From Heyndrickxia ginsengihumi (GTDB taxonomy: Bacteria; Bacillota; Bacilli; Bacillales; Bacillaceae_C), in NCBI RefSeq assembly GCF_011008565.1, contig NZ_JAAIWK010000006.1:62001-126000 (forward strand): 64,000 bases of DNA. The letters run 5' to 3'. The position numbers and the translations under genes are program-made. The stretch's first letter is position 1, and the number at the start of each line of letters is the position of its first letter. Below, piece after piece: positions 1 through 64,000 of this stretch. The notes under the pieces are model-generated. The model had not been told where the DNA came from, searched no databases, and saw nothing but the letters and a program-made list of their open reading frames with translations.

Positions 1-388
1 CTTGATGAATCTTTTTCATATCTGCTAATATCGTATTTTTACTTACTTGAAGTGCTGATGATAAATGGTACAAAGATAATTCCTCTTGACGAACAAGAAT
101 TGTAAGTAAAATGAGATAGCCTCTCTCTTTCTCAGAGAGAAAATGGTCAAAAACACTCTCTTCCTCTAGTAATTCCGGTATTTTATTTACAATATCTATA
201 TGACAGAATAATCCTTTATTCTTTCTTTTAATACTTGGTAAATCTTTATCAGTTAACCATTGATTTGTTTTTTTTAATGTATATTCCAACTGACTCCGGG
301 TGCTATTTAATTCTGATTCAAGCATTTTCATTGTAATTCCTGGATTCGCAAATACTTCCTTTAAAAAGTAGTAGATGCGCTGCTCCAT
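1..388 (-). CDS. PRD/BglG-type transcriptional regulator, N-terminal part (cut by window edge)
   Basis: The minus strand reads open from an ATG at 388 to the window edge, about 129 codons. It is preceded by a strong GGGAGGTGAT ribosome binding site. The protein begins MEQRIYYFLKEVF and carries two helix-turn-helix-like segments: one near residues 15-45, and a second near residues 105-129 with a SSALQVSKNTILADMKK pattern. Paired HTH domains of this form open the PRD-containing, PTS-controlled activators and antiterminators (BglG, MtlR, LicR, ManR). The PRD, EIIB and EIIA domains expected further on lie outside the window, so the subclass is open. It is divergent from the kinase/aldolase pair and probably controls it together with a PTS or sugar locus beyond the edge. 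Family call is fairly secure; the inducer is unknown. Confidence 0.7.
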   Translation of the reverse strand, partial: MEQRIYYFLKEVFANPGITMKMLESELNSTRSQLEYTLKKTNQWLTDKDLPSIKRKNKGLFCHIDIVNKIPELLEEESVFDHFLSEKERGYLILLTILVRQEELSLYHLSSALQVSKNTILADMKKIHQ

Positions 389-432
389 CTTATCACCTCC
401 CTTTCTACATTATATTTATTTCATAAATTTAT

Positions 433-446
433 TGAATGCGCTTTCA
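433..446. promoter_or_regulatory. cre-like / activator half of a symmetric operator array (site 1)
   Basis: TGAATGCGCTTTCA is a near-palindrome close to the catabolite-response-element consensus. Its centre lies exactly 48.5 bp left of the centre of the 17-bp-arm palindrome at 467-509. It falls where the -35 box of a minus-strand promoter would lie (a candidate -10, TATAAT on the minus strand, is at 414-409). It may bind CcpA or the divergent PRD regulator. Confidence 0.5.
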
Positions 447-466
447 TCAAAACTTTTATAAAAAGC

Positions 467-509
467 TTTTTCTCCATTGTGATGAAATAACGATCACAAT
501 GGAGAAAAA
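467..509. promoter_or_regulatory. perfect 17-bp inverted repeat in the divergent promoter region
   Basis: The arms at 467-483 and 493-509 are exact reverse complements (17 of 17) around a 9-nt spacer. The arm begins with T and ends with A on both strands, so no U-run follows the hairpin in either direction. That argues against an intrinsic terminator. It sits midway between two divergent genes and midway between two cre-like motifs, so an operator, or an RNA hairpin in a leader, is more likely. Confidence 0.6.
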
Positions 510-529
510 ATGGATAATAAAAATTTAAA

Positions 530-568
530 TGAATGCGCAATCAAAGATTAGTTTTTATCTTCTATAAT
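530..568 (+). promoter_or_regulatory. candidate promoter with overlapping cre-like site 2
   Basis: TGAATGCGCAATCA at 530-543 nearly repeats the motif at 433-446. It overlaps the expected -35 position of a plus-strand promoter whose -10, TATAAT, is at 563-568. The leader to the kinase ATG would be about 100 nt. The -35 itself is poor, which fits an activator-dependent promoter. Confidence 0.45.
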
Positions 569-673
569 AACTATATAGCAGAATATCTATCTTTCATTCA
601 CTCCAGCCATTAGCTTTCCAACTACCTTTTATGAAATAGATAAGAAAAGTTTTTAAAGTAGGAGGTGAATTGA

Positions 674-1609
674 ATGATCTACACCGTTACATTAAACCCT
701 GCAATTGACCGTATTGTTCATATTCCCGGCGAATTAACAAGAGGACAAAATCATCGCTCTACTGCAACTTCATTTGACATCGGAGGGAAAGCAACACATG
801 TTTCCGTTGTATTATCTTCATTAAATATTGCCAATATCGCTACTGGATTTATGGGCGAAGGACGTCAAGATGTACTGATTGACCTTTTAGAAAAGAAAGA
901 AGTATGTCATGATTTTCTCACCTTGCCTAATGAGGAAGTAAGAGAAAGCATTGTGATTGTAGATGAAACGAACAAAGGAAGTTATATGATCACAGAAAAA
1001 GGCCCGAACGTGTCTCCAAACATGCTCCAACAGTTTAAAGAAAAGTTGCAAACGACCATTCAGAAGAATGATATTGTTGTGTTTGCTGGAAATCCTTCAA
1101 CACAAATGGACCCAAAAGATTATCGCGAAGTACTTGAAATGATAAAAAGTAAACATTGCCGATTAGTTGTTGATGCTTCCGATCGCTATTTGCAAGAAGC
1201 GCTCGCGGTTAAACCATATCTTTTAAAGCCAAATCAATATGAATTTAAAGAATTAATTGGAAAACCTCTAAATACTTTAGAAGATTATATTCATGCAGCT
1301 TTTCATTTTATGTGTGATGACATTGAATATTTCTTTATTTCATTAGGAAAAGAAGGATCACTGCTTTTACACCATCAAGAGATTTATCACATTATTCCTC
1401 CTACTGTCAAACAGGTAAACGATACTGGCTGTGGAGATGTCTTTATTGGAGGACTCGTCTACAGCATCGCTCAGAAATTTTCAGTAGAAAAAATGTGCCG
1501 GTTCGCCACTGCTATAAGTGCATCAAAAGCTACTCAGCACTCTAGTTCTGATTTTGAGTTAGAGCAAGTGCAAGCTTTAATGGAAAAGGTTAAAGTGAAC
1601 CAACTTTAA
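674..1609 (+). CDS. PfkB-family phosphosugar kinase (1-phosphofructokinase / tagatose-6-phosphate kinase type)
   Basis: This 311-aa protein belongs to the FruK/LacC branch of PfkB kinases, which phosphorylate a ketose phosphate at the free primary hydroxyl with ATP. The N-terminus MIYTVTLNPAIDRIV is typical of the branch. The first glycine motif is FDIGGKATHVSVVL (near 35-47) instead of the usual GGKGxNV. The C-terminal anion-hole and catalytic-base motif is DTGCGD at 250-255, with Asp255 the likely base; the common form is DTGAGD. An AGGAGGTGAATTGA ribosome site precedes the ATG. The class II aldolase starts 14 nt after the stop, so the two form one operon: phosphorylate, then cleave. The substrate is not identifiable, and the altered GGKA motif hints at a divergent sugar. 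Confidence 0.75.
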   Translation: MIYTVTLNPAIDRIVHIPGELTRGQNHRSTATSFDIGGKATHVSVVLSSLNIANIATGFMGEGRQDVLIDLLEKKEVCHDFLTLPNEEVRESIVIVDETNKGSYMITEKGPNVSPNMLQQFKEKLQTTIQKNDIVVFAGNPSTQMDPKDYREVLEMIKSKHCRLVVDASDRYLQEALAVKPYLLKPNQYEFKELIGKPLNTLEDYIHAAFHFMCDDIEYFFISLGKEGSLLLHHQEIYHIIPPTVKQVNDTGCGDVFIGGLVYSIAQKFSVEKMCRFATAISASKATQHSSSDFELEQVQALMEKVKVNQL

Positions 1610-1623
1610 AAGGAGGAATCGTT

Positions 1624-2241
1624 ATGCTCTATCAACAAGAGCGCCAAGATGTATGTGAAGTTACAAAAATGATGTTTAATCGTTTTGTGACAAATGCCGC
1701 TGGTGGCAATATTAGCGTTAAAATCAATCATGAACATTTTATTATGACCCCTACTTTAATGGCTCAGCAAAAATTTTGCGACTTATCGCCTGATGATATT
1801 CTCGTTTTAACTCGTGACGGCGAAATCATTGAAGGAAAAGGAAATATTACCCGGGAATTTAACATGCATATAGGCACATACGATACGTTGCCAAATGCAC
1901 AAGCTATTATTCATGCCCACCCAAAAGAATTAATGGTATTTGCTTCCTTAGGGCTTGAAGTGTCTCATTTGACAGAAAGCACGCGAAAACTTGGAGAAGT
2001 TAAAACACTTCCATACGCTCCGGCTACATCAATGGAACTTGCCGAAGTTGTTAAAACATATATGCGTTCGAGAAAAAGCGATATACCTGTAGCAACATTA
2101 TTAAGAGAGCATGGAGTATTAATTGCCGATACATCCTTGCGCAAAGCATACGATATGTTGGAACGTTTAGAATATGAGGCCTACGTTAATTTTCAAGCTG
2201 CTGTCATTGGGGCGCTCGGTTTATACAAAGGAGAAAAATGA
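1624..2241 (+). CDS. class II aldolase/adducin-family sugar-phosphate aldolase
   Basis: This 205-aa protein has the FucA/AraD/RhaD fold and probably splits a ketose phosphate into dihydroxyacetone phosphate and an aldehyde. The zinc site is complete: His97 and His99 in HAHP, and His163 in REHGVLI. Glu78 in TREFNMH sits where the catalytic Glu of FucA lies. The phosphate/substrate loop NAAGGNIS is at about 24-31. An AAAGGAGG site precedes the ATG, and the gene is co-transcribed with the upstream kinase and followed by a terminator. Length fits the family (about 205-230 aa). It differs from the second aldolase of this window (52605-53291), so it probably serves another sugar. Confidence 0.78.
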   Translation: MLYQQERQDVCEVTKMMFNRFVTNAAGGNISVKINHEHFIMTPTLMAQQKFCDLSPDDILVLTRDGEIIEGKGNITREFNMHIGTYDTLPNAQAIIHAHPKELMVFASLGLEVSHLTESTRKLGEVKTLPYAPATSMELAEVVKTYMRSRKSDIPVATLLREHGVLIADTSLRKAYDMLERLEYEAYVNFQAAVIGALGLYKGEK

Positions 2242-2272
2242 TCGGTTTTCTATAACATTATATATTTTTAAC

Positions 2273-2307
2273 AACTGTTGAAAGCTGTTAGAATCAACAG
2301 TTTTTTT
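2273..2307 (+). terminator. intrinsic terminator of the kinase/aldolase operon
   Basis: A perfect 9-bp stem (AACTGTTGA at 2273-2281 with TCAACAGTT at 2294-2302) is followed by a run of T. Confidence 0.8.
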
Positions 2308-2604
2308 AATTCCTTTAATAATGAACGATTGATTTAAAAGATTAGTCTAACTCCCTACTGAAAGCATTGCTATTTCATATTGCCAACATCATTCTATTAT
2401 CCTACTTTTTTAGTTTCGCTCCTCACTTAGGACTATATAAATACTAGTAATCATTCATCATTTTTCTATTATTCCAATAATATGCCATTATATGACAAAA
2501 TTAGTGGCAATTTCATGATATGATCATTCGAAATATTTAAATCTAATAGTTAAAGGCTTTTATAGATGCCTTTTCTATTAGTTAATCTACTAGGAGGGAT
2601 AAAT

Positions 2605-3798
2605 ATGCATGATTTTATGAAGAAAATAGCATACTGTGTTGCTGCTAGTTTAATTGCTTTATTTGGCATAATAGGCATAACAACATCTGCTAGCGCCAAA
2701 ACGAATACTTCATCAGCTCAAATAAGTAATTGGAAAGCTCATGACCCGATTCATGCTAAACATATTAGCAGTGGGATTAAACTTTTTACTTTTGCTTCTA
2801 TTTATTCACCTTCACAAATAAAACAAGCGTATGGAATTGATAAACTAAATAAGACAGGAGCTGGTGCGACAATTGCCCTTGTTGAAGCCTACGGAAGTCC
2901 TACTATCAAAAACGATTTAAAAACATTTAATGAGAGATTTGATCTTCCCAATACCAATATTAATGTAGTTTATCCAAGCGGCAAACCTAAAACTGACGGA
3001 GGCTGGGCGCTTGAAACAGCACTGGATGTTGAATGGGCACATGCTCTCGCCCCAAAAGCAAATATTATGGTAGTTTCTGCAAAATCAGCTTCAATCAATG
3101 ATTTATTAAAAGCAGAAGATTATGCTACTAACCACGGGGCCACTATCGTTTCCAACAGTTGGGGAGGATCTGAATTTTCCTCAGAAACTTCTTACGATAA
3201 TCACTTTAATCATTCTGGTATTACATATTTAGCCTCTTCTGGCGATAATGGTCAAGGAAGTTCATGGCCAGCATCCTCGCCAAATGTAGTCTCTGTAGGA
3301 GGCACAACATTAACAGTAAAAAGTACAGGTGAGTATGGCAGTGAAACCGCATGGTCCGGGTCAGGCGGTGAACTAAGTCAATACGAAGGAAGGCCCACTT
3401 ACCAGTCTAATTGGACAAGTATTCTCGGATCAAAGCGCGGCATTCCTGACGTTGCCTTTGATGCCGATCCAAACACAGGTGTATATGTGTATAGCAGTAC
3501 AGCAGAAAATGGCCAAACAGGATGGTTTCAAGTCGGAGGAACGAGTTTTAGCGCTCCAGCTTGGGGAGCACTCATTGCCCTAGCTAATGAAGGAAGAACC
3601 CAATCATTATCAAGTAAAGATGTATTAAAAACTATTTATAGCACCGCTGGAAAAACTGGCAGTAAGGGATATAAAACAAACTTTCATGATATCGTATCTG
3701 GAAGCAATGGATATACTGCTAATGCTGGATATGATGTTGTAACTGGCATTGGCAGTCCAATTGCAAACAAGTTTATTACTACTTTAAATGACAAATAA
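2605..3798 (+). CDS. secreted sedolisin-type (S53) serine-carboxyl peptidase
   Basis: This 397-aa exported protease starts at the ATG at 2605, which follows TAGGAGGGATAAAT; an in-frame ATG at 2566 lacks such a site. Residues 1-32 form a Sec signal peptide ending in ASA. The sedolisin triad is recognisable: Glu137 and Asp141 in ALETALD with the family's four-residue spacing, and Ser314 in GGTSFSAP. An Asp in SSGDNG near 214 is the probable oxyanion residue. The C-terminal calcium-site pattern, FHDIVSGSNG followed by GYDVVTGIGSP, is also that of S53 rather than S8. The long pro-kumamolisin propeptide is absent, with only about 50 residues between signal and catalytic core. It is monocistronic, with a strong bidirectional terminator downstream. 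Members of this family are often acid-active; that is not shown here. Confidence 0.85.
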   Translation: MHDFMKKIAYCVAASLIALFGIIGITTSASAKTNTSSAQISNWKAHDPIHAKHISSGIKLFTFASIYSPSQIKQAYGIDKLNKTGAGATIALVEAYGSPTIKNDLKTFNERFDLPNTNINVVYPSGKPKTDGGWALETALDVEWAHALAPKANIMVVSAKSASINDLLKAEDYATNHGATIVSNSWGGSEFSSETSYDNHFNHSGITYLASSGDNGQGSSWPASSPNVVSVGGTTLTVKSTGEYGSETAWSGSGGELSQYEGRPTYQSNWTSILGSKRGIPDVAFDADPNTGVYVYSSTAENGQTGWFQVGGTSFSAPAWGALIALANEGRTQSLSSKDVLKTIYSTAGKTGSKGYKTNFHDIVSGSNGYTANAGYDVVTGIGSPIANKFITTLNDK

Positions 3799-3811
3799 TA
3801 TAATAGATTAT

Positions 3812-3860
3812 ATTAATGAAAAAAACGTGGACACATTTAGTCCACGTTTTTTTCATTAAT
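3812..3860. terminator. bidirectional terminator between the protease and yidA
   Basis: Arms at 3812-3832 and 3840-3860 are a perfect 21-bp inverted repeat around a 7-nt loop. The A-run and T-run flanking the GC core (ACGTGGAC/GTCCACGT) give a U-tract in both directions. It serves the convergent genes on either side. Confidence 0.9.
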
Positions 3861-3861
3861 A

Positions 3862-4674
3862 TTATTTTGCGAACACAAGCTCATTTATCGCATAAGCAAC
3901 ACCATGCTCATTATTTGTACGAGTTTGGAAATTAGCGATTTCTTTTACTTTCTGTACTGCATTTCCCATCGCCACACCACAACCTGCAAATTCGATCATT
4001 GTCAGATCATTTTCATTATCGCCGATAGACATTACTTCTTCTTGCTGAATACCAAGAAATTCAGCTAATTGCCGCACTGCATTTCCTTTGCTTGCTTGAG
4101 GATGAAGAATTTCATAATAATACGGTGCACTTCTGACTAATGTATATTTTTGTTTTACATCCTCGGGAATTGATTCAATTGTCTTGTTTAACTTTTCTGG
4201 CTCGTCAATATACATTGCTTTCGGAATCACGATATTTTCCGAAAGCTCATTTAGTGTACAAAAACGCAAAGGTACTTGCGTTAAATACGATTCTAAAACC
4301 GTATATTTGCTTATATCTCGATTTGGGGTATACAAACGTTCCGTATCGAAAAAATGCATAGGGGTCTGTAATTGCAAGCTAAGTGCATATAATTCCTTTA
4401 CATCCTGATAACGAATCGATAATTCCGATACAACCTCATTTGTATATGTATTCTGGACAAGCGCTCCATTATAAGCAATGACATAATCTTCTTCCTCATT
4501 TAATTGTAAATCTTCTAAATAGCGGCGAACGCCCCCTAAAGGTCGGCCTGTACAGAGAACAATTTTTACCCCATTCGCTTTTGCCTTCTGTAATGCATGC
4601 CGAACTTCAGCTGTTACTTCATGATGATCGTTTAATAACGTCCCATCCATATCAATGGCGATTAATTTGTACAT
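3862..4674 (-). CDS. yidA: HAD-superfamily (Cof-type) sugar phosphatase, YidA-like
   Basis: This 270-aa HAD type IIB phosphatase likely dephosphorylates small sugar phosphates in the cytoplasm. The start is the ATG at 4674, preceded by AAAGGAGAG; the frame extends 17 codons upstream without a site. Motif I is DMDGTLLND (nucleophile and acid Asp), motif II is CTGRP, and motif IV is GDNENDLTMIE. The stretches AYNGALVQ and LYTPNRDISKYTV match YidA closely. Length is typical. It stands alone between a bidirectional terminator and an intergenic region. Confidence 0.85.
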   Translation of the reverse strand: MYKLIAIDMDGTLLNDHHEVTAEVRHALQKAKANGVKIVLCTGRPLGGVRRYLEDLQLNEEEDYVIAYNGALVQNTYTNEVVSELSIRYQDVKELYALSLQLQTPMHFFDTERLYTPNRDISKYTVLESYLTQVPLRFCTLNELSENIVIPKAMYIDEPEKLNKTIESIPEDVKQKYTLVRSAPYYYEILHPQASKGNAVRQLAEFLGIQQEEVMSIGDNENDLTMIEFAGCGVAMGNAVQKVKEIANFQTRTNNEHGVAYAINELVFAK

Positions 4675-4996
4675 AATAACTCTCCTTTCTAATCGTGTTG
4701 CAACTTTATTTTTTAATTTAATCATAATATAGATAAACGAATAATTCTATTTGTTCATATTCAGTTCATAAAGATGTTTTATTCTTTACTCTGTAATCAG
4801 TATTGAAGTAAGCATTAAAAATGAAGTATATTATACAGGTTAATCAATTAAGAATCCTTTATGCGAATACTATTTTTTTCAGGAAATAGCTTTTCGCTAA
4901 TAGTTAATTTCTGTTAATACTTTGCTATCATAAAAAAAGAGTAGCCGTTAGAGAATGATAGAATAGCTTATAAATATCAATTGGCTTTTTCTACAA
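4675..4996. other. intergenic, no gene seen
   Basis: AT-rich spacer between yidA and the repeat copy upstream of the two-component system. It presumably holds the yidA promoter. No open frame or convincing structure was found. Confidence 0.5.
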
Positions 4997-5130
4997 GAGA
5001 CTGGAACAAAAGTATGCTAAGGAAAGAAAAACCGAATATTGCGCTCCAGAAATATACATTAGGAGTCTACGGAGCTGATTTGTGCAATGTTTGTCTTTAT
5101 CTAACCACTTTTAGGTTTTGTCCCAGCCTC
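4997..5130 (+). repeat. small interspersed repeat, copy A (about 134 bp, internally shorter)
   Basis: It aligns with the reverse complement of 6959-7150 over nearly its whole length but lacks a middle block of about 55 bp. The ends are imperfect inverted repeats: GAGACTGGAAC at the left, and GTCCCAGCCTC at the right, whose complement is GAGGCTGGGAC. This gives a non-coding, MITE-like or RNA-hairpin-like appearance. It lies just upstream of the response regulator and may contribute to its leader. Confidence 0.75.
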
Positions 5131-5193
5131 TTTACGAAAACAGCTGATCAATTCTTTATGACATCATACATTTTGTAAAAAGGATGAGAGACA

Positions 5194-5874
5194 ATGGCAA
5201 AAATATTAGTTGTAGATGATGATCCACATATTCGTGAATTAGTTCGCGTCTTCTTAACAAAAGAGGGATTCAATGTTCTTGAAGCTTCAGATGGCAAGTC
5301 AGCGTTAACATTATTAGAATCCGAAAAAGTAGATTTGATCATTCTTGATATTATGATGCCAAACATGGATGGTTGGGAATTATGCCGTGAGCTCAGAACT
5401 TATTATTCTGATTTACTTCCAATATTAATGTTGACAGCTAAGGGAGAAACGGGACAAAAAGTAAAAGGCTTTGAGCTCGGAACAGATGACTATATGGTAA
5501 AACCATTTGAACCGGCTGAATTGATTGCCCGTGTTAAAGCATTACTAAAACGGTACCATATAAATGTGTCAAATAAAGTAAATATTGGAAGTATTGAACT
5601 CAATCGCTCGACATACCAAGTATTTGACGGAGAGCATGAGATCACTTTGCCACTCAAAGAATTTGAACTTTTATTTAAACTTGCGGAACACCCAGGAAAG
5701 ACTTTTTCAAGGGAACAGCTGATTGAAGATATATGGGGATATGACTATGAAGGAGATGAAAGAACGGTCGACGTCCATATTAAAAGGCTTCGTCACCGTT
5801 TTACAAATGATAACTGCCCATTTAAAATTACAACGATCCGCGGTCTCGGTTATCGTTTAGAGGTAAATAAATGA
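5194..5874 (+). CDS. OmpR/PhoB-family response regulator
   Basis: This 226-aa two-domain DNA-binding regulator has an N-terminal receiver domain (1-115). The acidic pocket is DDD at 8-10, the phospho-acceptor is Asp52 (LIILDIMMP), and the conserved Lys is Lys103 (MVKPFEP). The C-terminal winged helix spans about 128-225, with GYDYEGDERTVDVHIKRLR as recognition helix and GLGYRLE at the wing. An AAAAGGATGAG site precedes the ATG. The kinase gene overlaps by 4 nt, so the two are translationally coupled. Signal and targets cannot be told from sequence, and no efflux or porin gene is adjacent. Confidence 0.92.
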   Translation: MAKILVVDDDPHIRELVRVFLTKEGFNVLEASDGKSALTLLESEKVDLIILDIMMPNMDGWELCRELRTYYSDLLPILMLTAKGETGQKVKGFELGTDDYMVKPFEPAELIARVKALLKRYHINVSNKVNIGSIELNRSTYQVFDGEHEITLPLKEFELLFKLAEHPGKTFSREQLIEDIWGYDYEGDERTVDVHIKRLRHRFTNDNCPFKITTIRGLGYRLEVNK

Positions 5875-6941
5875 GGAGGGGAAATAACATTGTAAAGCGG
5901 ATTGTTTGGGCTTTAGCCGTGCTCACTCTATTATGTTTATGCTGGTCTTTCGCTTATCTCATCACTACATGGTGTTTTCATCACATTGGGATACATGTTT
6001 CCGGATTGTTAAAACAATTAACCATTTCTCTGATTGGATTCATTTTATTTGGTTTTATCATGTATGGGGTATCACGAATCGGACGTTTTCAAGAAAAACA
6101 AGCTGAGTTTTTCCGCCCTTTAATCACGGCAATGGAAAATATGGCCCAAGGAAATTTTAATATCGATCTATCCTATTACTCAGAACAAAATCCATCTCAA
6201 GAGCATCCATTAGGTGAGATTGTCGAAAGCATTAAACATATGGCCGATGAACTTAGAGAAATGGAACAAATGCGTCAAGAATTTATTTCAAACGTATCCC
6301 ATGAAATCCAATCTCCATTGACATCGATTAGAGGTTTTGCAATTGCTTTACAAAATAACCAATTGTCAAAAGATGAACGGTCCCATTATTTGCAAATTAT
6401 CGAGACAGAAACGATGCGGCTATCAAAGCTTAGTGAAAATTTATTAAAGCTCACTTCACTAGAGTCTGATCATCCCCCATTTGAGCCTAAAAACTATCGC
6501 TTAGATCAGCAATTACGGCGAGTCATCCTTGCATGCGAGCCGCAATGGACCAACAAGAATATTGATATGGATGTTTCGTTAAGTAAAACAATCATAAATG
6601 CTGATGAAGAACTAATGGACCAAGTTTGGATCAACTTAATCCATAATAGTATTAAATTTACACCTGAAGATGGAACAATCAGTATTCTTATCAACCAAGA
6701 TGATGAAAAGGTTTCAGTTAATATTAAAGATACTGGTATCGGAATGGCAAAAGAAATTCAAATGCATATTTTTGAACGTTTTTATAAAGCCGATCAATCA
6801 AGAAACCGTACATCTGGCGGAAGCGGATTAGGACTCTCAATTGTTAAGAAAATTATTGAAATGCATCATGGTACAATTCAGGTCGCTAGCGAGCCAGGAA
6901 ATGGAACGGAGTTTACAGTAACTCTACCAAAACATGAATGA
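5871..6941 (+). CDS. membrane sensor histidine kinase
   Basis: This 356-aa partner of the preceding regulator has two membrane segments (about 10-32 and 47-67) with only a short external loop of about 15 residues. It therefore probably senses a membrane-borne or intramembrane signal. A HAMP-like linker spans about 68-125. The phospho-acceptor is His144 in VSHEIQSPLTSI. The ATP domain has the N box (WINLIHNSIKFT), G1 (DTGIGM) and G2 (GGSGLGLS). The ATG overlaps the regulator's stop. A GGAGGGG stretch lies just inside the frame, but no alternative ATG, GTG or TTG follows it in frame, so the ATG at 5871 is kept. Confidence 0.9.
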   Translation: MRRGNNIVKRIVWALAVLTLLCLCWSFAYLITTWCFHHIGIHVSGLLKQLTISLIGFILFGFIMYGVSRIGRFQEKQAEFFRPLITAMENMAQGNFNIDLSYYSEQNPSQEHPLGEIVESIKHMADELREMEQMRQEFISNVSHEIQSPLTSIRGFAIALQNNQLSKDERSHYLQIIETETMRLSKLSENLLKLTSLESDHPPFEPKNYRLDQQLRRVILACEPQWTNKNIDMDVSLSKTIINADEELMDQVWINLIHNSIKFTPEDGTISILINQDDEKVSVNIKDTGIGMAKEIQMHIFERFYKADQSRNRTSGGSGLGLSIVKKIIEMHHGTIQVASEPGNGTEFTVTLPKHE

Positions 6942-6958
6942 TACTAATATTGGTTCAT

Positions 6959-7150
6959 GAGGCTAAGACAAAACTTAAAAGTGGTTAAATAAAGACGAAC
7001 TTTGCACAAATCAGCTCTGGAAATATACGTAGACTCCTGCGGGAGGAGAGGCTCACCAGCCGGCCCATGGAAAGCGAAATATATTTCCGGAGCAGGGTTG
7101 GAACGCAATATTCGGGTTTTCTTTCACTAATATACTTTTCTCCCAGCCTC
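6959..7150 (-). repeat. small interspersed repeat, copy B (about 192 bp, inverted relative to copy A)
   Basis: The reverse complement aligns with 4997-5130. Shared blocks include the AACCACTTTTA stretch, CAGAGCTGATTTGTGCAA-like sequence, and ACCCGAATATTGCG. Copy B keeps a middle GC-rich block (about 7035-7090, GCGGGAGGAGAGGC and GGAAAGCGAA) missing from A. Termini GAGGCT and CAGCCTC are inverted. The two copies bracket the two-component operon. Confidence 0.75.
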
Positions 7151-7201
7151 ATTACACATGAATCCTATAAATCAGACTCATTAATGGAAGTGATCTTCTT
7201 A

Positions 7202-7579
7202 TTATTTAATACATAATGGTTTAAGCTGATCCATTATCGTTTCAAAGGAGGCATCAGCCTGTATTAATGCTGCTGTTGTATACGCTCCTTCAACAACAGC
7301 AGCATCTATTAAATAAATTGTTTTGTCGGTCATTTCAATAGCCATTTCTAAATTTATTTTTGCACTGCCTAAATCGTAGAAAGCAAAAATTTTATCAGCA
7401 TCGTTTTCTACAATTGCCGTATGGATTGCTTCAAAGCTTGTACCAATAGCTCCTTCCTCGATTCCACCTGCATAAGTAATCTCCACTTCTTTTGCCACTT
7501 CTGCCAATAAAGCTTCCAATCCCGCTGCCAATTCTTTAACATGTGAAACAATGACGATTCCAAACCTTTTTTTACTCAT
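7202..7579 (-). CDS. dhaM: PTS-dependent dihydroxyacetone kinase phosphotransferase subunit DhaM
   Basis: This 125-aa EIIA-Man-fold protein relays phosphate from HPr to the ADP bound in DhaL. The acceptor is His13 in IVIVSHVKELAAGL. This is the short single-domain form typical of Firmicutes, without the HPr and EI-like extensions of the E. coli protein. The ATG overlaps the dhaL stop by one base. Last gene of the dhaK-dhaL-dhaM operon. Confidence 0.9.
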   Translation of the reverse strand: MSKKRFGIVIVSHVKELAAGLEALLAEVAKEVEITYAGGIEEGAIGTSFEAIHTAIVENDADKIFAFYDLGSAKINLEMAIEMTDKTIYLIDAAVVEGAYTTAALIQADASFETIMDQLKPLCIK

Positions 7580-8163
7580 TAAACAATCTCTCCCTCTAAT
7601 AAAGCATCAAAGAAATATCCACTTGAGGCTGCACCTGGGTCTATATGCCCGATTGAACGTTCTCCAAGATAAGAAGCCCGTCCTTTTGTGGCTTTCATAT
7701 CTTTCGTTTGCTTCACTGCTTCTTCAATAGTTTTTTTCGTTAATGTCCCACGTTCTAAAGCCTCAATAACTGGTTCCCATACATCTATCATTGTTTTTTC
7801 TCCCCGGACTGCTTTTCCGCGTTTTTTTATTCCTTCAAGCCCTGCTTTTAAAATAGAAAGCAAATCTTGCTCATCATTCCCTGCTTGTTTTGCCATTGCG
7901 ATAAATGCGGAACCATATAAAGGTCCTGATGCGCCACCGACTTTACTTAATAGAGTCATAGAAGAAAGTTTAAACACATCTTGAATAGTTGAATATCCCC
8001 CTTCCTTTAATTTCTCTTCCATTGCTTTTACCCCGCGTCCCATATTTGATCCATGATCACCATCGCCAATTGCACTGTCTAATTCACTTAAATAGGCTTT
8101 ATTTTCTTGAACTTTTTTTGCAAATACTTCAAGCCATACAACAGTCTTCTCCACAGTTAACAT
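7579..8163 (-). CDS. dhaL: dihydroxyacetone kinase ADP-binding subunit DhaL
   Basis: This 194-aa all-helical subunit keeps ADP as a permanent cofactor and passes phosphate to dihydroxyacetone on DhaK. The magnesium-ADP site is DSAIGDGDHGSNMGRG (near 26-41), with the conserved Asp cluster. GGASGPLYGSAF and the C-terminal DPGAASSGYFF are also diagnostic. It starts 15 nt downstream of dhaK with an AAGGAGGAG site. Confidence 0.92.
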   Translation of the reverse strand: MLTVEKTVVWLEVFAKKVQENKAYLSELDSAIGDGDHGSNMGRGVKAMEEKLKEGGYSTIQDVFKLSSMTLLSKVGGASGPLYGSAFIAMAKQAGNDEQDLLSILKAGLEGIKKRGKAVRGEKTMIDVWEPVIEALERGTLTKKTIEEAVKQTKDMKATKGRASYLGERSIGHIDPGAASSGYFFDALLEGEIV

Positions 8164-8178
8164 AAATGCTCCTCCTTC

Positions 8179-9171
8179 TTATCCCCAAGCTGGTGTAACA
8201 ACAGGAAATTGCAAATAATGATTCCATTCATCATCGACTAGCTTTAATAGAGTCAACGAAATCCCTTCCATATCAATTGAAGTCATAAAGGAACCAACCT
8301 TTTTGAAATCTACTATTAAACCTTCTTCTTTCAATAAATTCTGAACATCGTTCATAAAAATGTATTGTTCCATCAAAGGAGTTGCACCAAGACCATTTAC
8401 TAAAACTGCATAATGTTGCCCCTTTTCCCATTGACATGCTGCCTTTAATTGCGTTACTAATTCTTTTGCAATTTCATTGGAGGTTTTGATTTTTTCTCTG
8501 CGATACCCTGGTTCCCCATGAATTCCTACACCGTATTCCATTTCATCCTCGCCTAATAAAAATCCTGGTTTCCCTACTTCTGGAACAGTTGCAGGAGAGA
8601 TTGCAACACCAATCGTTTTAATATGGGGAACTAATCGATCACCTATTTTTTTTATTTCTTCAATAGATAATCCCGTTGCTGCTGCTGCACCTAAAATTTT
8701 ATGAACAAAGATCGTTCCCGCTACCCCTCGTTTTCCAGCTGTATATGTACTATCCTCAACGGCAATATCATCATCAATAATTAATGTCTTGATTTGAATC
8801 CCTTCCATTTCGGCAAGCTCTTGTGCCATTTCAAAATTCATGACATCACCAGAATAATTTTTTACAATTAATAAAACCCCTGCTCCTTGATCTGCCTTCT
8901 TAATCGCTTCAAAGATTTGATCTGGTGTTGGGGAGGTAAATATTTCTCCGCAAACAGCAGCTGATAGCATACCTTGTCCTACAAACCCTGCATGACTCGG
9001 TTCATGTCCACTTCCCCCACCGCTAACTAAAGCAACCTTTCCCTTGTCCACAAAGTGTCTATAGATCACACCTGTTCCATCAATTCGTTGAAGTAAATGT
9101 TCGTATGCATAAGTAAAACCTTTCAGCATTTCATCTAATACATTTGACGGATCATTCATTATTTTTTTCAT
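8179..9171 (-). CDS. dhaK: dihydroxyacetone kinase substrate-binding subunit DhaK
   Basis: This 330-aa subunit binds dihydroxyacetone covalently as a hemiaminal on His218 (GVGIHGEPG). Other signatures are SGGGSGHEPSHAGFVG (50-65) and NYSGDVMNFEMA. Together with DhaL and DhaM it makes dihydroxyacetone phosphate with PEP as the ultimate donor. It is first in the operon, with a GGGAGGAAG site upstream and a cre-like sequence about 55-70 bp before the start. No glycerol dehydrogenase is adjacent, so the dihydroxyacetone source is elsewhere, possibly an aldol cleavage product. Confidence 0.93.
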   Translation of the reverse strand: MKKIMNDPSNVLDEMLKGFTYAYEHLLQRIDGTGVIYRHFVDKGKVALVSGGGSGHEPSHAGFVGQGMLSAAVCGEIFTSPTPDQIFEAIKKADQGAGVLLIVKNYSGDVMNFEMAQELAEMEGIQIKTLIIDDDIAVEDSTYTAGKRGVAGTIFVHKILGAAAATGLSIEEIKKIGDRLVPHIKTIGVAISPATVPEVGKPGFLLGEDEMEYGVGIHGEPGYRREKIKTSNEIAKELVTQLKAACQWEKGQHYAVLVNGLGATPLMEQYIFMNDVQNLLKEEGLIVDFKKVGSFMTSIDMEGISLTLLKLVDDEWNHYLQFPVVTPAWG

Positions 9172-9224
9172 AAGTGCTTCCTCCCTCTCCTGATAAAGCC
9201 TTATACCTATAGACTAATCATAAA

Positions 9225-9240
9225 TTGAAAGCGTTTTATT
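9225..9240. promoter_or_regulatory. cre-like site upstream of dhaKLM
   Basis: TTGAAAGCGTTTTATT matches the left half and centre of the CcpA-binding consensus (TGAAAGCG) but degenerates at the last two core positions. Its position upstream of a PTS-linked catabolic operon fits carbon catabolite control. Confidence 0.45.
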
Positions 9241-9410
9241 GTAAAATTTTTTGACTTTTCCTCGTTATCCAATTGTATGACTAAATTTAATTCATTATTT
9301 CAGTTGATAAAATTATTGCACTTCATTGTTTAAACATTTTTTACCAATCATTTAGCTATCAAAGTTAAAAATATATAATTTCTAAAATTTTAATTATTAA
9401 AAATAATTAA

Positions 9411-9439
9411 TTGACATTATCACCATTTTATTTCATTAT
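9411..9439 (+). promoter_or_regulatory. candidate sigma-A promoter of the HisD-family operon
   Basis: A perfect TTGACA at 9411-9416 is followed after 17 bp by CATTAT (9434-9439). An operator-like palindrome begins 8 bp further on, over the expected transcription start. Confidence 0.6.
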
Positions 9440-9446
9440 AAATTAA

Positions 9447-9460
9447 TGAATACGTTTTCA
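9447..9460. promoter_or_regulatory. LacI-type operator O1
   Basis: TGAATACGTTTTCA has the central CG and near-palindromic arms of LacI-family operators. It nearly repeats at 9511-9524, 64 bp further on. It is placed over the transcription start of the operon, whose last gene encodes a LacI regulator. Confidence 0.6.
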
Positions 9461-9510
9461 ATGACTACATCGTCCTAATTATCCTTTTTAGATGTTACTG
9501 ACTATAATTT

Positions 9511-9524
9511 TGCATACGTATTCA
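9511..9524. promoter_or_regulatory. LacI-type operator O2
   Basis: TGCATACGTATTCA is a near-perfect palindrome. It matches O1 at 12 of 14 positions and ends about 25 bp before the HisD-family start codon. Centre-to-centre spacing of 64 bp is about six helical turns. Confidence 0.6.
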
Positions 9525-9548
9525 AAAAGATGGGTTTGAGGAGGAATC

Positions 9549-10841
9549 ATGATGGCTGAATATATTAAAACTGGTAAAAGCACCACTGAAATTGCAAAGG
9601 CAGATGCTGAAGTTCGTGAAGCTGTGCAAAAGATTTTAGATGATGTCCAGCAACGCGGAGATACTGCAGTACGAGAACTCTCAGCAAAATTCGATCATTG
9701 GTCTCCAGAAAGTTTTCGACTCACACAAGACCAAATTGATACCATCATTAAAAGCATTCCAGAGCAAACGATCAATGATATTAAATTTGCCCAAGCGAAT
9801 GTTAGACGTTTTGCAGAAGCACAAAGAGCCGCATTAAAGGATATCGAAGTAGAAACAATGCCAGGGGTCATATTAGGACATAAAAATATACCAGTAAATA
9901 GCGTTGGCTGCTACATACCAGGGGGACGATATCCGATGGTTGCCTCTGCTCATATGAGTGTACTAACTGCAAAAGTAGCCGGTGTAAAGAGGGTGATTGC
10001 TTGTACACCGCCGATTAATGGAAAAATTCCTGCAGCAACTGTAACAGCAATGGCCTTAGCTGGAGCAGATGAAATATATATTTTAGGAGGTGTGCAAGCG
10101 ATGGCTGCAATGGGGTTTGGCACAAAATCTATTTGTCCTGTTGATATGTTAGTAGGCCCAGGAAATGCATTCGTCGCGGAGGCAAAAAGACAATTATTTG
10201 GCAAAGTTGGCATTGACTTATTAGCAGGGCCAACCGAAACATTAGTCATTGCGGACGAAACAGCAGATGCTGAAATGGTTGCGACCGACTTATTAGGGCA
10301 AGCAGAACATGGACCTACCTCCCCCTGTGCTCTCATTACAACGTCAAGAATATTAGCTTTTGAAACAATCAAAGAAATTGAACGTCAATTGCAATTGTTG
10401 CCGACAGGTGAAGTTGCTCGTATAGCATGGGAAGACAATGGGAGGATTATTTTAGTTAATAGTTTAGAAGAGGCTGTTATTGAGGCAGATAAATTGGCCT
10501 ATGAACATGTAGAAGTACTAACAAAAAACCCTGAATACTTTAAGAAGAATATGACCAACTTTGGCGCATTGTTTCTTGGACCGGAAACAAATGTTGCCTA
10601 CGGAGATAAAGTAATCGGCACCAATCATACTTTGCCTACGAAAGGCGCTGCTCGTTATACGGGTGGTCTTTGGGTAGGAAAATTTATCAAGACTTGTACT
10701 TACCAAAAAGTAAAACCTGAGGTGACCGCACAAATCGGTGAATATTGTACACGTCTATGTGAACTCGAAAACTTTGCTGCTCATGCAGAACAAGCTAAAT
10801 TAAGGGTCAAGCGTTACGGAAATAAGGAAGTAATAAAATAA
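9549..10841 (+). CDS. HisD-family NAD-dependent alcohol dehydrogenase (HpsN-like), first gene of an unassigned catabolic operon
   Basis: This 430-aa protein has the histidinol-dehydrogenase fold with the full catalytic set: zinc ligands Gln251, His254, Asp353 and His412, and the Glu319/His320 pair in YEHVEV. The chemistry expected is a four-electron oxidation of a primary alcohol to a carboxylate through an aldehyde. Context argues against histidine synthesis: no his genes, and it lies with a transporter, an SDR and a LacI regulator. HisD relatives in such settings include 3-sulfopropanediol dehydrogenase HpsN of hps clusters, but the substrate here is not proven. GAGGAGG precedes two adjacent ATGs (9549 and 9552); the second has the better 7-nt spacing. 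Two LacI-type operators lie upstream. Confidence 0.8.
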
Positions 10842-11205
10842 AACATAGCAAATGAAACACAATCTTAAGCAGTTGCTGATTGTGTTTCTATTCCCGCCTA
10901 AAAATGTAAGCGATTAAAATATTATTCTATGAACTTGCTTATAGTTCTTCAAGTTCAAGCTCCTTTCAATGCCAATCTAGGAGCATCCTTTCATTTAACT
11001 TCTAGAACTTCATTATAAAATCATGCCAGCTACTAGTCATTTTTTCTTCATGAAACGATAAGACATAAAAAATAAGTTACAGTAATACTCTTCTTTTGCA
11101 CTATTCTTTTGCAATCGTCGCAAATATGTTTTTATTTTATCTGTTTTCGCTGCGACGTTAATGACTTCATTTCCTAAAATCGAACAATACTGGGGTGGAA
11201 CATTT
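10842..11205. other. intergenic with a hairpin; no gene seen
   Basis: Holds an 11-bp stem (GAAACACAATC at 10854-10864 with GATTGTGTTTC at 10878-10888) just after the dehydrogenase stop. It lacks a proper T-run, so it is a weak terminator or attenuator. The rest is AT-rich leader for the MFS gene; nothing else is recognised. Confidence 0.5.
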
Positions 11206-12531
11206 ATGAAAAAAACTTCTACTAATGTACGTTGGATCATGATGTTTCTTGTCTTCTTAATAAGTACAGTTAGTTATTTAGACCGTACCAATCTATCCGT
11301 AAGTGCACCAGTTATCCAACATGAATTCCATATTTCTGCAATGCAATTAGGGATTATATTTAGCGCATTTTCTTGGACTTATGCGCTCGGTCAAATTCCC
11401 GCAGGTATGATTGCAAACTGGTTAAAACCACGTAAAACCTATTTCTATGGGATGCTAGTCTGGTGCATCATTCTTATCCTAACAACACAGGCCGCCTCAT
11501 TTGGGGCATGGGTTATTTTTCGAATTCCTTTTGGTTTAGCTGAGGCAGTTACTTGGCCTGCTGCATCTGTCTTGCTTGCTCGTTGGTTCCCAAGAGTAGA
11601 ATATTCGCAAGCAATGTCGTTGCAAAATCTCGGTCTAGTAATTGGCGCAGCTGTCGCACCGCCAATTGTTGCTTTTTTGTTAGTTCATTGGGGATGGCAA
11701 GTGGCCTTTATTATTACAGGTATTATCGCTGCTATTCTAGGTGTCTTCTTTTATCTTTATGGAAGAGACAATCCAGAAGAACACCGTGGAGTTTCAGAAA
11801 ATGAGCTAGAATGGATTAAACATGATCAGCTAGAGGAAAATTCCGAAATTACTTCTGTACCTGGATTGTATAGAGCACTTTTAAAACGCCCAACATTATG
11901 GGCAGCAAGTATGGCAAACTTTGGTTTGGATTTCGTAAATTATATGTTTTTAACATGGTATCCAACTTATCTTACTGAAAAATACCATATGAGTTTGAGT
12001 GAAATGGGGATAATGGCAATGGAACCCTATTTGTTCGGTTTAATTACTGTATTGAGCGCAGGTACAGTTGTTCGCCGCTTGGTAGATAAAGGTCGTGATT
12101 CAGTTTCTGCACGCAAAATTGTCATTTCTCTTGGATTGATTTTAGGTACGGCAACATTATTTGTCACCCCTTTTATCAATAATATTTATGCCTCTGTTAC
12201 ATGTATGTCTTTAGGATACGCTTTTGTCATGTCAATTCTTGGTCCTATGTGGTCTACTGCAGCCGAAATTGGGGGCAAGAGTGGAGCTGGGTTTGTAAGT
12301 GGCGCTATTAACTTTATTGGCAATATTGGAGGGATTTTATCACCTTTATTAATGGGATTCATTTTACAATATTTTAATAGCTTTACTCCAGCAATTCTGA
12401 TATCTGCAGGCATTACGTTACTATGCTCGATCTTATTTCTTATTTTGTATCGTGTCCATAATGACCGTGCAGCTATTCTTACATTTACAAAAGATACTCA
12501 ATCTAAACTAAACAATCATTCTGCATCATAA
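11206..12531 (+). CDS. MFS transporter of the anion:cation symporter (ACS) family
   Basis: This 441-aa protein with 12 predicted membrane helices starts at the ATG at 11206 after GGGGTGG; an upstream in-frame ATG at 11161 is less likely. The first-helix signature SYLDRTNLSVSAP is that of ACS transporters (ExuT, GudP, DgoT, TtuB types), which import organic anions such as sugar acids with protons. A charged loop after helix 6 (NPEEHRGVSENELEWI) fits too. With the HisD-family enzyme and the two dehydrogenases around it, it probably brings in a hydroxylated organic acid or sulfonate. Confidence 0.82.
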   Translation: MKKTSTNVRWIMMFLVFLISTVSYLDRTNLSVSAPVIQHEFHISAMQLGIIFSAFSWTYALGQIPAGMIANWLKPRKTYFYGMLVWCIILILTTQAASFGAWVIFRIPFGLAEAVTWPAASVLLARWFPRVEYSQAMSLQNLGLVIGAAVAPPIVAFLLVHWGWQVAFIITGIIAAILGVFFYLYGRDNPEEHRGVSENELEWIKHDQLEENSEITSVPGLYRALLKRPTLWAASMANFGLDFVNYMFLTWYPTYLTEKYHMSLSEMGIMAMEPYLFGLITVLSAGTVVRRLVDKGRDSVSARKIVISLGLILGTATLFVTPFINNIYASVTCMSLGYAFVMSILGPMWSTAAEIGGKSGAGFVSGAINFIGNIGGILSPLLMGFILQYFNSFTPAILISAGITLLCSILFLILYRVHNDRAAILTFTKDTQSKLNNHSAS

Positions 12532-12575
12532 AAAAGATTATTTGTTTTATTTTTTTATAGGAAAGGAGATTATTC

Positions 12576-13337
12576 ATGGAATATTTAAGTGAATTATCAA
12601 CTCAAAAAATTCTCGTAACTGGGGGCAATAGAGGAATCGGCAGAGACATTGCAATATCTTTTGCAAAGCACCAGGCAAATGTTGTCATTTCGGGTAGGGA
12701 TGAAGCTACATTGATCTCAACAACAGAAATGTTACAGAAATATAATCGCAAGTGCACTTATATCAAGGCGGATATGCAGCAAGTGGAAAGTATTCGTAAT
12801 ATGGTTGATAAGGCGTACACTTATTTAAATGGACTGGATGTTGTTGTCAATAATGCTGGTATTAATATTCCAAAGCCTGCACTGGAAGTCACTGAAGAAG
12901 ATTGGGATCAAATAATAGATACAAACCTTAAAGGCACATTCTTTTGTGCACAGCAAGCAGGGAAATATATGATTGCAAAAAACAAAGGGAAAATCATTAA
13001 TATTGTTTCGCAAATGGCATTTGTCGGTTTTCGAAACCGATCTGCCTACTGCTCAAGTAAAGGTGGCGCTGTCCAATTAACAAAAGCTTTAGCAGTTGAA
13101 TGGGCACCATACAATATTAAAGTAAATGCTGTTGCACCTACGTTCATTAAAACAGAGTTAACGAACAAAATGTTTGCCGACCAATCCTTTTACGACGAAG
13201 TGTTAACGCGAATTCCTTTAGGAAAATTAGCTGAACCATCTGATGTTACAGGAGCTGTCTTATTTCTAGCATCAGATATGGCAAACTTTATTACGGGGGA
13301 TACAATTCGTGTAGATGGTGGATGGACGGCAATCTAA
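12576..13337 (+). CDS. short-chain dehydrogenase/reductase (classical SDR)
   Basis: This 253-aa NAD(P)-dependent oxidoreductase has the cofactor motif TGGNRGIG near residues 15-22, NNAGI near 90, catalytic Ser before the motif, and Tyr/Lys in SAYCSSKGG near 150-158. The C-terminus, ITGDTIRVDGGWTAI, is typical of sugar or polyol SDRs such as gluconate 5-dehydrogenase. AGGAGATTATTC precedes the ATG. The next gene follows after 20 nt. In an hps-like scheme it could interconvert alcohol and ketone to change stereochemistry; that is inference. Confidence 0.85.
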   Translation: MEYLSELSTQKILVTGGNRGIGRDIAISFAKHQANVVISGRDEATLISTTEMLQKYNRKCTYIKADMQQVESIRNMVDKAYTYLNGLDVVVNNAGINIPKPALEVTEEDWDQIIDTNLKGTFFCAQQAGKYMIAKNKGKIINIVSQMAFVGFRNRSAYCSSKGGAVQLTKALAVEWAPYNIKVNAVAPTFIKTELTNKMFADQSFYDEVLTRIPLGKLAEPSDVTGAVLFLASDMANFITGDTIRVDGGWTAI

Positions 13338-13357
13338 AACAAAAGGAGATGTTATTT

Positions 13358-14296
13358 ATGATAGATAAAAACATTTCTATCCTCGGCTCGGGAACAATGG
13401 GGCATTCAATTGCTCTCACAGCTGCTCTTGCCGGCTTTTCTATAAAAGTTTGGGGAAACGATCAGCATGATATAGAACGTGGAAGTAAAGAACTTCATAG
13501 GAAACTTGGTATTTTAGTCGCCGAAGAAGTAATTGACGAGTCTAAAAGTAAAGAAATTACAGAACGAATACAGTTTACGCTTTCTATCGGAAAGTGTATC
13601 CAAGACGCTTCTTTTATTATTGAAGCTGTACCCGAAATACTAGATCTTAAACAACGTTTATATGAACAATTAGATCAAAGATGTTCCATGGATGTCATTC
13701 TCGCCAGTAATACTTCTGGATTAAGTCCAACAGCAATCGCTTCACGCATGAAGCATCCAGAACGAATGATTGTGACTCATTTTTGGAATCCTGCCCATCT
13801 CATCCCACTAGTTGAAGTGGTGCGTGGCGAAAAAACAGCAGATAAAACGGTAAAAAAAGCCTTATCATTATTATCTGAAATGAATAAAAAACCTATTGAA
13901 GTTAAAAAAGACATATTAGGGTCAATTGGCAATCGGCTGCAATATGCTTTATTTCGAGAGGCACAACACATACTGGAGATTGGAGCTGCAACGGTAGAAG
14001 AGATTGATGCAGCCGTTCGGTACAGTATTGGGCGCCGGCTTACTGTTACAGGTCCTTTTATGACAGCGGATATGGGTGGATTAGACGTATTCCATCATAT
14101 CTCTGACTATCTTTTTAAAGATTTATCTATTGCCCCAACATCATTATCAACAATGAAGACATTGGTTGCTGAAGGAAAATACGGGCAAAAAAATGGTGCA
14201 GGCTTTTATCAATGGTCCCCGGAGTTTTCAGAGAAAATGAATGCTGAACGCGAAAAAGAATTGATTAAGTGGTTAAAAATGGATCTTATGATATAA
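13358..14296 (+). CDS. 3-hydroxyacyl-CoA dehydrogenase-family NAD-dependent hydroxyacid dehydrogenase
   Basis: This 312-aa protein starts at the ATG at 13358 after AAAAGGAGATG; an in-frame ATG at 13322 overlaps the SDR and has no site. The N-terminal Rossmann domain opens with ISILGSGTMGHSIA. Catalytic His/Glu and Asn lie in EAVPEILDLK, THFWNPAHLIPLVEV and a downstream GNRLQYALFREA. Length and the HFWNPAHLIPLVEV variant resemble relatives acting on free hydroxyacids (L-gulonate 3-dehydrogenase, L-carnitine dehydrogenase) rather than the fused CoA enzymes. No CoA ligase, crotonase or thiolase is nearby, which supports a free-acid substrate. Which acid is unknown. Confidence 0.75.
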   Translation: MIDKNISILGSGTMGHSIALTAALAGFSIKVWGNDQHDIERGSKELHRKLGILVAEEVIDESKSKEITERIQFTLSIGKCIQDASFIIEAVPEILDLKQRLYEQLDQRCSMDVILASNTSGLSPTAIASRMKHPERMIVTHFWNPAHLIPLVEVVRGEKTADKTVKKALSLLSEMNKKPIEVKKDILGSIGNRLQYALFREAQHILEIGAATVEEIDAAVRYSIGRRLTVTGPFMTADMGGLDVFHHISDYLFKDLSIAPTSLSTMKTLVAEGKYGQKNGAGFYQWSPEFSEKMNAEREKELIKWLKMDLMI

Positions 14297-14327
14297 TCAT
14301 GGAAAAGTATGCATGGAGGAATGGCTC

Positions 14328-15332
14328 ATGCAAAAAAATGTTACTGCTTCAGATGTAGCAAGGGCTTTAGGCATGTCTCAATCTACTGTATCTCGAGTTT
14401 TCACCCCTGGCGCAAGTGTATCTGCGAAAACTCGCAAAAAAGTTCTTGAAGCTGCACAACAAATGGGATATCGTCCAAATGCAATAGCTAGAAGCTTAAT
14501 CACGAAAAAAAGTAATATGATTGGAATCGTAATGGGGGATGTTAAAAACCCATTTTACCCGAATGTACTTAGCATGTTTTCAAGAGAGCTTGGAAAGAAA
14601 GGTTATCATCTTTTATTTGTAAACACAAAAAACAACCAAATTAGCGACGACGAAATATTTCAGCTTTGTGAATACAATGTAGAAGGGATTATTATTACAG
14701 ATGCTCTTTTAACTTCATCCTTAGCATCATATTTTAAAGATAAACAAATACCAATCGTCATGTTTAATCGCTATGAACAAAATTCACTTTTCCATGCGGT
14801 ATCTTGCGACAATATTGATGGTGGTTATCAAATAGGGAAATACTTACTTACAAAAGGGCACCGTCATCTTGCCTTTATTTCAGGGAACCCTAATACATCC
14901 ACTAGTCATGATCGAAAGAAAGGATTTCAAGAAGCTCTCCAAGAAAGCGGATACACATATACGACGGAATACGGAGATTACACATATGAGGGCTCCTATC
15001 AGGCAACATTGCGGCTTCTAAAATCAGCTTTACCACTCGATGCCATTTTTTGTGCTAATGACATTATGGCACTTGGTGCAATTGATGCTGCTAAGGAAAT
15101 AGGGGTACGTATTCCAGAGGATGTATCCATTATAGGATTCGACGATATTGATCTTGCGGCATGGTCTGCTTATTCGTTAACGACTTGGAAACAACCAGTA
15201 AATAAGATGATTGCAGCAACAATTGAGTTACTGTTAAAACACATCGAAAAGCCCGAACAAAATAACTTGATTATCTATAAATCTATTAAAGGTAGCTTAG
15301 TTGAAAGAAAAACCGTGATGGATCGCCATTAA
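14328..15332 (+). CDS. LacI/GalR-family transcriptional regulator
   Basis: This 334-aa repressor starts at the ATG at 14328 with GGAGGA 7 nt upstream (the in-frame ATG at 14313 overlaps that site). The N-terminal HTH is TASDVARALGMSQSTVSRVF followed by a hinge YRPNAIARSL. The periplasmic-binding-like sensor domain ends with VSIIGFDDIDLAAWS. It is the last gene of the HisD-family operon. The two TGNATACGTNTTCA palindromes at 9447 and 9511 are good candidate binding sites, giving operon-wide and autogenous control. Confidence 0.88.
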   Translation: MQKNVTASDVARALGMSQSTVSRVFTPGASVSAKTRKKVLEAAQQMGYRPNAIARSLITKKSNMIGIVMGDVKNPFYPNVLSMFSRELGKKGYHLLFVNTKNNQISDDEIFQLCEYNVEGIIITDALLTSSLASYFKDKQIPIVMFNRYEQNSLFHAVSCDNIDGGYQIGKYLLTKGHRHLAFISGNPNTSTSHDRKKGFQEALQESGYTYTTEYGDYTYEGSYQATLRLLKSALPLDAIFCANDIMALGAIDAAKEIGVRIPEDVSIIGFDDIDLAAWSAYSLTTWKQPVNKMIAATIELLLKHIEKPEQNNLIIYKSIKGSLVERKTVMDRH

Positions 15333-15380
15333 TGTTGTTAAACTGTTATTTCCTCCTTGCGATCATTAAAATGATTCAAT

Positions 15381-15422
15381 AATTGCTTCAAATAAATATT
15401 CCGATATTTATTTGAAGCAATT
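15381..15422. terminator. bidirectional terminator, 19-bp perfect stem
   Basis: Arms at 15381-15399 and 15404-15422 are exact reverse complements around a 4-nt loop, between convergent genes (LacI regulator and the ProP-like transporter). The U-tract is weak in both directions, so an RNA-stabilising role is also possible. Confidence 0.7.
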
Positions 15423-15493
15423 ATGATTAATTTAAGCAAGATTTAACCTCAGTATTTTCTATCTTCATCATGGACAATTAATCTGTCTAGAGT

Positions 15494-16975
15494 TTAATGT
15501 AAGTTTTCAACTCGTTTTTTCTTTGACCCCATACTAGTATAATCCCCTTGATCTTCTACCTCTCTATTCATTTCTTGGATCCACCAGAAAGCTTCATTTG
15601 GTTTATTCAATAGTTCTTTAATTTCACTTGAATTCTCTACTACCGGAGAAGATCCACGTAATGATCTGCGGGCAGTTTCTTTTACAAAAAAGCCAACAAT
15701 CACAATACCAAGTACACAAACGGCTATTAAATAATAAGCTGGAACCATACGATTTTTTGTCACACTCACGAGCCATGCAACGATTAATGGTGTTGTCCCA
15801 CCAAATAAAGAGGTAGAAACATTATACGTGATCGCAAGTGATCGGTACCGGACTTTTGTAAAAAACAATGATGGCAATGTCGCTGGAAGAGTCCCTTGAA
15901 ACGCTGCTAACAAACATCCAAGGATAAGCATGCCTAAAAAGGAAGCATAACTATTTCCAGTACGAACCATGATAAACACAGGTATACTAAGAACAATTGT
16001 CGCAATTAATGCCCCCTTAATGATAGGGTTTCTACCAATACGATCACTCCAATACCCCATTGCTAAAACAATTGGAGTGATGACAACCATGACAATCAGG
16101 ATTAGTAATAAACCTTTTGTCTCCCCAAAGCCAAGTATTTCTGATAAATACGCAGGCATATAAGTAAGTACCATATAGCTCATTGTATTATAAAATATCA
16201 CAATTCCTATGCAAATTAAAAATGGTTTCCAATGTTGCACGACCATCTCTTTAAGAGATATGTCTTCTTCTCTATCCTCTATTTTTTCAATTGCTTTGAA
16301 CGCAGGAGTTTCTTCTAAATTTGTTCGAAAATATAAACCGATAAAACCTAACGGTGCAGCAATGAAGAAAGGAATCCTCCATCCCCATTCAACCATCGCA
16401 TCACTTCCAAGAAGGAAGGACAATAATGTTACAATACCTGAACCAGCAATATAGCCAAGGAGTGTCCCAACTTCTAATCCGCTCGCCATAAAGCCCCGCT
16501 TTTTATCAGGTGTGGATTCTGCAATAAATGTCATTGCCCCTGCATATTCTCCCCCCGTTGAAAATCCCTGTATTAGCCTAGCTACTAATAATAAAATCTG
16601 AGCAGCTACACCAATTGTGGCGTAACTTGGAATAAGCCCTATACTTAAAGTGGCCAGCGCCATCATGGTTAAAGTAATTGTAAGAACTTTTTTTCGACCG
16701 AAACGATCACCGAGCATCCCAAAAAATAAACCGCCGATTGGTCTAATTAGGAAAGCAACTGCAAAAGTAGCAAAAGTGTAGATTAGCTGCACCGATGGGT
16801 CGATTTCCGGAAAAAATACTTTTCCAATCGTAACAGCTAAATATGAGTAAATACCGAAGTCGAACCATTCTACTGCATTTCCAAGAGATGTACCAATCAT
16901 GGACTTTTTCGCAAGTTTATTATCAACAATTGTTATATTTTCTTTTTTAAATATTTCGTTTATTTTTTGGTCCAT
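15494..16975 (-). CDS. ProP-like MFS osmolyte/H+ symporter
   Basis: This 493-aa metabolite:H+ symporter starts at the ATG at 16975 after AAAGGAGG; the frame extends 7 codons further. The opening SLGNAVEWFDFGIYSYLA, the loop DRFGRKKVL, and RLIQGFSTGGEYAGAMTFIAES are characteristic of ProP and relatives. ProP carries proline, glycine betaine and ectoine. The long charged C-terminal tail (about 60 residues) has no clear coiled-coil heptads. It sits 110 bp downstream of the ectoine-type operon on the same strand, so ectoine or another zwitterionic osmolyte is the likely cargo. Confidence 0.8.
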   Translation of the reverse strand: MDQKINEIFKKENITIVDNKLAKKSMIGTSLGNAVEWFDFGIYSYLAVTIGKVFFPEIDPSVQLIYTFATFAVAFLIRPIGGLFFGMLGDRFGRKKVLTITLTMMALATLSIGLIPSYATIGVAAQILLLVARLIQGFSTGGEYAGAMTFIAESTPDKKRGFMASGLEVGTLLGYIAGSGIVTLLSFLLGSDAMVEWGWRIPFFIAAPLGFIGLYFRTNLEETPAFKAIEKIEDREEDISLKEMVVQHWKPFLICIGIVIFYNTMSYMVLTYMPAYLSEILGFGETKGLLLILIVMVVITPIVLAMGYWSDRIGRNPIIKGALIATIVLSIPVFIMVRTGNSYASFLGMLILGCLLAAFQGTLPATLPSLFFTKVRYRSLAITYNVSTSLFGGTTPLIVAWLVSVTKNRMVPAYYLIAVCVLGIVIVGFFVKETARRSLRGSSPVVENSSEIKELLNKPNEAFWWIQEMNREVEDQGDYTSMGSKKKRVENLH

Positions 16976-17062
16976 AACGTCAATCCTCCTTTTCACGATA
17001 TGATATTTGCAGAATTTTCCAATATTTAAAAATGTATTTCGTTATTTCTTCTTATATATAAA

Positions 17063-17099
17063 CTTACAATGAATAAATACGAGATTTATTCATTGTAAG
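17063..17099 (-). terminator. hairpin at the end of the ectoine-type operon, overlapping the last codons of the aldehyde dehydrogenase
   Basis: A perfect 16-bp stem (17063-17078 with 17084-17099) and 5-nt loop, followed on the minus strand by TTTATATATAAG. It begins inside the final codons of the aldehyde dehydrogenase. It probably limits read-through to the ProP-like gene. Confidence 0.65.
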
Positions 17100-18531
17100 C
17101 TAAATGAAAACAAACAACTTTTAACTCTGTCATTTCATCAATAGCAAATTTAATTCCTTCACGTCCTAATCCAGATTTTTTCACACCACCAAATGGCATA
17201 GCGTCAATTCTAAAATCACTGCTGTCATTGATCATAATACCACCAACATTCATCTTTGCAATTGCCTTGAAAGCTTTCCTAACATCATTGGTGAAGATTC
17301 CCGCTTGCAAACCGTAATCTACTGCATTTGACTGCTGAATAGCTGTTTCAAGCTCATTAAATGGATATAATAAGACAACCGGTCCAAAAATCTCTTCTTT
17401 CGAAATCATACAATCCTTCGGTACATTTGTGAGTACTGTTGGAGAATAGAATGCACCATTACGTTTTCCTCCAGTTAATATTACTGCTCCTTTTTGAATG
17501 GCTTCATCAACCATTTTTTCAACGCGAATCGCTTCTTTTTCAGTAATAAGTGGCCCCATATCAGTTAACATTGACTGTTTATCACCGATACGATATTGTT
17601 TTGTTCTTGCAACAAATTTTTCTTGGAAAGCTTTGATGATACTTTCGTGAATATACACTCTTTGAACACCTAAACAATTTTGACCAGCTGCCCAAAAAGC
17701 TCCTGAAACTGTTGATTCTACTGCTTGATTGATATCAGCATCTTCTAGTACAATCACAGGTGAATTAGAACCAAGCTCTAAGCTGAGCTTCTTCAGGCCA
17801 GCTTTACGAGCGATTTCTTCCCCTGCCTGAAGTCCACCAGTAAAGGAAATCATTCTAACTGCAGGATGTTTAACAAGAATATCTCCAATTTCATTTCCAT
17901 AACCTGTTAACACGGATAATATTTTGGGAGGAAGCCCTGCCACGGAAAACGCTTCTGCAAGTAAAAGGGCACTTAACGGAGTAACAGTTGACGGTTTAAC
18001 AATAATCGCATTTCCAGACGCAATAGCTGGACCAACTTTATGAGCAACAAGATTTAAAGGATCATTAAACGGTGTGATTGCACCGATTATCCCAATTGGA
18101 AAGCGTTCATAGTATCCAATACGATTTTCTCCTTCTGGAACTTGATCAAACGGAATCGTTTCGCCATGAATTCTTCTTGTTTCTTCGGCACTAATTCGCA
18201 ATGTTTGAATACACCTTTTCACTTCCTTCGTTGCTTCACGAATTGTTTTACTGCCTTCTCGCGAAATTGTGCGTGCAAACTGCTCATGATGCTCTTCAAT
18301 ATAGTTTGCCGCCTTATTGATAATTTCCATACGTTTATGCATTGGTAAGTTCGCAGCAATTTTCGCGCCTTCTTTCGCTTCTTCAATACACTGGAGCATA
18401 TCTTCTGCAGATGCAGCTGGAACAGTATGAATAATACTATTGTCCTGCGGGTCGCGAACTTCAATAATTCTTTCACGTTTCACCCATTTACCTGCTAAAA
18501 ACATCTCACGACTAATCATTTGTGTTGTCAT
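17086..18531 (-). CDS. NAD(P)-dependent aldehyde dehydrogenase (DoeC-type role proposed)
   Basis: This 481-aa ALDH-superfamily enzyme has the general-base Glu in LELGSNSPVIV and the nucleophile Cys in AAGQNCLGVQ. The motifs PFNDPLNLVAHKVGPA and SFTGGLQAG cover the cofactor site, and FGGVKKSGLGREG is near the C-terminus. Sixth gene of the tightly spaced doeA-eutC operon, 18 nt after the homoserine dehydrogenase. In known ectoine catabolism, DoeC oxidises aspartate semialdehyde to aspartate; that role is inferred from context. The active-site wording resembles the lactaldehyde/phosphonoacetaldehyde group, so a different short aldehyde is possible. Confidence 0.8.
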   Translation of the reverse strand: MTTQMISREMFLAGKWVKRERIIEVRDPQDNSIIHTVPAASAEDMLQCIEEAKEGAKIAANLPMHKRMEIINKAANYIEEHHEQFARTISREGSKTIREATKEVKRCIQTLRISAEETRRIHGETIPFDQVPEGENRIGYYERFPIGIIGAITPFNDPLNLVAHKVGPAIASGNAIIVKPSTVTPLSALLLAEAFSVAGLPPKILSVLTGYGNEIGDILVKHPAVRMISFTGGLQAGEEIARKAGLKKLSLELGSNSPVIVLEDADINQAVESTVSGAFWAAGQNCLGVQRVYIHESIIKAFQEKFVARTKQYRIGDKQSMLTDMGPLITEKEAIRVEKMVDEAIQKGAVILTGGKRNGAFYSPTVLTNVPKDCMISKEEIFGPVVLLYPFNELETAIQQSNAVDYGLQAGIFTNDVRKAFKAIAKMNVGGIMINDSSDFRIDAMPFGGVKKSGLGREGIKFAIDEMTELKVVCFHLAYNE

Positions 18532-18549
18532 CCTATTACCCCTTTTCCT

Positions 18550-19611
18550 TTAAAATGAAACTTCTACTTGACTCTCCTGACGATGAATCGTAAGCAAATC
18601 TATTAAAAGCGAGAATCCTGTCTCCATTTTCCCTGCTCCTGGACCTGTAAGCATAACCGTATTTAATAGGTCGCATTCAAATAAGATCGCATTTGTTGCG
18701 CCGGTAATTGAAGCAAGTGGATCTTTCATATTTATTTTTTCAGGCATAACAGATGCAATAACTTTCCCGTCTTCTTTCTTAACTTTTGCCAATAGTTTCC
18801 AGCGTTTTCCTTCTCTTTTCGCCTGCTCAATATCATTTAAAGTAATATCAGTAATTCCCTTGCATAGTACTTCATCTACAGTTAGTGGCACATTCAATAC
18901 ATAGTTTGCTAAAATGACAGCTTTATATCGTACATCATATCCTTCAATATCACTCGTAGGATCCGCTTCTGCATAACCTAGTTTTTGCGCTTGTTTCAAT
19001 GCTTCCTCAAAAGATAGCCTTTCTTCCTCCATTTTTGTTAAAATGAAATTCGTTGTGCCATTTAAAATTCCTTTGATTTCTGTAATATCATTTCCGATAA
19101 GCGTTGTTGCTGGCATTCTAAGTGCAGGTGTACCGCTCATAACGGTTCCTTCAAAACCCCAAAAAACGCGATTTTCTTTTGCAAATTCAGAAAGTTCTTT
19201 GTATGCTAAAGCTACTGGGCCTTTATTTGTCATAACAACATTTTTACCGCTTTTAAATGCGGCCTTACAATGATCAATCGCAGGCTGCCCTGTTGTTACG
19301 TCCGTGAATGACACTTCAATAATTGTGTCAGCATTTGTGTCACGGATCGTTTGAAAGCTATCCCATCCTTTTATCAACCCCGGAATATTTGGATAGTTTT
19401 CAAGATTACCTGTTTCTTCTAATACTTGAAGGACCTGATCAATATTTAAGCCATCAGGATGATAAATAGATCCTTTCATTAAATCTGAGATTGCCACGAT
19501 AACTGCTTCAAACCCTTCTTCTTTTCTCAATGTTTCTTTCTTATCTCTTAAAATTTCAGCTAAGCCTTGACCAACTACGCCAAAACCAATAAATGCTAAT
19601 TTTTGCACCAA
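18550..19611 (-). CDS. homoserine dehydrogenase, short form without ACT domain
   Basis: This 353-aa protein has the Rossmann motif AFIGFGVVGQG at 6-16 and the catalytic region ADPTSDIEGYDVRYKAVIL, containing the Asp and Lys that bind and reduce aspartate semialdehyde. No C-terminal ACT domain is present, so threonine feedback is not expected, as suits a catabolic enzyme. It is 4 nt from the amidohydrolase and 18 nt from the aldehyde dehydrogenase, inside the ectoine-type operon and not with thrB or thrC. It would interconvert aspartate semialdehyde and homoserine, feeding either the aldehyde dehydrogenase or the neighbouring gamma-lyase-family enzyme. That flux direction is inference. Confidence 0.85.
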   Translation of the reverse strand: MVQKLAFIGFGVVGQGLAEILRDKKETLRKEEGFEAVIVAISDLMKGSIYHPDGLNIDQVLQVLEETGNLENYPNIPGLIKGWDSFQTIRDTNADTIIEVSFTDVTTGQPAIDHCKAAFKSGKNVVMTNKGPVALAYKELSEFAKENRVFWGFEGTVMSGTPALRMPATTLIGNDITEIKGILNGTTNFILTKMEEERLSFEEALKQAQKLGYAEADPTSDIEGYDVRYKAVILANYVLNVPLTVDEVLCKGITDITLNDIEQAKREGKRWKLLAKVKKEDGKVIASVMPEKINMKDPLASITGATNAILFECDLLNTVMLTGPGAGKMETGFSLLIDLLTIHRQESQVEVSF

Positions 19612-19615
19612 TGAT

Positions 19616-20848
19616 TCATACCTCCAAAGAAATATTTTGAGTGAACGTCACTTCTCCCGCTAAAAATTTCAAAGCTGTCTGAGCAAGAATTGCAACGCCC
19701 ATTGGCAAACAGTTTTCATCAATATCAAATATTGGGGTATGCAGATCTCTTTGTTCTCCATCTTGCAATCTGCACCCTAAAAAAAACATCGATCCTGGCA
19801 ACTTTTGTGTTACATATCCAAAATCTTCTCCACCCATTCCAAATGGACGTTTTATAATTTGAAAATTGGGAAAAATCTCAGAAATAGTACTAGCAATCCA
19901 GCCATTTATCATCTTATTATTATTTAAAGCAGGCTCTCCTTTTTCTACATGAAATGTATAGCGCCCACCTAAATGTTCAACTATAGAAAACGCTTTCTTT
20001 AATTCTTCTTCCAATAGATTCCGCACCTCTGGCGTATAACTGCGTAGAGTTCCTTCCATCGCAACCTCTGTTGGAATAATATTACTTGCTGTGCCAGCGT
20101 GAATTTGACCAATACTAACCACACCTGCATCAAGTGCTGAAATTCTTCGTGAAATAATGCCGTGGATTGCCTGCATTACAGGTCCTAACATCCAGATAGG
20201 ATCTGTTCCAAGCTCAGGATATGCCCCATGACCACCTGTTCCATAGATTTTCCCTTGAAATACATCAACATTTGCCATACTATACCCATCGTTTATTTGT
20301 GCCGCTCCAGCCGGAAGCCATGGACACATATGCAGTGCAATTGCTGCATCCACATCATCATAAGCACCTGCTTGAATCATGTATGGTGAACCAGAAAGCC
20401 CATTTTGATCTGTGCTTTCCTCAGCTGGTTGAAAGATGAATTTCACAGTCCCTTTCCATACATTTTCTTGAAAAGATTGAGCAAGTATTGAAGACACTCC
20501 CAATAAAATTGCTGTATGGGCATCATGACCACATGCATGCATCACACCATTATTTTCAGAACAATAACTTACCTTGTTTATCTCTGTAATCGGAAGTGCA
20601 TCCATATCCGCGCGTATTGCAATCGTAGGGCCTTCACCTGAAGTTAAAATACCAATTACACTTGTCGCCGTTCCGATTCCTGTCTCCACTTTCATTCCTG
20701 GCATTCTTCTCAACGTTTCAGCAACAAATTGGGAAGTCCTGAACTCTTGAAAACTGAGTTCAGGATGTTGATGAAACGCTCGACGCCACTCGACTAATTG
20801 ACTAAACAAACAATTTGCCTGTTTAAGAATCAGAGGATTATTTGGCAT
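19616..20848 (-). CDS. M20D-family amidohydrolase, probable N-acetyl-diaminobutyrate deacetylase (DoeB-type role)
   Basis: This 410-aa zinc amidohydrolase resembles N-acyl-amino-acid and hippurate hydrolases. Metal ligands appear in MHACGHDAHT (Cys, His), FQPAEES (Glu), AIALHMCP (His) and DLHTPIFDIDE (His). The ATG at 20848 lies 8-9 nt from GGGGAGGTGG; a GTG at 20857 overlaps that site. In ectoine catabolism, the ring-opened product N-acetyl-2,4-diaminobutyrate is deacetylated by DoeB/EutE or by M20D-type DoeB2. No DoeB/EutE homologue is present in the window, so this enzyme is the natural candidate for the step. Confidence 0.82.
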   Translation of the reverse strand: MPNNPLILKQANCLFSQLVEWRRAFHQHPELSFQEFRTSQFVAETLRRMPGMKVETGIGTATSVIGILTSGEGPTIAIRADMDALPITEINKVSYCSENNGVMHACGHDAHTAILLGVSSILAQSFQENVWKGTVKFIFQPAEESTDQNGLSGSPYMIQAGAYDDVDAAIALHMCPWLPAGAAQINDGYSMANVDVFQGKIYGTGGHGAYPELGTDPIWMLGPVMQAIHGIISRRISALDAGVVSIGQIHAGTASNIIPTEVAMEGTLRSYTPEVRNLLEEELKKAFSIVEHLGGRYTFHVEKGEPALNNNKMINGWIASTISEIFPNFQIIKRPFGMGGEDFGYVTQKLPGSMFFLGCRLQDGEQRDLHTPIFDIDENCLPMGVAILAQTALKFLAGEVTFTQNISLEV

Positions 20849-20881
20849 CTTCTCCACCTCCCCAAGTAAAATCGTAGTCTT

Positions 20882-22081
20882 TTAAACTTCTAATGCATTT
20901 TCAACATGGTTAAACGCTTGTTCGAAGTCTGCAATAATGTCCTCAATATCCTCGATTCCGCAAGAAATACGAATGAGTCCTTCTGGAATTCCCATTGCCG
21001 CACGTTCCTCAGGTGTACATTCAACATGGCTAGTTGTTCGCGCAGGGCCAACTGTCGTTTCAACAGCTCCAAGATTTGCTGCGCGATTCGCATATTGTAG
21101 TTTTGGCAGGAGATCTCTTACCGTATCAACTCCACCTTTAACAGCAAAGCTTAACATTCCGCCAAAATGTCTCATTTGTTTTTTTGCCACTTCATGATGC
21201 GGATGCGTTTCAAGCCCTGGATAATAAACAGCTTCTACTAACTGTTTGTTCTGTAAATATGTTGCAAGTCTCATTGCATTCTCACATTGTTGACGAACAC
21301 GCAGATGGAGTGTTTTCATTCCTCGTAAAATGAGATATGCTGCCATTGGATCCATCGTCGCTCCATTGATTTCTCGAAAATGGTAAATTTTTTCGACGAG
21401 ATCCTTTGATCCACATACAACACCGCCTAATGCATCTGCATGCCCTCCTAAAAATTTCGTTGCACTATGAATAACTAGATCGACGCCTAAGGTAAGCGGG
21501 TTTTGATTAATCGGTGTTGCAAATGTATTGTCAACGATCACTAGTGCGCCAACAGCTTTTCCTGCCTTTGCCATACGTTCAATATCGGTAATTTTAACAG
21601 TAGGGTTTGTAGGTGTTTCTAAATACAATATTTTGCAGCCTTTTGCCACTTCGGCTTCAATTTGTTCGTGATTTCCGGTTTCACAAAGTGCAACCTCAAC
21701 TTGTTGACGCGGTAGGAATTCTGTGAAAATTTTATTCGTTCCCCCATATGTATCTTTAATAGAAACAATACGGTCACCAGGAACTAAAAAAGTTGATAGC
21801 GTATTGCTGATTGCAGCCATCCCCGTTGAAAAGCTTGTTGCTGCTTCTGCTCCTTCTAAAATCTTGATCTTATCTTCAAATGCTTGAACAGTTGGATTCG
21901 TGTTGCGGCCATAAATATGCCCTTTTTTCTTTCCAATCGCGACATCATACCATTCATCCATATCATCATATCCATACGCAACACTTAGAACGACTGGAAC
22001 TTGTGTTGCACCATGTACTAAATAATCCTTTTCTCCTGCCCACACTGCTTTTGTACCTAATTTAATATGTTCCATTGTCAT
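20882..22081 (-). CDS. cystathionine gamma-lyase/synthase-family PLP enzyme
   Basis: This 399-aa trans-sulfuration-family PLP enzyme starts at 22081 after GAGGAG; an ATG at 22096 overlaps the eutC stop. The PLP lysine is in SATKFLGGHADALGG, the Asp pairing with the pyridine N is in VIVDNTFATP, and the phosphate-binding YGRNTNPT and SFSTGMAAIS are intact. The family performs beta- and gamma-eliminations on Cys, Met, homoserine derivatives and, for cystathionine gamma-lyase, homoserine itself (giving 2-oxobutyrate and ammonia). It lies between eutC and the deacetylase, with no sulfur-metabolism gene nearby. Processing homoserine or a diaminobutyrate derivative is the contextual guess; methionine gamma-lyase remains possible. 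Confidence 0.83.
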   Translation of the reverse strand: MTMEHIKLGTKAVWAGEKDYLVHGATQVPVVLSVAYGYDDMDEWYDVAIGKKKGHIYGRNTNPTVQAFEDKIKILEGAEAATSFSTGMAAISNTLSTFLVPGDRIVSIKDTYGGTNKIFTEFLPRQQVEVALCETGNHEQIEAEVAKGCKILYLETPTNPTVKITDIERMAKAGKAVGALVIVDNTFATPINQNPLTLGVDLVIHSATKFLGGHADALGGVVCGSKDLVEKIYHFREINGATMDPMAAYLILRGMKTLHLRVRQQCENAMRLATYLQNKQLVEAVYYPGLETHPHHEVAKKQMRHFGGMLSFAVKGGVDTVRDLLPKLQYANRAANLGAVETTVGPARTTSHVECTPEERAAMGIPEGLIRISCGIEDIEDIIADFEQAFNHVENALEV

Positions 22082-22095
22082 ATGATCACTCCTCA

Positions 22096-23100
22096 TTAGC
22101 TTTTTAATGATAAAATCTGTTGATCTACATTCAAACCTGCATTTCTTTTTTCCATTTCCGAATAAGCAAATAAAGCAATTGCAGTATCTTGTACTCCTGT
22201 CCCTGTCAAATCACAAACCGTTATTTGCTCATCATCTTCCCTGCCCTGAATAGCTTCTGATACTACTTGACCTAGCTCGATTATCGAAGCGTTTGGCTGT
22301 ATTACATGTTGTTCAATTGCATGATGCAATTCTCCTAAGCGGGCACATTGTTCTTTTGTATCACAAACGAGCTTATCTGCGCGCGAGAGAACTTCCGCCT
22401 CTAACTCTTGTTTATGTTCAGCATCAGACCCCATTGCCGTAATATGCAAACCAGGATGAAGCCACTCTGCTTTAATAACAGGAGCTTTTGCCGGTGTCGT
22501 CGTAATAACGATATCACTTTCTTTCACAACTCTTTCTGCACCATTTGCTATCTCTACATCTACTCCAAGTTCAGTTGAAATGTCTGCCGCGTATTGTTTG
22601 GCCCGCTCAAGGGAACGTCCATATACAATCACTTTTTTAAAATCCCGCACTAACTTTAATGCTTTTACTTGATATCTTGCCTGACCACCTGTTCCAATAA
22701 CACCAACGGTTTCAATATTTTCTTTTGCTAAAAATTTGCTAGCAATAGCTCCAGCTGCCGCCGTTCGGACATCTGTCAAATAGCCATTATCTAGCAGAAT
22801 CGCCTGTGGAACACCAGTTTTTGCGCTAATTAACATCATCAATCCGCTGCTGCTTGGCAGACCTATTTGATAGTTATTAAAGAACCCTGATGAAACTTTA
22901 ATTGCAAACATATCTTTTCCCTTGATATACGCTGTTTTCACATCAACTTCACCGTTTTCGTCGTGAATGTCAACGCGCATAATCGGTGGCATTGTTACTT
23001 CATTGCTTGCCAATTTACAAAATCCTTCTTCAATAATAGAAATAACTTCTCTATTTAATAAAATATGTTTTCTTAACTCCTGCTCTGTAAAAATAAGCAT
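22096..23100 (-). CDS. eutC: ornithine cyclodeaminase/mu-crystallin-family protein, EutC-like
   Basis: This 334-aa NAD-dependent enzyme of the ornithine cyclodeaminase / alanine dehydrogenase family has the Rossmann motif VGVIGTGGQARYQ and the substrate-side Lys in VKTAYIKGKD. The segment ITAMGSDAEHKQELE is typical of EutC. It directly follows doeA (28 nt) and is accompanied by eutB in the same island, as in rhizobial and marine eut clusters. EutB and EutC are proposed to handle the hydroxyl group of hydroxyectoine or its ring-opened product, EutC supplying the reductive step. Direct biochemistry is limited. Confidence 0.85.
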   Translation of the reverse strand: MLIFTEQELRKHILLNREVISIIEEGFCKLASNEVTMPPIMRVDIHDENGEVDVKTAYIKGKDMFAIKVSSGFFNNYQIGLPSSSGLMMLISAKTGVPQAILLDNGYLTDVRTAAAGAIASKFLAKENIETVGVIGTGGQARYQVKALKLVRDFKKVIVYGRSLERAKQYAADISTELGVDVEIANGAERVVKESDIVITTTPAKAPVIKAEWLHPGLHITAMGSDAEHKQELEAEVLSRADKLVCDTKEQCARLGELHHAIEQHVIQPNASIIELGQVVSEAIQGREDDEQITVCDLTGTGVQDTAIALFAYSEMEKRNAGLNVDQQILSLKS

Positions 23101-23128
23101 AGATTTGCTTCACCGCCTTACAACCTCA

Positions 23129-24316
23129 TTAATTTTTTGTTAATATTCCATCTTTGATAAATAACTGCCGCGGAAGAGAGGCAAATGTTTCACACCCATT
23201 TTCAGTTACTCGTAATGCTTCACTCGCTTCAAAGCCATATTGGTCTAACCAAACACCCGGAATGAGGTGGAAAGTCATATTTGGCTGTAAAATTGTTTTA
23301 TCTCCTTTTCTGATGCTCGCTGTATGCTCACCCCAATCAGGAGGATAATTCAAGCCCATTGCGTAGCCAATACGCGAATCTTTAACAATACCGCTTTTTT
23401 CAATTGTCTTTCTCCAAGTTTCCTCAATTTCTTCACATGCAATACCAGGCTTAATCATATCAAGACAAGCATTTAGCCCTTCAACTACTACATCCGAAAG
23501 TGTTTTAATCTCCTCTGAAGGTTTTCCGATATTAACCGTTCTAGCAAGCGGTGAATGATAGCGTTTATAGCAACCTGCCAATTCTAAAATAACGGTATCC
23601 CCTTTTTTATAACGTTCATCTGTCCATGTTAAATGCGGAGTAGATGTTTTTTCGCCTGATGGCAGCAGCGGTACAATTGCTGGATAATCACCGCCGAACT
23701 CTGGAGTTCCTTTAATCTGAGTATGGAAAATTTCTGCTGCGACATCACATTCACGTACACCTTCACCGATTAATTCGATACCTTTCATCATCGCTTTTTC
23801 AACGATCTTCGCAGCACGCTTCATATACTCAATTTCCGTGTCAGACTTCACAAGACGAACCCAGTTCACTAACAGTGTTGCATCCTTAAGTGATGCATTT
23901 GGTAATCCTTTTTTCAGTTGTTCATAACATTTAGCTGTAAAATAGTAGTTCTCCATTTCAACACCGATTGTGCGGTTATCTTGGCCAATTTGTTTTAAAA
24001 TATCAGCTACAAAATCCATCGGATGCTTCGTATTCGATTGAACATAGTCATCTGGGTAAGGAATTATATTTTCGTGATAAAGCCATGTCGTAACCTTCGC
24101 ACCATTTGCATCCTGGCCACGGCCGATCCAAATCGGTTGTTCTTCATCGATCATAATAATGAGCATTTGATGTACGTAAAAAGACCATCCATCATAACCA
24201 GATAAATAATTCATATTTGCTGGGTCTGTAACAAGTAATACATCGATCCCTTGTTTTGACATCCGTTCTTTTGTTTTATAAATTCTTTCTTTATATTCAG
24301 CTGTTCCAAATGCCAT
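23129..24316 (-). CDS. doeA: ectoine hydrolase (EutD/DoeA)
   Basis: This 395-aa pita-bread-fold hydrolase opens the ectoine ring to N-acetyl-2,4-diaminobutyrate in the cytoplasm. Diagnostic stretches are DPANMNYLSGYDGWSFYVHQ, IWIGRGQDANGAK, YPDDYVQSNTKHPMDF and IGVEMENYYFTAKCYEQL, all nearly as in known DoeA. The metal ligands of M24 aminopeptidases are missing, as in creatinase. Start chosen at the ATG at 24316, 8 nt after AGGAGG; a preceding ATG is only 2 nt away from it. First gene of a six-gene operon (doeA, eutC, gamma-lyase, M20D deacetylase, homoserine dehydrogenase, aldehyde dehydrogenase). Confidence 0.93.
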   Translation of the reverse strand: MAFGTAEYKERIYKTKERMSKQGIDVLLVTDPANMNYLSGYDGWSFYVHQMLIIMIDEEQPIWIGRGQDANGAKVTTWLYHENIIPYPDDYVQSNTKHPMDFVADILKQIGQDNRTIGVEMENYYFTAKCYEQLKKGLPNASLKDATLLVNWVRLVKSDTEIEYMKRAAKIVEKAMMKGIELIGEGVRECDVAAEIFHTQIKGTPEFGGDYPAIVPLLPSGEKTSTPHLTWTDERYKKGDTVILELAGCYKRYHSPLARTVNIGKPSEEIKTLSDVVVEGLNACLDMIKPGIACEEIEETWRKTIEKSGIVKDSRIGYAMGLNYPPDWGEHTASIRKGDKTILQPNMTFHLIPGVWLDQYGFEASEALRVTENGCETFASLPRQLFIKDGILTKN

Positions 24317-24618
24317 GAGCATTGCCTCCTATTCGTTTTGGTCACGACTTATTTGTAAAAACTTTGTTAAATTTTATATTTTCATTATAGTAAATTACGT
24401 TAAATACAATCATCCGTAAAAATGTAAGAAATTTTAAAGTATTTTTAGTCAGAATTTAATAATTTGTTAAAATAATTAACAAAAATAGGTTGTCTAAAAA
24501 GTCTTCGAAACTCTTTATAGACAACCTATAATCAATGCTGCATCGTTCTACATATAAATTACTATATTTTTTAGACAAATATAGATAGCAGAACGTTACT
24601 TATCTCACTTTTAATAAG
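24317..24618. other. doeA upstream region and terminator of the first PucR gene
   Basis: An imperfect stem at 24486-24501 / 24523-24538 (GGTTGTCTAAAAAG with CTTTATAGACAACC) ends the minus-strand PucR gene. Between it and doeA lie AT-rich promoter DNA, an AAAATGTAAGAA motif at 24419-24430 (also found as a palindrome at 28967-29004), and ATTACGTTA at 24394-24402, whose complement occurs upstream of eutB. These are candidate PucR contacts. Confidence 0.5.
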
Positions 24619-26319
24619 TTATTTTGCTTTAGCTAGCCCCATTTTCCATGTTTTAATACTTAAGTCTAACAAAAATAAATCATCTGTATCATTTAAAGAA
24701 AGTCCAGTTAATGCTTCAATCTTTCTTAATCGATATAATAATGACTGTCTATGTAAATTAAGCATTCTCGCAGTCTTACTTACATTTCTATGGCAGTCAT
24801 TATAGGCACTAAAGGTATCGATTAAATCCATATGATGCTGCTCGTCATATCGAATCAAAGGTTCAATAGTAGATAAAATGACAGTCTTCATCTCGTTATT
24901 CTTTGCTAGATTTAGCAACAAACGATCAACCTGTGTATGCTCGTACATCATACGGTAACCGATTCCTTTTTTGCTTCTGCCAATTTCTAAGGCAACTTTT
25001 GCATTTTCATAACTTTTATGAAATCCATCTAATGTATTCAGTGGATTACTAATCCCCCATGAAATGACAACTTCCGGGATTAAGTTTCGTAAACGCCTTT
25101 CAACAAGATCCAAAAAGTCAGATGGATTTACATTTCCTTTATCTCCAGAGATCTCCAGAAAAATAAGTAATCTTTCTTCCTGGTATGTCAACATGACCTC
25201 TCTCTTAAGAGATTGGGCTGCATATAAGATTTCTTCCTCAATATAACGAATCATGTTATCGAGCCAATTTCCAAATGTTGCATAATCATGTTTTCTTTTT
25301 TGGAAAAGAGTCTTTAAATTTTCTGCAAACCCCACAATACATACATATGGAACTTTAAGATTATAGCCTAATAATTTAGCTCTTGAATTTGCCTGATTCC
25401 AATTATGAATATCGCCTTTAGCAAGTTCCTGTACAAAATCACTGCGAAGAGACATTTTCGTGTTCTCTATCGCGTTTTTCCGCGAAAGCCAAAGTGCGAT
25501 TGTTGTTGAAGAATGTTCTAAAACATTGATTCGGTACTGTGTTAAGAAATCATTTATTGTTATATGTGGTGGTAACATCACAATTAGATAACCTTGAGCA
25601 TCACCTAGCCCTTGTAAAATGGGCATTTGCACAATAATTTGTTCATCAATTTCAAAGATTTGGAACTTACTAAACATCGGATCGTGCATAGCAACAGATG
25701 ATGGACTCTTTATTGGGGAATTTTCTCGCATCATAAGGAATTTCCATTGATCAATGAAACTTTGCCGATGACTATTTTGATCAAGCATGACCCCTTTTCG
25801 ATCAATCAGCATAATCGGGCAGCCAATTTGCTTTTGAATAAACCTTGAAATTGTATTAATATCACTATTTTTTAAGATTAACTTTAAAAGCTCTTGCTGG
25901 ACTTGCTCAGACCTTTCGCGATCTTTATATTGAATACCATTTAGCTCCTTCATTACATCTTCAATAATATTCGCGAAACGGACCTCCCAAGGAATTTCAA
26001 TGATGACAAAATTTTTCTCCTCCGCTAACGCAATCACTTCTTGGGGAATTTGAAATATATGCCTTCCTAAAGCAATCATTAAAGCTGATGCTTCAGATTC
26101 TATAATATCTTGAACAAATTTTTTAAATAATTCAAGATCCTGCCCGCAGCCAATCGCCGTACTCAAAACAGCTTCATTTTTGCGGACAAAATTTTCAACT
26201 GGCATTTCAATAACTGAGATCCATTGAACATACCGTTGGTCAAGAAATTTTTTCCCGGTTCTCACCCTAGCACTTTCCATTATCTCAAATGTTAGAACGT
26301 CGTTTAATGTTAACGTCAT
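24619..26319 (-). CDS. PucR-family transcriptional regulator (copy 1, ectoine island)
   Basis: This 566-aa protein starts at the ATG at 26319 after AAGGGGG; the upstream frame extension has no site. The N-terminal PucR ligand domain (about 10-130) includes PVENFVRKNEAVLSTAIGC. The middle is a GGDEF-like CdaR region (about 290-430). The C-terminal HTH_30 has NVSKTARMLNLHRQSLLYRL (about 500-520). Relatives control purine or GABA catabolism. Here it sits between eutB and doeA, all on one strand, and is the obvious regulator. Proteobacterial ectoine clusters instead use the MocR-type EnuR. Confidence 0.87.
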   Translation of the reverse strand: MTLTLNDVLTFEIMESARVRTGKKFLDQRYVQWISVIEMPVENFVRKNEAVLSTAIGCGQDLELFKKFVQDIIESEASALMIALGRHIFQIPQEVIALAEEKNFVIIEIPWEVRFANIIEDVMKELNGIQYKDRERSEQVQQELLKLILKNSDINTISRFIQKQIGCPIMLIDRKGVMLDQNSHRQSFIDQWKFLMMRENSPIKSPSSVAMHDPMFSKFQIFEIDEQIIVQMPILQGLGDAQGYLIVMLPPHITINDFLTQYRINVLEHSSTTIALWLSRKNAIENTKMSLRSDFVQELAKGDIHNWNQANSRAKLLGYNLKVPYVCIVGFAENLKTLFQKRKHDYATFGNWLDNMIRYIEEEILYAAQSLKREVMLTYQEERLLIFLEISGDKGNVNPSDFLDLVERRLRNLIPEVVISWGISNPLNTLDGFHKSYENAKVALEIGRSKKGIGYRMMYEHTQVDRLLLNLAKNNEMKTVILSTIEPLIRYDEQHHMDLIDTFSAYNDCHRNVSKTARMLNLHRQSLLYRLRKIEALTGLSLNDTDDLFLLDLSIKTWKMGLAKAK

Positions 26320-26466
26320 GTTGTCCCCCTTGCAAGAAAGATTCAAATCATTGAAAAAAAACAAAAGATATAGATGAGCCGATATCCAGACATTAAACGA
26401 ACATGTAAGCAATGCTCCCAATGAAATCATAAAAATTTCAATCTTTTAGAATAGCTACCATTCTTT

Positions 26467-27465
26467 TCAATTTTGGTATTGTTGAATAACTTGGACTAAT
26501 ACAGATAGATCTACATTTTGGCCGCTAATAATAATTGCAACTGCACCATCTTGATGAGAAATTTTATTTTCCAAAACTGCTGCGACTCCCGTGGCTGCTG
26601 CTCCTTCAATGATTAATCTGTGTTTATCCATCATAAAAGCCATACTGTTCGCAATTTCTTTCTCTGGAATTAAGATGACGTCATCCATATATTGCTTTAC
26701 CATTCGAAATGTATATTTATTATCTAATCCAATCCCGCCTAGTAAACTATCTGCGAGGGTATCCTGTTCTGGCAATGCTACTGGTCTTCCAGCCCTTAAG
26801 CTTTCATACATAACAGCTGCTTTTTCCATTGAGACACCAGTAACTCGGACATCCGGAGTACTTGACTTTAAAGCCAGCCCGATTCCAGACAGCAGTCCAC
26901 CTCCCGAAAGTGGAACAATTACATTCGAAAGGTTTGGTACATCTTCTAATAGTTCTAAACCAATTGTTCCCTGGCCAGCAATGATATCGGGGTCATCAAA
27001 CGGCTGAATAACCGTTAGGCCTCTCTCTCTCTCTAATTCATAACAGCGCTTTCCGGCGTCATCCTGGCTATCACCATAAATCTCAATATTGGCGCCTAAT
27101 CTTTTCAACGAATCTACTTTTGCCTTTGGAACTCGATTAGAAATACAAACAGTGGCATCAATGCCAAGCTTTTTTGCGACATATGCAACAGCCATCCCAT
27201 GATTACCTGTTGAATAAGTCGCGACCCCTCTTTTCTTTTCCTCGTCACTTAAACTTAAAATTTTATTTGCGGCACCTCTAACTTTAAACGCACCAATCTC
27301 ATGAATATTCTCAAGCTTTAAAAAAACCGGGCGTCCAAGTTTTTCTGACAGTACTAGGGACTGAAGAATTGGAGTTTTATTGACAATAGATGCAATTCTT
27401 TTCCTTGCTTCCCAAACATGACGAATGGTTACCTCATTTGTTTGATTAGCTGCTAATTTACTCAT
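26467..27465 (-). CDS. eutB: threonine-dehydratase-family PLP enzyme, EutB (hydroxyectoine utilisation)
   Basis: This 332-aa fold-type II PLP enzyme has the PLP Lys in EIGAFKVRGA near residue 60, the substrate loop STGNHGMAVAYVAKKLG, and the phosphate cup SGGGLLSG. It has no ACT regulatory domain, unlike biosynthetic IlvA. Similarity to EutB together with doeA and eutC in the same island supports a role in removing the hydroxyl of hydroxyectoine-derived 3-hydroxy compounds by dehydration. It is transcribed separately from doeA, with a GGAGGGG site. A catabolic threonine or hydroxyaspartate dehydratase is the alternative. Confidence 0.82.
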   Translation of the reverse strand: MSKLAANQTNEVTIRHVWEARKRIASIVNKTPILQSLVLSEKLGRPVFLKLENIHEIGAFKVRGAANKILSLSDEEKKRGVATYSTGNHGMAVAYVAKKLGIDATVCISNRVPKAKVDSLKRLGANIEIYGDSQDDAGKRCYELERERGLTVIQPFDDPDIIAGQGTIGLELLEDVPNLSNVIVPLSGGGLLSGIGLALKSSTPDVRVTGVSMEKAAVMYESLRAGRPVALPEQDTLADSLLGGIGLDNKYTFRMVKQYMDDVILIPEKEIANSMAFMMDKHRLIIEGAAATGVAAVLENKISHQDGAVAIIISGQNVDLSVLVQVIQQYQN

Positions 27466-27731
27466 TTCTACCCCTCCTTATTCTATATAAATAACTAAAA
27501 AACCTTTTATAAAATGGACTCTCACTTTCTCTCAATTATTTAATTTGATCATTTATTAATATGTTATTTTTTATAACATCAAATGTAACGTAATATATCG
27601 AAAGCATATACTTTATCGTATTTTTTGTCAATGTAAAATATTCAGATATATCTATTAACAATGCGCATTTTTTCTTTTATGTTCTAAAAAATGAATACAA
27701 CTAGCCATTTATCACTACATTTATATTTTCA

Positions 27732-28868
27732 TTATAATTTTTGAAAACGCACTGGATCAAATAGCGTAATATCATGATTTGTTTTACCTTTTATCACAAG
27801 ATCCGAAAGGATTTCACCGATTACGCTGCAAAATTTAAATCCATGGCCGGAAAAACCGCCTGCAATTGCGACATTATCATAATTTGGATGTTTTCCAAGC
27901 ACAAAATGTCCATCAGGTGTATTCGTATAAAAACACGTATCAATTGTAACGTCATTTATATTTAAATCTGGAAATCTTTCAGCAACTAATCGTTGAATTG
28001 GCGCTATTTCCTCTGAAGAGACCTCCCGATCTAGTTCATCAGCAGTTCCAATTAATCCCCCTTGATGAAAGGCAACTTTTGTTCCTTCACCGTGGAACCC
28101 AGGCATACCGTAAATATTTAAATCATTTGTGTAATGCCAGCAAAAGATTGGAAATTGATCAGGATTGAAAATTTCAGGTTTATTCATGGCTTGAAACCAC
28201 GTAGGTACCTTACGTTGGACTTCGAGCGGAATCGTAAAACCGAATAAGTCCGGGTTCCACGCTCCTGCTGAAATCACGAGCTTTTCTGCTTTATAGATTC
28301 CTTTTTCTGTATATACCGTGATCCCGCCACCTTCTTGACCCCACTTTAACACTCGTTCATCTGTTTTGATTTCAAGTCCTTCAGATATGGCTATTTTTAA
28401 GCAAGCTTCAATACAAGCTTCCGGAAAAAGAACACCTGCCGTTTTCTCATAAACTGCAACCTCATCTTCCGCGAGATAAAATGCAGGAAAACGTTTAGCC
28501 ATTTCCTTCGCAGACAGCATCTCATATGGTAAATTGTATTGTTTTGCACTTGTAATCGTCCCTTGAACAATTTCACAATTCTCCGGACCTATCATTACTC
28601 CGCCAATTTCAGCGAGTAGGTCTTTTCCCGACTCTTCCTCTAATCTACGCCATAATGCATGTGCTCTTTGTGCAAGCGGCACATAAGAGGCACCCTCGAG
28701 ATAGGCTTCTCTAAAAATCCGGGTATGACCATGTGAAGAACCAAACTGATGAGGCGGCTGAAAGCGATCAATCCCCAAAACTCGCAACCCTTTTTTCATT
28801 AAATGATAGGCAGCAGCACTTCCCATGCCTCCGAGTCCAATAACAATTACATCATAAGTCTTATTCAT
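27732..28868 (-). CDS. monomeric sarcosine oxidase / N-methyl-amino-acid oxidase
   Basis: This 378-aa flavoprotein opens with the FAD motif VIVIGLGGMGSAAAYHL. The covalent-flavin Cys312 lies in CFYTNTPDGHF, as in MSOX/SoxA and MTOX. GFSGHGFKFCSVIGEI near the C-terminus and the FGSSHGHTRIFREAY loop support the monomeric class. It demethylates sarcosine (or another N-methyl amino acid) to glycine, formaldehyde and H2O2. Divergently transcribed from a creatinase-like gene 233 bp away; creatinase makes sarcosine, so the two form a plausible creatine-to-glycine module. Confidence 0.87.
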   Translation of the reverse strand: MNKTYDVIVIGLGGMGSAAAYHLMKKGLRVLGIDRFQPPHQFGSSHGHTRIFREAYLEGASYVPLAQRAHALWRRLEEESGKDLLAEIGGVMIGPENCEIVQGTITSAKQYNLPYEMLSAKEMAKRFPAFYLAEDEVAVYEKTAGVLFPEACIEACLKIAISEGLEIKTDERVLKWGQEGGGITVYTEKGIYKAEKLVISAGAWNPDLFGFTIPLEVQRKVPTWFQAMNKPEIFNPDQFPIFCWHYTNDLNIYGMPGFHGEGTKVAFHQGGLIGTADELDREVSSEEIAPIQRLVAERFPDLNINDVTIDTCFYTNTPDGHFVLGKHPNYDNVAIAGGFSGHGFKFCSVIGEILSDLVIKGKTNHDITLFDPVRFQKL

Positions 28869-28966
28869 CCTTTTCCTCTCCTTTTTTACAATTACTTGTG
28901 AAATACTTCTCTAGCTTGTTTATTATTAAATAACATAAATCAACTTCATTTACACATCAATCATTT

Positions 28967-29004
28967 AAAATGTAAGAAAACTCCTTTCTTTATTCTTACA
29001 TTTT
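28967..29004. promoter_or_regulatory. 12-bp perfect inverted repeat between divergent soxA-like and creatinase-like genes
   Basis: AAAATGTAAGAA at 28967-28978 pairs with TTCTTACATTTT at 28993-29004 around 14 nt. One arm recurs upstream of doeA (24419-24430). The location between divergent starts suggests an operator rather than a terminator. Confidence 0.5.
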
Positions 29005-29101
29005 GCGTAATAGAATCCTATAAAACAAGTAAATATAATTTAACTAATTTCAAAGTCTTCCAAATTTGAAAGATAAACATAACTATTAAGGAGGCATCTG
29101 G

Positions 29102-30271
29102 ATGAGAATAGCTTCACCAATATTCACAGCCGAAGAAATTTGTCGGCGCCAATCCGCAGTTATTAATAAATTAAACGAAGAGGATTGCTTTATCGCACTT
29201 TCATTCCATAATTCTTATTATTTGTCTGGTTTACCAATGCTGCAATGGGGGAGATTTGCGGCAACTATTCTTTTCAAAGATGGCAGACACGTCCTGATTA
29301 TTCCTGAATTTGAAACCGGAGCAGCCGCAATCGAATCTCCAATTACTGAAATTCACACTTATCGCGATTCAGACGGCCCTACCCATACAAAGGTTGTTCA
29401 ACTTATTGCCAAAACATTGAAAGAACGTGAAGTAAAAATAGCTGGTGTTGAGGCAGAAGGAATCCCTGCATCCTTTCAGACATTGCTCACCAAACAAATG
29501 CCAAATGTTGTCTTTGTTGATCGCACAGATGCTGTAAACCTTACGCGTTTCATCAGTTCTGATGAGGAATTTTGCTACATTCAGGAAGCATGCCGGCTTA
29601 CAGATATCGGGATGCACAAAGTGGTAGAAATGATAAAGAAAGGCAGCACTGAGATTGAAGTGTCCCGCGCAGCATGTAACGCTATGAAGGATGCAGCAAA
29701 AACATCATACCCGCTAAACGTATCCTGCTATCTTCAACAAGGACAACGAAGCGATCAGTGTCATGCGTTGCCAGATGATTTGTTTATCAATCCCGGAAAT
29801 ATGGTAGAGGTCGTGATTGAAGCAGAGGTCGCGTATTACCAGGCCTCACTAGAGCGACCAATCTTAGTCGGCGATGTAAGCACAGAGATTCATCAAGCTT
29901 GTTTAATTGCAATCGAAGCTTTTAATGCCGGATTTTCAGTGGCAAAGCCAGGAGGTCAATTCGCCAATATTGATAAAGCTGCACGAGCAGTGTTTCATGC
30001 GAATGGTTTTGATCAAATCCCGAATGGATCAGGACTTATGAGAGGAATTGTCCATCATACAGGTGGCAGAAGTGAACTGGGTGAAGTACGTCACTACAAC
30101 ACTCGTATTCTTGAACCTGGTATGGTCCTTACTATCGAACCATGGGCAATTATTCCCGAAGTTGGCTCACCTAGAGAATGTGACACAATACTCATTACCC
30201 AAAATGGCGCAGAGATCATTAATACATTTCCAAGAGGTATAACGCAAGTAGCAAATTCTAATGCGTTATAA
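29102..30271 (+). CDS. creatinase-like M24-fold amidinohydrolase
   Basis: This 389-aa pita-bread-fold protein has lost the metal ligands of aminopeptidases: no Asp pair, and Cys360 where the last Glu would be. It keeps creatinase-type residues. His221 in QRSDQCHALP aligns with the catalytic His of creatinase, and Glu251 in YYQASLERP and Glu346 in TIEPWA align with substrate-holding residues. The N-terminal FTAEEICRRQSAV and C-terminal GAEIINTFPRG also resemble creatinase. Creatinase splits creatine to sarcosine and urea, and the divergent sarcosine oxidase fits that product. Ectoine hydrolase has the same fold, so another cyclic or linear amidine cannot be excluded. AAGGAGGCATCTGG precedes the ATG. 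Confidence 0.72.
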   Translation: MRIASPIFTAEEICRRQSAVINKLNEEDCFIALSFHNSYYLSGLPMLQWGRFAATILFKDGRHVLIIPEFETGAAAIESPITEIHTYRDSDGPTHTKVVQLIAKTLKEREVKIAGVEAEGIPASFQTLLTKQMPNVVFVDRTDAVNLTRFISSDEEFCYIQEACRLTDIGMHKVVEMIKKGSTEIEVSRAACNAMKDAAKTSYPLNVSCYLQQGQRSDQCHALPDDLFINPGNMVEVVIEAEVAYYQASLERPILVGDVSTEIHQACLIAIEAFNAGFSVAKPGGQFANIDKAARAVFHANGFDQIPNGSGLMRGIVHHTGGRSELGEVRHYNTRILEPGMVLTIEPWAIIPEVGSPRECDTILITQNGAEIINTFPRGITQVANSNAL

Positions 30272-30866
30272 ATAGGGATGCTGTCATCCTTTACTTTGAT
30301 GATATATCAACGGCCAGAATCAATATAGCCATTAAGCAAAAGGTCAACATATTTTAAGTCACTAATACTGCTATAAAGGTTAAAACCTCGATTAAATCTA
30401 AAAAGTAATCGAGGTTTTCATTATGCTTATAAATTTCTTGAATTGTCTTTTTCTACTAACAGAAGGATGAGAACTACAGTTTATAACAATTGATTAATAC
30501 TCTTCATTTAAATCGTCCTTGTTTATTGTAACTGTTAGATTAAGTATTTTGACCTGAATATTAACATTTTGGTTTACAATTCCGGTGGATGCTGACGGAA
30601 GGACCGCGATTTTAGAATTTCTAATCCATATCTATTTATACCTAACAAAAATCTTTTTTACTTGTTGATTGTTAACAACTTTTAATGTAAATCCATCAAA
30701 AGATTTTCGGTGTTTGATTGGTTACTCTTACTCCCCTTTTGCTGATGAAAAGCTCATCCATCCATCGCTACCATTAAGAAGCTCTAATTTTAACTCTCCC
30801 CTCTTAATGCACATAGCAGAAATAGAATAACCAATATGGTTGAATTCAACCAGTGATGGAGAAATA
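30272..30866. other. 595-bp gap: terminator, otherwise nothing recognised
   Basis: A 12-bp perfect stem (AAAACCTCGATT at 30382-30393 with AATCGAGGTTTT at 30407-30418) ends the creatinase-like transcript. The remainder is AT-rich. A 65-codon minus-strand frame at 30728-30925 overlaps the end of the PucR gene and has no ribosome site. Its peptide was not recognised and it may be a remnant. Confidence 0.5.
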
Positions 30867-32441
30867 TTACTGAACACCTGAAATGGTCCATAGTTTTTGA
30901 CAGAGTTGTAGAAGAAAACGGTCATCAGGTTCGGACAAGGACTTCCCTGTTAATGATTCTATTTTCTGCAAACGATAGAGCAACGATTGACGCTGCAATG
31001 CTAGCGCCCGTGCAGTTTGACTAATATTTCCCTGATAATTGATATAGTACGAAAGGGTACGAAAAAGATCTAAACCTCTTTCTCGATTATATGTTATTAA
31101 TGGTTCAATCGTTTGTCGTACTAGATCATCAGCTAGTTTATTTTCAGATAAATGAGATAATAATCGAAATATACTTGTATCTGAAGAAGTATTTCTTGTT
31201 CCCGGTCCTTTCTGTCTTCTGCCAATTTCTAATGCAATTTTGGCATCTTTATAATTGTGAGGAAACGCGTACACATCTGTTAAACGTTCACTAATCCCCC
31301 ATGAAAAATAAGGTAAGCAATAGATCGCTAATTTTTCCTCAAAGACATCAATAAACTCGTTATACAGGCTAACTGCACTGTTTAAAAATATGCTTAAATA
31401 TCCAGATTGAAATGTACTTATCATTTCGATCCTTAATGATCGTGCACAATCGAAAGCTATTTTGCTAATCTGACTTTCAAACGATGAGTATTTTTGTTCA
31501 CAGTCCTCCATTTCCGCAAAACCTACAATACAAAAATACTTTACGGATTTATCTATGTTAAATCGATTGACTTGCTTTTCAATTTTTTTCCAATCATTAT
31601 ACTTTCCTTCTACTAATGTCTTTATGAACTCTGTTTTTTCTTTGTTCTCTTGCTCTATTAATATCCGGTCTTTCTTAAACCATAAACGCAGCGCAATAGT
31701 AATTTTTTCTAAAACAAACCAGTCTATTAATTCAAAAGAAAGCATAGCAGTTTCTAGAATAATAATACCTATGTAATGATCATAAATATGAAACGGAAAA
31801 ACTTGTGCTCGTGTATTCCATATTGTGCAAACCACTGAAGGCTTGTCTATTTGCACTTGATCATATTGGAGATAATTTGTTGGATGCTCCTGGTTTAAAG
31901 AAAAAAAAGCTGCAGCAAATTCCTCCTGTAATAGATAGACTTGCATACCAGTTTCATCTTCTATCAACTTTAAAGCGCGGCTCAACGAATCTCCTTCAAA
32001 ATAAAGCTGCAATAATCGCCTTTGAAGCGAATCCGCTTTATCCGCAAAATACTGTTTTTGCTTGTAAACACCTTCCGTTACAATTTTAATAATATCTGAG
32101 AAACGGATTTTCCACGGTAAAAGAATAATTGGGAATTCATGTTTCCTTGCGAACTTTAAAATAGACTCTGGAATCGTTGTGACGTTTCTCCCTATCGCAA
32201 TTGCTATCGCAGCAGCATGTGAGGCATAGATAGCTTTAATAAAAGATTTAAAAGTATCATTTTCTTCACAGCCAATCGCTGTTGTTAGTACAATTTCGTT
32301 TTCTCTTATTAATCGTTCAACAGGAGTTTCAATAACTGAGATAGACTCTATCGGCTGTGTAAGCATCGCCTTATTACTAAATAACAGTTTAGCTTCTTTT
32401 AATAATGGATGAGATAAAAATTGTTCAATTGTAAAATGCAT
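30867..32441 (-). CDS. PucR-family transcriptional regulator (copy 2, next to the Ehu transporter)
   Basis: This 524-aa protein starts at the ATG at 32441 after TGGAGGA. It has the same architecture as the copy at 24619: PucR N-domain with PVERLIRENEIVLTTAIGC, a middle CdaR/GGDEF-like region ending SWGISERL, and HTH_30 with NISQTARALALQRQSLLYRL. The two HTH segments are very close to each other, so the paralogs may recognise related sites. It is divergent from the ehu operon and downstream of the creatinase-like gene, so it probably controls uptake and/or the creatine module. Confidence 0.85.
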   Translation of the reverse strand: MHFTIEQFLSHPLLKEAKLLFSNKAMLTQPIESISVIETPVERLIRENEIVLTTAIGCEENDTFKSFIKAIYASHAAAIAIAIGRNVTTIPESILKFARKHEFPIILLPWKIRFSDIIKIVTEGVYKQKQYFADKADSLQRRLLQLYFEGDSLSRALKLIEDETGMQVYLLQEEFAAAFFSLNQEHPTNYLQYDQVQIDKPSVVCTIWNTRAQVFPFHIYDHYIGIIILETAMLSFELIDWFVLEKITIALRLWFKKDRILIEQENKEKTEFIKTLVEGKYNDWKKIEKQVNRFNIDKSVKYFCIVGFAEMEDCEQKYSSFESQISKIAFDCARSLRIEMISTFQSGYLSIFLNSAVSLYNEFIDVFEEKLAIYCLPYFSWGISERLTDVYAFPHNYKDAKIALEIGRRQKGPGTRNTSSDTSIFRLLSHLSENKLADDLVRQTIEPLITYNRERGLDLFRTLSYYINYQGNISQTARALALQRQSLLYRLQKIESLTGKSLSEPDDRFLLQLCQKLWTISGVQ

Positions 32442-33032
32442 ATTCCATTCCTCCACGATAACTATACATGATTGCTTAATATGTCGATTACTTCCCGACT
32501 TTTCTTAAAACACTTCAGACAGCCAGCACGAAAAGTAAGCACCAATTACATGTTATAAAACATGACATTTCTCTAAGCATCTCTGTACATATATACAGAC
32601 CTTTATAGCAAGTAATAAGGTACAGAAAAATGAAATAATTCTATTTTATTATACATTCCATACTATGTCTATGCTAAAAGTGACAGAATATTTAGATGAA
32701 TATTCTTACAAATTGGCTGATAGTTTTCTAAATGATTGATCTTTAAAATAAAAGTATAAGATATAACACAGTTTGTTATAAAACTTAACAAGAAGGAAGG
32801 TGTTCATTTGAGGCAATATTGATAATCGAAAAAGACATGGGATATTGAAAGAATATGGATAATTAAATGAAAAGAATTTATTAAAAATGAAATCGTCCAA
32901 AAGACATCCAACTAAAATTGTATTTTTTGTTATACGGAATGTTTGATTCATAAATTTTCAGTGTATAAAGAGAGTTTGAAATCAATAGAGTGATATGTTT
33001 TTCACAAAATAAAAATAAAAAGGGTGATGAAT
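32442..33032. other. 591-bp divergent control region upstream of ehuB
   Basis: Unusually long spacer between the PucR gene and ehuB. It contains two TGTTATAAAAC-like elements (32551-32561 and 32775-32785), the first extended as ACATGTTATAAAACATG, and TCTGTACATATATACAGA at 32582-32599. A GAAGGAAGGTG stretch near 32793 is followed only by a very short frame. A decayed gene or a leader is possible; no protein was recognised. Confidence 0.45.
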
Positions 33033-33907
33033 ATGAAAAAAATTATGATGGTTGTTATGGTTGGTTTATTAGCAATCGGCATTATGGGATGCGGGAAATC
33101 AGAAAGTACATCTGCTTCTCCAAAACAAACAACTTTTCAAAAAGCCAAAAAAGATAAACGAGTTGTCGTCGGATTTGCCAATGAAAAGCCATATGCTTAT
33201 GCTACTTCAGATGGAAAATTAACAGGAGAATCAGTTGAAGTTGCCCGTGTTATTTTAAAACGACTTGGCATAAAAGAAATGGATGGAGTGTTAACGGAAT
33301 TTGGCTCTCTTATTCCCGGACTGAAAGCTGACCGTTTTGACATGATCACTGCAGGTATGTTTATCACTCCTGAACGAGCGAATGAAGTAGATTTTGCAAA
33401 CCCAGATTATAGTATAGGAGAAGCAATCGCAGTAAAAAAAGGAAATCCATATCATATTAAAGTTATGAAGATATCAAGAACAATAGCGAGGTAAAAGTGG
33501 GCGTTATTGCCGGAACTGCCGAAGCAAATTATGTAAAAGAATCCGGTGTTAATGCTTCACAAATTACAGTCATATCGGATAATCCAAGCGCATTGTCAGC
33601 ACTCCAGTCTGGTCGAGTTGATGTAATCACGATGACTGGTCCAGCACTTCGTTCATTATTAGACACGGCGAAATCTAATAATGTAGAAAAAGTTAAAGAT
33701 TTTAAACAGCCTGTAATTAATGGTAAAAGTGTGAAGGGGTATGGAGCGACTGTATTTAGAAAACAGGATGACGACTTCCGAGAAGCCTTTAATAAAGAAC
33801 TTGAAAAAATGAAAAAAGATGGTGAATTACTAAAAATACTTAAGAAATACGGATTTACCGAGAATGAACTTCCAGGGGATGTTACGACTGAACAGTTAAT
33901 CAAATAG
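33033..33907 (+). pseudogene. ehuB: ectoine/hydroxyectoine ABC transporter substrate-binding protein EhuB, frameshifted
   Basis: Two frames together make one lipoprotein. The first (33033 to 33494) has a signal with lipobox IMGC and binding-domain lobe 1 with EFGSLIPGLKADRFDMITAG, very like EhuB. The second frame continues from about 33462 to 33907 with VGVIAGTAEANYVKE and lobe 2. Adding one A to the AAA at 33459-33461 restores a continuous reading, HIKSYEDIKNNSEVKVGV, exactly as the family expects there. So this is a single-base deletion, or a sequencing error in a short A-run. Everything else in the gene is well kept, implying a recent event or an artefact. If real, the importer lacks its binding protein. 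Confidence 0.85.
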
Positions 33908-33971
33908 ATGAGGGGAAATATTCCCCCTCATCTATTTAGAAGTTTAAGAAAATCGGGGAGTGAAATCATTT

Positions 33972-34622
33972 ATGTTTTCAAATCTTGACATTATAAAAGG
34001 ACTATTAACAGGATTATCCATCACTTTACAAGTTTTAGTATATTCATCAATTTTTGCATTAGTAGTTTCATTTCTCTTTGGCTTTTTAAGTTTGGCGAAA
34101 TGGCCGCTCATTAGATTGATTTCTAGTCTTTATATAGAAGTGTTTAGAGGGACATCACTTCTTGTACAATTGTTTTGGTTTTACTTTGGTCTTCCAATTT
34201 TAGGAATTAAACTACCCGCCATGTTTGTCGGTGTACTGGCACTTGGCTTAGGTTACGGCGCATATGGCGCAGTCGTGGTTAAAAGTGCCCTTTCGGCTGT
34301 TCCAAAAGGGCAGACAGAAGCAGCGATCTCTTTAAATATGACTCCTTATCGAAGAATGCGATCTGTCATCCTGCCACAGGCTTTCCTCATTATGTTACCT
34401 ACATTTAGTAATTTGGTAATAGAACTTCTAAAAGGGACATCTCTCGTTTCCCTTGTTACACTTTCAGATTTAACTTTTCAAGCAATGACAATGAGAGCAT
34501 CGACTATGGAATCAACAAAAATTTTCACTTATTTATTGATCATCTATTTTCTAATTGCATATCCAATTACAATCGGATTTCGGCGCCTTGAGAAAAGACT
34601 ATCTATTGGGAGGGGTAACTAA
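33972..34622 (+). CDS. ehuC: ectoine/hydroxyectoine-type ABC transporter permease EhuC
   Basis: This 216-aa HisM-type amino-acid permease has about five membrane helices and a coupling loop ALSAVPKGQTEAAISLNMTPYRRMR, the EAA motif that contacts the ATPase. The frame also allows a GTG at 33960, which overlaps the GGGGAG ribosome site, so the ATG at 33972 is preferred. The stop overlaps the ehuD start (TAATG). Assigned to Ehu because the operon begins with an EhuB homologue and lies beside ectoine catabolism; polar amino-acid permeases look alike. Confidence 0.8.
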   Translation: MFSNLDIIKGLLTGLSITLQVLVYSSIFALVVSFLFGFLSLAKWPLIRLISSLYIEVFRGTSLLVQLFWFYFGLPILGIKLPAMFVGVLALGLGYGAYGAVVVKSALSAVPKGQTEAAISLNMTPYRRMRSVILPQAFLIMLPTFSNLVIELLKGTSLVSLVTLSDLTFQAMTMRASTMESTKIFTYLLIIYFLIAYPITIGFRRLEKRLSIGRGN

Positions 34623-35314
34623 TGTGGAGTTGGCATTTCGCTGTTTCAATTTTACCGCAGCTTTTAGAGGCTATGCTTATAACAGTCAAGGCAACCGTCG
34701 TAGGATTTATACTAGCTATTATCCTTGGACTATGTTGGACTATTTGCCGCCGCTCATCCTTTAACTTATTGAATGGTGCAGTTCTGGCTATTGTTGTTTT
34801 CGTAAGAAGCACCCCTTTGCTTGTGCAGCTTTATTTCATCTTTTTTGTATTTCCTAACTTTGGCATCACCCTATCACCATTTTTAGCAGGAGTGATCGGA
34901 CTTGGATTGCATTACAGCGCCTACTTGACAGAGGTTTTTCGAACAGGAATCGATTCAATCCCGAAAGGACAATGGGAGGCAGCAACCGCATTAAATTTTT
35001 CAAGAAGAAAAATGTGGACAAACATAATCTTACCACAAGCAATACCACCGATTATTCCAATGGTTGGCAATTACTTCATCGGGATGTTTAAAGATACTCC
35101 GCTGTTGTCTGCAATTACTTTAGTTGAAATGGTGCAGTCAGCGAGACTGATCGGCGCAGAATCATTCCGCTATTTAGAAGCCTTTACAGATGTCGGCCTA
35201 ATTTTCCTAGTTCTTAGTTATCCGTCATCACTTGTATTTCGTTACATCTCAAGACGTATCAATTACCGCTACGATCGTTCTTATTCCATTAAAAATAAGG
35301 AGGTTGCAAAATGA
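34622..35314 (+). CDS. ehuD: ectoine/hydroxyectoine-type ABC transporter permease EhuD
   Basis: This 230-aa second permease of the importer has about five helices and the EAA loop GIDSIPKGQWEAATALNFSRRKMW. A GGGAGGGGTAACTA site lies in the end of ehuC. The ATG overlaps the ehuC stop by one base and the end overlaps ehuA by 4 nt, so the three are translationally coupled. Confidence 0.8.
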   Translation: MWSWHFAVSILPQLLEAMLITVKATVVGFILAIILGLCWTICRRSSFNLLNGAVLAIVVFVRSTPLLVQLYFIFFVFPNFGITLSPFLAGVIGLGLHYSAYLTEVFRTGIDSIPKGQWEAATALNFSRRKMWTNIILPQAIPPIIPMVGNYFIGMFKDTPLLSAITLVEMVQSARLIGAESFRYLEAFTDVGLIFLVLSYPSSLVFRYISRRINYRYDRSYSIKNKEVAK

Positions 35315-36186
35315 AGAATGGTGACGATCAATATCAATTAAAAAAAGAACCTTACGTCAAATATAGAAATATTGGTATGAAATTCGGCAGCACTGAAGTA
35401 TTAAAAAATATCAATTTTGATATTTTCCTAGGAGAAAAGGTCGCAATGATTGGTCCCAGTGGTTCTGGGAAAACAACGCTAGCACGGATGTTAATGACAT
35501 TAGAAAAACCAACAAGTGGCACAATTGAAATTAGTGGTGAACAGCTGTGGCATTACAAAGTAAAAGACAAATTGGTAGAAGCTAATGAAAAACACTTACG
35601 CAAAGTTCGCGGTCAAATTGGAATGGTTTTTCAACACTATAATTTGTTTCCACATATGACGATTTTAAGAAATGTAATGGAAGCACAAGTACATGTATTA
35701 GGATTAACGAAAAGTGAAGCCGAACAACACGCAAAAAAAATGCTTGATAAAGTCGGTCTCGGACATAAGTGTAATGCCTATCCTACTCAATTATCAGGCG
35801 GACAGCAGCAACGCGCGGCAATGGCACGGTCATTAGTGATGAAGCCAAAAATTATGTTATTTGATGAAGTGACATCTGCTTTAGATCCAGAATTGGTCGG
35901 AGAGGTATTAGAAGTAATCAAAGATATTGCTGCGGAGTATGAGATGGCAATGCTGCTTATTACTCATGAAATGGCCTTTGCTCGTGACATTGCTGATCGT
36001 GTTGTCTTCATGGCTGATGGGAACATTGTCGAAGAAGGTCCTCCTGAACAGCTTTTTTTACATCCGCAACACAAACGTACAATCGAATTTTTAAGCCGAT
36101 TTTCCTCACAAATTAATTCAGAGAGAGCTTATAGTTATAGAAGTCTTCTCCATTCATCTAATCAGGAAAATGCTCAACATTCTTGA
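35311..36186 (+). CDS. ehuA: ectoine/hydroxyectoine-type ABC transporter ATPase EhuA
   Basis: This 291-aa HisP/GlnQ-type ATPase has Walker A GPSGSGKTT, signature LSGGQQQRAAMARSL, Walker B IMLFDEV, D-loop SALDPE and switch His in LLITHEM. AAGGAGGTTGCAAA precedes the ATG. It carries about 30 extra residues at the C-terminus relative to the usual 240-260 aa, rich in Ser and without a known domain. Last gene before a strong terminator. Confidence 0.87.
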   Translation: MKNGDDQYQLKKEPYVKYRNIGMKFGSTEVLKNINFDIFLGEKVAMIGPSGSGKTTLARMLMTLEKPTSGTIEISGEQLWHYKVKDKLVEANEKHLRKVRGQIGMVFQHYNLFPHMTILRNVMEAQVHVLGLTKSEAEQHAKKMLDKVGLGHKCNAYPTQLSGGQQQRAAMARSLVMKPKIMLFDEVTSALDPELVGEVLEVIKDIAAEYEMAMLLITHEMAFARDIADRVVFMADGNIVEEGPPEQLFLHPQHKRTIEFLSRFSSQINSERAYSYRSLLHSSNQENAQHS

Positions 36187-36192
36187 TACATC

Positions 36193-36233
36193 GAAAAAGC
36201 CATCGTAACACGCACGATGGCTTTTTCTTTTTC
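36193..36233 (+). terminator. terminator of the ehu operon
   Basis: Perfect 14-bp stem (36193-36206 with 36214-36227) with A-run and T-run flanks, followed by more T. It may also serve the convergent antiporter gene. Confidence 0.88.
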
Positions 36234-36258
36234 CATTTCATAGAAACATTATTTTTCC

Positions 36259-38295
36259 TTAATCCTGCAATTGATTTTCTTCCATCCAATGAGCTTCTCT
36301 CATGTTGATTTTCCGGCGCAATGTTCGAAGGATCTCAATTGTAATTTGTTTTTGCTCATACATCTTCTGAACGGCATCTCTTTCAGCCTGAAATGCTTTA
36401 TCTTGAAGTTCACGTTCCATATGAACAAATTGCTTTGAAGCTGCTTCATTTTTGTACAACTTCAAATGTGTCAGTAATTTGTAGTACTCACCGATAATTA
36501 AATACGCAACATGTTTATAGTCCGGATCGACTATATTCTTTAATTCTTTTATAGCTGCTTCTGCCATCGCTATTTTAATGTTAATCATTTCTTTCTGCTT
36601 ACTTATTCTGCATTCACGCAATGCTTTACGGCGAGAAATAAAAACCTTAAACAATCTTATAAAACTAATTTCGATAAGATTCCATAATATAAAGGCTCTA
36701 AATCTCATTTGATTTGTAACAGCCATTTCTTTTCTACGTATATATTCTTGGAACAGATAGGCTGTTTCTTTATCGATTTTCTTTTCTTTAGCTAAATTCG
36801 CAATATAAGCCGATTCCGCTTCATAAGCCTTTACACGAATATCATTTTCAAGATTTTTAAATTTGGCTGCTTCTTCATTTGTTGCATATTTCAATTGATT
36901 AATTTGCTGATTGTAATTGGAAATAACAGCTAATGCAGCAGACTGATTGTCATCATCTATTACTTCTTTGACAGCATGAATAGCAGCTTCCTTTGTTCGA
37001 ATGAGCGCTTCTTTCTCAATCACTACTTTATTTGTTTCAACAATATCGACTTCAGATTTTGCAATGATCGGCAAAAAGATGCTTGCAACGATTAAACTGA
37101 CCAATATAACACCCGCAGCAATAAAAATAATTAATGCTCGTTCTGGAAATGGCTGACCATTTGCTAATAATAATGGGATGGAAAATGCACCTGCTAATGT
37201 CACTGCTCCTCTTACACCTGAAATCGTCGTAATCCCAATCGGCCTCAACGCAGGCTTTAATATTTGCTGATTTTTTAGTTTCCAGCCTATCCACCAGGAC
37301 ATTGATATCCAAATAAATCTCAGCAATAACAATGCTGCCGTTATCATTATAATATACATAATGACTTGCCCATTATTAAAATGCGGATCTGCAAATATTT
37401 GATTAACGACGCTTGGAATTTGTAGACCAAGAAGCACAAATACTAGTCCATTTAAAATATACAAAATGACAGACCAAGTGCTCTTTGAAACAACTTGTAA
37501 TTCGACCGTTGGGGATTTTTCCCGCTCCCGTTCAATTGCATGGACAATTCCCGCTGCAACTACACCTAAAATGCCTGATAAGTGTAAATGCTCAATCGTA
37601 AGATAAATGACGAATGGGGTAAGAATTTGAATGAGCATATGAAATGTTACGTCTTCCATCCCTAAACGGCGAATCATGATACGAAAGCGAATAATTAGAA
37701 AAGCGAGAACTACCCCACCTACAAAACCACCGATTGAGATCATGAGGAAACTTACACTAGCATCTAGTAATGAAAAAACACCTGTTACCGTCGCTGTAAC
37801 CGCAAACTTAAACGCAACAAGACCAGAAGCATCATTCATCAATCCTTCCCCTTCTAGAAGATGCATCACTCCCTTTGGCATATTAACCCTAGTAGACATA
37901 GCACTAACTGCTACAACATCCGTTGGTGATAAGATTGCCGCTAATGCAAATGCTGCTGGAAGTGGAATTGTCGGAATCATCCAATGAATTAAATAACCAA
38001 TTGCAAACACTGTTACAAACACTAGCCCAAGAGCGAGTAATAATATCGGTACCCGTAATTCCCAGAGGGCTTCTCTAGAAACACTTTTTCCATCATTAAA
38101 TAAAAGTGGTGCAATAAAAAGTAATAAAAATAAATCCGATTCCATCGGTATATGTATTCCTAAAGGAATAGCTGCCAGTATAAACCCCAGTACAATTTGA
38201 ACGATTGGTACCGGGATAAATGGAATTAGATGGTTTATGATATTAGATAGCCCGATTATAATCAAAAGCAGTAAAACAGCAAGAAAAATATCCAT
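36259..38295 (-). CDS. nhaK: CPA1-family Na+(K+)/H+ antiporter, NhaK/YvgP-like
   Basis: This 678-aa protein has about 12 N-terminal membrane helices (to about residue 405) and a long cytoplasmic tail of about 270 residues with two similar repeats (around IAMAEAAIKEL and TKEAAIHAVKEV). Transport-site motifs are LLFNDGKS, LSPTDVVAV and GEGLMNDASGLVAF. Size and tail match B. subtilis NhaK (YvgP). It exports Na+, K+ or Li+ for protons across the membrane. Placement beside osmolyte import genes fits salt-stress physiology, but it has its own promoter and is convergent with ehu. Confidence 0.87.
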   Translation of the reverse strand: MDIFLAVLLLLIIIGLSNIINHLIPFIPVPIVQIVLGFILAAIPLGIHIPMESDLFLLLFIAPLLFNDGKSVSREALWELRVPILLLALGLVFVTVFAIGYLIHWMIPTIPLPAAFALAAILSPTDVVAVSAMSTRVNMPKGVMHLLEGEGLMNDASGLVAFKFAVTATVTGVFSLLDASVSFLMISIGGFVGGVVLAFLIIRFRIMIRRLGMEDVTFHMLIQILTPFVIYLTIEHLHLSGILGVVAAGIVHAIEREREKSPTVELQVVSKSTWSVILYILNGLVFVLLGLQIPSVVNQIFADPHFNNGQVIMYIIMITAALLLLRFIWISMSWWIGWKLKNQQILKPALRPIGITTISGVRGAVTLAGAFSIPLLLANGQPFPERALIIFIAAGVILVSLIVASIFLPIIAKSEVDIVETNKVVIEKEALIRTKEAAIHAVKEVIDDDNQSAALAVISNYNQQINQLKYATNEEAAKFKNLENDIRVKAYEAESAYIANLAKEKKIDKETAYLFQEYIRRKEMAVTNQMRFRAFILWNLIEISFIRLFKVFISRRKALRECRISKQKEMINIKIAMAEAAIKELKNIVDPDYKHVAYLIIGEYYKLLTHLKLYKNEAASKQFVHMERELQDKAFQAERDAVQKMYEQKQITIEILRTLRRKINMREAHWMEENQLQD

Positions 38296-38606
38296 GTACC
38301 AATAGTCTCCTTTTAATTATCCTTTCCTAATTATAACAAATCATATAAATTATGGTTTTCTCATGTTTATAGAAGGTCCAGCCAGGAAATATTGTCATTT
38401 TGAGAAAATGATACAGATCTATTTTAAAGTTATTTTTCATTACAAATCCAATGTGGACCATCATATTATCTCCTATTTCCTTTTATTTACTTCCTATTAC
38501 TTTAAAATCTCTATCATATATTTTTCTGAAAATAAAAATTTATTTTACTTATACAAAATAAAGAATTACTATGGAAATATCAGCACCAGATGAGGAGGAT
38601 TTTGTA
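38296..38606. other. intergenic, no gene seen
   Basis: AT-rich divergent region holding the promoters of nhaK and of the phzF-rocB pair. Nothing further recognised. Confidence 0.5.
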
Positions 38607-39503
38607 ATGAGAGAAATTTGTATCAATCATATAGATGCGTTTACAACAAAAAGATTTGCGGGTAACCCCGCAGGAGTCGTATTAAACGCAGAATGTCTAT
38701 CAACACAGGAAATGCAGCAGATTACAAATGAATTAAATCTGTCAGAAACCGTTTTTCTCTTACCGCCACAAACAGTTGAAAATGATTTTAGAGTAAAATA
38801 TTTTACTCCAAAGGAAGAAATTGACTTTTGCGGTCATGCAACAGTTGCCTTGACATGGCTAGTTGCAACCGAAATGGGGCTAGCACAAGCAAAACATGGG
38901 ATTGTGCTAGAAACGAATATTGGCAATATCCCGGTTACATGGGATATAAAAGATGGCAACATAAACAGCGTTGAGATGACACAAGCTGCGCCAAAAACAA
39001 AAGATATTTCCGTTGATCTTGACAAGCTCAGCCGACTTCTTCGTATTGAAAAAGATGCATTTGATCTAAACTATCCTTTGAAATTAGCAAATACAGGCAA
39101 TTGGCATCTATTGATTCCTTTGAAAAACGATATACTGATCGACAAGGCGGATCCAGATCTCGCTGCACTGGATACATTCAATAAAAAGTATGGTGTTAGT
39201 ACAACACATTTATATACATTTAACACGAAGCAAGATTGTGACCTATACACAAGGGATTTTGCCCCAAGCGTCGGAATAGCCGAAGATCCTGTTACAGGTT
39301 CAGCAAATGGTGCATTAGCAGGGCTTCTATATTATGAGAAAATCATTTCACAGAACGAACCAACCCGTCTAATAATAGGTCAAGGACATAAAGTAGAACG
39401 ACCTGGAACGCTATATGTCACCATTACTCCAAATGGAACGGAGCCAATTATTAAAGTAGCGGGTGCAGCAATTGTCACCATTAAAGGGGTATTACATTTA
39501 TAA
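38607..39503 (+). CDS. PhzF-family isomerase/epimerase-fold protein
   Basis: This 298-aa protein starts at the ATG at 38607 after GAGGAGGAT; an upstream in-frame ATG at 38571 has no site. PhzF signatures are all present: GNPAGVVL, the catalytic Glu in LNLSETVFLLP, IDFCGHATVAL and AEDPVTGSANGAL. The family folds like diaminopimelate epimerase and isomerises small acids; most members outside phenazine clusters have unknown substrates. It is 29 nt from the rocB-like gene, so a shared amino-acid-derived substrate is possible. Confidence 0.88.
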   Translation: MREICINHIDAFTTKRFAGNPAGVVLNAECLSTQEMQQITNELNLSETVFLLPPQTVENDFRVKYFTPKEEIDFCGHATVALTWLVATEMGLAQAKHGIVLETNIGNIPVTWDIKDGNINSVEMTQAAPKTKDISVDLDKLSRLLRIEKDAFDLNYPLKLANTGNWHLLIPLKNDILIDKADPDLAALDTFNKKYGVSTTHLYTFNTKQDCDLYTRDFAPSVGIAEDPVTGSANGALAGLLYYEKIISQNEPTRLIIGQGHKVERPGTLYVTITPNGTEPIIKVAGAAIVTIKGVLHL

Positions 39504-39532
39504 ATAATCCATTTATAGGAGGTGCTTCATCA

Positions 39533-41182
39533 ATGTTACAATGCCGTGATGAAATTCTTGCATATACGAAAAAACTCGTACATATAGAAAGTGTCGTCAA
39601 TACAAATGGAGAAAGGGAAATCGCTCATTCATTGTATTCATTTCTCTCATCATTTCCTTACTTTGTACAACATCCTTCACATATTATGCTCGAAAAAACA
39701 ACAAGAGATGATCATGACAGATACAATGTAATTGCCTTTGTTAAAGGAAAAGGAGGAAACAGCAAACGAACAGTTATTTTAATGGGACACACCGATACAG
39801 TTGGTATCGATGACTTTAATCAGTTACAACCATATGCCTGCTCTCCTGATCAATTAATGGAAAAACTTAAGAATGAGGATCTGCCCCCTTCCGCAAAAGC
39901 ACATTTAGAGTCTGGAGAATGGTTATTTGGAAGAGGAACCCTTGACATGAAGAGTGGATTAGCAAGCCATCTTTATCTTTTAAAATATTATGCTGAACAT
40001 CCTGAAACATTAAATGGCAATATCGTGTTATTGGCTGAGTGTGATGAAGAGGATGGATCACATGGAGTCATTAGTGCTTTAAAAACTTTCCAAGCATTGA
40101 AAGAAACATATGGGTTCAATTATGTTGCTGCCATCAATGCTGATTTTGTTGCCCCACGATTTGCAGGAGATGACAATCGCTATATATATAAAGGAACAGT
40201 GGGAAAGCTCCTCCCCTCGTTTTTTATTACAGGCTCCGAAACCCATGTCGGTTCATGCTTTGAAGGATTAGATCCAAATTTAATCGCTGCTGAGCTGACA
40301 AAACAAATTGATTATAACCCTGAACTTAGTAATGAAGCATATGGGGAAACAACTGTCCCGCCAGTATCTTTGAAGCAAACAGATTTAAAACCATCTTATA
40401 CAGTGCAAACAGCACTTGCTGCCTATGCATATTATAATTTTTTCATACATTCATGGTCACCAAAGGATGTCTTAACGAAATTAAAAGAGCAAGCATATAT
40501 TGCCTTTAATAACGCCCTTGCCACTTATGAGCAAAGATACAAGCAATTTGCAGCCATAAGTAGTGAACCATATGTCAATATGGACTGGAAACCGAAAGTA
40601 CTGACATATGAAGAAATGATGAATTTATTAACTTCAAAACACGGCTCCCTTTTCAAAAACCATATGACTAAATTTAAAGAACAACTTTTAAAGCAGCAAG
40701 ATTTGGATACACGCATGTTCTCAGCAAGAGTCGTTGAAGAAGCTTGGAAATGGATGAAAGACAAAAACCCAACGATCATCTTATTTTATTCATCACTCTA
40801 TTCTCCACGTATTGAATTAACAGGGAAAAATGAAAAAGAACAAGCTTTAATTAAGGCATTGGATCAGGCAATTAAATCTGTGCAGCCACACTATGTACAT
40901 CCGATTGTCACGAGAAACTTCTTCCCATATATCTCAGATATGAGTTTTGTCGCTATAAGTGATAACGAAGAAGGTTTAGATGCCGTGACAAACAATAGCC
41001 CCAGTTTAGGATACAAGCATTATGTTGATTATCAGGATATTCGCGCATTAAATGTACCAGTTATTAACATTGGGCCTTATGGTGTAGATGCCCACAAAAA
41101 ATTTGAGAGAATGGAGATGACGTTCTCTTTAGAAATTGTCCCTAATCTTACAAATTATGTTATTCAAAATTTATTAAACTAA
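39533..41182 (+). CDS. rocB: RocB-like M20 peptidase (arginine/amino-acid utilisation)
   Basis: This 549-aa zinc-hydrolase-family protein has the length of RocB (about 560 aa), much longer than normal M20 enzymes. Metal-site motifs are LMGHTDTVG, GRGTLDMKSGLASHL and AECDEEDGSHG. RocB belongs to the arginine catabolic regulon of B. subtilis but its reaction is not established. Here it is paired with PhzF and not with rocA, rocC, rocD or rocF. AGGAGGTGCTTCATCA precedes the ATG. Confidence 0.83.
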   Translation: MLQCRDEILAYTKKLVHIESVVNTNGEREIAHSLYSFLSSFPYFVQHPSHIMLEKTTRDDHDRYNVIAFVKGKGGNSKRTVILMGHTDTVGIDDFNQLQPYACSPDQLMEKLKNEDLPPSAKAHLESGEWLFGRGTLDMKSGLASHLYLLKYYAEHPETLNGNIVLLAECDEEDGSHGVISALKTFQALKETYGFNYVAAINADFVAPRFAGDDNRYIYKGTVGKLLPSFFITGSETHVGSCFEGLDPNLIAAELTKQIDYNPELSNEAYGETTVPPVSLKQTDLKPSYTVQTALAAYAYYNFFIHSWSPKDVLTKLKEQAYIAFNNALATYEQRYKQFAAISSEPYVNMDWKPKVLTYEEMMNLLTSKHGSLFKNHMTKFKEQLLKQQDLDTRMFSARVVEEAWKWMKDKNPTIILFYSSLYSPRIELTGKNEKEQALIKALDQAIKSVQPHYVHPIVTRNFFPYISDMSFVAISDNEEGLDAVTNNSPSLGYKHYVDYQDIRALNVPVINIGPYGVDAHKKFERMEMTFSLEIVPNLTNYVIQNLLN

Positions 41183-41190
41183 CGATCAAT

Positions 41191-41225
41191 AGAGGAAGGT
41201 TGCCTAGTTTAGGTAATCTTCCTCT
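41191..41225. terminator. terminator-like hairpin after rocB
   Basis: A 15-bp stem with two mismatched or wobble pairs (41191-41205 with 41211-41225). There is little T-run, so termination strength is uncertain. Confidence 0.55.
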
Positions 41226-41306
41226 CCTAAATTTAAATGTTGCTTATTTTCAAAGCTAATTGGTGCAAAGAACGAGCATCCGGAAGCGGAAATTAAACCG
41301 TTTTGT

Positions 41307-42071
41307 TTAATAATATGGAAATAATTGAAACGGTGTTGGTGTTGACTTAATCATTTTGGAACGAGAAAGCATTTCAGAAACAGTAACACATTCATATCCT
41401 TCTTTAGCAAAAACTTTCAAGATTTTTTCCAAAGCTTGTACGGTTTGCTGACGATCTCCTCCTGAATCATGCATCAAAATAATATTTCCTGGTGCAACAG
41501 TTGATAACACATTGCTGGCAATTTTATCCGCTCCTGGCCTGCTCCAATCACGCGTATCTTGATGCCAAGACCAAATAACCACTTGATAATGATTTTTGAT
41601 CGCTGTGTTTACGATTAAATCATTATAATATCCGCCTACAGGACGGAAAAGTGCTGGTCGGACCCCTGTTATACTTTGCACAGCATCACTTGTTTGATTC
41701 AATTCACTTTTTAAAAATTTTTCATTCATATTTAAATTATAACTATGCTGAAAAGTATGGTTTCCAATTTCATGCCCCTCTTTAATCTCCCTTTCGATTA
41801 AATAAGGATATTTCACAACATGTGCTCCAATCACAAAGAAAGTTGCCTTTGCATGGTATTTTGCTAAGACATTCAATATTTGTGGAGTATAGACAGGATT
41901 CGGTCCATCATCAAAAGTTAGTGCGACCATTTTTTCTTTTGTTTTAACATCCCAGAAAGCATGTCCTGTCCTTTCAAAATCAAATCTGCTTTTTGCTGAA
42001 GCATAAATAGTTGTATGGTAACTAAATAAACTAAGTAAAATAATGGAAAATAATACAAAACGTAATTTCAT
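41307..42071 (-). CDS. secreted polysaccharide deacetylase (NodB domain)
   Basis: This 254-aa exported carbohydrate esterase starts at the ATG at 42071 after TAGGAGATATTG; the frame runs 27 codons further without a site. The signal peptide ends near ASA at about residue 26. NodB motifs are ALTFDDGPNP (base Asp and metal Asp), HEIGNHTFQH (two metal His), RPVGGYYN, the DTRDW strand and ILMHDSGG. It removes acetyl groups from cell-wall peptidoglycan or chitin-like polymers. Convergent with rocB and divergent from a wall-hydrolase pseudogene. Confidence 0.87.
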   Translation of the reverse strand: MKLRFVLFSIILLSLFSYHTTIYASAKSRFDFERTGHAFWDVKTKEKMVALTFDDGPNPVYTPQILNVLAKYHAKATFFVIGAHVVKYPYLIEREIKEGHEIGNHTFQHSYNLNMNEKFLKSELNQTSDAVQSITGVRPALFRPVGGYYNDLIVNTAIKNHYQVVIWSWHQDTRDWSRPGADKIASNVLSTVAPGNIILMHDSGGDRQQTVQALEKILKVFAKEGYECVTVSEMLSRSKMIKSTPTPFQLFPYY

Positions 42072-42231
42072 AACCCAATATCTCCTACACTCATTTCTAA
42101 TTATTGTTTGTAATATCCGACATTTTATGAACGGATTCATTTTTATAAACAATTAAAAATAACAGTGCTCCCGCATGAAATAGAAAATTGGTTAGAAACT
42201 ATACTTTACATATAATAAAGGGGGAGAACAG

Positions 42232-43522
42232 ATGAATAATGATCAGAAGCATGAACTTAGAAAAATTATCTCAGGCAGTAATGAATATGAGATCATTTTT
42301 TATTATGATAAACCGCTAACAGAATTCTCTGATGAACTAGGCAGTACAATTAAAGAAAATAAACACTTTATGGCAACAACAAAGAAATTTATTGGAGAGC
42401 GCTACCCAAATTTTAAAATTACAATGGCAAAAGTAGTAATTGGCGGAATCGCTGTAACATCCTTTAAACTATTGCATACTGATCATGTACAGGCTGCTAC
42501 TATGGAAGGCAATCAAGTTTCAAACTCAAGTTCTATCTATTATCAAGTCTCATCAGGAGACACACTTTCGAAAATTGCAACTAAGTATCACACATCAAGT
42601 ACTAACATTAAACAGGCAAATCATCTTAAATCAGACGTTATAAAGGTTAACCAACTCTTAATTATTCCTTAAACCTTCCATAAGGTTCAAACAGGTGATT
42701 ATCTCACTGTTCTTGTGAAGAAACATGGAACGACTGAGCGGCAATTAAAGAAGCAAATAAGACTAAAAAGTATATTGGGCAAACCCTCATCATTCCTATA
42801 TTGATTCAAGGTCAATCAAGTACTTCTAAACAGCCTTCCATCCAAAAGCAAACAACCTATAAAGTAGTTGCAGGAGATAGTTTATCTGTCATTGCAAAAA
42901 AAATATGATGTCTCTGCCGAATAAATCAAACAAGTTAACCGCTTAACTAGTGACATCATTAAGGTTGGACAAATATTAGTAATACCGACTGCACAAACAA
43001 ATGCTAATTTAGAATCTCTCCAAAAAAATCTTAACACTCCCGGATATTACACTAGTCAAACTTTTACAAGAAAGGATGATACTGCTACTACACAAGCAAT
43101 TGAAAATTTTCAAAGCGATTACGGGCTTTCTATCACTGGCAAGACCAATGAGGAAACAAACACAGCCATCGAACATGCAACTATCAAAAAGCAATTAATA
43201 AAGGATGCTGCTAATTATATTGGTGTTCCTTATTTATGGGGAGGAATAACACCTGCTGGATTTGATTGTTCAGGTTTCGTTTATTATATGTTTAGCCAGC
43301 ACGGGATTAGCATGCCCCGCAATAGCAATTGAAAAATCAAAGTTGCAGCCAGGAGATCTCGTTTTCTTTGCTATTAACTCACCAGAAACAATCTCTCATG
43401 TAGGGTTTTATACAGGAAATATTCAATTCATTTCTGCTACTACTTCAAAAGGAGTTACAACCTATTCTCTCGATAATACGTATTGATCTAAATATTATGC
43501 AGGAGCCAAAAGAGTTTATTAA
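42232..43522 (+). pseudogene. decayed LysM(x3)-PG_binding-NlpC/P60 cell-wall endopeptidase
   Basis: The intact first frame (42232-42672) encodes 146 aa with a membrane-anchor-like stretch and one LysM (YYQVSSGDTLSKIATKYHTS). An in-frame TAA at 42670 interrupts it; reading on gives a second LysM (HKVQTGDYLTVLVKKHGTT). Further lesions are a frameshift near 42770-42790, an extra A in the A8 run at 42896-42903 inside a third LysM (YKVVAGDSLSVIAKK), a TAA near 42920, and a frameshift near 43320-43335. Remnants of a PG-binding repeat and of the NlpC/P60 core ([14 protein letters not shown] with the Cys, ISHVGFYTG with the His) follow. The ancestral protein was about 420 aa. Five or more independent lesions mean true decay; the first frame may still be expressed as a LysM peptide. 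Confidence 0.85.
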
Positions 43523-43655
43523 TAAATATCGATGAAATCTTTAAGTCCCACTTTCTATTCTATTTAAGATTAAGTGGGATTTTATTTTTGTATAAAATAA
43601 GAAAAATCTTTCCCTTCAAACATATAAATCTATTGAACTATCTTCTCTACAAAAA

Positions 43656-43683
43656 TTGACATGATTTGAAACTATGGTATGAT
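43656..43683 (+). promoter_or_regulatory. sigma-A promoter of the amino-acid permease
   Basis: TTGACA at 43656-43661, 16-bp spacer, TATGAT at 43678-43683. The transcript would have a leader of about 110 nt with a short stem around TTAGCGCTTAAAAGCGTTT. Confidence 0.75.
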
Positions 43684-43801
43684 TTATATAAAAATACTTT
43701 AGCGCTTAAAAGCGTTTATCTAAAAAAGTATTGAGTGATAAAGTTTTAGTATCATTTGCATTTCAATATAATAAATTACTTCAAAAAGTAGGTTGAACAA
43801 A

Positions 43802-45139
43802 ATGGAAACAAAGCATCAAAATTTGCAAAAGGGGTTAAAGCCAAGGCATGTCCAATTTATTGCTTTAGCAGGAATGATTGGAACTGGCATTTTCAAAGGT
43901 AGTTCAGATACGGTAAGCTTAGCAGGTCCCAGTGTCGCACTCGCTTATTTAATCGGAGGATTATTGCTGTTCATTGTCATGGTCGCATTGGGGGAAATGG
44001 CAATTGTTTTTCCAAATTTAAATGTCCAGCATTTAATCAATAAAGCGTTTGGAAACCGTATTTCATTTATTATCGGATGGCTTTACTGGATAAACTGGAT
44101 AATCGTTACAGTTGTAGAATTATTAGCAGCTGGAAGCTTTTTGCAATACTGGTTTCCATCTGTACCATTATGGCTCTTAAGTTTTCTTTGCACTGTGTTC
44201 ATTGTCGGGATTAATTTATTTCATGTAAAATACTACGGTGAACTTGAATTTTGGATTGCTGGCATCAAAATTATTACTTTAATCGCTTTTATTGTGTTAG
44301 GTGCTTTGTTATTGTTGGGACTTTTCCCTCATTCCAGTTCTTCAATTTCAAACTATACATCACATGGGGGATTTTTCCCTAACGGTATTAGCGGTACGTT
44401 TAGTGCCTTTTTAGTCGTCATGTTTTCCTACGGCGGAGCCGAATTAATCGGTGTCAGTGTAACTGAAACGAAAGATAGTCAGCGCGTTTTGCCGCGAATT
44501 ATAAAAGGCACTGTATGGAGAGTTATTTTATTTTACATTTTACCGATTTTAATTATTTGCGGAATTATTCCTTGGGACAAAGTATCTTCAGCTGAAAGTC
44601 CTTTCGTCCAAGTATTTAGCTTCACAGGACTTCCGGGAGCTGCCAATATCATGAACTTTGTTCTTTTAACAGCTGTTTTATCAGCAGCAAATTCAGGTAT
44701 ATACGCAACATCGCGAACATTGTTTACAATGTCGCAAACAGGTGAAGCACCGAAAGTATTTATACAAACGTCTAAAAAAGGAATTCCGTTAAATAGCATC
44801 TTGTTAACAACTTTATGTATTTTAGTTGGCGTATTTTTAGCTTACATCACTCCAGAACAAGTCATTAACTATTTAATGACCATTCCTGGCTTTACCGTGT
44901 TACTTATTTGGATTGGAATTTGTTCAGCACAATTAAAACTCCGTCCTCAATATCCGAAAAAGCCGGGATTTCAAGTAATAGGCTATCCATATATAACAAT
45001 CTTTGCAATTATTGCACTATCTTGTATTTTTATCAGTTTTCTTTTTAATCACCAAAACATTATTGGCACAACGGTTTGTCTTATCATTCTAGCGATCGTA
45101 ATTGTTTTATCTTTTACGACTAGGCTAAAAAGATCATAA
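43802..45139 (+). CDS. amino-acid permease (APC superfamily, AAT type)
   Basis: This 445-aa transporter has 12 membrane helices. The first-helix signature IALAGMIGTGIFKGSS and the SYGGAELIGVSVTE segment in helix 6 are those of the amino-acid transporter family (YbxG, AapA and related types). Start taken at the ATG at 43802; an in-frame TTG at 43793 is possible. Substrate cannot be fixed; neutral or basic amino acids are both handled by the family. Monocistronic, preceded by a good promoter. Confidence 0.85.
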   Translation: METKHQNLQKGLKPRHVQFIALAGMIGTGIFKGSSDTVSLAGPSVALAYLIGGLLLFIVMVALGEMAIVFPNLNVQHLINKAFGNRISFIIGWLYWINWIIVTVVELLAAGSFLQYWFPSVPLWLLSFLCTVFIVGINLFHVKYYGELEFWIAGIKIITLIAFIVLGALLLLGLFPHSSSSISNYTSHGGFFPNGISGTFSAFLVVMFSYGGAELIGVSVTETKDSQRVLPRIIKGTVWRVILFYILPILIICGIIPWDKVSSAESPFVQVFSFTGLPGAANIMNFVLLTAVLSAANSGIYATSRTLFTMSQTGEAPKVFIQTSKKGIPLNSILLTTLCILVGVFLAYITPEQVINYLMTIPGFTVLLIWIGICSAQLKLRPQYPKKPGFQVIGYPYITIFAIIALSCIFISFLFNHQNIIGTTVCLIILAIVIVLSFTTRLKRS

Positions 45140-45215
45140 TCACTTCTAAAAAATGGCTTCGGTTTAAACGAGGGCACTGAAAAAATCCCTTAAATTTAGA
45201 TTGTGATACTAAATG

Positions 45216-45290
45216 GGGCTATTGATTTCCGCTTCAGGCAGATTCGCTTTCCGCGGGCATCTTCGCCGCCTTCCACTCCAATCAACCGCG
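45216..45290. repeat. GC-rich Bacillaceae-type interspersed repeat (fragment)
   Basis: GATTTCCGCTTCAGGC followed by GATTCGCTTTCCGCGGGC stands out against the AT-rich background. The GGAAAGCGAA core (as TTCGCTTTCC) recurs at 7069-7078 and 46861-46870. Non-coding. Confidence 0.55.
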
Positions 45291-45311
45291 TTTTTTACCT
45301 AGGCTAAATTT

Positions 45312-45768
45312 AAAAAGGTATAATTCCTCATTATTAAGGGGATTATACCTTTTTTGCTGTATAATTTTAATATTAATTTCAAACATTTCAAACGTGTGGG
45401 CACTATGATACAACATCAACAATCCATGATTTTTAGTCATTATATAGCTATTTATGATTTAGTTGTTCCAAAAGATAATCTTTTGCGTAAGCTTAACGAG
45501 TTGATCGATTTCTCTTTCGTCTATGATGAACTAAACGATAAATATTGTCATGTTAATGGTCGAAATGCTATCGCCCCTATTCGCATGTTCAAATATTTAT
45601 TGTTAAAAACAAGATTAGGCATGGAACTACAAGGCGCCATGGCTATATTTATAGTAGGTCTAAAAAAATATTGAAATTAATGGATCAAAAATAGGAGAAA
45701 AGCAGACTCCGGTAACTAAAAAAGACAACTTAAAGTTCACATTTGTGAATTTCAAGTGTCTTTTTTTC
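45312..45768 (+). mobile_element. IS1182-type element remnant with internal deletion
   Basis: Left part: a terminator-like hairpin (45312-45328 / 45339-45355), as often precedes transposase genes. Middle: the N-terminal transposase fragment at 45405-45674. Right part: a long imperfect stem (45721-45740 with 45745-45763) followed by T-run. The full element would be about 1.5-1.7 kb, so about 1 kb is missing. No target duplication could be fixed by eye. Confidence 0.6.
45405..45674 (+). pseudogene. truncated IS1182-family transposase, N-terminal fragment
   Basis: The 90-residue reading from the ATG at 45405 opens MIQHQQSMIFSHYIAIYDLV and continues with PKDNLLRKLNELIDFSFVYD, KYCHVNGRNAIAPIRMFKYL, the conserved N-terminal DUF772 region of IS1182-type transposases. 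It then departs from the family and stops. The DDE catalytic domain is absent, so it is inactive. Confidence 0.8.
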
Positions 45769-45997
45769 GTTTTGCTTTAGAAACGCTGAAAAACGTTTAA
45801 TCGCAGCCATTTTTTATGTATGTATCATCTTCTACTATTTTAATTAACAAACTCATTCTCTAGCTATCTTCCTATAAACAGTCAATTTCTCTTTGAAAAA
45901 TATGCTTTTTCACTGCATGACATCATTATCGTTACATATAATGTGGTAAGAGTACTCTTCCCCGTTATCATTATTAAGAAGAAGTGAGGCTACCTAT
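45769..45997. other. intergenic, no gene seen
   Basis: AT-rich region between the IS remnant and ykuK, presumably holding the ykuK promoter. Nothing further recognised. Confidence 0.4.
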
Positions 45998-46534
45998 ATG
46001 GAACAAGATTCGATCCGCAACTTTCGATTTCAAAACCTTCAAGAAAAGAACATGTCATTTGAAGATGTTTTTAAGCATATTGTGCATTTCATGAAGCTCA
46101 ATCCCCGAGGAAATTACCGGCTAATGGTCGGTACAGATTCCCAAGTTCATAGAACCTATACCATTTTTATAACAGGGATTGTCATCCAACAGGAAAGTCA
46201 TGGTGTATGGGCCTGTATTAGAAAGGTGATTGTGCCGAGAAAAATGCTGCACCTCCATGAACGTATTTCCAAAGAATTAACATTAACAGAAGAAATTGTT
46301 TCCATGTTTACGGAACATAAAAAAAACCAATTGATTCATATCATTCTACCCTACGTGTATCAAGGAGCAACTTTTTCGATGGAAGGACATATTGATATTG
46401 GGGCTGGCAACCGTAATAAAACGAGAGCATTTGTAAAAGAAATGGTTGCTCGAATGGAGTCCATGGGAGTTGAACCAAAGATTAAGCCGAATGCTTTTGT
46501 TGCCTCCAGCTATGCAAACCGCTATACAAAATAA
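45998..46534 (+). CDS. ykuK: YkuK-family (DUF458) RNase H-like protein
   Basis: This 178-aa cytoplasmic protein is a clear homologue of B. subtilis YkuK. The block YRLMVGTDSQVHRTYTIFITGIVIQ, split here as YRLMVGTDSQVHR and TIFITGIVIQ, contains the Asp typical of RNase H-like folds. A second acidic region is HIDIGAGNRNKTRAFVKEM. GWAC-like VWACIRKVIVPRKM is also conserved. The molecular activity of the family is not established. AAGAAGTGAGG precedes the ATG. Confidence 0.85.
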   Translation: MEQDSIRNFRFQNLQEKNMSFEDVFKHIVHFMKLNPRGNYRLMVGTDSQVHRTYTIFITGIVIQQESHGVWACIRKVIVPRKMLHLHERISKELTLTEEIVSMFTEHKKNQLIHIILPYVYQGATFSMEGHIDIGAGNRNKTRAFVKEMVARMESMGVEPKIKPNAFVASSYANRYTK

Positions 46535-46948
46535 CTTCAAAATTTTGAAATATCCCCTTGCCCGTTTAGGGGCGATTCGAAATAGGCCCATAATCGATCT
46601 AACATCTTTACGTTAATAACCTTTTAATAGTTATTGCATACTTATATATTAGTTGCTGACTGCCTTGCCAAAACATCAACATCTAAAAGAAGATAAGCAG
46701 TCAAGATCCACTTTATCTATAACAAGTTTCCCCCTCCTTCAATCAATCTTTGTATTACAAAAAATAAGCCCCTCAATGTCAGATCGTACGTATTTCTACA
46801 TACTTCCTCCAAAGAAGGGAATTAGATAAAGATATAAATAGAGTCCTCCTAACCGCCCGCGGAAAGCGAACCCCTGCTACCCACTCCTTTTTTTATATTT
46901 ATAAAAGTTTACTAGAGAAAAAATGTACTTTAAGCTATATAAAGATGT
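46535..46948. other. 414-bp gap with a GC-rich repeat fragment
   Basis: The only distinct element is CCGCCCGCGGAAAGCGAACCC-like sequence at about 46852-46873, the same GGAAAGCGAA core as the repeats at 7069 and 45216. No gene seen; transcripts from both sides converge here. Confidence 0.45.
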
Positions 46949-48049
46949 TTATTTATATAATAATGGAGCAATTTCTTTAGAATCAATGTTTGCTTTGTCA
47001 TACCATTTTGATCCTGTATCCACATCTTTTACTTTTTCACCTTTGGCTGCTTTAACTGCTAGTTTTACAGTATTATAACCAATGGCAATTGGATTTTGCG
47101 TAATGGAACCAAGGAATTTTCCAGATTTAATTGCATCAATTTGCAAAGTACCTGAATCAAACCCTACGGCAATAACCTTATTCTTGCCAATTCTTCCCCC
47201 AGCAATTGCAGAATCTGCATTAATAATTGATTTCGCTGCAAATTCATTAGATCCATAAATAGAAATTAAATCTTTCTTATTTAACAGAGCTTGCGCTTCC
47301 GTTTTTCCTGCTGAATCTGTTACTTCCGCTGGTATGCGAACCTCAATTATTGCGATTGCATTTTGTGGCTTTACTTTATTCGCAAATTTATCATGCCCTG
47401 TCACTTGAACTTTTCCCTTACCAACGCCATCCATCTTCTCAATATCTTTTACCATTTCGTCAATAAAACCAGATGTTCTTGCAGTAATAGATAATGAATT
47501 TACCTCTTGTGATAAAACTCCAATCCGAACAGGTTTTCCTTTTTTAGCCGCAGTTATCTTCTTCTTTATGGCTGTGAATGTTTTATCTGCAGCAAGTGCC
47601 CCTGCCTTATAGTTATCTGTAGAAGCAGTTGCTTTAATCGCGCCTTTTGGAGCATTCGGAACACCAGAATCAAATCCTATAATTGGAATATTTTTGCTCA
47701 TTGCCTGTTCTATATCATCTAATTCTGCGTTCGTATCAAGAGCGGCAAGGGCAACCGCCGAAGGATTTTTGTTTATAGCATCGTTAAGCATTTCAACTTG
47801 GTCAGAAATAGCGCTTTCATCTTTAGGGCCAACAAAATTCATTTTGACCCCCTCTTCCTTAGCAGCTTTTTCAGCCCCTGTTCTAACAGCTTTCCAATAA
47901 TCGTTTTGAAAACCTTTTGCTATCACTTCTAATCTTATATCATCACCTTTTGATGCCCCTGTTTTTGCATTGCCACATGCACTAAGAACAAGTATTGATA
48001 TCAGCGTAGCAACCATTGCAAATCCAAATTTTTTTGAGATTTTTTTCAT
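46949..48049 (-). CDS. sugar ABC transporter substrate-binding lipoprotein (RbsB-type), probable L-fucose/D-arabinose binding
   Basis: This 366-aa lipoprotein has an N-terminal signal with lipobox LSAC at about residues 22-25. The periplasmic-binding type 1 domain includes VIAKGFQNDYWKAVRTGAEKAAKE at its start, split here for length as VIAKGFQNDYW and AVRTGAEKAAKE, then IIGFDSGVPN and VIAVGFDSGT. Pentose/hexose importers of the Rbs/Rha/Als type share this. It is the most distal gene of the fuc operon, 49 nt after the permease, which indicates the cargo. AAACAATG context with GGGGGAAAAAC as ribosome site. Confidence 0.85.
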   Translation of the reverse strand: MKKISKKFGFAMVATLISILVLSACGNAKTGASKGDDIRLEVIAKGFQNDYWKAVRTGAEKAAKEEGVKMNFVGPKDESAISDQVEMLNDAINKNPSAVALAALDTNAELDDIEQAMSKNIPIIGFDSGVPNAPKGAIKATASTDNYKAGALAADKTFTAIKKKITAAKKGKPVRIGVLSQEVNSLSITARTSGFIDEMVKDIEKMDGVGKGKVQVTGHDKFANKVKPQNAIAIIEVRIPAEVTDSAGKTEAQALLNKKDLISIYGSNEFAAKSIINADSAIAGGRIGKNKVIAVGFDSGTLQIDAIKSGKFLGSITQNPIAIGYNTVKLAVKAAKGEKVKDVDTGSKWYDKANIDSKEIAPLLYK

Positions 48050-48098
48050 TGTTTTTCCCCCTCATTAAGATAGAACACCAATATTATATTGAAAAACA

Positions 48099-49112
48099 TT
48101 ACACCCTCTTTTTGCGATTTCGATAGATATCAAGATAGACAGCGATAATAACAACAAAACCAGTAATAAAAATTTGATAATGGGGCTGTAAGTTAATAAA
48201 TGGTAAGCCAACTTTAAGTACACTCATAATAAATACCCCAATAATAGTTCCTAAAATTGAGCCTAACCCCCCTGCTAAAGATGTACCACCAACGACAACT
48301 CCAGCAATCGCATCAAGTTCAAAGCCTTGGCCAGCACCAGGAAGAATAGTCGTATAAGTAGCTGAATAGGCAATTGCCGCAAGCCCGGCAAATAAACCGC
48401 TAATGATGTACGACATTCCCTCCCATTTCACAATATTAACACCTGATAATCGTGTAGCTTCCATATTGCTTCCTATCGAAAATATATAACGGCCAATTCT
48501 TGTTTTATTTAATATCACCGCAGCTAAAAGAACAAAAACAATAAGCACAAAAATGCCAATTGGAAAATTATTGTCGAGCCGGAAAAAACTTTTGTAATAG
48601 CCGTCGGAACTTGAGCGTAACGGAAAAGTAACACTTTGAACATTGGATACCATCGAACTTAATCCTTCCGCAATCATCATTGTTCCAAGTGTTGCAATAA
48701 AAGCTGGTAATCTCATTTTTGCAACGAGGATAGCATTGACAAGACCAAATAGACCACCAACGACAATAATACTAATTAATGATAACCACATTGGCCATCC
48801 AAGATTGGAATGCAGCACTCCACCTACCATCGCCGCACACATCATCACTGTTCCAATTGATAGATCAATTCCTCCTGTGATAATAACAAAGGTTACCCCA
48901 ATTGCTAAAAACCCAATATAATAGGAGGCGTCAAAAATACTAACCAATGTATTTACTGAACGAAAAGCTGGACTAGAAATGGCAAAAAATAAATAAATTG
49001 CTAACAGTGCGACGATTGCAATTAATTTTTGTGTTCCAATCTTTTGTATCGTACTTGCTGCAAAATGAATATGATGGTTGTTCTCCATTTCTACTTCCTT
49101 AACTACTGGCAT
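48099..49112 (-). CDS. sugar ABC transporter permease (RbsC-type)
   Basis: This 337-aa membrane protein has about nine to ten helices. The signature GVTFVIITGGIDLSIGTVMM and the loop GVVVGGTSLAGGLGSILGTIIG are those of the BPD_transp_2 family used with RbsA-type ATPases. The ATG at 49112 follows GGGGGAAGAGACC and overlaps the end of the ATPase gene by 14 nt. Probably works as a homodimer. Confidence 0.87.
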   Translation of the reverse strand: MPVVKEVEMENNHHIHFAASTIQKIGTQKLIAIVALLAIYLFFAISSPAFRSVNTLVSIFDASYYIGFLAIGVTFVIITGGIDLSIGTVMMCAAMVGGVLHSNLGWPMWLSLISIIVVGGLFGLVNAILVAKMRLPAFIATLGTMMIAEGLSSMVSNVQSVTFPLRSSSDGYYKSFFRLDNNFPIGIFVLIVFVLLAAVILNKTRIGRYIFSIGSNMEATRLSGVNIVKWEGMSYIISGLFAGLAAIAYSATYTTILPGAGQGFELDAIAGVVVGGTSLAGGLGSILGTIIGVFIMSVLKVGLPFINLQPHYQIFITGFVVIIAVYLDIYRNRKKRV

Positions 49113-50619
49113 GGTCTCTTCCCCCATTTCTCATTGTTGCATAATGTATAATCTTCTCTTGGCTCGCGTCTTCGATTGAAAGTTCTGCTGTTTTTCTCCC
49201 TTCACACATAACGATAATCCGATCGCTCATTCGTAAAATTTCTGGTAATTCTGAAGAAATCATAATAATTGATTTTCCTTCTTCAGCTAATTGATTCATT
49301 AAATGATAAATTTCACTCTTTGCTCCAATATCAATCCCTCTTGTTGGTTCATCAAAAATGAAAATATCGCTATTCTGCGCAAGCCATTTAGCAATGATCA
49401 CTTTTTGCTGATTTCCCCCTGAAAGATTTCTCACTAACTGTTTGGAAGATGGCGTTTTAATATTGAGAGATTCTATATAACGATTACTAATTTTTTGGAT
49501 CAACCTATCTTTAATAATCATAGATTTTGTAAAACGAACTAATGATGGCAGTACAGTATTATTTCCAACATCCATATCTACAACTACACCGTATCTCTTT
49601 CTATCTTCCGACAAATAGCCTATTCCATTCTGCACGGCATCCCTCGGGTTTTTGATTTCTACTTTTTTTCCTTTAATAAAGATTTCTCCACTGTCACATT
49701 TGTCTGCACCAAATATTAATCTTGCAACTTCTGTCCTTCCAGCACCCATTAAGCCGGAAAAGCCAAGAATTTCCCCCTTTCTCAATTGAAAAGATACATT
49801 CTTCACTTCATCACTACGAGATAAATCTTTTACTTCTAACACAATTTCTGCATCTTCACTTACAGCGGATTTCTGCTTTGGTTCCTCATATATTGCCCTT
49901 CCGACCATCATGCTGATGATCTCATCTTTCGTTGTATTCTTCGTCTCTAGTTCTCCGACATACTCACCATCACGCATAACCGTAACCCGATCGGTAATTT
50001 TTTCAATCTCATCCATTCGATGAGAAATATATACGATACCTATACCTTTGCTTCTTAAATCTTCAATAATATGAAAAAGCTCGGTAATTTCTGCCTCCGT
50101 TAAAGCTGCTGTAGGTTCATCAAATACTAGAACTTTTGCATTCATTGAAATAGCCTTGGCGATTTCAACCATTTGTTGTTTTCCTACAGTTAAGTTTCCT
50201 ACTACTTCTTTTGGGTTAATCTTTATATTTAATAAATCAAATAGTTCTTTTGATTTGTCATTAATGGCACGATCATCTGTAAAAATCTTCATCTTCATAC
50301 TTTCTCGCCCAATAAAAATATTTTGAGCGACTGTCAAGTGATTCATCATATTTAATTCTTGATGGACAATGACAATTCCAGCATCTTGAGATTCTTTTGG
50401 TCCTTTAAAATCAACAGTTTTACCATCATAAATAATTTCGCCGCCATCCTTTTCATATATTCCTGTCAATACCTTCATCAATGTTGATTTTCCTGCTCCA
50501 TTTTCTCCCATTAATGCATGAACTTCACCTTTTCTAAGCTCGAGATGTACCCCTTTTAGTGCATGAACTGGACCGAAAGACTTTTTTATCCCAGACATTT
50601 TTAAGATTACATCATTCAA
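49099..50619 (-). CDS. sugar ABC transporter ATPase, two-domain RbsA/XylG type
   Basis: This fused ATPase of about 506 aa has two cassettes. The first has Walker A GENGAGKST, signature LTVGKQQMVEIAKA and Walker B VLVFDEPTAAL. The second has a degenerate Walker A (GLMGAGRTE), signature LSGGNQQKVIIAKWL and IFIFDEPTRGID. This asymmetry is normal for sugar importers. The start is taken as TTG at 50619, which lies 6 nt after GGAGGTG; a TTG at 50634 overlaps that site and the first ATG is further in. Confidence 0.87.
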   Translation of the reverse strand: MNDVILKMSGIKKSFGPVHALKGVHLELRKGEVHALMGENGAGKSTLMKVLTGIYEKDGGEIIYDGKTVDFKGPKESQDAGIVIVHQELNMMNHLTVAQNIFIGRESMKMKIFTDDRAINDKSKELFDLLNIKINPKEVVGNLTVGKQQMVEIAKAISMNAKVLVFDEPTAALTEAEITELFHIIEDLRSKGIGIVYISHRMDEIEKITDRVTVMRDGEYVGELETKNTTKDEIISMMVGRAIYEEPKQKSAVSEDAEIVLEVKDLSRSDEVKNVSFQLRKGEILGFSGLMGAGRTEVARLIFGADKCDSGEIFIKGKKVEIKNPRDAVQNGIGYLSEDRKRYGVVVDMDVGNNTVLPSLVRFTKSMIIKDRLIQKISNRYIESLNIKTPSSKQLVRNLSGGNQQKVIIAKWLAQNSDIFIFDEPTRGIDIGAKSEIYHLMNQLAEEGKSIIMISSELPEILRMSDRIIVMCEGRKTAELSIEDASQEKIIHYATMRNGGRDHASS

Positions 50620-50635
50620 TGCTTTCACCTCCAAA

Positions 50636-51064
50636 CTAGCGGACGACCCCTTTTTTTAAAATGATATTTGCATATAAAGACTCTTCACCAGTTGCAATGA
50701 CTGCGTAACTGTTTTTACTATGTTCATAGAATGAAAATCGTTCTTCAAGTTTTATTCGTTTATTTTCTGCACCTGATTGCTCCAATATTTCCTCATAAGT
50801 TTTCCAAATCTTAGGACGATCATCATCTCCAGGTGATACTTTCATTAATGTAACTGCTTCATTGCTATAAGTATCTAATGGAAAAAACTTTAAAATAGCT
50901 TCAAGCAATACTGGTATGCTTAGACCATCTGCTCTAGCTAATATATTTGCATGACTCGCACTTGGAAAATTCCCATCTGCAAGAACAAGTTCATCACCGT
51001 GACCCATTTCCATTAATACTTTTAGTATTTCTGGCGATAATATTGCTGGTATATGTTTAAGCAT
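50636..51064 (-). CDS. fucU: L-fucose mutarotase (RbsD/FucU family)
   Basis: This 142-aa protein starts at the ATG at 51064 after AAGGGGGG; the frame extends upstream into the kinase gene. The opening MLKHIPAILSPEILKVL and MGHGDELVLADGNFPS match FucU almost word for word, including the conserved Asp/His region. It equilibrates the alpha and beta anomers of L-fucose so the isomerase gets its preferred form. Its presence is the best evidence that the operon is for fucose and not rhamnose. Confidence 0.92.
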   Translation of the reverse strand: MLKHIPAILSPEILKVLMEMGHGDELVLADGNFPSASHANILARADGLSIPVLLEAILKFFPLDTYSNEAVTLMKVSPGDDDRPKIWKTYEEILEQSGAENKRIKLEERFSFYEHSKNSYAVIATGEESLYANIILKKGVVR

Positions 51065-51080
51065 TCTTTTCCCCCCTTTA

Positions 51081-52577
51081 TTAAAACTTGCTCCTTTGTT
51101 CTGGATGAAGTCTTCCAACTTTAAGTAAATGACAATATATTTCATAATGTTGTTTCCATAGTTGTTCATCTTTTGGTTGATATTCTACTAATCTAAATGA
51201 GCTTTTTACGATTTCTCGTGCCTGCTGCAAGTCTTGTATGGCTCCACTGCCAATTAATTGCACGATGATATTTCCAATTGCAGTTGCTTCCGCGGGTCCA
51301 GCTATAACCTTTTTTCCTACTGCGTTAGCTGTCATTTGGCAAAGGATTTCTGCTTGTGCCCCCCCACCAACGATGTTTACTATTGAGTATTCTTTTCCAA
51401 TCACCTCTTGAATTTCTTCAATAACCAATCGGTATTTCAAAGCTAAACTCTCATATATGACACGAACAATTTCAGCATCTGTGTTAGGAACGTACTGATC
51501 TGTTGCGGCTGCATATTGTCTAATTCGTTTCGGTATATTCCCCGGATGTTGGAATTCTAGATAATCTGTATCCAAATAACAATTAAACGGTTTGGCATGC
51601 TGTGCAATCTCAGCAAGCTCAGAATAACTATAAATCCTTCCTTCTCTCTCAAATTGCCGCTTTGTTTCCTGAATCATCCATAGCCCTGCTATATTTTTCA
51701 ATAAACTTGTTGTCTTATCGGCACTGCTTTCATTAGTGATGTTATAATATAGAGATGTTTCATTAATTATCGGCTGCTTAATTTCTGTTCCAATCAATGA
51801 CCATGTTCCCGATGAAATGAATAAAAATTCTTCATTACACGGGACACTTGCAATTGCACTAGCTGTATCATGAGAACCAACCGCAATTACTGGGATTTCA
51901 GCAATGCCTAGTTCCTCTGCCAAAACTGGTGTAATATTTCCTATTGTTGCCCCTGGTTCTACTAGCTCTCCCATCATACTCTCTGGAATATGAAAAGTAT
52001 TTAAAATTTCCTTACTCCATTTTTTCTTATATGGGTCAAATAACTGTGTCGTTGAAGCAATTGTTATTTCTGTTTTTGCAGTATTTGTTAATAAATAATT
52101 GAATAAATCCGGCATTAAAAGCAGTTTATTTATCTGTTCAAATTGCTTTACGTTCCGCTCCTTTAATGACATTAACTGAAAAAGCGTGTTAATATCTAAA
52201 ATTTGATTTCCCGTCAATTGATATAATTTTTCTTTTGTCAATATTTTTTCTGCTTTTTTACTCATCCCTTCTGTTCGTCTATCGCGATAATGAACAGGCC
52301 TTGCAAGTAAATTTCCAGCGCTGTCCAGTAATCCAAAGTCTACTCCCCATGTATCGATACCAACGCTGTCTAAATGACTGATATGCGCTGCAAGTCGCAG
52401 AGAATTTTTTATTTCAAAAAATAATGCCTCTATATCCCAGTAAAGTGTATTTTCTTCTTCTATGGGTATATTTTCAAACCGATGGATTTCTTGGAGATAC
52501 AATTTTTCGCCGTCATATTTTCCCAAGATCGCCCTACCATTTGAAGCTCCTAAATCAAGCGCCAGTACTTGTTTCAC
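51081..52577 (-). CDS. FGGY-family kinase, rhamnulokinase-like (L-fuculokinase role proposed)
   Basis: This 498-aa kinase starts at the GTG at 52577, 9 nt after AAAGGGGTG. RhaB-like landmarks are LALDLGASNGRAILG (ATP side), GIDTWGVDFGLLD and RPVHYRDRRTEGM, with the catalytic Asp in GVDFG, and GGGAQAEILCQMTANA near the C-terminus. By context, with FucI, FucU and FucA, it should phosphorylate L-fuculose at O1. RhaB-type enzymes serve as fuculokinases in some other bacteria, and FucK and RhaB are both FGGY. Specificity between fuculose and rhamnulose cannot be read from sequence. Confidence 0.83.
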   Translation of the reverse strand: MKQVLALDLGASNGRAILGKYDGEKLYLQEIHRFENIPIEEENTLYWDIEALFFEIKNSLRLAAHISHLDSVGIDTWGVDFGLLDSAGNLLARPVHYRDRRTEGMSKKAEKILTKEKLYQLTGNQILDINTLFQLMSLKERNVKQFEQINKLLLMPDLFNYLLTNTAKTEITIASTTQLFDPYKKKWSKEILNTFHIPESMMGELVEPGATIGNITPVLAEELGIAEIPVIAVGSHDTASAIASVPCNEEFLFISSGTWSLIGTEIKQPIINETSLYYNITNESSADKTTSLLKNIAGLWMIQETKRQFEREGRIYSYSELAEIAQHAKPFNCYLDTDYLEFQHPGNIPKRIRQYAAATDQYVPNTDAEIVRVIYESLALKYRLVIEEIQEVIGKEYSIVNIVGGGAQAEILCQMTANAVGKKVIAGPAEATAIGNIIVQLIGSGAIQDLQQAREIVKSSFRLVEYQPKDEQLWKQHYEIYCHLLKVGRLHPEQRSKF

Positions 52578-52604
52578 AAAGCAATACACCCCTTTCAAAA
52601 CTGG

Positions 52605-53291
52605 TTAATTATACTTCTTATACCCAGGATGTTTTCCTGTTACTTTATAGCCCTCACGCATTTTAAATAATCTTTCAAGGTTCTCTCTCGGAATTTCCTT
52701 TTCTTGTTTTCCTTGATTAAGCATTCTTGCAATAAAACTAGTCTTCGCAACTAATTCTAATGTTTCCATTCGATAGTATGCTGTTATAAGATCACATCCA
52801 ACTGACAATGCACCATGGTTTTCCAACAACAGGACATCATGATGCTCTAAGTACGGTGTAATTGCTTCTGGTACTTCCATCGTTGAAGGAGTTCCAAATG
52901 GAGTAATCGGGACTGATCCAATCGTGATTGCACTTTCAATCAAGGAATAATTGTCTAAATGAATATGAGCAAGTGCAAATCCTGTTGCGGTTGGAGGATG
53001 TGCATGGACAACGGCCCCAACATCATCACGTTCAGAATAGCAGCGTAAATGCATTTTTATTTCGCTTGATGGACGATACTCGCCATTTGCCTCCAAGATT
53101 TCCCCTTGACTATTAATCTTTACTAGCTTTTCAGGTGTAATAAAGCTTTTACTTATACCAGTCGGTGTAGTAATAAAAATATTTTCCTCGAGCTTTGCAC
53201 TGACATTGCCGTCATTTGCAGCGACCCAGCCTAATTGCCACATTTTATTGCAAACTTCACATATTTCATCTTTTAGTTGTGCTTCATTCAT
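52605..53291 (-). CDS. fucA: L-fuculose-1-phosphate aldolase (class II)
   Basis: This 228-aa zinc aldolase starts at the ATG at 53291 after GGGAGGTAGC. The metal site is VVHAHPPTATGFAL (two His) and LLLENHGAL (third His), with the catalytic Glu in PSSEIKMHLR. ANDGNVSAKL near 37-46 binds phosphate. It cleaves fuculose-1-phosphate to dihydroxyacetone phosphate and L-lactaldehyde. Ribulose-1-phosphate is also an accepted substrate of FucA. No lactaldehyde dehydrogenase or reductase is in the operon. Confidence 0.88.
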   Translation of the reverse strand: MNEAQLKDEICEVCNKMWQLGWVAANDGNVSAKLEENIFITTPTGISKSFITPEKLVKINSQGEILEANGEYRPSSEIKMHLRCYSERDDVGAVVHAHPPTATGFALAHIHLDNYSLIESAITIGSVPITPFGTPSTMEVPEAITPYLEHHDVLLLENHGALSVGCDLITAYYRMETLELVAKTSFIARMLNQGKQEKEIPRENLERLFKMREGYKVTGKHPGYKKYN

Positions 53292-53320
53292 TTTGCTACC
53301 TCCCTGTCTTTGGAAACGGC

Positions 53321-54988
53321 TCAAACTCTTGCATCATTTTTCATATCCTGCAGTTTCTGTAATACTTTGCTATTCAAATTTTCTTCCCTTGCTTCCCGAT
53401 AAAGCTCATATAGTTGCTGATACATTTTCGTGCGTTCTTTATGTGGATAAACTGTATGAACATGACGGTCTGCCATTGCTTCCGCTGCATCCTGAATCGT
53501 GTCGTATCCACCTTCCTTCATTCCCGCAGCAACTGCTGCATACATAGCTGCACCGACTGCTGAAGCATGTTCTAAGTAACTGACTTTAATAGGAAAATCA
53601 AGAATATCGGCATATATTTGGACTAACAATTGGTTCTTTTTGGAAATCCCTCCACAAGCATAAAACTCTTTTATCGGCATCCCTCCTCTTTCAAATTTTT
53701 CAATGATTAATTTAGTCCCAAACCCTGATGCTTCTATTAAAGCCCGATAAATTTCCTCAGCTTTTGTATCTAGATCAAAACCATATAATACCCCTGATAA
53801 ATCAGGGCGATTATCAATTCTGCTGCCGTTCCACCAATCTAACGCCAAGATTCCTCTGCCTCCCGGATTTAATGAAGAAGCCCTTTCAGAGAGATAATCG
53901 TGAATCCCCATGTTCATTTCTGCTGCAGCCTCGAAGTAGTGCTTAGAAACTTGATTTCTAATAAACCAATCGAACATATCCCCTACAGCCGCCTGCCCGC
54001 ATTCATAAGCATACAGACCTTCAATAATCCCATCTTTAACTACTCCGTTTACTCCTTGGAGATAGTTCAACTTCTCTGATACAACTAAATGGCAGGTAGA
54101 TGTTCCAATGACGGCAACCATCGTGCCTTCCCTTGTCGCATTCACAGCCGGTACAGCAGCATGGGCATCAATCACACTTGATGCAATAACTGTTTTATAA
54201 CTCAATCCTAATTTTTCAGCCATTCGAGAGGAAATGTTTCCTACTGACTGACCTAAATGAATCATCTCTCCTGGTAGTTTCTCTTCAACAACGTTTCCAA
54301 ACTCTTTGTCGAGTGATCTAAAATATTCTTTTGATGGATATTTCCCCTGCCACATCGCTTTATATCCACTATGGCAAATACTTCTTTTCAAGTTTCCAGA
54401 TAGCTGCCAAACTAGCCAATCTCCAGCTTCTATAAAGCAATCAGTCTTTGCATATATTTCCGGATCCTCTTTAAAGATTTGCAATATTTTTGGAAACAGC
54501 CATTCAGATGAAATTTGTCTGTTATACGCTTTTATAAACTCCTCATTTCTACTATTTCCAGTTTCATTGATTTTTTCTGCATAGCTTTGGGCTGCATGAT
54601 GCTTCCACAATTTCACGTACGCATGCGGATGATCTTTAAATTTCTCAATTTGATGAAGCGCCTTCCCATTTTTAGAAGCAGGCAACATTGTACAGGATGT
54701 AAAATCTATGCCGATCCCAATAACACGTTCTTTAGTTACACTACTTTTTTCGATTATTTCTGGAATAATTGTATAGAGCGCTTCTAAGTAATCATCAGCA
54801 CTCTGTAATGCCCAATGTGCTGGAAGTTGACGATTCCCAATCTTATCTTTTATAACTCCGTGACGATATTCTTTTACAGCTTCAGCTACAACTTCTCCAT
54901 TTGCGGTGTTAACAAGGACCGCTCTTGCAGATAAAGTTCCGTAATCAAGTCCAATTGTGAACTTATCATAAGAATTAATTTCTACCAT
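53321..54988 (-). CDS. FGGY-family ribulokinase (AraB-like), second kinase of the fuc operon
   Basis: This 555-aa kinase has the length and motifs of ribulokinase: [17 protein letters not shown], the [13 protein letters not shown] catalytic Asp, [11 protein letters not shown] and [11 protein letters not shown]. The ATG at 54988 overlaps fucI by 14 nt and has no independent ribosome site, so translation is coupled to the isomerase. FucI also converts D-arabinose to D-ribulose. An AraB-like enzyme would turn D-ribulose into ribulose-5-phosphate, extending the operon to D-arabinose. That pairing is inference; a role as the true fuculokinase is not excluded. Confidence 0.83.
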
Positions 54989-56762
54989 ATAATGGTCCAA
55001 GCTTTCTGCAAACTTGAAAATCAGCCTGTTCTAAATGAGCAGTTCCATACGCATTCCAAAGTGTTGGCCGAAATACTTTATCTTCCTCGACATTATGCAT
55101 ATTTACCGGAATTCTCAACAGGGCGGCAAGCGAGATTAACTCTTTTCCTATATGTCCGTAACTAATTGCTCCGTGATTTGCTCCCCAATTATTCATTACG
55201 CTATAGACATCTTTAAATGCACCCTTCCCGGTAATTCTTGGTGCAAACCATGTTGTTGGCCATGTCGGATCCGTTCTTTTATCTAAAATTTCACTCACAT
55301 TGTCAGGCAGCACTACTGTATAACCTTCAGCAATTTGAAGAACTGGCTGGTCCCCGTCTACTAGATTTAAGCGGCACATTGTCACTGGCATTTCTGACTC
55401 TGTCATAAAATGTGATGAGTATCCGCCGCCTCGAAAGTATTCTGTTGTCGCAGGATACCAAGATGTCTTTTCCATTTCTTGCTGACATTCCTCATCTGTT
55501 ATTTCCCAAAATGGTTTTACTACAGCTTCCCCGTCTTTCTTTTGCACACCTGCAAAGTCAAGTGTAGCTGCTCCGGAATTAATTAAATGAATAATCCCAT
55601 CAGCTGCTTTCCCTTCTAGTCTTTCTCCTGTAACGCGTTGAACACTTTCTGGACTCCAGAAAGCCCGAACATCTGCAAAGAGCTGCGAAGTATTCGTTAA
55701 TAAGTGACCAAAAAGCATTGAAACTGCATTCAATGAATCATTTTCAGTTGCCACAATGTAAGGCTCTCTTTTTCCATTCCAATCAAAAGATGTATTCAAA
55801 ATGGACTCCATAAAATCTCCATTTGTCATAAAATCTGTCCATTGTCTTTGACCTTGAAAACCAGATATTAATGCGTTATGGCCCCCTGCTTCCTCTAAAA
55901 ATCCTTTATCAGCAAGTGCTTCATTTCCAACCATAAGATCCCTGACAATCATTGTTAAGAGAATACTTCTCTCCCAATCTCCTTCTTTCTCATCTGCATT
56001 TCTTTGATTTTCTCTTTTATTTAAATCCAATCCTTGTTTACAATTTTTCTTGACCCATAATTTTGCTTTTTCAAATTCTGCTTCATCATATATTTTTTGT
56101 TCCATTCTCCGAATTACTTCTGACATATCCACAGCCTCACGGCGCATACCTAAATATTTTTGAAAAAATGAGCTTTGAACATCTGAGCCGGCGATGCCCA
56201 TACAAATACTTCCGATAGAAAGATAACTTTTATTTTGCATCATACTAACCGCTAATCCTGCCTTTGCAAATTGAAGAAGCTTTTCTTCAACATCTGCAGG
56301 AATTGAGTCATCATTCAAATCTTGAATTTGATCTCCATATATTCCGAATGCCGGGATTCCTAATTGATTATGTGCCGCTAACGCTGCAGCCAAATATACT
56401 GCACCGGGTCTTTCAGTCCCATTAAATCCCCAAATCGCTTTAGGTCTTAAAGGATGATAATCAATTGTTTCCGAGCCGTAACACCAGCATGGCGTAACAC
56501 TAATTGTCAATCCTACGTTTTCTTTTCTAAATTTTCCTTCGCATAAAGCGCTTTCATTAACTCGCCCAATAGTCGCATCTGCAATGACACATTGAACAGG
56601 TTCACCATTTGGATATTTCAACTTACTTTCGATCAATTTGGCTACACTTAAAGCCATATTCATTGTTTTTTCCTCTAATGACTCACGGATTCCTTTTCTT
56701 CTTCCATCAATAATTGGTCTTATTCCTACCTTTGGCATTTCTCCAATTAATTTTTCAATCAT
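54975..56762 (-). CDS. fucI: L-fucose isomerase
   Basis: This 595-aa ketol-isomerase has the full length of FucI (about 590 aa). It opens with [20 protein letters not shown] after a short N-terminal addition. [20 protein letters not shown], split as [13 protein letters not shown] and [19 protein letters not shown], is characteristic. The C-terminal region [16 protein letters not shown] carries the metal-binding His. Mn2+-dependent, converting L-fucose to L-fuculose and D-arabinose to D-ribulose. TAGGAGGTATAGAGG precedes the ATG. First gene of the operon, 20 nt downstream of a perfect palindromic operator. Confidence 0.93.
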
Positions 56763-56783
56763 CCTCTATACCTCCTAAGATAA

Positions 56784-56799
56784 AATGAAACGTTTCATT
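56784..56799. promoter_or_regulatory. LacI-type operator upstream of fucI
   Basis: AATGAAACGTTTCATT is a perfect 16-bp palindrome with central CG, identical to the one at 57899-57914. Confidence 0.8.
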
Positions 56800-56856
56800 T
56801 TTTTAGCAACCTATTAATCTCACATTATGATTAATAGGTATCTTCTATTCCAATCA

Positions 56857-57879
56857 TTAAAGAAATGATGATATGTTTTTTACAGAATTCCCCATTATTA
56901 ATTTTGCCTGTAAAGTAATATTGCAAGGAAAACTCAATTCTTCCTTTTTATCAATTCGCTTTACAATCAGCTCAGCTGCTTTCTTCGCTAATGTTTTCAT
57001 TGGCTGGGTTACAATTGTTAACGTTGGCTGAATAATTTCCGCAATTGATAAGTTATCAAAACCTACAACTGAAATATCTTTCGCAATTTGTAGCTTTTTT
57101 TGATTAAGCGCCTTGATAACACCTAATGTCATATCATAATTTGTTGCAAATATAGCTGTTGGCGGCTCTTCTAATTCTAGTAGCTTCATTGCTTGCTTAT
57201 ACCCGCTTTGCGAATAGTAGTCACCATAGACGATATAATCTTGATAAACTGGAATGCCATAGGAATTAAATGCTTCGATATATCCCTGAAGCCTCTCTGA
57301 AGCAGTAGAAATCTTTCTTGGACCACAAACGACTGCGATCTTTTGGTGACCGTTTTCAATTAAATATTCGGTGACCTTCTTTGAAATACTACAATTGTCT
57401 ACTGCAACTGTATCACATTCAATCTTATCTAACTTACGATCCACAGATACAACGTAAGTTCCCTTTTGAATAACTTCTTTTATTAATTTTTGAGTCTCAA
57501 TGGAGCATGTTGATACAATAACAATTGCGTCTACTTGCTTACTAACTAAAAAATTAATTTGTTCTCGTTCCTTTTTTTCTTTTTCTTGGTAATTACAAAT
57601 CATCACACTATATCCATAAACAGAAATATATTTCTCTACGTATGAAACAAGGCTAGTGCAGAAATAATTCTCCATTGAAGGAATAATAATTCCGATCGTG
57701 TTAGAGCGATTTGTTTTTAAACTCCGTGCGAACTGATTTACTTGAAAACCTAATTCTTTGATCGCTTCATCAATTAATTGTTTATTTTTTGGTTTAACTG
57801 TTCCCCCATTAATATATTTTGAAATAGTTCCTAGAGATAGATTCGTATATTTAGCTAAATCTTTCATTGTTGCTGTCAA
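56857..57879 (-). CDS. LacI-family regulator of the fuc operon
   Basis: This 340-aa regulator has an N-terminal HTH, MKDLAKYTNLSLGTISKYIN, a hinge FQVNQFARSLKTNRSNTIG, split as FQVNQFARSL and KTNRSNTIG, and a sugar-sensing domain ending ISVVGFDNLSIAEIIQP. The start is taken as the TTG at 57879, 8 nt from AAGGGG; an ATG at 57867 is too far from it. The identical palindromes in front of fucI and of this gene make it the likely autoregulated repressor of the pathway. Fucose or fuculose-1-phosphate as inducer is a guess. Confidence 0.85.
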   Translation of the reverse strand: MTATMKDLAKYTNLSLGTISKYINGGTVKPKNKQLIDEAIKELGFQVNQFARSLKTNRSNTIGIIIPSMENYFCTSLVSYVEKYISVYGYSVMICNYQEKEKKEREQINFLVSKQVDAIVIVSTCSIETQKLIKEVIQKGTYVVSVDRKLDKIECDTVAVDNCSISKKVTEYLIENGHQKIAVVCGPRKISTASERLQGYIEAFNSYGIPVYQDYIVYGDYYSQSGYKQAMKLLELEEPPTAIFATNYDMTLGVIKALNQKKLQIAKDISVVGFDNLSIAEIIQPTLTIVTQPMKTLAKKAAELIVKRIDKKEELSFPCNITLQAKLIMGNSVKNISSFL

Positions 57880-57898
57880 GTTAAATTCCCCTTCTAAA

Positions 57899-57914
57899 AA
57901 TGAAACGTTTCATT
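57899..57914. promoter_or_regulatory. LacI-type operator upstream of the fuc regulator gene
   Basis: AATGAAACGTTTCATT, exact copy of the site at 56784-56799. It lies 20 bp before the TTG start, implying autoregulation. Confidence 0.8.
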
Positions 57915-58012
57915 AATTGAAATTTAACACACCATCATTTTAGTGTCAATCATTTTTTTATTTTTCAAAAATGTATAAACAATTCGTTTTTTATCATTTC
58001 TAATACTAATAC

Positions 58013-58049
58013 AAAAGTAGCCTTCACTAAATAAGTGATGGCCACTTTT
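58013..58049 (-). terminator. terminator of the 58116-59601 gene pair
   Basis: A 16-bp stem with two mismatches (58013-58028 with 58034-58049) with T-run on the minus strand. Confidence 0.65.
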
Positions 58050-58115
58050 CCATGTATATTCATTAAATTTTTAAAGTTACGTGAAGGATAGAAAATAACT
58101 TATAAATAAGTACCT

Positions 58116-58589
58116 TTATACTTTTGTTTTATTTTTATGATCTAAGCTTTGTTCAAACCATTTATGAAATATATAAACAATGATGAAATAAAAACAATAG
58201 CCTATAAATGTATCATGATGATTCCAGTTCCTCGTATGCTCAAACATTCCAAATACTTCTGCCTTTTTCTCCATGATTGACATCAGCACGCTCATTAATA
58301 AAATAAAGAGAAAACGCCCTAATATTCGAAACTGACCTATTAAAAGTAAAAAAATGAATGTCATAGTGGGAAGTCCTGCCAGTGTGAACGCAATGTTAAT
58401 TGAAAAAACAGATGAAAAAGGGCGAATTGGAAAAGAATAGACGTTTCTCCCTACAAATATGAGATCTAAATACGTTCCAATTAATGTAGCGAACAACATA
58501 GCTGGTATATATCGTTTGATTTCAAAGCGAAATTGCTTTTTTGGCAAGGGCTGCAAGTTCGAGTCTTTCAAGTGTTTTACAGTATTCAT
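58116..58589 (-). CDS. small integral membrane protein of unknown function (CBO0543-like)
   Basis: This 157-aa protein starts at the ATG at 58589 after TGGGGAGATATTCA, inside the end of the upstream gene (68-nt overlap in another frame). Four or so membrane helices follow a basic N-terminus (KKQFRFEIKRYIPAMLF). The GTYLDLIFVGRNVYSFPIRPF segment, split as GTYLDLIFVG and RNVYSFPIRPF, resembles the CBO0543 family of Bacillus/Clostridium membrane proteins. No function known. Co-transcription with the DUF2515 gene is likely. Confidence 0.6.
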   Translation of the reverse strand: MNTVKHLKDSNLQPLPKKQFRFEIKRYIPAMLFATLIGTYLDLIFVGRNVYSFPIRPFSSVFSINIAFTLAGLPTMTFIFLLLIGQFRILGRFLFILLMSVLMSIMEKKAEVFGMFEHTRNWNHHDTFIGYCFYFIIVYIFHKWFEQSLDHKNKTKV

Positions 58590-59601
58590 TGAATATCTCC
58601 CCATTGATTTCTTCTTCCAATTCAGCAAAGTAATGAAAGACATGAAAATCTTTAAACCAATCGCCCTTCTCAGCATCAGGCTGTTTTACGTTTTTCCACA
58701 CATGTTCAAGTGCCGGGCTATAAATTCTTGTTGCTCCCGGTTTAAGCATGCACGATTTCAAGCGAAGCTGATAACTTTTTCCAGGCAAGCCTTCATGAAT
58801 ATTATTAAATACATTTGGCCAATAATCTTTTCTTGACCCGGTGTGCGGCTGGACATCCGCCCACCTTTCAATAAGCCTTAACGTATCACTATTTTGAAAA
58901 AGAATTTTATATAGTCGTTTTCCTAATAATATCCTCTCATTCAATGAGCCAAACCGATGAAGTGTCTGCCCAATTACATGCATCATACCATCGCTCCAAT
59001 AAGGAAAAAGAATTTGATTAAAGGATAACAAGTCCTGCAACTTAAACTCTAATGTTTTTAGTACTTCCTTTTTATACAGGGGATGCTGAATCACCCTCTG
59101 CTCTAGATAATGTTGTTCGTTAATAATTAACGCAATGGCAAGAATATATTCGTTTTGATGTTCCCAAAATTCATTCCACACTGCTTCCATAAAAATCGAA
59201 ATATTAAAATAAGGGAAAAGATGAAAAAGCGGCTGATTGATTTTTAAACTTTCTTGATAAAGAAGAAATTGTGGATAGACATCTTGAAAAATAAGCCAAT
59301 TTCCCCTTTCTAAAAACGTAAAAAAAGACTGCTTTTCTTTTTCTGACAACAATCTTGATAATAATTCTCCTTTTAAATCTGTCATATTCCAGCCGCCATT
59401 TCGTGAAACCATATGTCCTAAAAAAGCCCAATGAATATTGGGGTAAAGTTGATAAACATCAAGATAGGCCTTTGTTCTAGTTACATTATTAATATTCATT
59501 TCCATCGTCTGGTCGCGAATCTTTTCTATAAGCCATTCTTCTTGCTTGGTCGGTAACTTGACTTCGTACATTCTCTGACGTTTTTTTATTGCTTCTTTCA
59601 T
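58522..59601 (-). CDS. DUF2515 family protein (YppC-like)
   Basis: This 359-aa soluble protein of unknown function resembles B. subtilis YppC. Recognisable blocks are NVTRTKAYLDVYQLYPNIHW, split as NVTRTKAYLD and VYQLYPNIHW, AFLGHMVSRNGGWNMTDLKG, and FQDVYPQFLLYQES. It contains no known catalytic motif. The start site is weak (GAAAG). It is divergent from the triterpene cyclase gene with about 130 bp between, so shared sporulation-linked control is possible but not shown. Confidence 0.72.
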   Translation of the reverse strand: MKEAIKKRQRMYEVKLPTKQEEWLIEKIRDQTMEMNINNVTRTKAYLDVYQLYPNIHWAFLGHMVSRNGGWNMTDLKGELLSRLLSEKEKQSFFTFLERGNWLIFQDVYPQFLLYQESLKINQPLFHLFPYFNISIFMEAVWNEFWEHQNEYILAIALIINEQHYLEQRVIQHPLYKKEVLKTLEFKLQDLLSFNQILFPYWSDGMMHVIGQTLHRFGSLNERILLGKRLYKILFQNSDTLRLIERWADVQPHTGSRKDYWPNVFNNIHEGLPGKSYQLRLKSCMLKPGATRIYSPALEHVWKNVKQPDAEKGDWFKDFHVFHYFAELEEEINGEIFNEYCKTLERLELAALAKKAISL

Positions 59602-59733
59602 TCTTTCAATTGGAGTTTCTGCGCGGTGCCTAATAAAAAAGATTGTTCATCCCCTCCCCCATGAATTCTCACCTCATCACCTGAATATGTATAACTGATG
59701 AAAGTCTTTTTATGAAAGGAATGACTATCGTTC

Positions 59734-61623
59734 ATGATGAACACTGATGAAGGCATTAAATGGATTATAAACAAGCTTAGAACCGACCAAACTCCTAAAG
59801 GTTCATGGAGCTATCCTTTTGAGACAGGAATCACGACCGATGCGTATATGATCATTTTATTACGGACATTAGGGATAAATGATGAAGAATTAATTCAAGG
59901 ACTAGTTAAAAGAATTATAAGTAAACAACAACAAAACGGGGCATGGAAGTTGTTTTACGATGAAGATGATGGTAATTTAACACCAACTCTCGAAGCCTAT
60001 TATGCTCTCCTTTATTCAGGCTATTACAAAAAAAATGATAGTAGATTGGTAGCTGCAAAAAAATTTATTTTATCCAATGGCGGAGTAGAGAATACTAATA
60101 TTTTCACCAAAATGCTGCTTGCCATAACAGGACAATATGAATGGCCATCTTTTTCTCCATTTCCAGTTGAACTCATTCTTCTTCCTCCGTCTTTTCCAAT
60201 CAATTTTTATCAAATTTCTGTTTTTGGTCGGTCAAATATTGCTCCGATCATGATTTTGGCGGCAAAGAAATATAGCAAAAAAACAAAAAATAGCCCTGAT
60301 CTTAGTGACCTATTATCACAAAGAGAATCGCACACATCTTGGGAAAGATCTCCGGAATGGATTTCCTTCCTTTCCTTTATTGAAAAAGAGATTAAAAAGT
60401 TAAGTGAAATTCCTGAACAATTGCATGTAAAAGCGATTGAACGGGCAAAAACATATATGCTTGAGAGAATAGAGCCAGACGGCACTTTATACAGCTATTT
60501 TAGCTCAACCTTTTTAATGATTTTCGCCCTACTCGCACTCGGATATTCAAAACACGATCCCCACATTACAAGAGCTGTGGAAGGTTTAAAATCGATGAAA
60601 ACTGACATCGATGGTTTACCACATATGCAATATACAACTGCAGATGTTTGGAACACATCTTTAATCAGTTATGCATTACAAAATGCTGGTGTATCCTCAG
60701 ATAGTCCAGTAATTAAGCAGGCAAACCATTATTTGCGAACGCGACAGCATTATAAATTCGGTGATTGGGTTATTCATAATCCGGATAGTTTACCCGGCGG
60801 TTGGGGCTTTTCCGACATCGATACGATTAATCCTGACGTTGATGACACTACTGCTTCATTAAGAGCGATTGCCCGAAATGTCTCTTCTGATTCTCATGAT
60901 CATGAAGCATGGAATCGCGGTCTTCACTGGGTCATATCTATGCAAAACCATGACGGCGGCTGGCCAGCTTTTGAAAAAAATGTAAATGATAAATGGATTA
61001 AGCTCGTTCCTATTGAAAAAGGGGAATTTTTACTTGGAGACCCCTCAAGTGCAGATTTAACGGGAAGAACTTTAGAGTTTTTTGGAAACTACACAAATTT
61101 ATCAAGCAGTCACTCTATCATTCAAAAAGGAAGCAAATGGGTATTAAAGCACCAAGAAAATGACGGCTCATGGTACGGAAGATGGGGGATTTGTTATTTA
61201 TATGGAACGTGGGCTTCTATTACAGGCCTTATTGCGGCCGGACTGCCCGCCAGTCATTCATCAATCGAGCAATCAATAACATGGATAAAATCCATCCAAA
61301 ATCATGACGGCGGCTGGGGAGAATCATGCCGAAGCGATATTCAGAAAACATATATTCCGCTTGGAACGAGTACAGTCACTCACACCGCTTGGGCGCTTGA
61401 CGCATTAATTGCTGCTGCAGATAAACCGACAGAAGAGATTCAGAAAGGTATGACTTATTTACTTACAAATCTTAATAAAAAAGATTGGACGACAGATTAT
61501 CCGAAAGGGCAAGGAATGGCTGGCGGCTTTTATATTCACTATCACAGCTATCAATACGTCTTCCCATTACTGACATTAGCAAACTATCAAAGAAAATTCA
61601 TCAATATTGCTAAAAAACAATAG
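59734..61623 (+). CDS. sqhC: squalene-hopene-type triterpene cyclase / sporulenol synthase
   Basis: This 629-aa class II terpene cyclase has the length of Bacillus SqhC (about 630 aa). The proton-donor DXDD motif is Asp368-Val-Asp370-Asp371 in PDVDDTTASL. QW repeats occur as QQNGAWKLF, QNHDGGWPAF, QENDGSWYGRWG and QNHDGGWGE. In bacilli this enzyme cyclises tetraprenyl-beta-curcumene to sporulenol in spores and can act on squalene. Membrane-associated. GAAAGGAATGA precedes two adjacent ATGs. Followed by a strong terminator. Confidence 0.88.
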   Translation: MMNTDEGIKWIINKLRTDQTPKGSWSYPFETGITTDAYMIILLRTLGINDEELIQGLVKRIISKQQQNGAWKLFYDEDDGNLTPTLEAYYALLYSGYYKKNDSRLVAAKKFILSNGGVENTNIFTKMLLAITGQYEWPSFSPFPVELILLPPSFPINFYQISVFGRSNIAPIMILAAKKYSKKTKNSPDLSDLLSQRESHTSWERSPEWISFLSFIEKEIKKLSEIPEQLHVKAIERAKTYMLERIEPDGTLYSYFSSTFLMIFALLALGYSKHDPHITRAVEGLKSMKTDIDGLPHMQYTTADVWNTSLISYALQNAGVSSDSPVIKQANHYLRTRQHYKFGDWVIHNPDSLPGGWGFSDIDTINPDVDDTTASLRAIARNVSSDSHDHEAWNRGLHWVISMQNHDGGWPAFEKNVNDKWIKLVPIEKGEFLLGDPSSADLTGRTLEFFGNYTNLSSSHSIIQKGSKWVLKHQENDGSWYGRWGICYLYGTWASITGLIAAGLPASHSSIEQSITWIKSIQNHDGGWGESCRSDIQKTYIPLGTSTVTHTAWALDALIAAADKPTEEIQKGMTYLLTNLNKKDWTTDYPKGQGMAGGFYIHYHSYQYVFPLLTLANYQRKFINIAKKQ

Positions 61624-61627
61624 TAAG

Positions 61628-61664
61628 AAGAGTCCCCACTTATTGTTCGTGAGGACTCTTTTTT
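61628..61664 (+). terminator. terminator of sqhC
   Basis: 12-bp stem with one wobble/mismatch (61628-61639 with 61649-61660) followed by a T-run. Confidence 0.8.
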
Positions 61665-61721
61665 ACTGTTCATGATCTTGCCATCATTTCAAATCTCAGC
61701 TCAAAAACATATAAATAGAAT

Positions 61722-62381
61722 TTATCTAATAAGCATTCCTCGTGCTTCTTGAACCGCATGAACATATTGTTTAGCACTTTCAGTAATTTTCTTAAAGTTC
61801 CCTTCCTCAATCAGCTTCAAATTGACTAAATTGCCACCGACACCTACTGCAGCAACACCGGCTTCTATATAGGATGAAACATTTTCCAGATTGACTCCAC
61901 CAGTAGGTATGACTGGAATATGTGATAACGGGCCTTTCACATCTTTAATATACTTTACACCTAATCCTGAAGCAGGGAAGATCTTCACCATATCAGCCCC
62001 CCACTCCATAGCAGTAATCATTTCGCTGGGGGTCATTACCCCTGGAACAGCAACTTTCCCATAACGCAATGCAGTTTTAATAGCATCTTGATGCAGGCTC
62101 GGGCTGAAGATAAACTCAGCTCCGTGATGAATAGCCATCGTTGCTGATGCACTGTCAATAACTGTACCTGCACCAACGATAGCACGGGACTTTAACTGGG
62201 CTGAAAGTGTTCGAATGGAAGAAAGCGCATCAGGGTGGTCCAAAGTCACTTCAAGTGCTGTTACACCACCTTCAATAAGACTTTCTGCTAATGGGATCAT
62301 TTTATCTCCAGGAACACGGCGAATAACTGCAATAACACCACCATCTAGTAATCTTTGCAACAATTTAACTTTCGGAATCAT
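61722..62381 (-). CDS. kdgA: 2-keto-3-deoxy-6-phosphogluconate (KDPG) aldolase
   Basis: This 219-aa class I aldolase splits KDPG to pyruvate and glyceraldehyde-3-phosphate. Schiff-base Lys in DMVKIFPAS, the acid/base Glu in TALEVTLD, and PTGGVNLENV at the phosphate site are all present. The start is taken at the ATG at 62381, 9 nt from GGAAGGGT; an ATG two codons earlier is too close. It lies 16 nt downstream of the KDG kinase. Length is typical (about 210-220 aa). Confidence 0.9.
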   Translation of the reverse strand: MIPKVKLLQRLLDGGVIAVIRRVPGDKMIPLAESLIEGGVTALEVTLDHPDALSSIRTLSAQLKSRAIVGAGTVIDSASATMAIHHGAEFIFSPSLHQDAIKTALRYGKVAVPGVMTPSEMITAMEWGADMVKIFPASGLGVKYIKDVKGPLSHIPVIPTGGVNLENVSSYIEAGVAAVGVGGNLVNLKLIEEGNFKKITESAKQYVHAVQEARGMLIR

Positions 62382-62397
62382 AAGCATAACACCCTTC

Positions 62398-63357
62398 CTA
62401 TCGCAAAATTTCTTTTTCCGTATGATTAGGATCAACCTGTGACCAAAATGGATATCCTTCCACATCGCCAGCAACTGTTAAAGCATATGCACCTACACGA
62501 TTTGCCAATCTAATAGATTCGTAGTAAGAGTACCCCCGAAGCAATCCTGATAAAAATCCTGCCGCAAAACCATCACCTGCTCCAACAGTGTCGACAATTT
62601 GTTTAACTTCAAACCCGGGGACATACGCTTCTTCATCAGCTGTTGCATAGTATGCTCCTCGTTCCCCTAACTTAATAACAACAATCTTTGTACCATTCGC
62701 TAGAAATTGTTCTGCAATGGTTTCCGGAGACGTTTTTCCAGTCAACATTTCTCCCTCATCCAATCCTGGCATGACAATATCACAGTAGCTTGCAATATTA
62801 AGCAACGGTTCTCGTGCCTCATTTTGCTTCCATAGTTTTAAGCGAATGTTTGGATCAAAAAGGATCGTAAGCTGATGTTTTTTTGCAATTTCAATAGCCC
62901 GGTAAGCAGTCATTTTACAATTTTCGCTTAAAGCCGGAAGAATCCCCGTAATATGCAGGAATTTTGCCTGACTTATATACTCCTCGTTTAAGTCTGCCGG
63001 TGACATTTGGCTAGCCGCAGATCCTTTACGATAAAAATAAACTTTTGGGTCTTGCCCCAATTGCCGTTCTTTGAAAAATACAGCTGTTGGATAATCGTCA
63101 TCAAAAGAAACTTGTGACGTGTCTACCCCTTCCCCACGGATGTAATTTCGCACGAATATTCCAAATTCATCGTGACCAAGACGGCTAATCCAGCCAACTT
63201 GATGTCCTAGGCGTGCAAGAGCGATAGCAACATTCGATTCCGCTCCACCGATCGTCTTATCAAACTGGCCGGCATATCGCAGCGGTCCTACAGCAGAAGG
63301 AACAAACAGCGTCATCGTTTCACCAATCGTGACAACATCTAAATTTTCCTTTTTCAT
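62398..63357 (-). CDS. kdgK: 2-keto-3-deoxygluconate (KDG) kinase
   Basis: This 319-aa PfkB-family kinase makes KDPG from KDG with ATP. Motifs are GGAESNVAIALARLG, YFYRKGSAAS (substrate side), FDPNIRLKLW and the catalytic DTVGAGDGFAAGF. The ATG at 63357 follows CAGGTG and overlaps the SDR stop region closely. With kdgA downstream and a mannonate-type SDR upstream, it completes the lower hexuronate pathway. Confidence 0.9.
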   Translation of the reverse strand: MKKENLDVVTIGETMTLFVPSAVGPLRYAGQFDKTIGGAESNVAIALARLGHQVGWISRLGHDEFGIFVRNYIRGEGVDTSQVSFDDDYPTAVFFKERQLGQDPKVYFYRKGSAASQMSPADLNEEYISQAKFLHITGILPALSENCKMTAYRAIEIAKKHQLTILFDPNIRLKLWKQNEAREPLLNIASYCDIVMPGLDEGEMLTGKTSPETIAEQFLANGTKIVVIKLGERGAYYATADEEAYVPGFEVKQIVDTVGAGDGFAAGFLSGLLRGYSYYESIRLANRVGAYALTVAGDVEGYPFWSQVDPNHTEKEILR

Positions 63358-63358
63358 A

Positions 63359-64000
63359 TTAAACACCTGAATATGCCATGAATCCGCCGTCTACTGGAAC
63401 GGTAATGCCCGTCACAAAGCCGGACATACTTTCATCTGCAAGCCAGATTAATGTACCTAACAGATCTTCCGGAGAACCGAAGCGGCGCATCGGCGTATGG
63501 GATAGTATTTTATGAGACCTTTCTGTCAAGGAACCATCCTCATTCGTTAACAGCCTTCTATTTTGTTCAGTTTTAAAGAATCCAGGTGCAATCGCATTTA
63601 CTCGAATTCCTACATCTGCTAAATGGACTGCTAACCATTGTGTTAAGTTTTCTACCCCTGCTTTCGCTGCGCTATATGCAGGGACCTTCGTCATCGGACT
63701 CGGTGCACTCATAGAAGACATATTAATAACAACCGCACCTTTCTTATTCAGCATATTGCGTGTAAATATTTGCGTTGGAATTAACGTTCCTAATATATTT
63801 AAATTAAAAACAAAACCAAAGCCGTCGGCACTTAAATCGAAGAATGTTTTTATATCTTTACTATCTAAATCTTCTAGTTTCAATGTCTCATTCGTTGTTT
63901 GCCCGTCTGGATGATTTCCTCCTGCACCATTAATTAAAATGTCACAGGAGCCCCACTTCTCATGAACTATTTTTTCTGCCTGCTTCACACTTTCAATGTC
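63359..64000 (-). CDS. SDR-family oxidoreductase, UxuB-like fructuronate reductase (5' part outside window)
   Basis: The reading frame is open to the window edge (214 codons visible), so the N-terminal nucleotide-binding motif is missing. Visible are [13 protein letters not shown], catalytic Tyr/Lys in [12 protein letters not shown], and the C-terminus [20 protein letters not shown], the ending seen in Bacillus UxuB (D-mannonate oxidoreductase). It would reduce D-fructuronate to D-mannonate with NADH. Directly upstream of kdgK and kdgA. A gluconate-type SDR is the alternative. Confidence 0.77.

Follow-up and report, generated by a model that had tools for sequence, protein, structure and literature searches.

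What would a creatinase-like protein and a sarcosine oxidase be doing inside a cluster of genes for the breakdown of ectoine? The question is raised by two neighbouring genes in the 64-kb stretch of DNA analysed here (the window), which we call CRE, for the creatinase-like protein, and SOX, for the oxidase (Table 1). The original prediction had read them as a creatine-to-glycine module and had left room for a second option, in which the pair acts on an ectoine-related compound. We examined what kind of enzyme each protein is, what ties the pair to the genes around it, and how far the arrangement is conserved elsewhere.

Table 1. Position in the window of the gene pair, of the island genes around it and of the upstream element
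Feature	Position	Strand	Basis or remark
doeA/eutD, ectoine hydrolase type	23129..24322	-	TIGR02993 533.6 bits, cut-off 613
Element TTCTTACATTTT	24419..24430	-	108 bases upstream of doeA start; conserved before doeA in relatives
PucR-type regulator 1, conserved in island	24619..26430	-	domain search, comparison of islands
eutB	26467..27465	-	NF005680 446.9 bits, cut-off 413
SOX, monomeric sarcosine-oxidase/SolA-type FAD enzyme, 378 aa (predicted)	27732..28868	-	models, PDB matches, alignment, tree
Element TTCTTACATTTT	28967..28978	-	110 bases upstream of SOX start
Element TTCTTACATTTT	28993..29004	+	109 bases upstream of CRE start
CRE, creatinase-like metal-free M24-fold protein, 389 aa (predicted)	29102..30271	+	domains, PDB match, alignment, trees
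PucR-type regulator 2, between CRE and ehu genes	30867..32456	-	domain search
Weaker version of element, TTCTTACAAATT	32703..32714	+	between second PucR gene and ehuB; no match to TTCWTACANTTT
ehuB (two reading frames), ehuC, ehuD, ehuA: ABC transporter genes	33024..36186	+	

The gene pair and its island

SOX and CRE are divergent, both ORFs are intact and 233 bases lie between them. They stand, as the original prediction had it, within an island in which eutB, eutC, doeA, a deacetylase gene, PucR genes and ehu-type ABC transporter genes are present, and which is probably a gene cluster for the catabolism of ectoine, a salt-protectant. The island is real and the pair does lie between eutB and the transporter, to which we add the second PucR gene that separates the pair from the ehu genes. 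The ehu names come from matches of 66-74% to the same gene order in locus L077 and from the original prediction; ehuB is split across its two reading frames near 33490. The G+C content of SOX is 40.5% (GC3 29.0%) and that of CRE 42.6% (GC3 32.8%); of the 16 genes whose composition was determined, CRE ranks first in G+C and, after ehuD, second in GC3, which is not decisive for a foreign origin. Scans of 27400-33200 for sigma-70 promoters and terminators gave no more matches than in shuffles.

Of 397 genomes of the same order, this one included, 118 have a match to DoeA at E 1e-90, and we examined 40 other DoeA places from 38 of the 117 other matching genomes, taken mostly from the top of the list. 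Many of these places hold genes for EutB, EutC, a PLP enzyme, a deacetylase, a homoserine-dehydrogenase-like protein, an aldehyde dehydrogenase and a PucR regulator.

The oxidase and its relatives

SOX is a predicted sarcosine-oxidase/SolA-type flavoenzyme, and its reading as an enzyme of the sarcosine oxidase type with a flavin-linking motif at Cys312 is borne out by models, PDB matches and alignment. It scores 462.6 bits (cut-off 257) with NF008425, the NCBIfam equivalog model for N-methyl-L-tryptophan oxidase, and 321 bits with TIGR01377 (soxA_mon), under the cut-off of 480; in the PDB, sarcosine oxidases rank first (E 9e-84 to 2e-79), ahead of N-methyl-Trp oxidase at 3e-61. Cys312 aligns with the flavin-linking Cys in the motif of monomeric sarcosine oxidase (MSOX), and R53, Y253, K264, H268, C312 and K345 of SOX match R52, Y254, K265, H269, C315 and K348 of MSOX. 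The flavin-linking Cys and the substrate-site Arg, Lys, His and Tyr of the monomeric enzyme are all kept in SOX, and the position of Met245 of MSOX is occupied by a Cys.

The oxidase has a close relative in one of 298 other genomes of the order at E 1e-125 (G204, 64%), with which it pairs at 100/97 in a tree of 47 SOX rows. The group around these two also includes the SOX of glycine-betaine demethylation clusters (91/85), enzymes whose expected substrate is sarcosine, and it lies outside a 27-row clade (100/99) that contains MSOX, E. coli SolA and the SOX of the creatinine cluster L196. All 31 SOX places found in 249 Bacillota genomes at E 1e-75, the window included, were examined. Three of them, L178-L180, are glycine-betaine demethylation clusters, and three have an M24 gene near SOX: the window, G204 and G179, the last with the canonical set (L196) of a creatininase-like gene, a creatinase gene (69% to 1CHM) and SOX. 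G204 repeats the layout of the window, with SOX divergent from a metal-free M24 gene. The M24 protein of G204 is DoeA-like, scoring 389 bits with NF038259 (cut-off 575) and grouping with DoeA at 99/95, and the creatinase residue set is absent from it. Among 13 plasmid SOX loci, an M24 gene was found in one, directly upstream of SOX in Natrinema zhouii (L125), and a dimethylglycine-dehydrogenase-like gene, recognised by annotation or match, in five (L123, L132, L133, L135, L136).

A part for SOX in glycine-betaine demethylation was considered for this genome and rejected: a dimethylglycine-dehydrogenase ortholog is missing from it, two partial matches of 25-26% being all that turned up, which makes this step an unlikely source of sarcosine. 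No second SOX was found in the genome at E 1e-20.

A creatinase-type active site, probably on a separate branch

CRE has the domains Creatinase_N and Peptidase_M24, and among PDB entries creatinase 1CHM matches it best (E 3.7e-27); its identity to creatinase is 27%. It had been described as an M24-fold protein that lacks the metal ligands and retains His221 and two Glu, and the alignment confirms this: of the five positions that hold metal ligands in M24 proteins, CRE has other residues at four, and the fifth is Glu346; W49-G50-R51, H221, E251, R323 and E346 align with F62-G63-R64, H232, E262, R335 and E358 of creatinase. In creatinase, His232, Glu262 and Glu358 are catalytic and Arg64 and Arg335 carboxylate-binding; Arg51 and Arg323, the equivalents of these two arginines, were absent from the earlier description. 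The full set Arg64/His232/Glu262/Arg335/Glu358 occurs in eight of 47 aligned M24 rows, namely CRE, its relative L036, four creatinases (1CHM, L110-L112) and L108 and L109 from rhizobial plasmids; in the alignment DoeA does not have it. A structure model built from two sequences had a mean pLDDT of 55.8, too poor for comparison.

L036, at 42%, is the one relative of CRE that came to light, on a contig of a metagenome-assembled genome, in a single-protein contig scan that reaches close relatives only. No further CRE was found in 42 other genomes of the phylum of that assembly at E 1e-50 or in viral contigs. The idea that CRE is a common gene of its own order or phylum was dropped, with relatives in none of 396 other genomes of the order and none of 397 other genomes of the phylum at E 1e-42.

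For the phylogeny we chose 29 M24 rows, a few of each kind; most of the X-Pro-like rows among the 47, and part of the DoeA rows, are not in it. In the resulting tree CRE clusters with L036 (100/100) inside a creatinase-like clade of 12 rows (98/94), among whose other members are the canonical creatinases and the L108 group, and these last two cluster without CRE at 90/87. Forcing CRE together with the canonical creatinases, as a clade of CRE, L036 and creatinases, costs 3.6 log units (p 0.12), and forcing it together with the L108 group costs 3.7 (p 0.10); neither is rejected, and both groups, like all those of the topology tests other than DoeA and X-Pro, were named after inspection of the tree. 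In the tree, CRE stands on a branch of its own inside the creatinase-like superclade.

An upstream element shared with doeA

The link between the pair and the ectoine genes goes beyond location. Three exact copies of a 12-base element lie before doeA, SOX and CRE, each oriented towards its gene, and those of SOX and CRE form an inverted repeat with 14 bases between. The element (AAAATGTAAGAA/TTCTTACATTTT) was first found by a repeat search of this window and then tested in relatives, the upstream stretches of the 40 other DoeA places and of the window supplying both the doeA counts and a weight matrix. Counting the window, 22 of 41 islands have a sequence with at most one mismatch to TTCTTACANTTT no more than 260 bases from doeA, vs 0.8% of shuffled regions, and 19 of the 41 have no close match before doeA; with up to two mismatches, it is found at -80 to -140 of doeA in 29 of the 40 other islands.

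The derived 12-base pattern, TTCWTACANTTT, occurs four times in the window against 0.25 expected, a number that none of 100 shuffles reached. Three of these copies are the ones before doeA, SOX and CRE, at -108, -110 and -109, within the span of about 85-140 bases that would mark a gene of the ectoine regulon in this order; an ORF contains the fourth. Over 505 kb from 31 other SOX loci, those of G204, Natrinema and 29 more, the pattern is found once, 88 bases before the SOX gene of G204. Looser and wider counts are as follows: allowing one mismatch to AAAATGTAAGAA gives four in the window, which 8 of 100 shuffles reach, and the exact 12-mer of the window occurs seven times in the genome, vs five for a control in which the pattern is read backwards. 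Besides the copies before doeA, SOX and CRE, three of these seven fall within ORFs; the last is intergenic, 76 bases upstream of a 224-aa ORF and oriented the opposite way. A 20-base weight matrix that includes the flanks gives 21.7 bits for doeA (maximum 17.9 in 30 shuffles), 14.4 for G204 and 9.43 for the SOX copy, which ranks 9th in the window at a level where shuffles average 8.7 matches; the CRE copy is not among the 14 best matches listed for the window. Since the matrix scores at SOX and CRE are weak, we base the element on its 12-base core and on its positions. Compared by eye, the flank of the CRE copy, TTCTTACATTTTGCGTAATAG, resembles the doeA flank of L077, TTCTTACACTTTGTGTAATAG.

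Because the element is common to doeA, SOX and CRE, the pair is probably co-controlled with ectoine catabolism. The tie to the island that had been predicted is thus both supported and sharpened, resting on a shared upstream element rather than on mere location. What the element shows is linkage to the ectoine genes, not the substrate.

Proposed function of the pair

We propose that the two genes make up a small catabolic unit whose enzymes are induced along with those for ectoine breakdown, a proposal that has about an even chance of being right; the likeliest candidate substrate of CRE is creatine. A PucR-type regulator of the island would act through the putative element on doeA, SOX and CRE. 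Without a metal, CRE would then hydrolyse creatine, or a related N-methylated carboxylate of the guanidino or amidino type, to urea and sarcosine (or a similar amino acid), its two arginines holding the carboxylate, its two glutamates the guanidinium group, and His221 driving the attack of water, as the equivalent residues do in creatinase. SOX would in turn oxidise sarcosine to glycine, formaldehyde and hydrogen peroxide, and a single control would govern the cell's scavenging of two types of nitrogen-rich osmolyte.

Of the predicted creatine-to-glycine module, the creatinase-type active site and the sarcosine-oxidase-type partner stand, but creatine as the substrate is not established. Several observations speak against it: (i) CRE has 27% identity to creatinase and branches outside the canonical creatinases plus the L108 group (90/87); (ii) SOX lies outside the clade of MSOX and L196, and NCBIfam names it an N-methyl-Trp oxidase; (iii) one creatininase query at E 1e-12 found no match within the 64-kb window; (iv) the M24 partner in G204 is DoeA-like; and (v) no SOX is present on the 8.8-kb contig of L036.

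A wider version of the proposal is possible but doubtful. CRE may be the founder of a new group among the metal-free M24 hydrolases of amidines and guanidines, one that together with SOX would add a previously undescribed side arm to the catabolism of ectoine-type osmolytes; TTCWTACANTTT would define a regulon in this order, and the SOX lineage would recruit different M24 hydrolases, creatinase-like here and DoeA-like in G204, that supply N-alkyl amino acids.

Alternative readings

The pair may instead act on an ectoine-related compound, be it a derivative of ectoine or hydroxyectoine or another cyclic amidine carboxylate, with SOX oxidising the resulting secondary amine and creatine not being the natural substrate. 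This is the second option of the original prediction, and we consider it unlikely, if far from negligible. The element is common to SOX and doeA in two genomes, CRE sits on its own branch, and both relatives have a DoeA-like protein close by: in G204 it is the divergent partner of the sister SOX, and in L036 the CRE relative, which comes after a PotD-type substrate-binding protein and transporter genes, precedes a cut DoeA-like M24 gene. This partner and this neighbour keep an ectoine-related substrate in play. Against it, CRE has the full creatinase set that DoeA lacks, and neither CRE nor SOX occurs in any of the 40 other DoeA places at E 1e-8, so that the pair is not needed for ectoine use and cannot be counted as a conserved component of the island. 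Moreover, SOX enzymes take N-methyl and other secondary amino acids, and no ectoine intermediate is known to be one of these.

It is more improbable still that SOX serves imported free sarcosine or other N-methyl amino acids, CRE being an unrelated neighbour. Most SOX genes do without such a neighbour, with no M24 gene nearby in 28 of the 31 Bacillota loci and 12 of the 13 plasmid loci examined, but SOX and CRE are divergent and each has its own copy of the element, at -110 and -109, which argues against this reading, as does the sister SOX of G204, which stands in the same layout with another M24.

Finally, CRE is very unlikely to be either an X-Pro dipeptidase or an ectoine hydrolase of the DoeA type, a placement within these families being one of the outcomes that the original prediction had named as its refutation: PepQ_Arch (104 bits) and DoeA_2/NF038259 (73 bits) are its best NCBIfam matches, but these scores are far under the cut-offs of 630 and 575, as is that with TIGR02993 (59.8 bits, cut-off 613), four of five metal-ligand positions are lost, and the trees reject the grouping with X-Pro peptidases (cost 39.4 log units, p-AU 0.0015) and with DoeA (cost 69.8 log units, p-AU 1.3e-8).

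If CRE and SOX are indeed a module under ectoine control, a bacterium would have tied a creatine-type pathway into that control. The little-studied PucR-type regulators of Gram-positive ectoine clusters would gain a hint of their role and a concrete candidate operator, and the M24 proteins annotated as Xaa-Pro peptidases would include several metal-free hydrolase branches.

Comparison with known systems

The pair and its island share features with four known systems, and differ from each: (i) In Arthrobacter TE1826 and Bacillus B-0618 a creatinase gene is known to lie next to that for MSOX (PMC4941409). As in these creatininase-creatinase-MSOX clusters, and in the same-order example L196 of genome G179, the window has an M24 protein without metal ligands, the five residues and a SOX partner nearby; unlike them, it has a CRE that branches separately in the tree (27% identity to creatinase, vs 69% for the L196 creatinase), another SOX lineage and no creatininase match in the window, and its pair is linked to ectoine genes by location and element. 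(ii) MSOX and SolA share with the window SOX the FAD family, the Cys of the flavin bond and the substrate-site residues, but the window SOX belongs with the G204 gene to a lineage of its own (100/97) outside the MSOX and SolA clade. (iii) The M24 proteins of the L108/L109 type, annotated as Xaa-Pro peptidase family on rhizobial plasmids, have the same five-residue set as CRE at 27% identity; they adjoin a branched-chain-type ABC transporter, with no SOX within the stretches examined, whereas CRE has a SOX partner. (iv) The Bacillota ectoine-catabolism cluster was described in 2026 as pucR-eutBCD-atf and abgB-thrA-adh (PMC13188858). The window island has the genes of this cluster, the CRE-SOX pair being extra, and it matches the published Bacilli gene order, so that the host is probably one of the Bacillota; according to that paper, a part played by PucR regulators in the catabolism of ectoine has yet to be demonstrated.

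The pair itself is absent from the passages of PMC13188858 on this cluster, in whose text creatinase occurs 0 times and sarcosine once, in a reference title, and a term search of the main text of PMC5924519 returned neither word. Among the open-licence papers that literature searches listed, none describes the pair as far as titles or abstract starts show. Taken together, these likenesses and differences make the gene pair a fresh variant on the known theme of creatinase and sarcosine oxidase, probably under common control with ectoine catabolism.

The ectoine island of the window

The ehuB gene is split into two reading frames near position 33490; slippage, an error in the sequencing or a genuine break in the gene could account for this. 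The ehuC, ehuD and ehuA genes are intact. Two of the intergenic regions carry palindromes; none of the ATGTTATTTTTTATAACAT type was seen in the islands of 12 relatives.

Palindromes and the split gene in the island
Feature	Position	Location	Sequence
Palindrome	27561-27579	eutB-SOX gap	ATGTTATTTTTTATAACAT
Palindrome	32550-32563	PucR2-ehuB gap	ATGTTATAAAACAT
ehuB	33024-33900		

M24 genes in other genomes

A further branch of creatinase-like M24 proteins comprises L108, L109 and L174. The full five-residue set (creatinase Arg64, His232, Glu262, Arg335 and Glu358) is present in L108 and L109, which adjoin branched-chain-type ABC transporters on rhizobial plasmids, and L174, a 49% relative in this branch, lies in the same metagenome-assembled genome as L036, the 42% relative of the creatinase-like protein of the window. 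In four genomes (G006, G041, G122 and G086), two or three metal-free M24 genes stand in tandem 3' of two ABC ATPase genes (L168-L171), and their products have an LER motif and lack Arg335.

M24 genes also occur near ehu or sarcosine oxidase (SOX) genes. A Sinorhizobium mexicanum plasmid (L130) carries genes for an amidase and an M24 protein about 5 kb from ehuA and ehuB, and on a plasmid of the haloarchaeon Natrinema zhouii an L016-type M24 gene lies immediately before a SOX gene (L125:3603-6119). In a relative from the same order, transporter-like genes, a creatininase-like gene, creatinase and SOX form a canonical creatinine-use cluster (L196).
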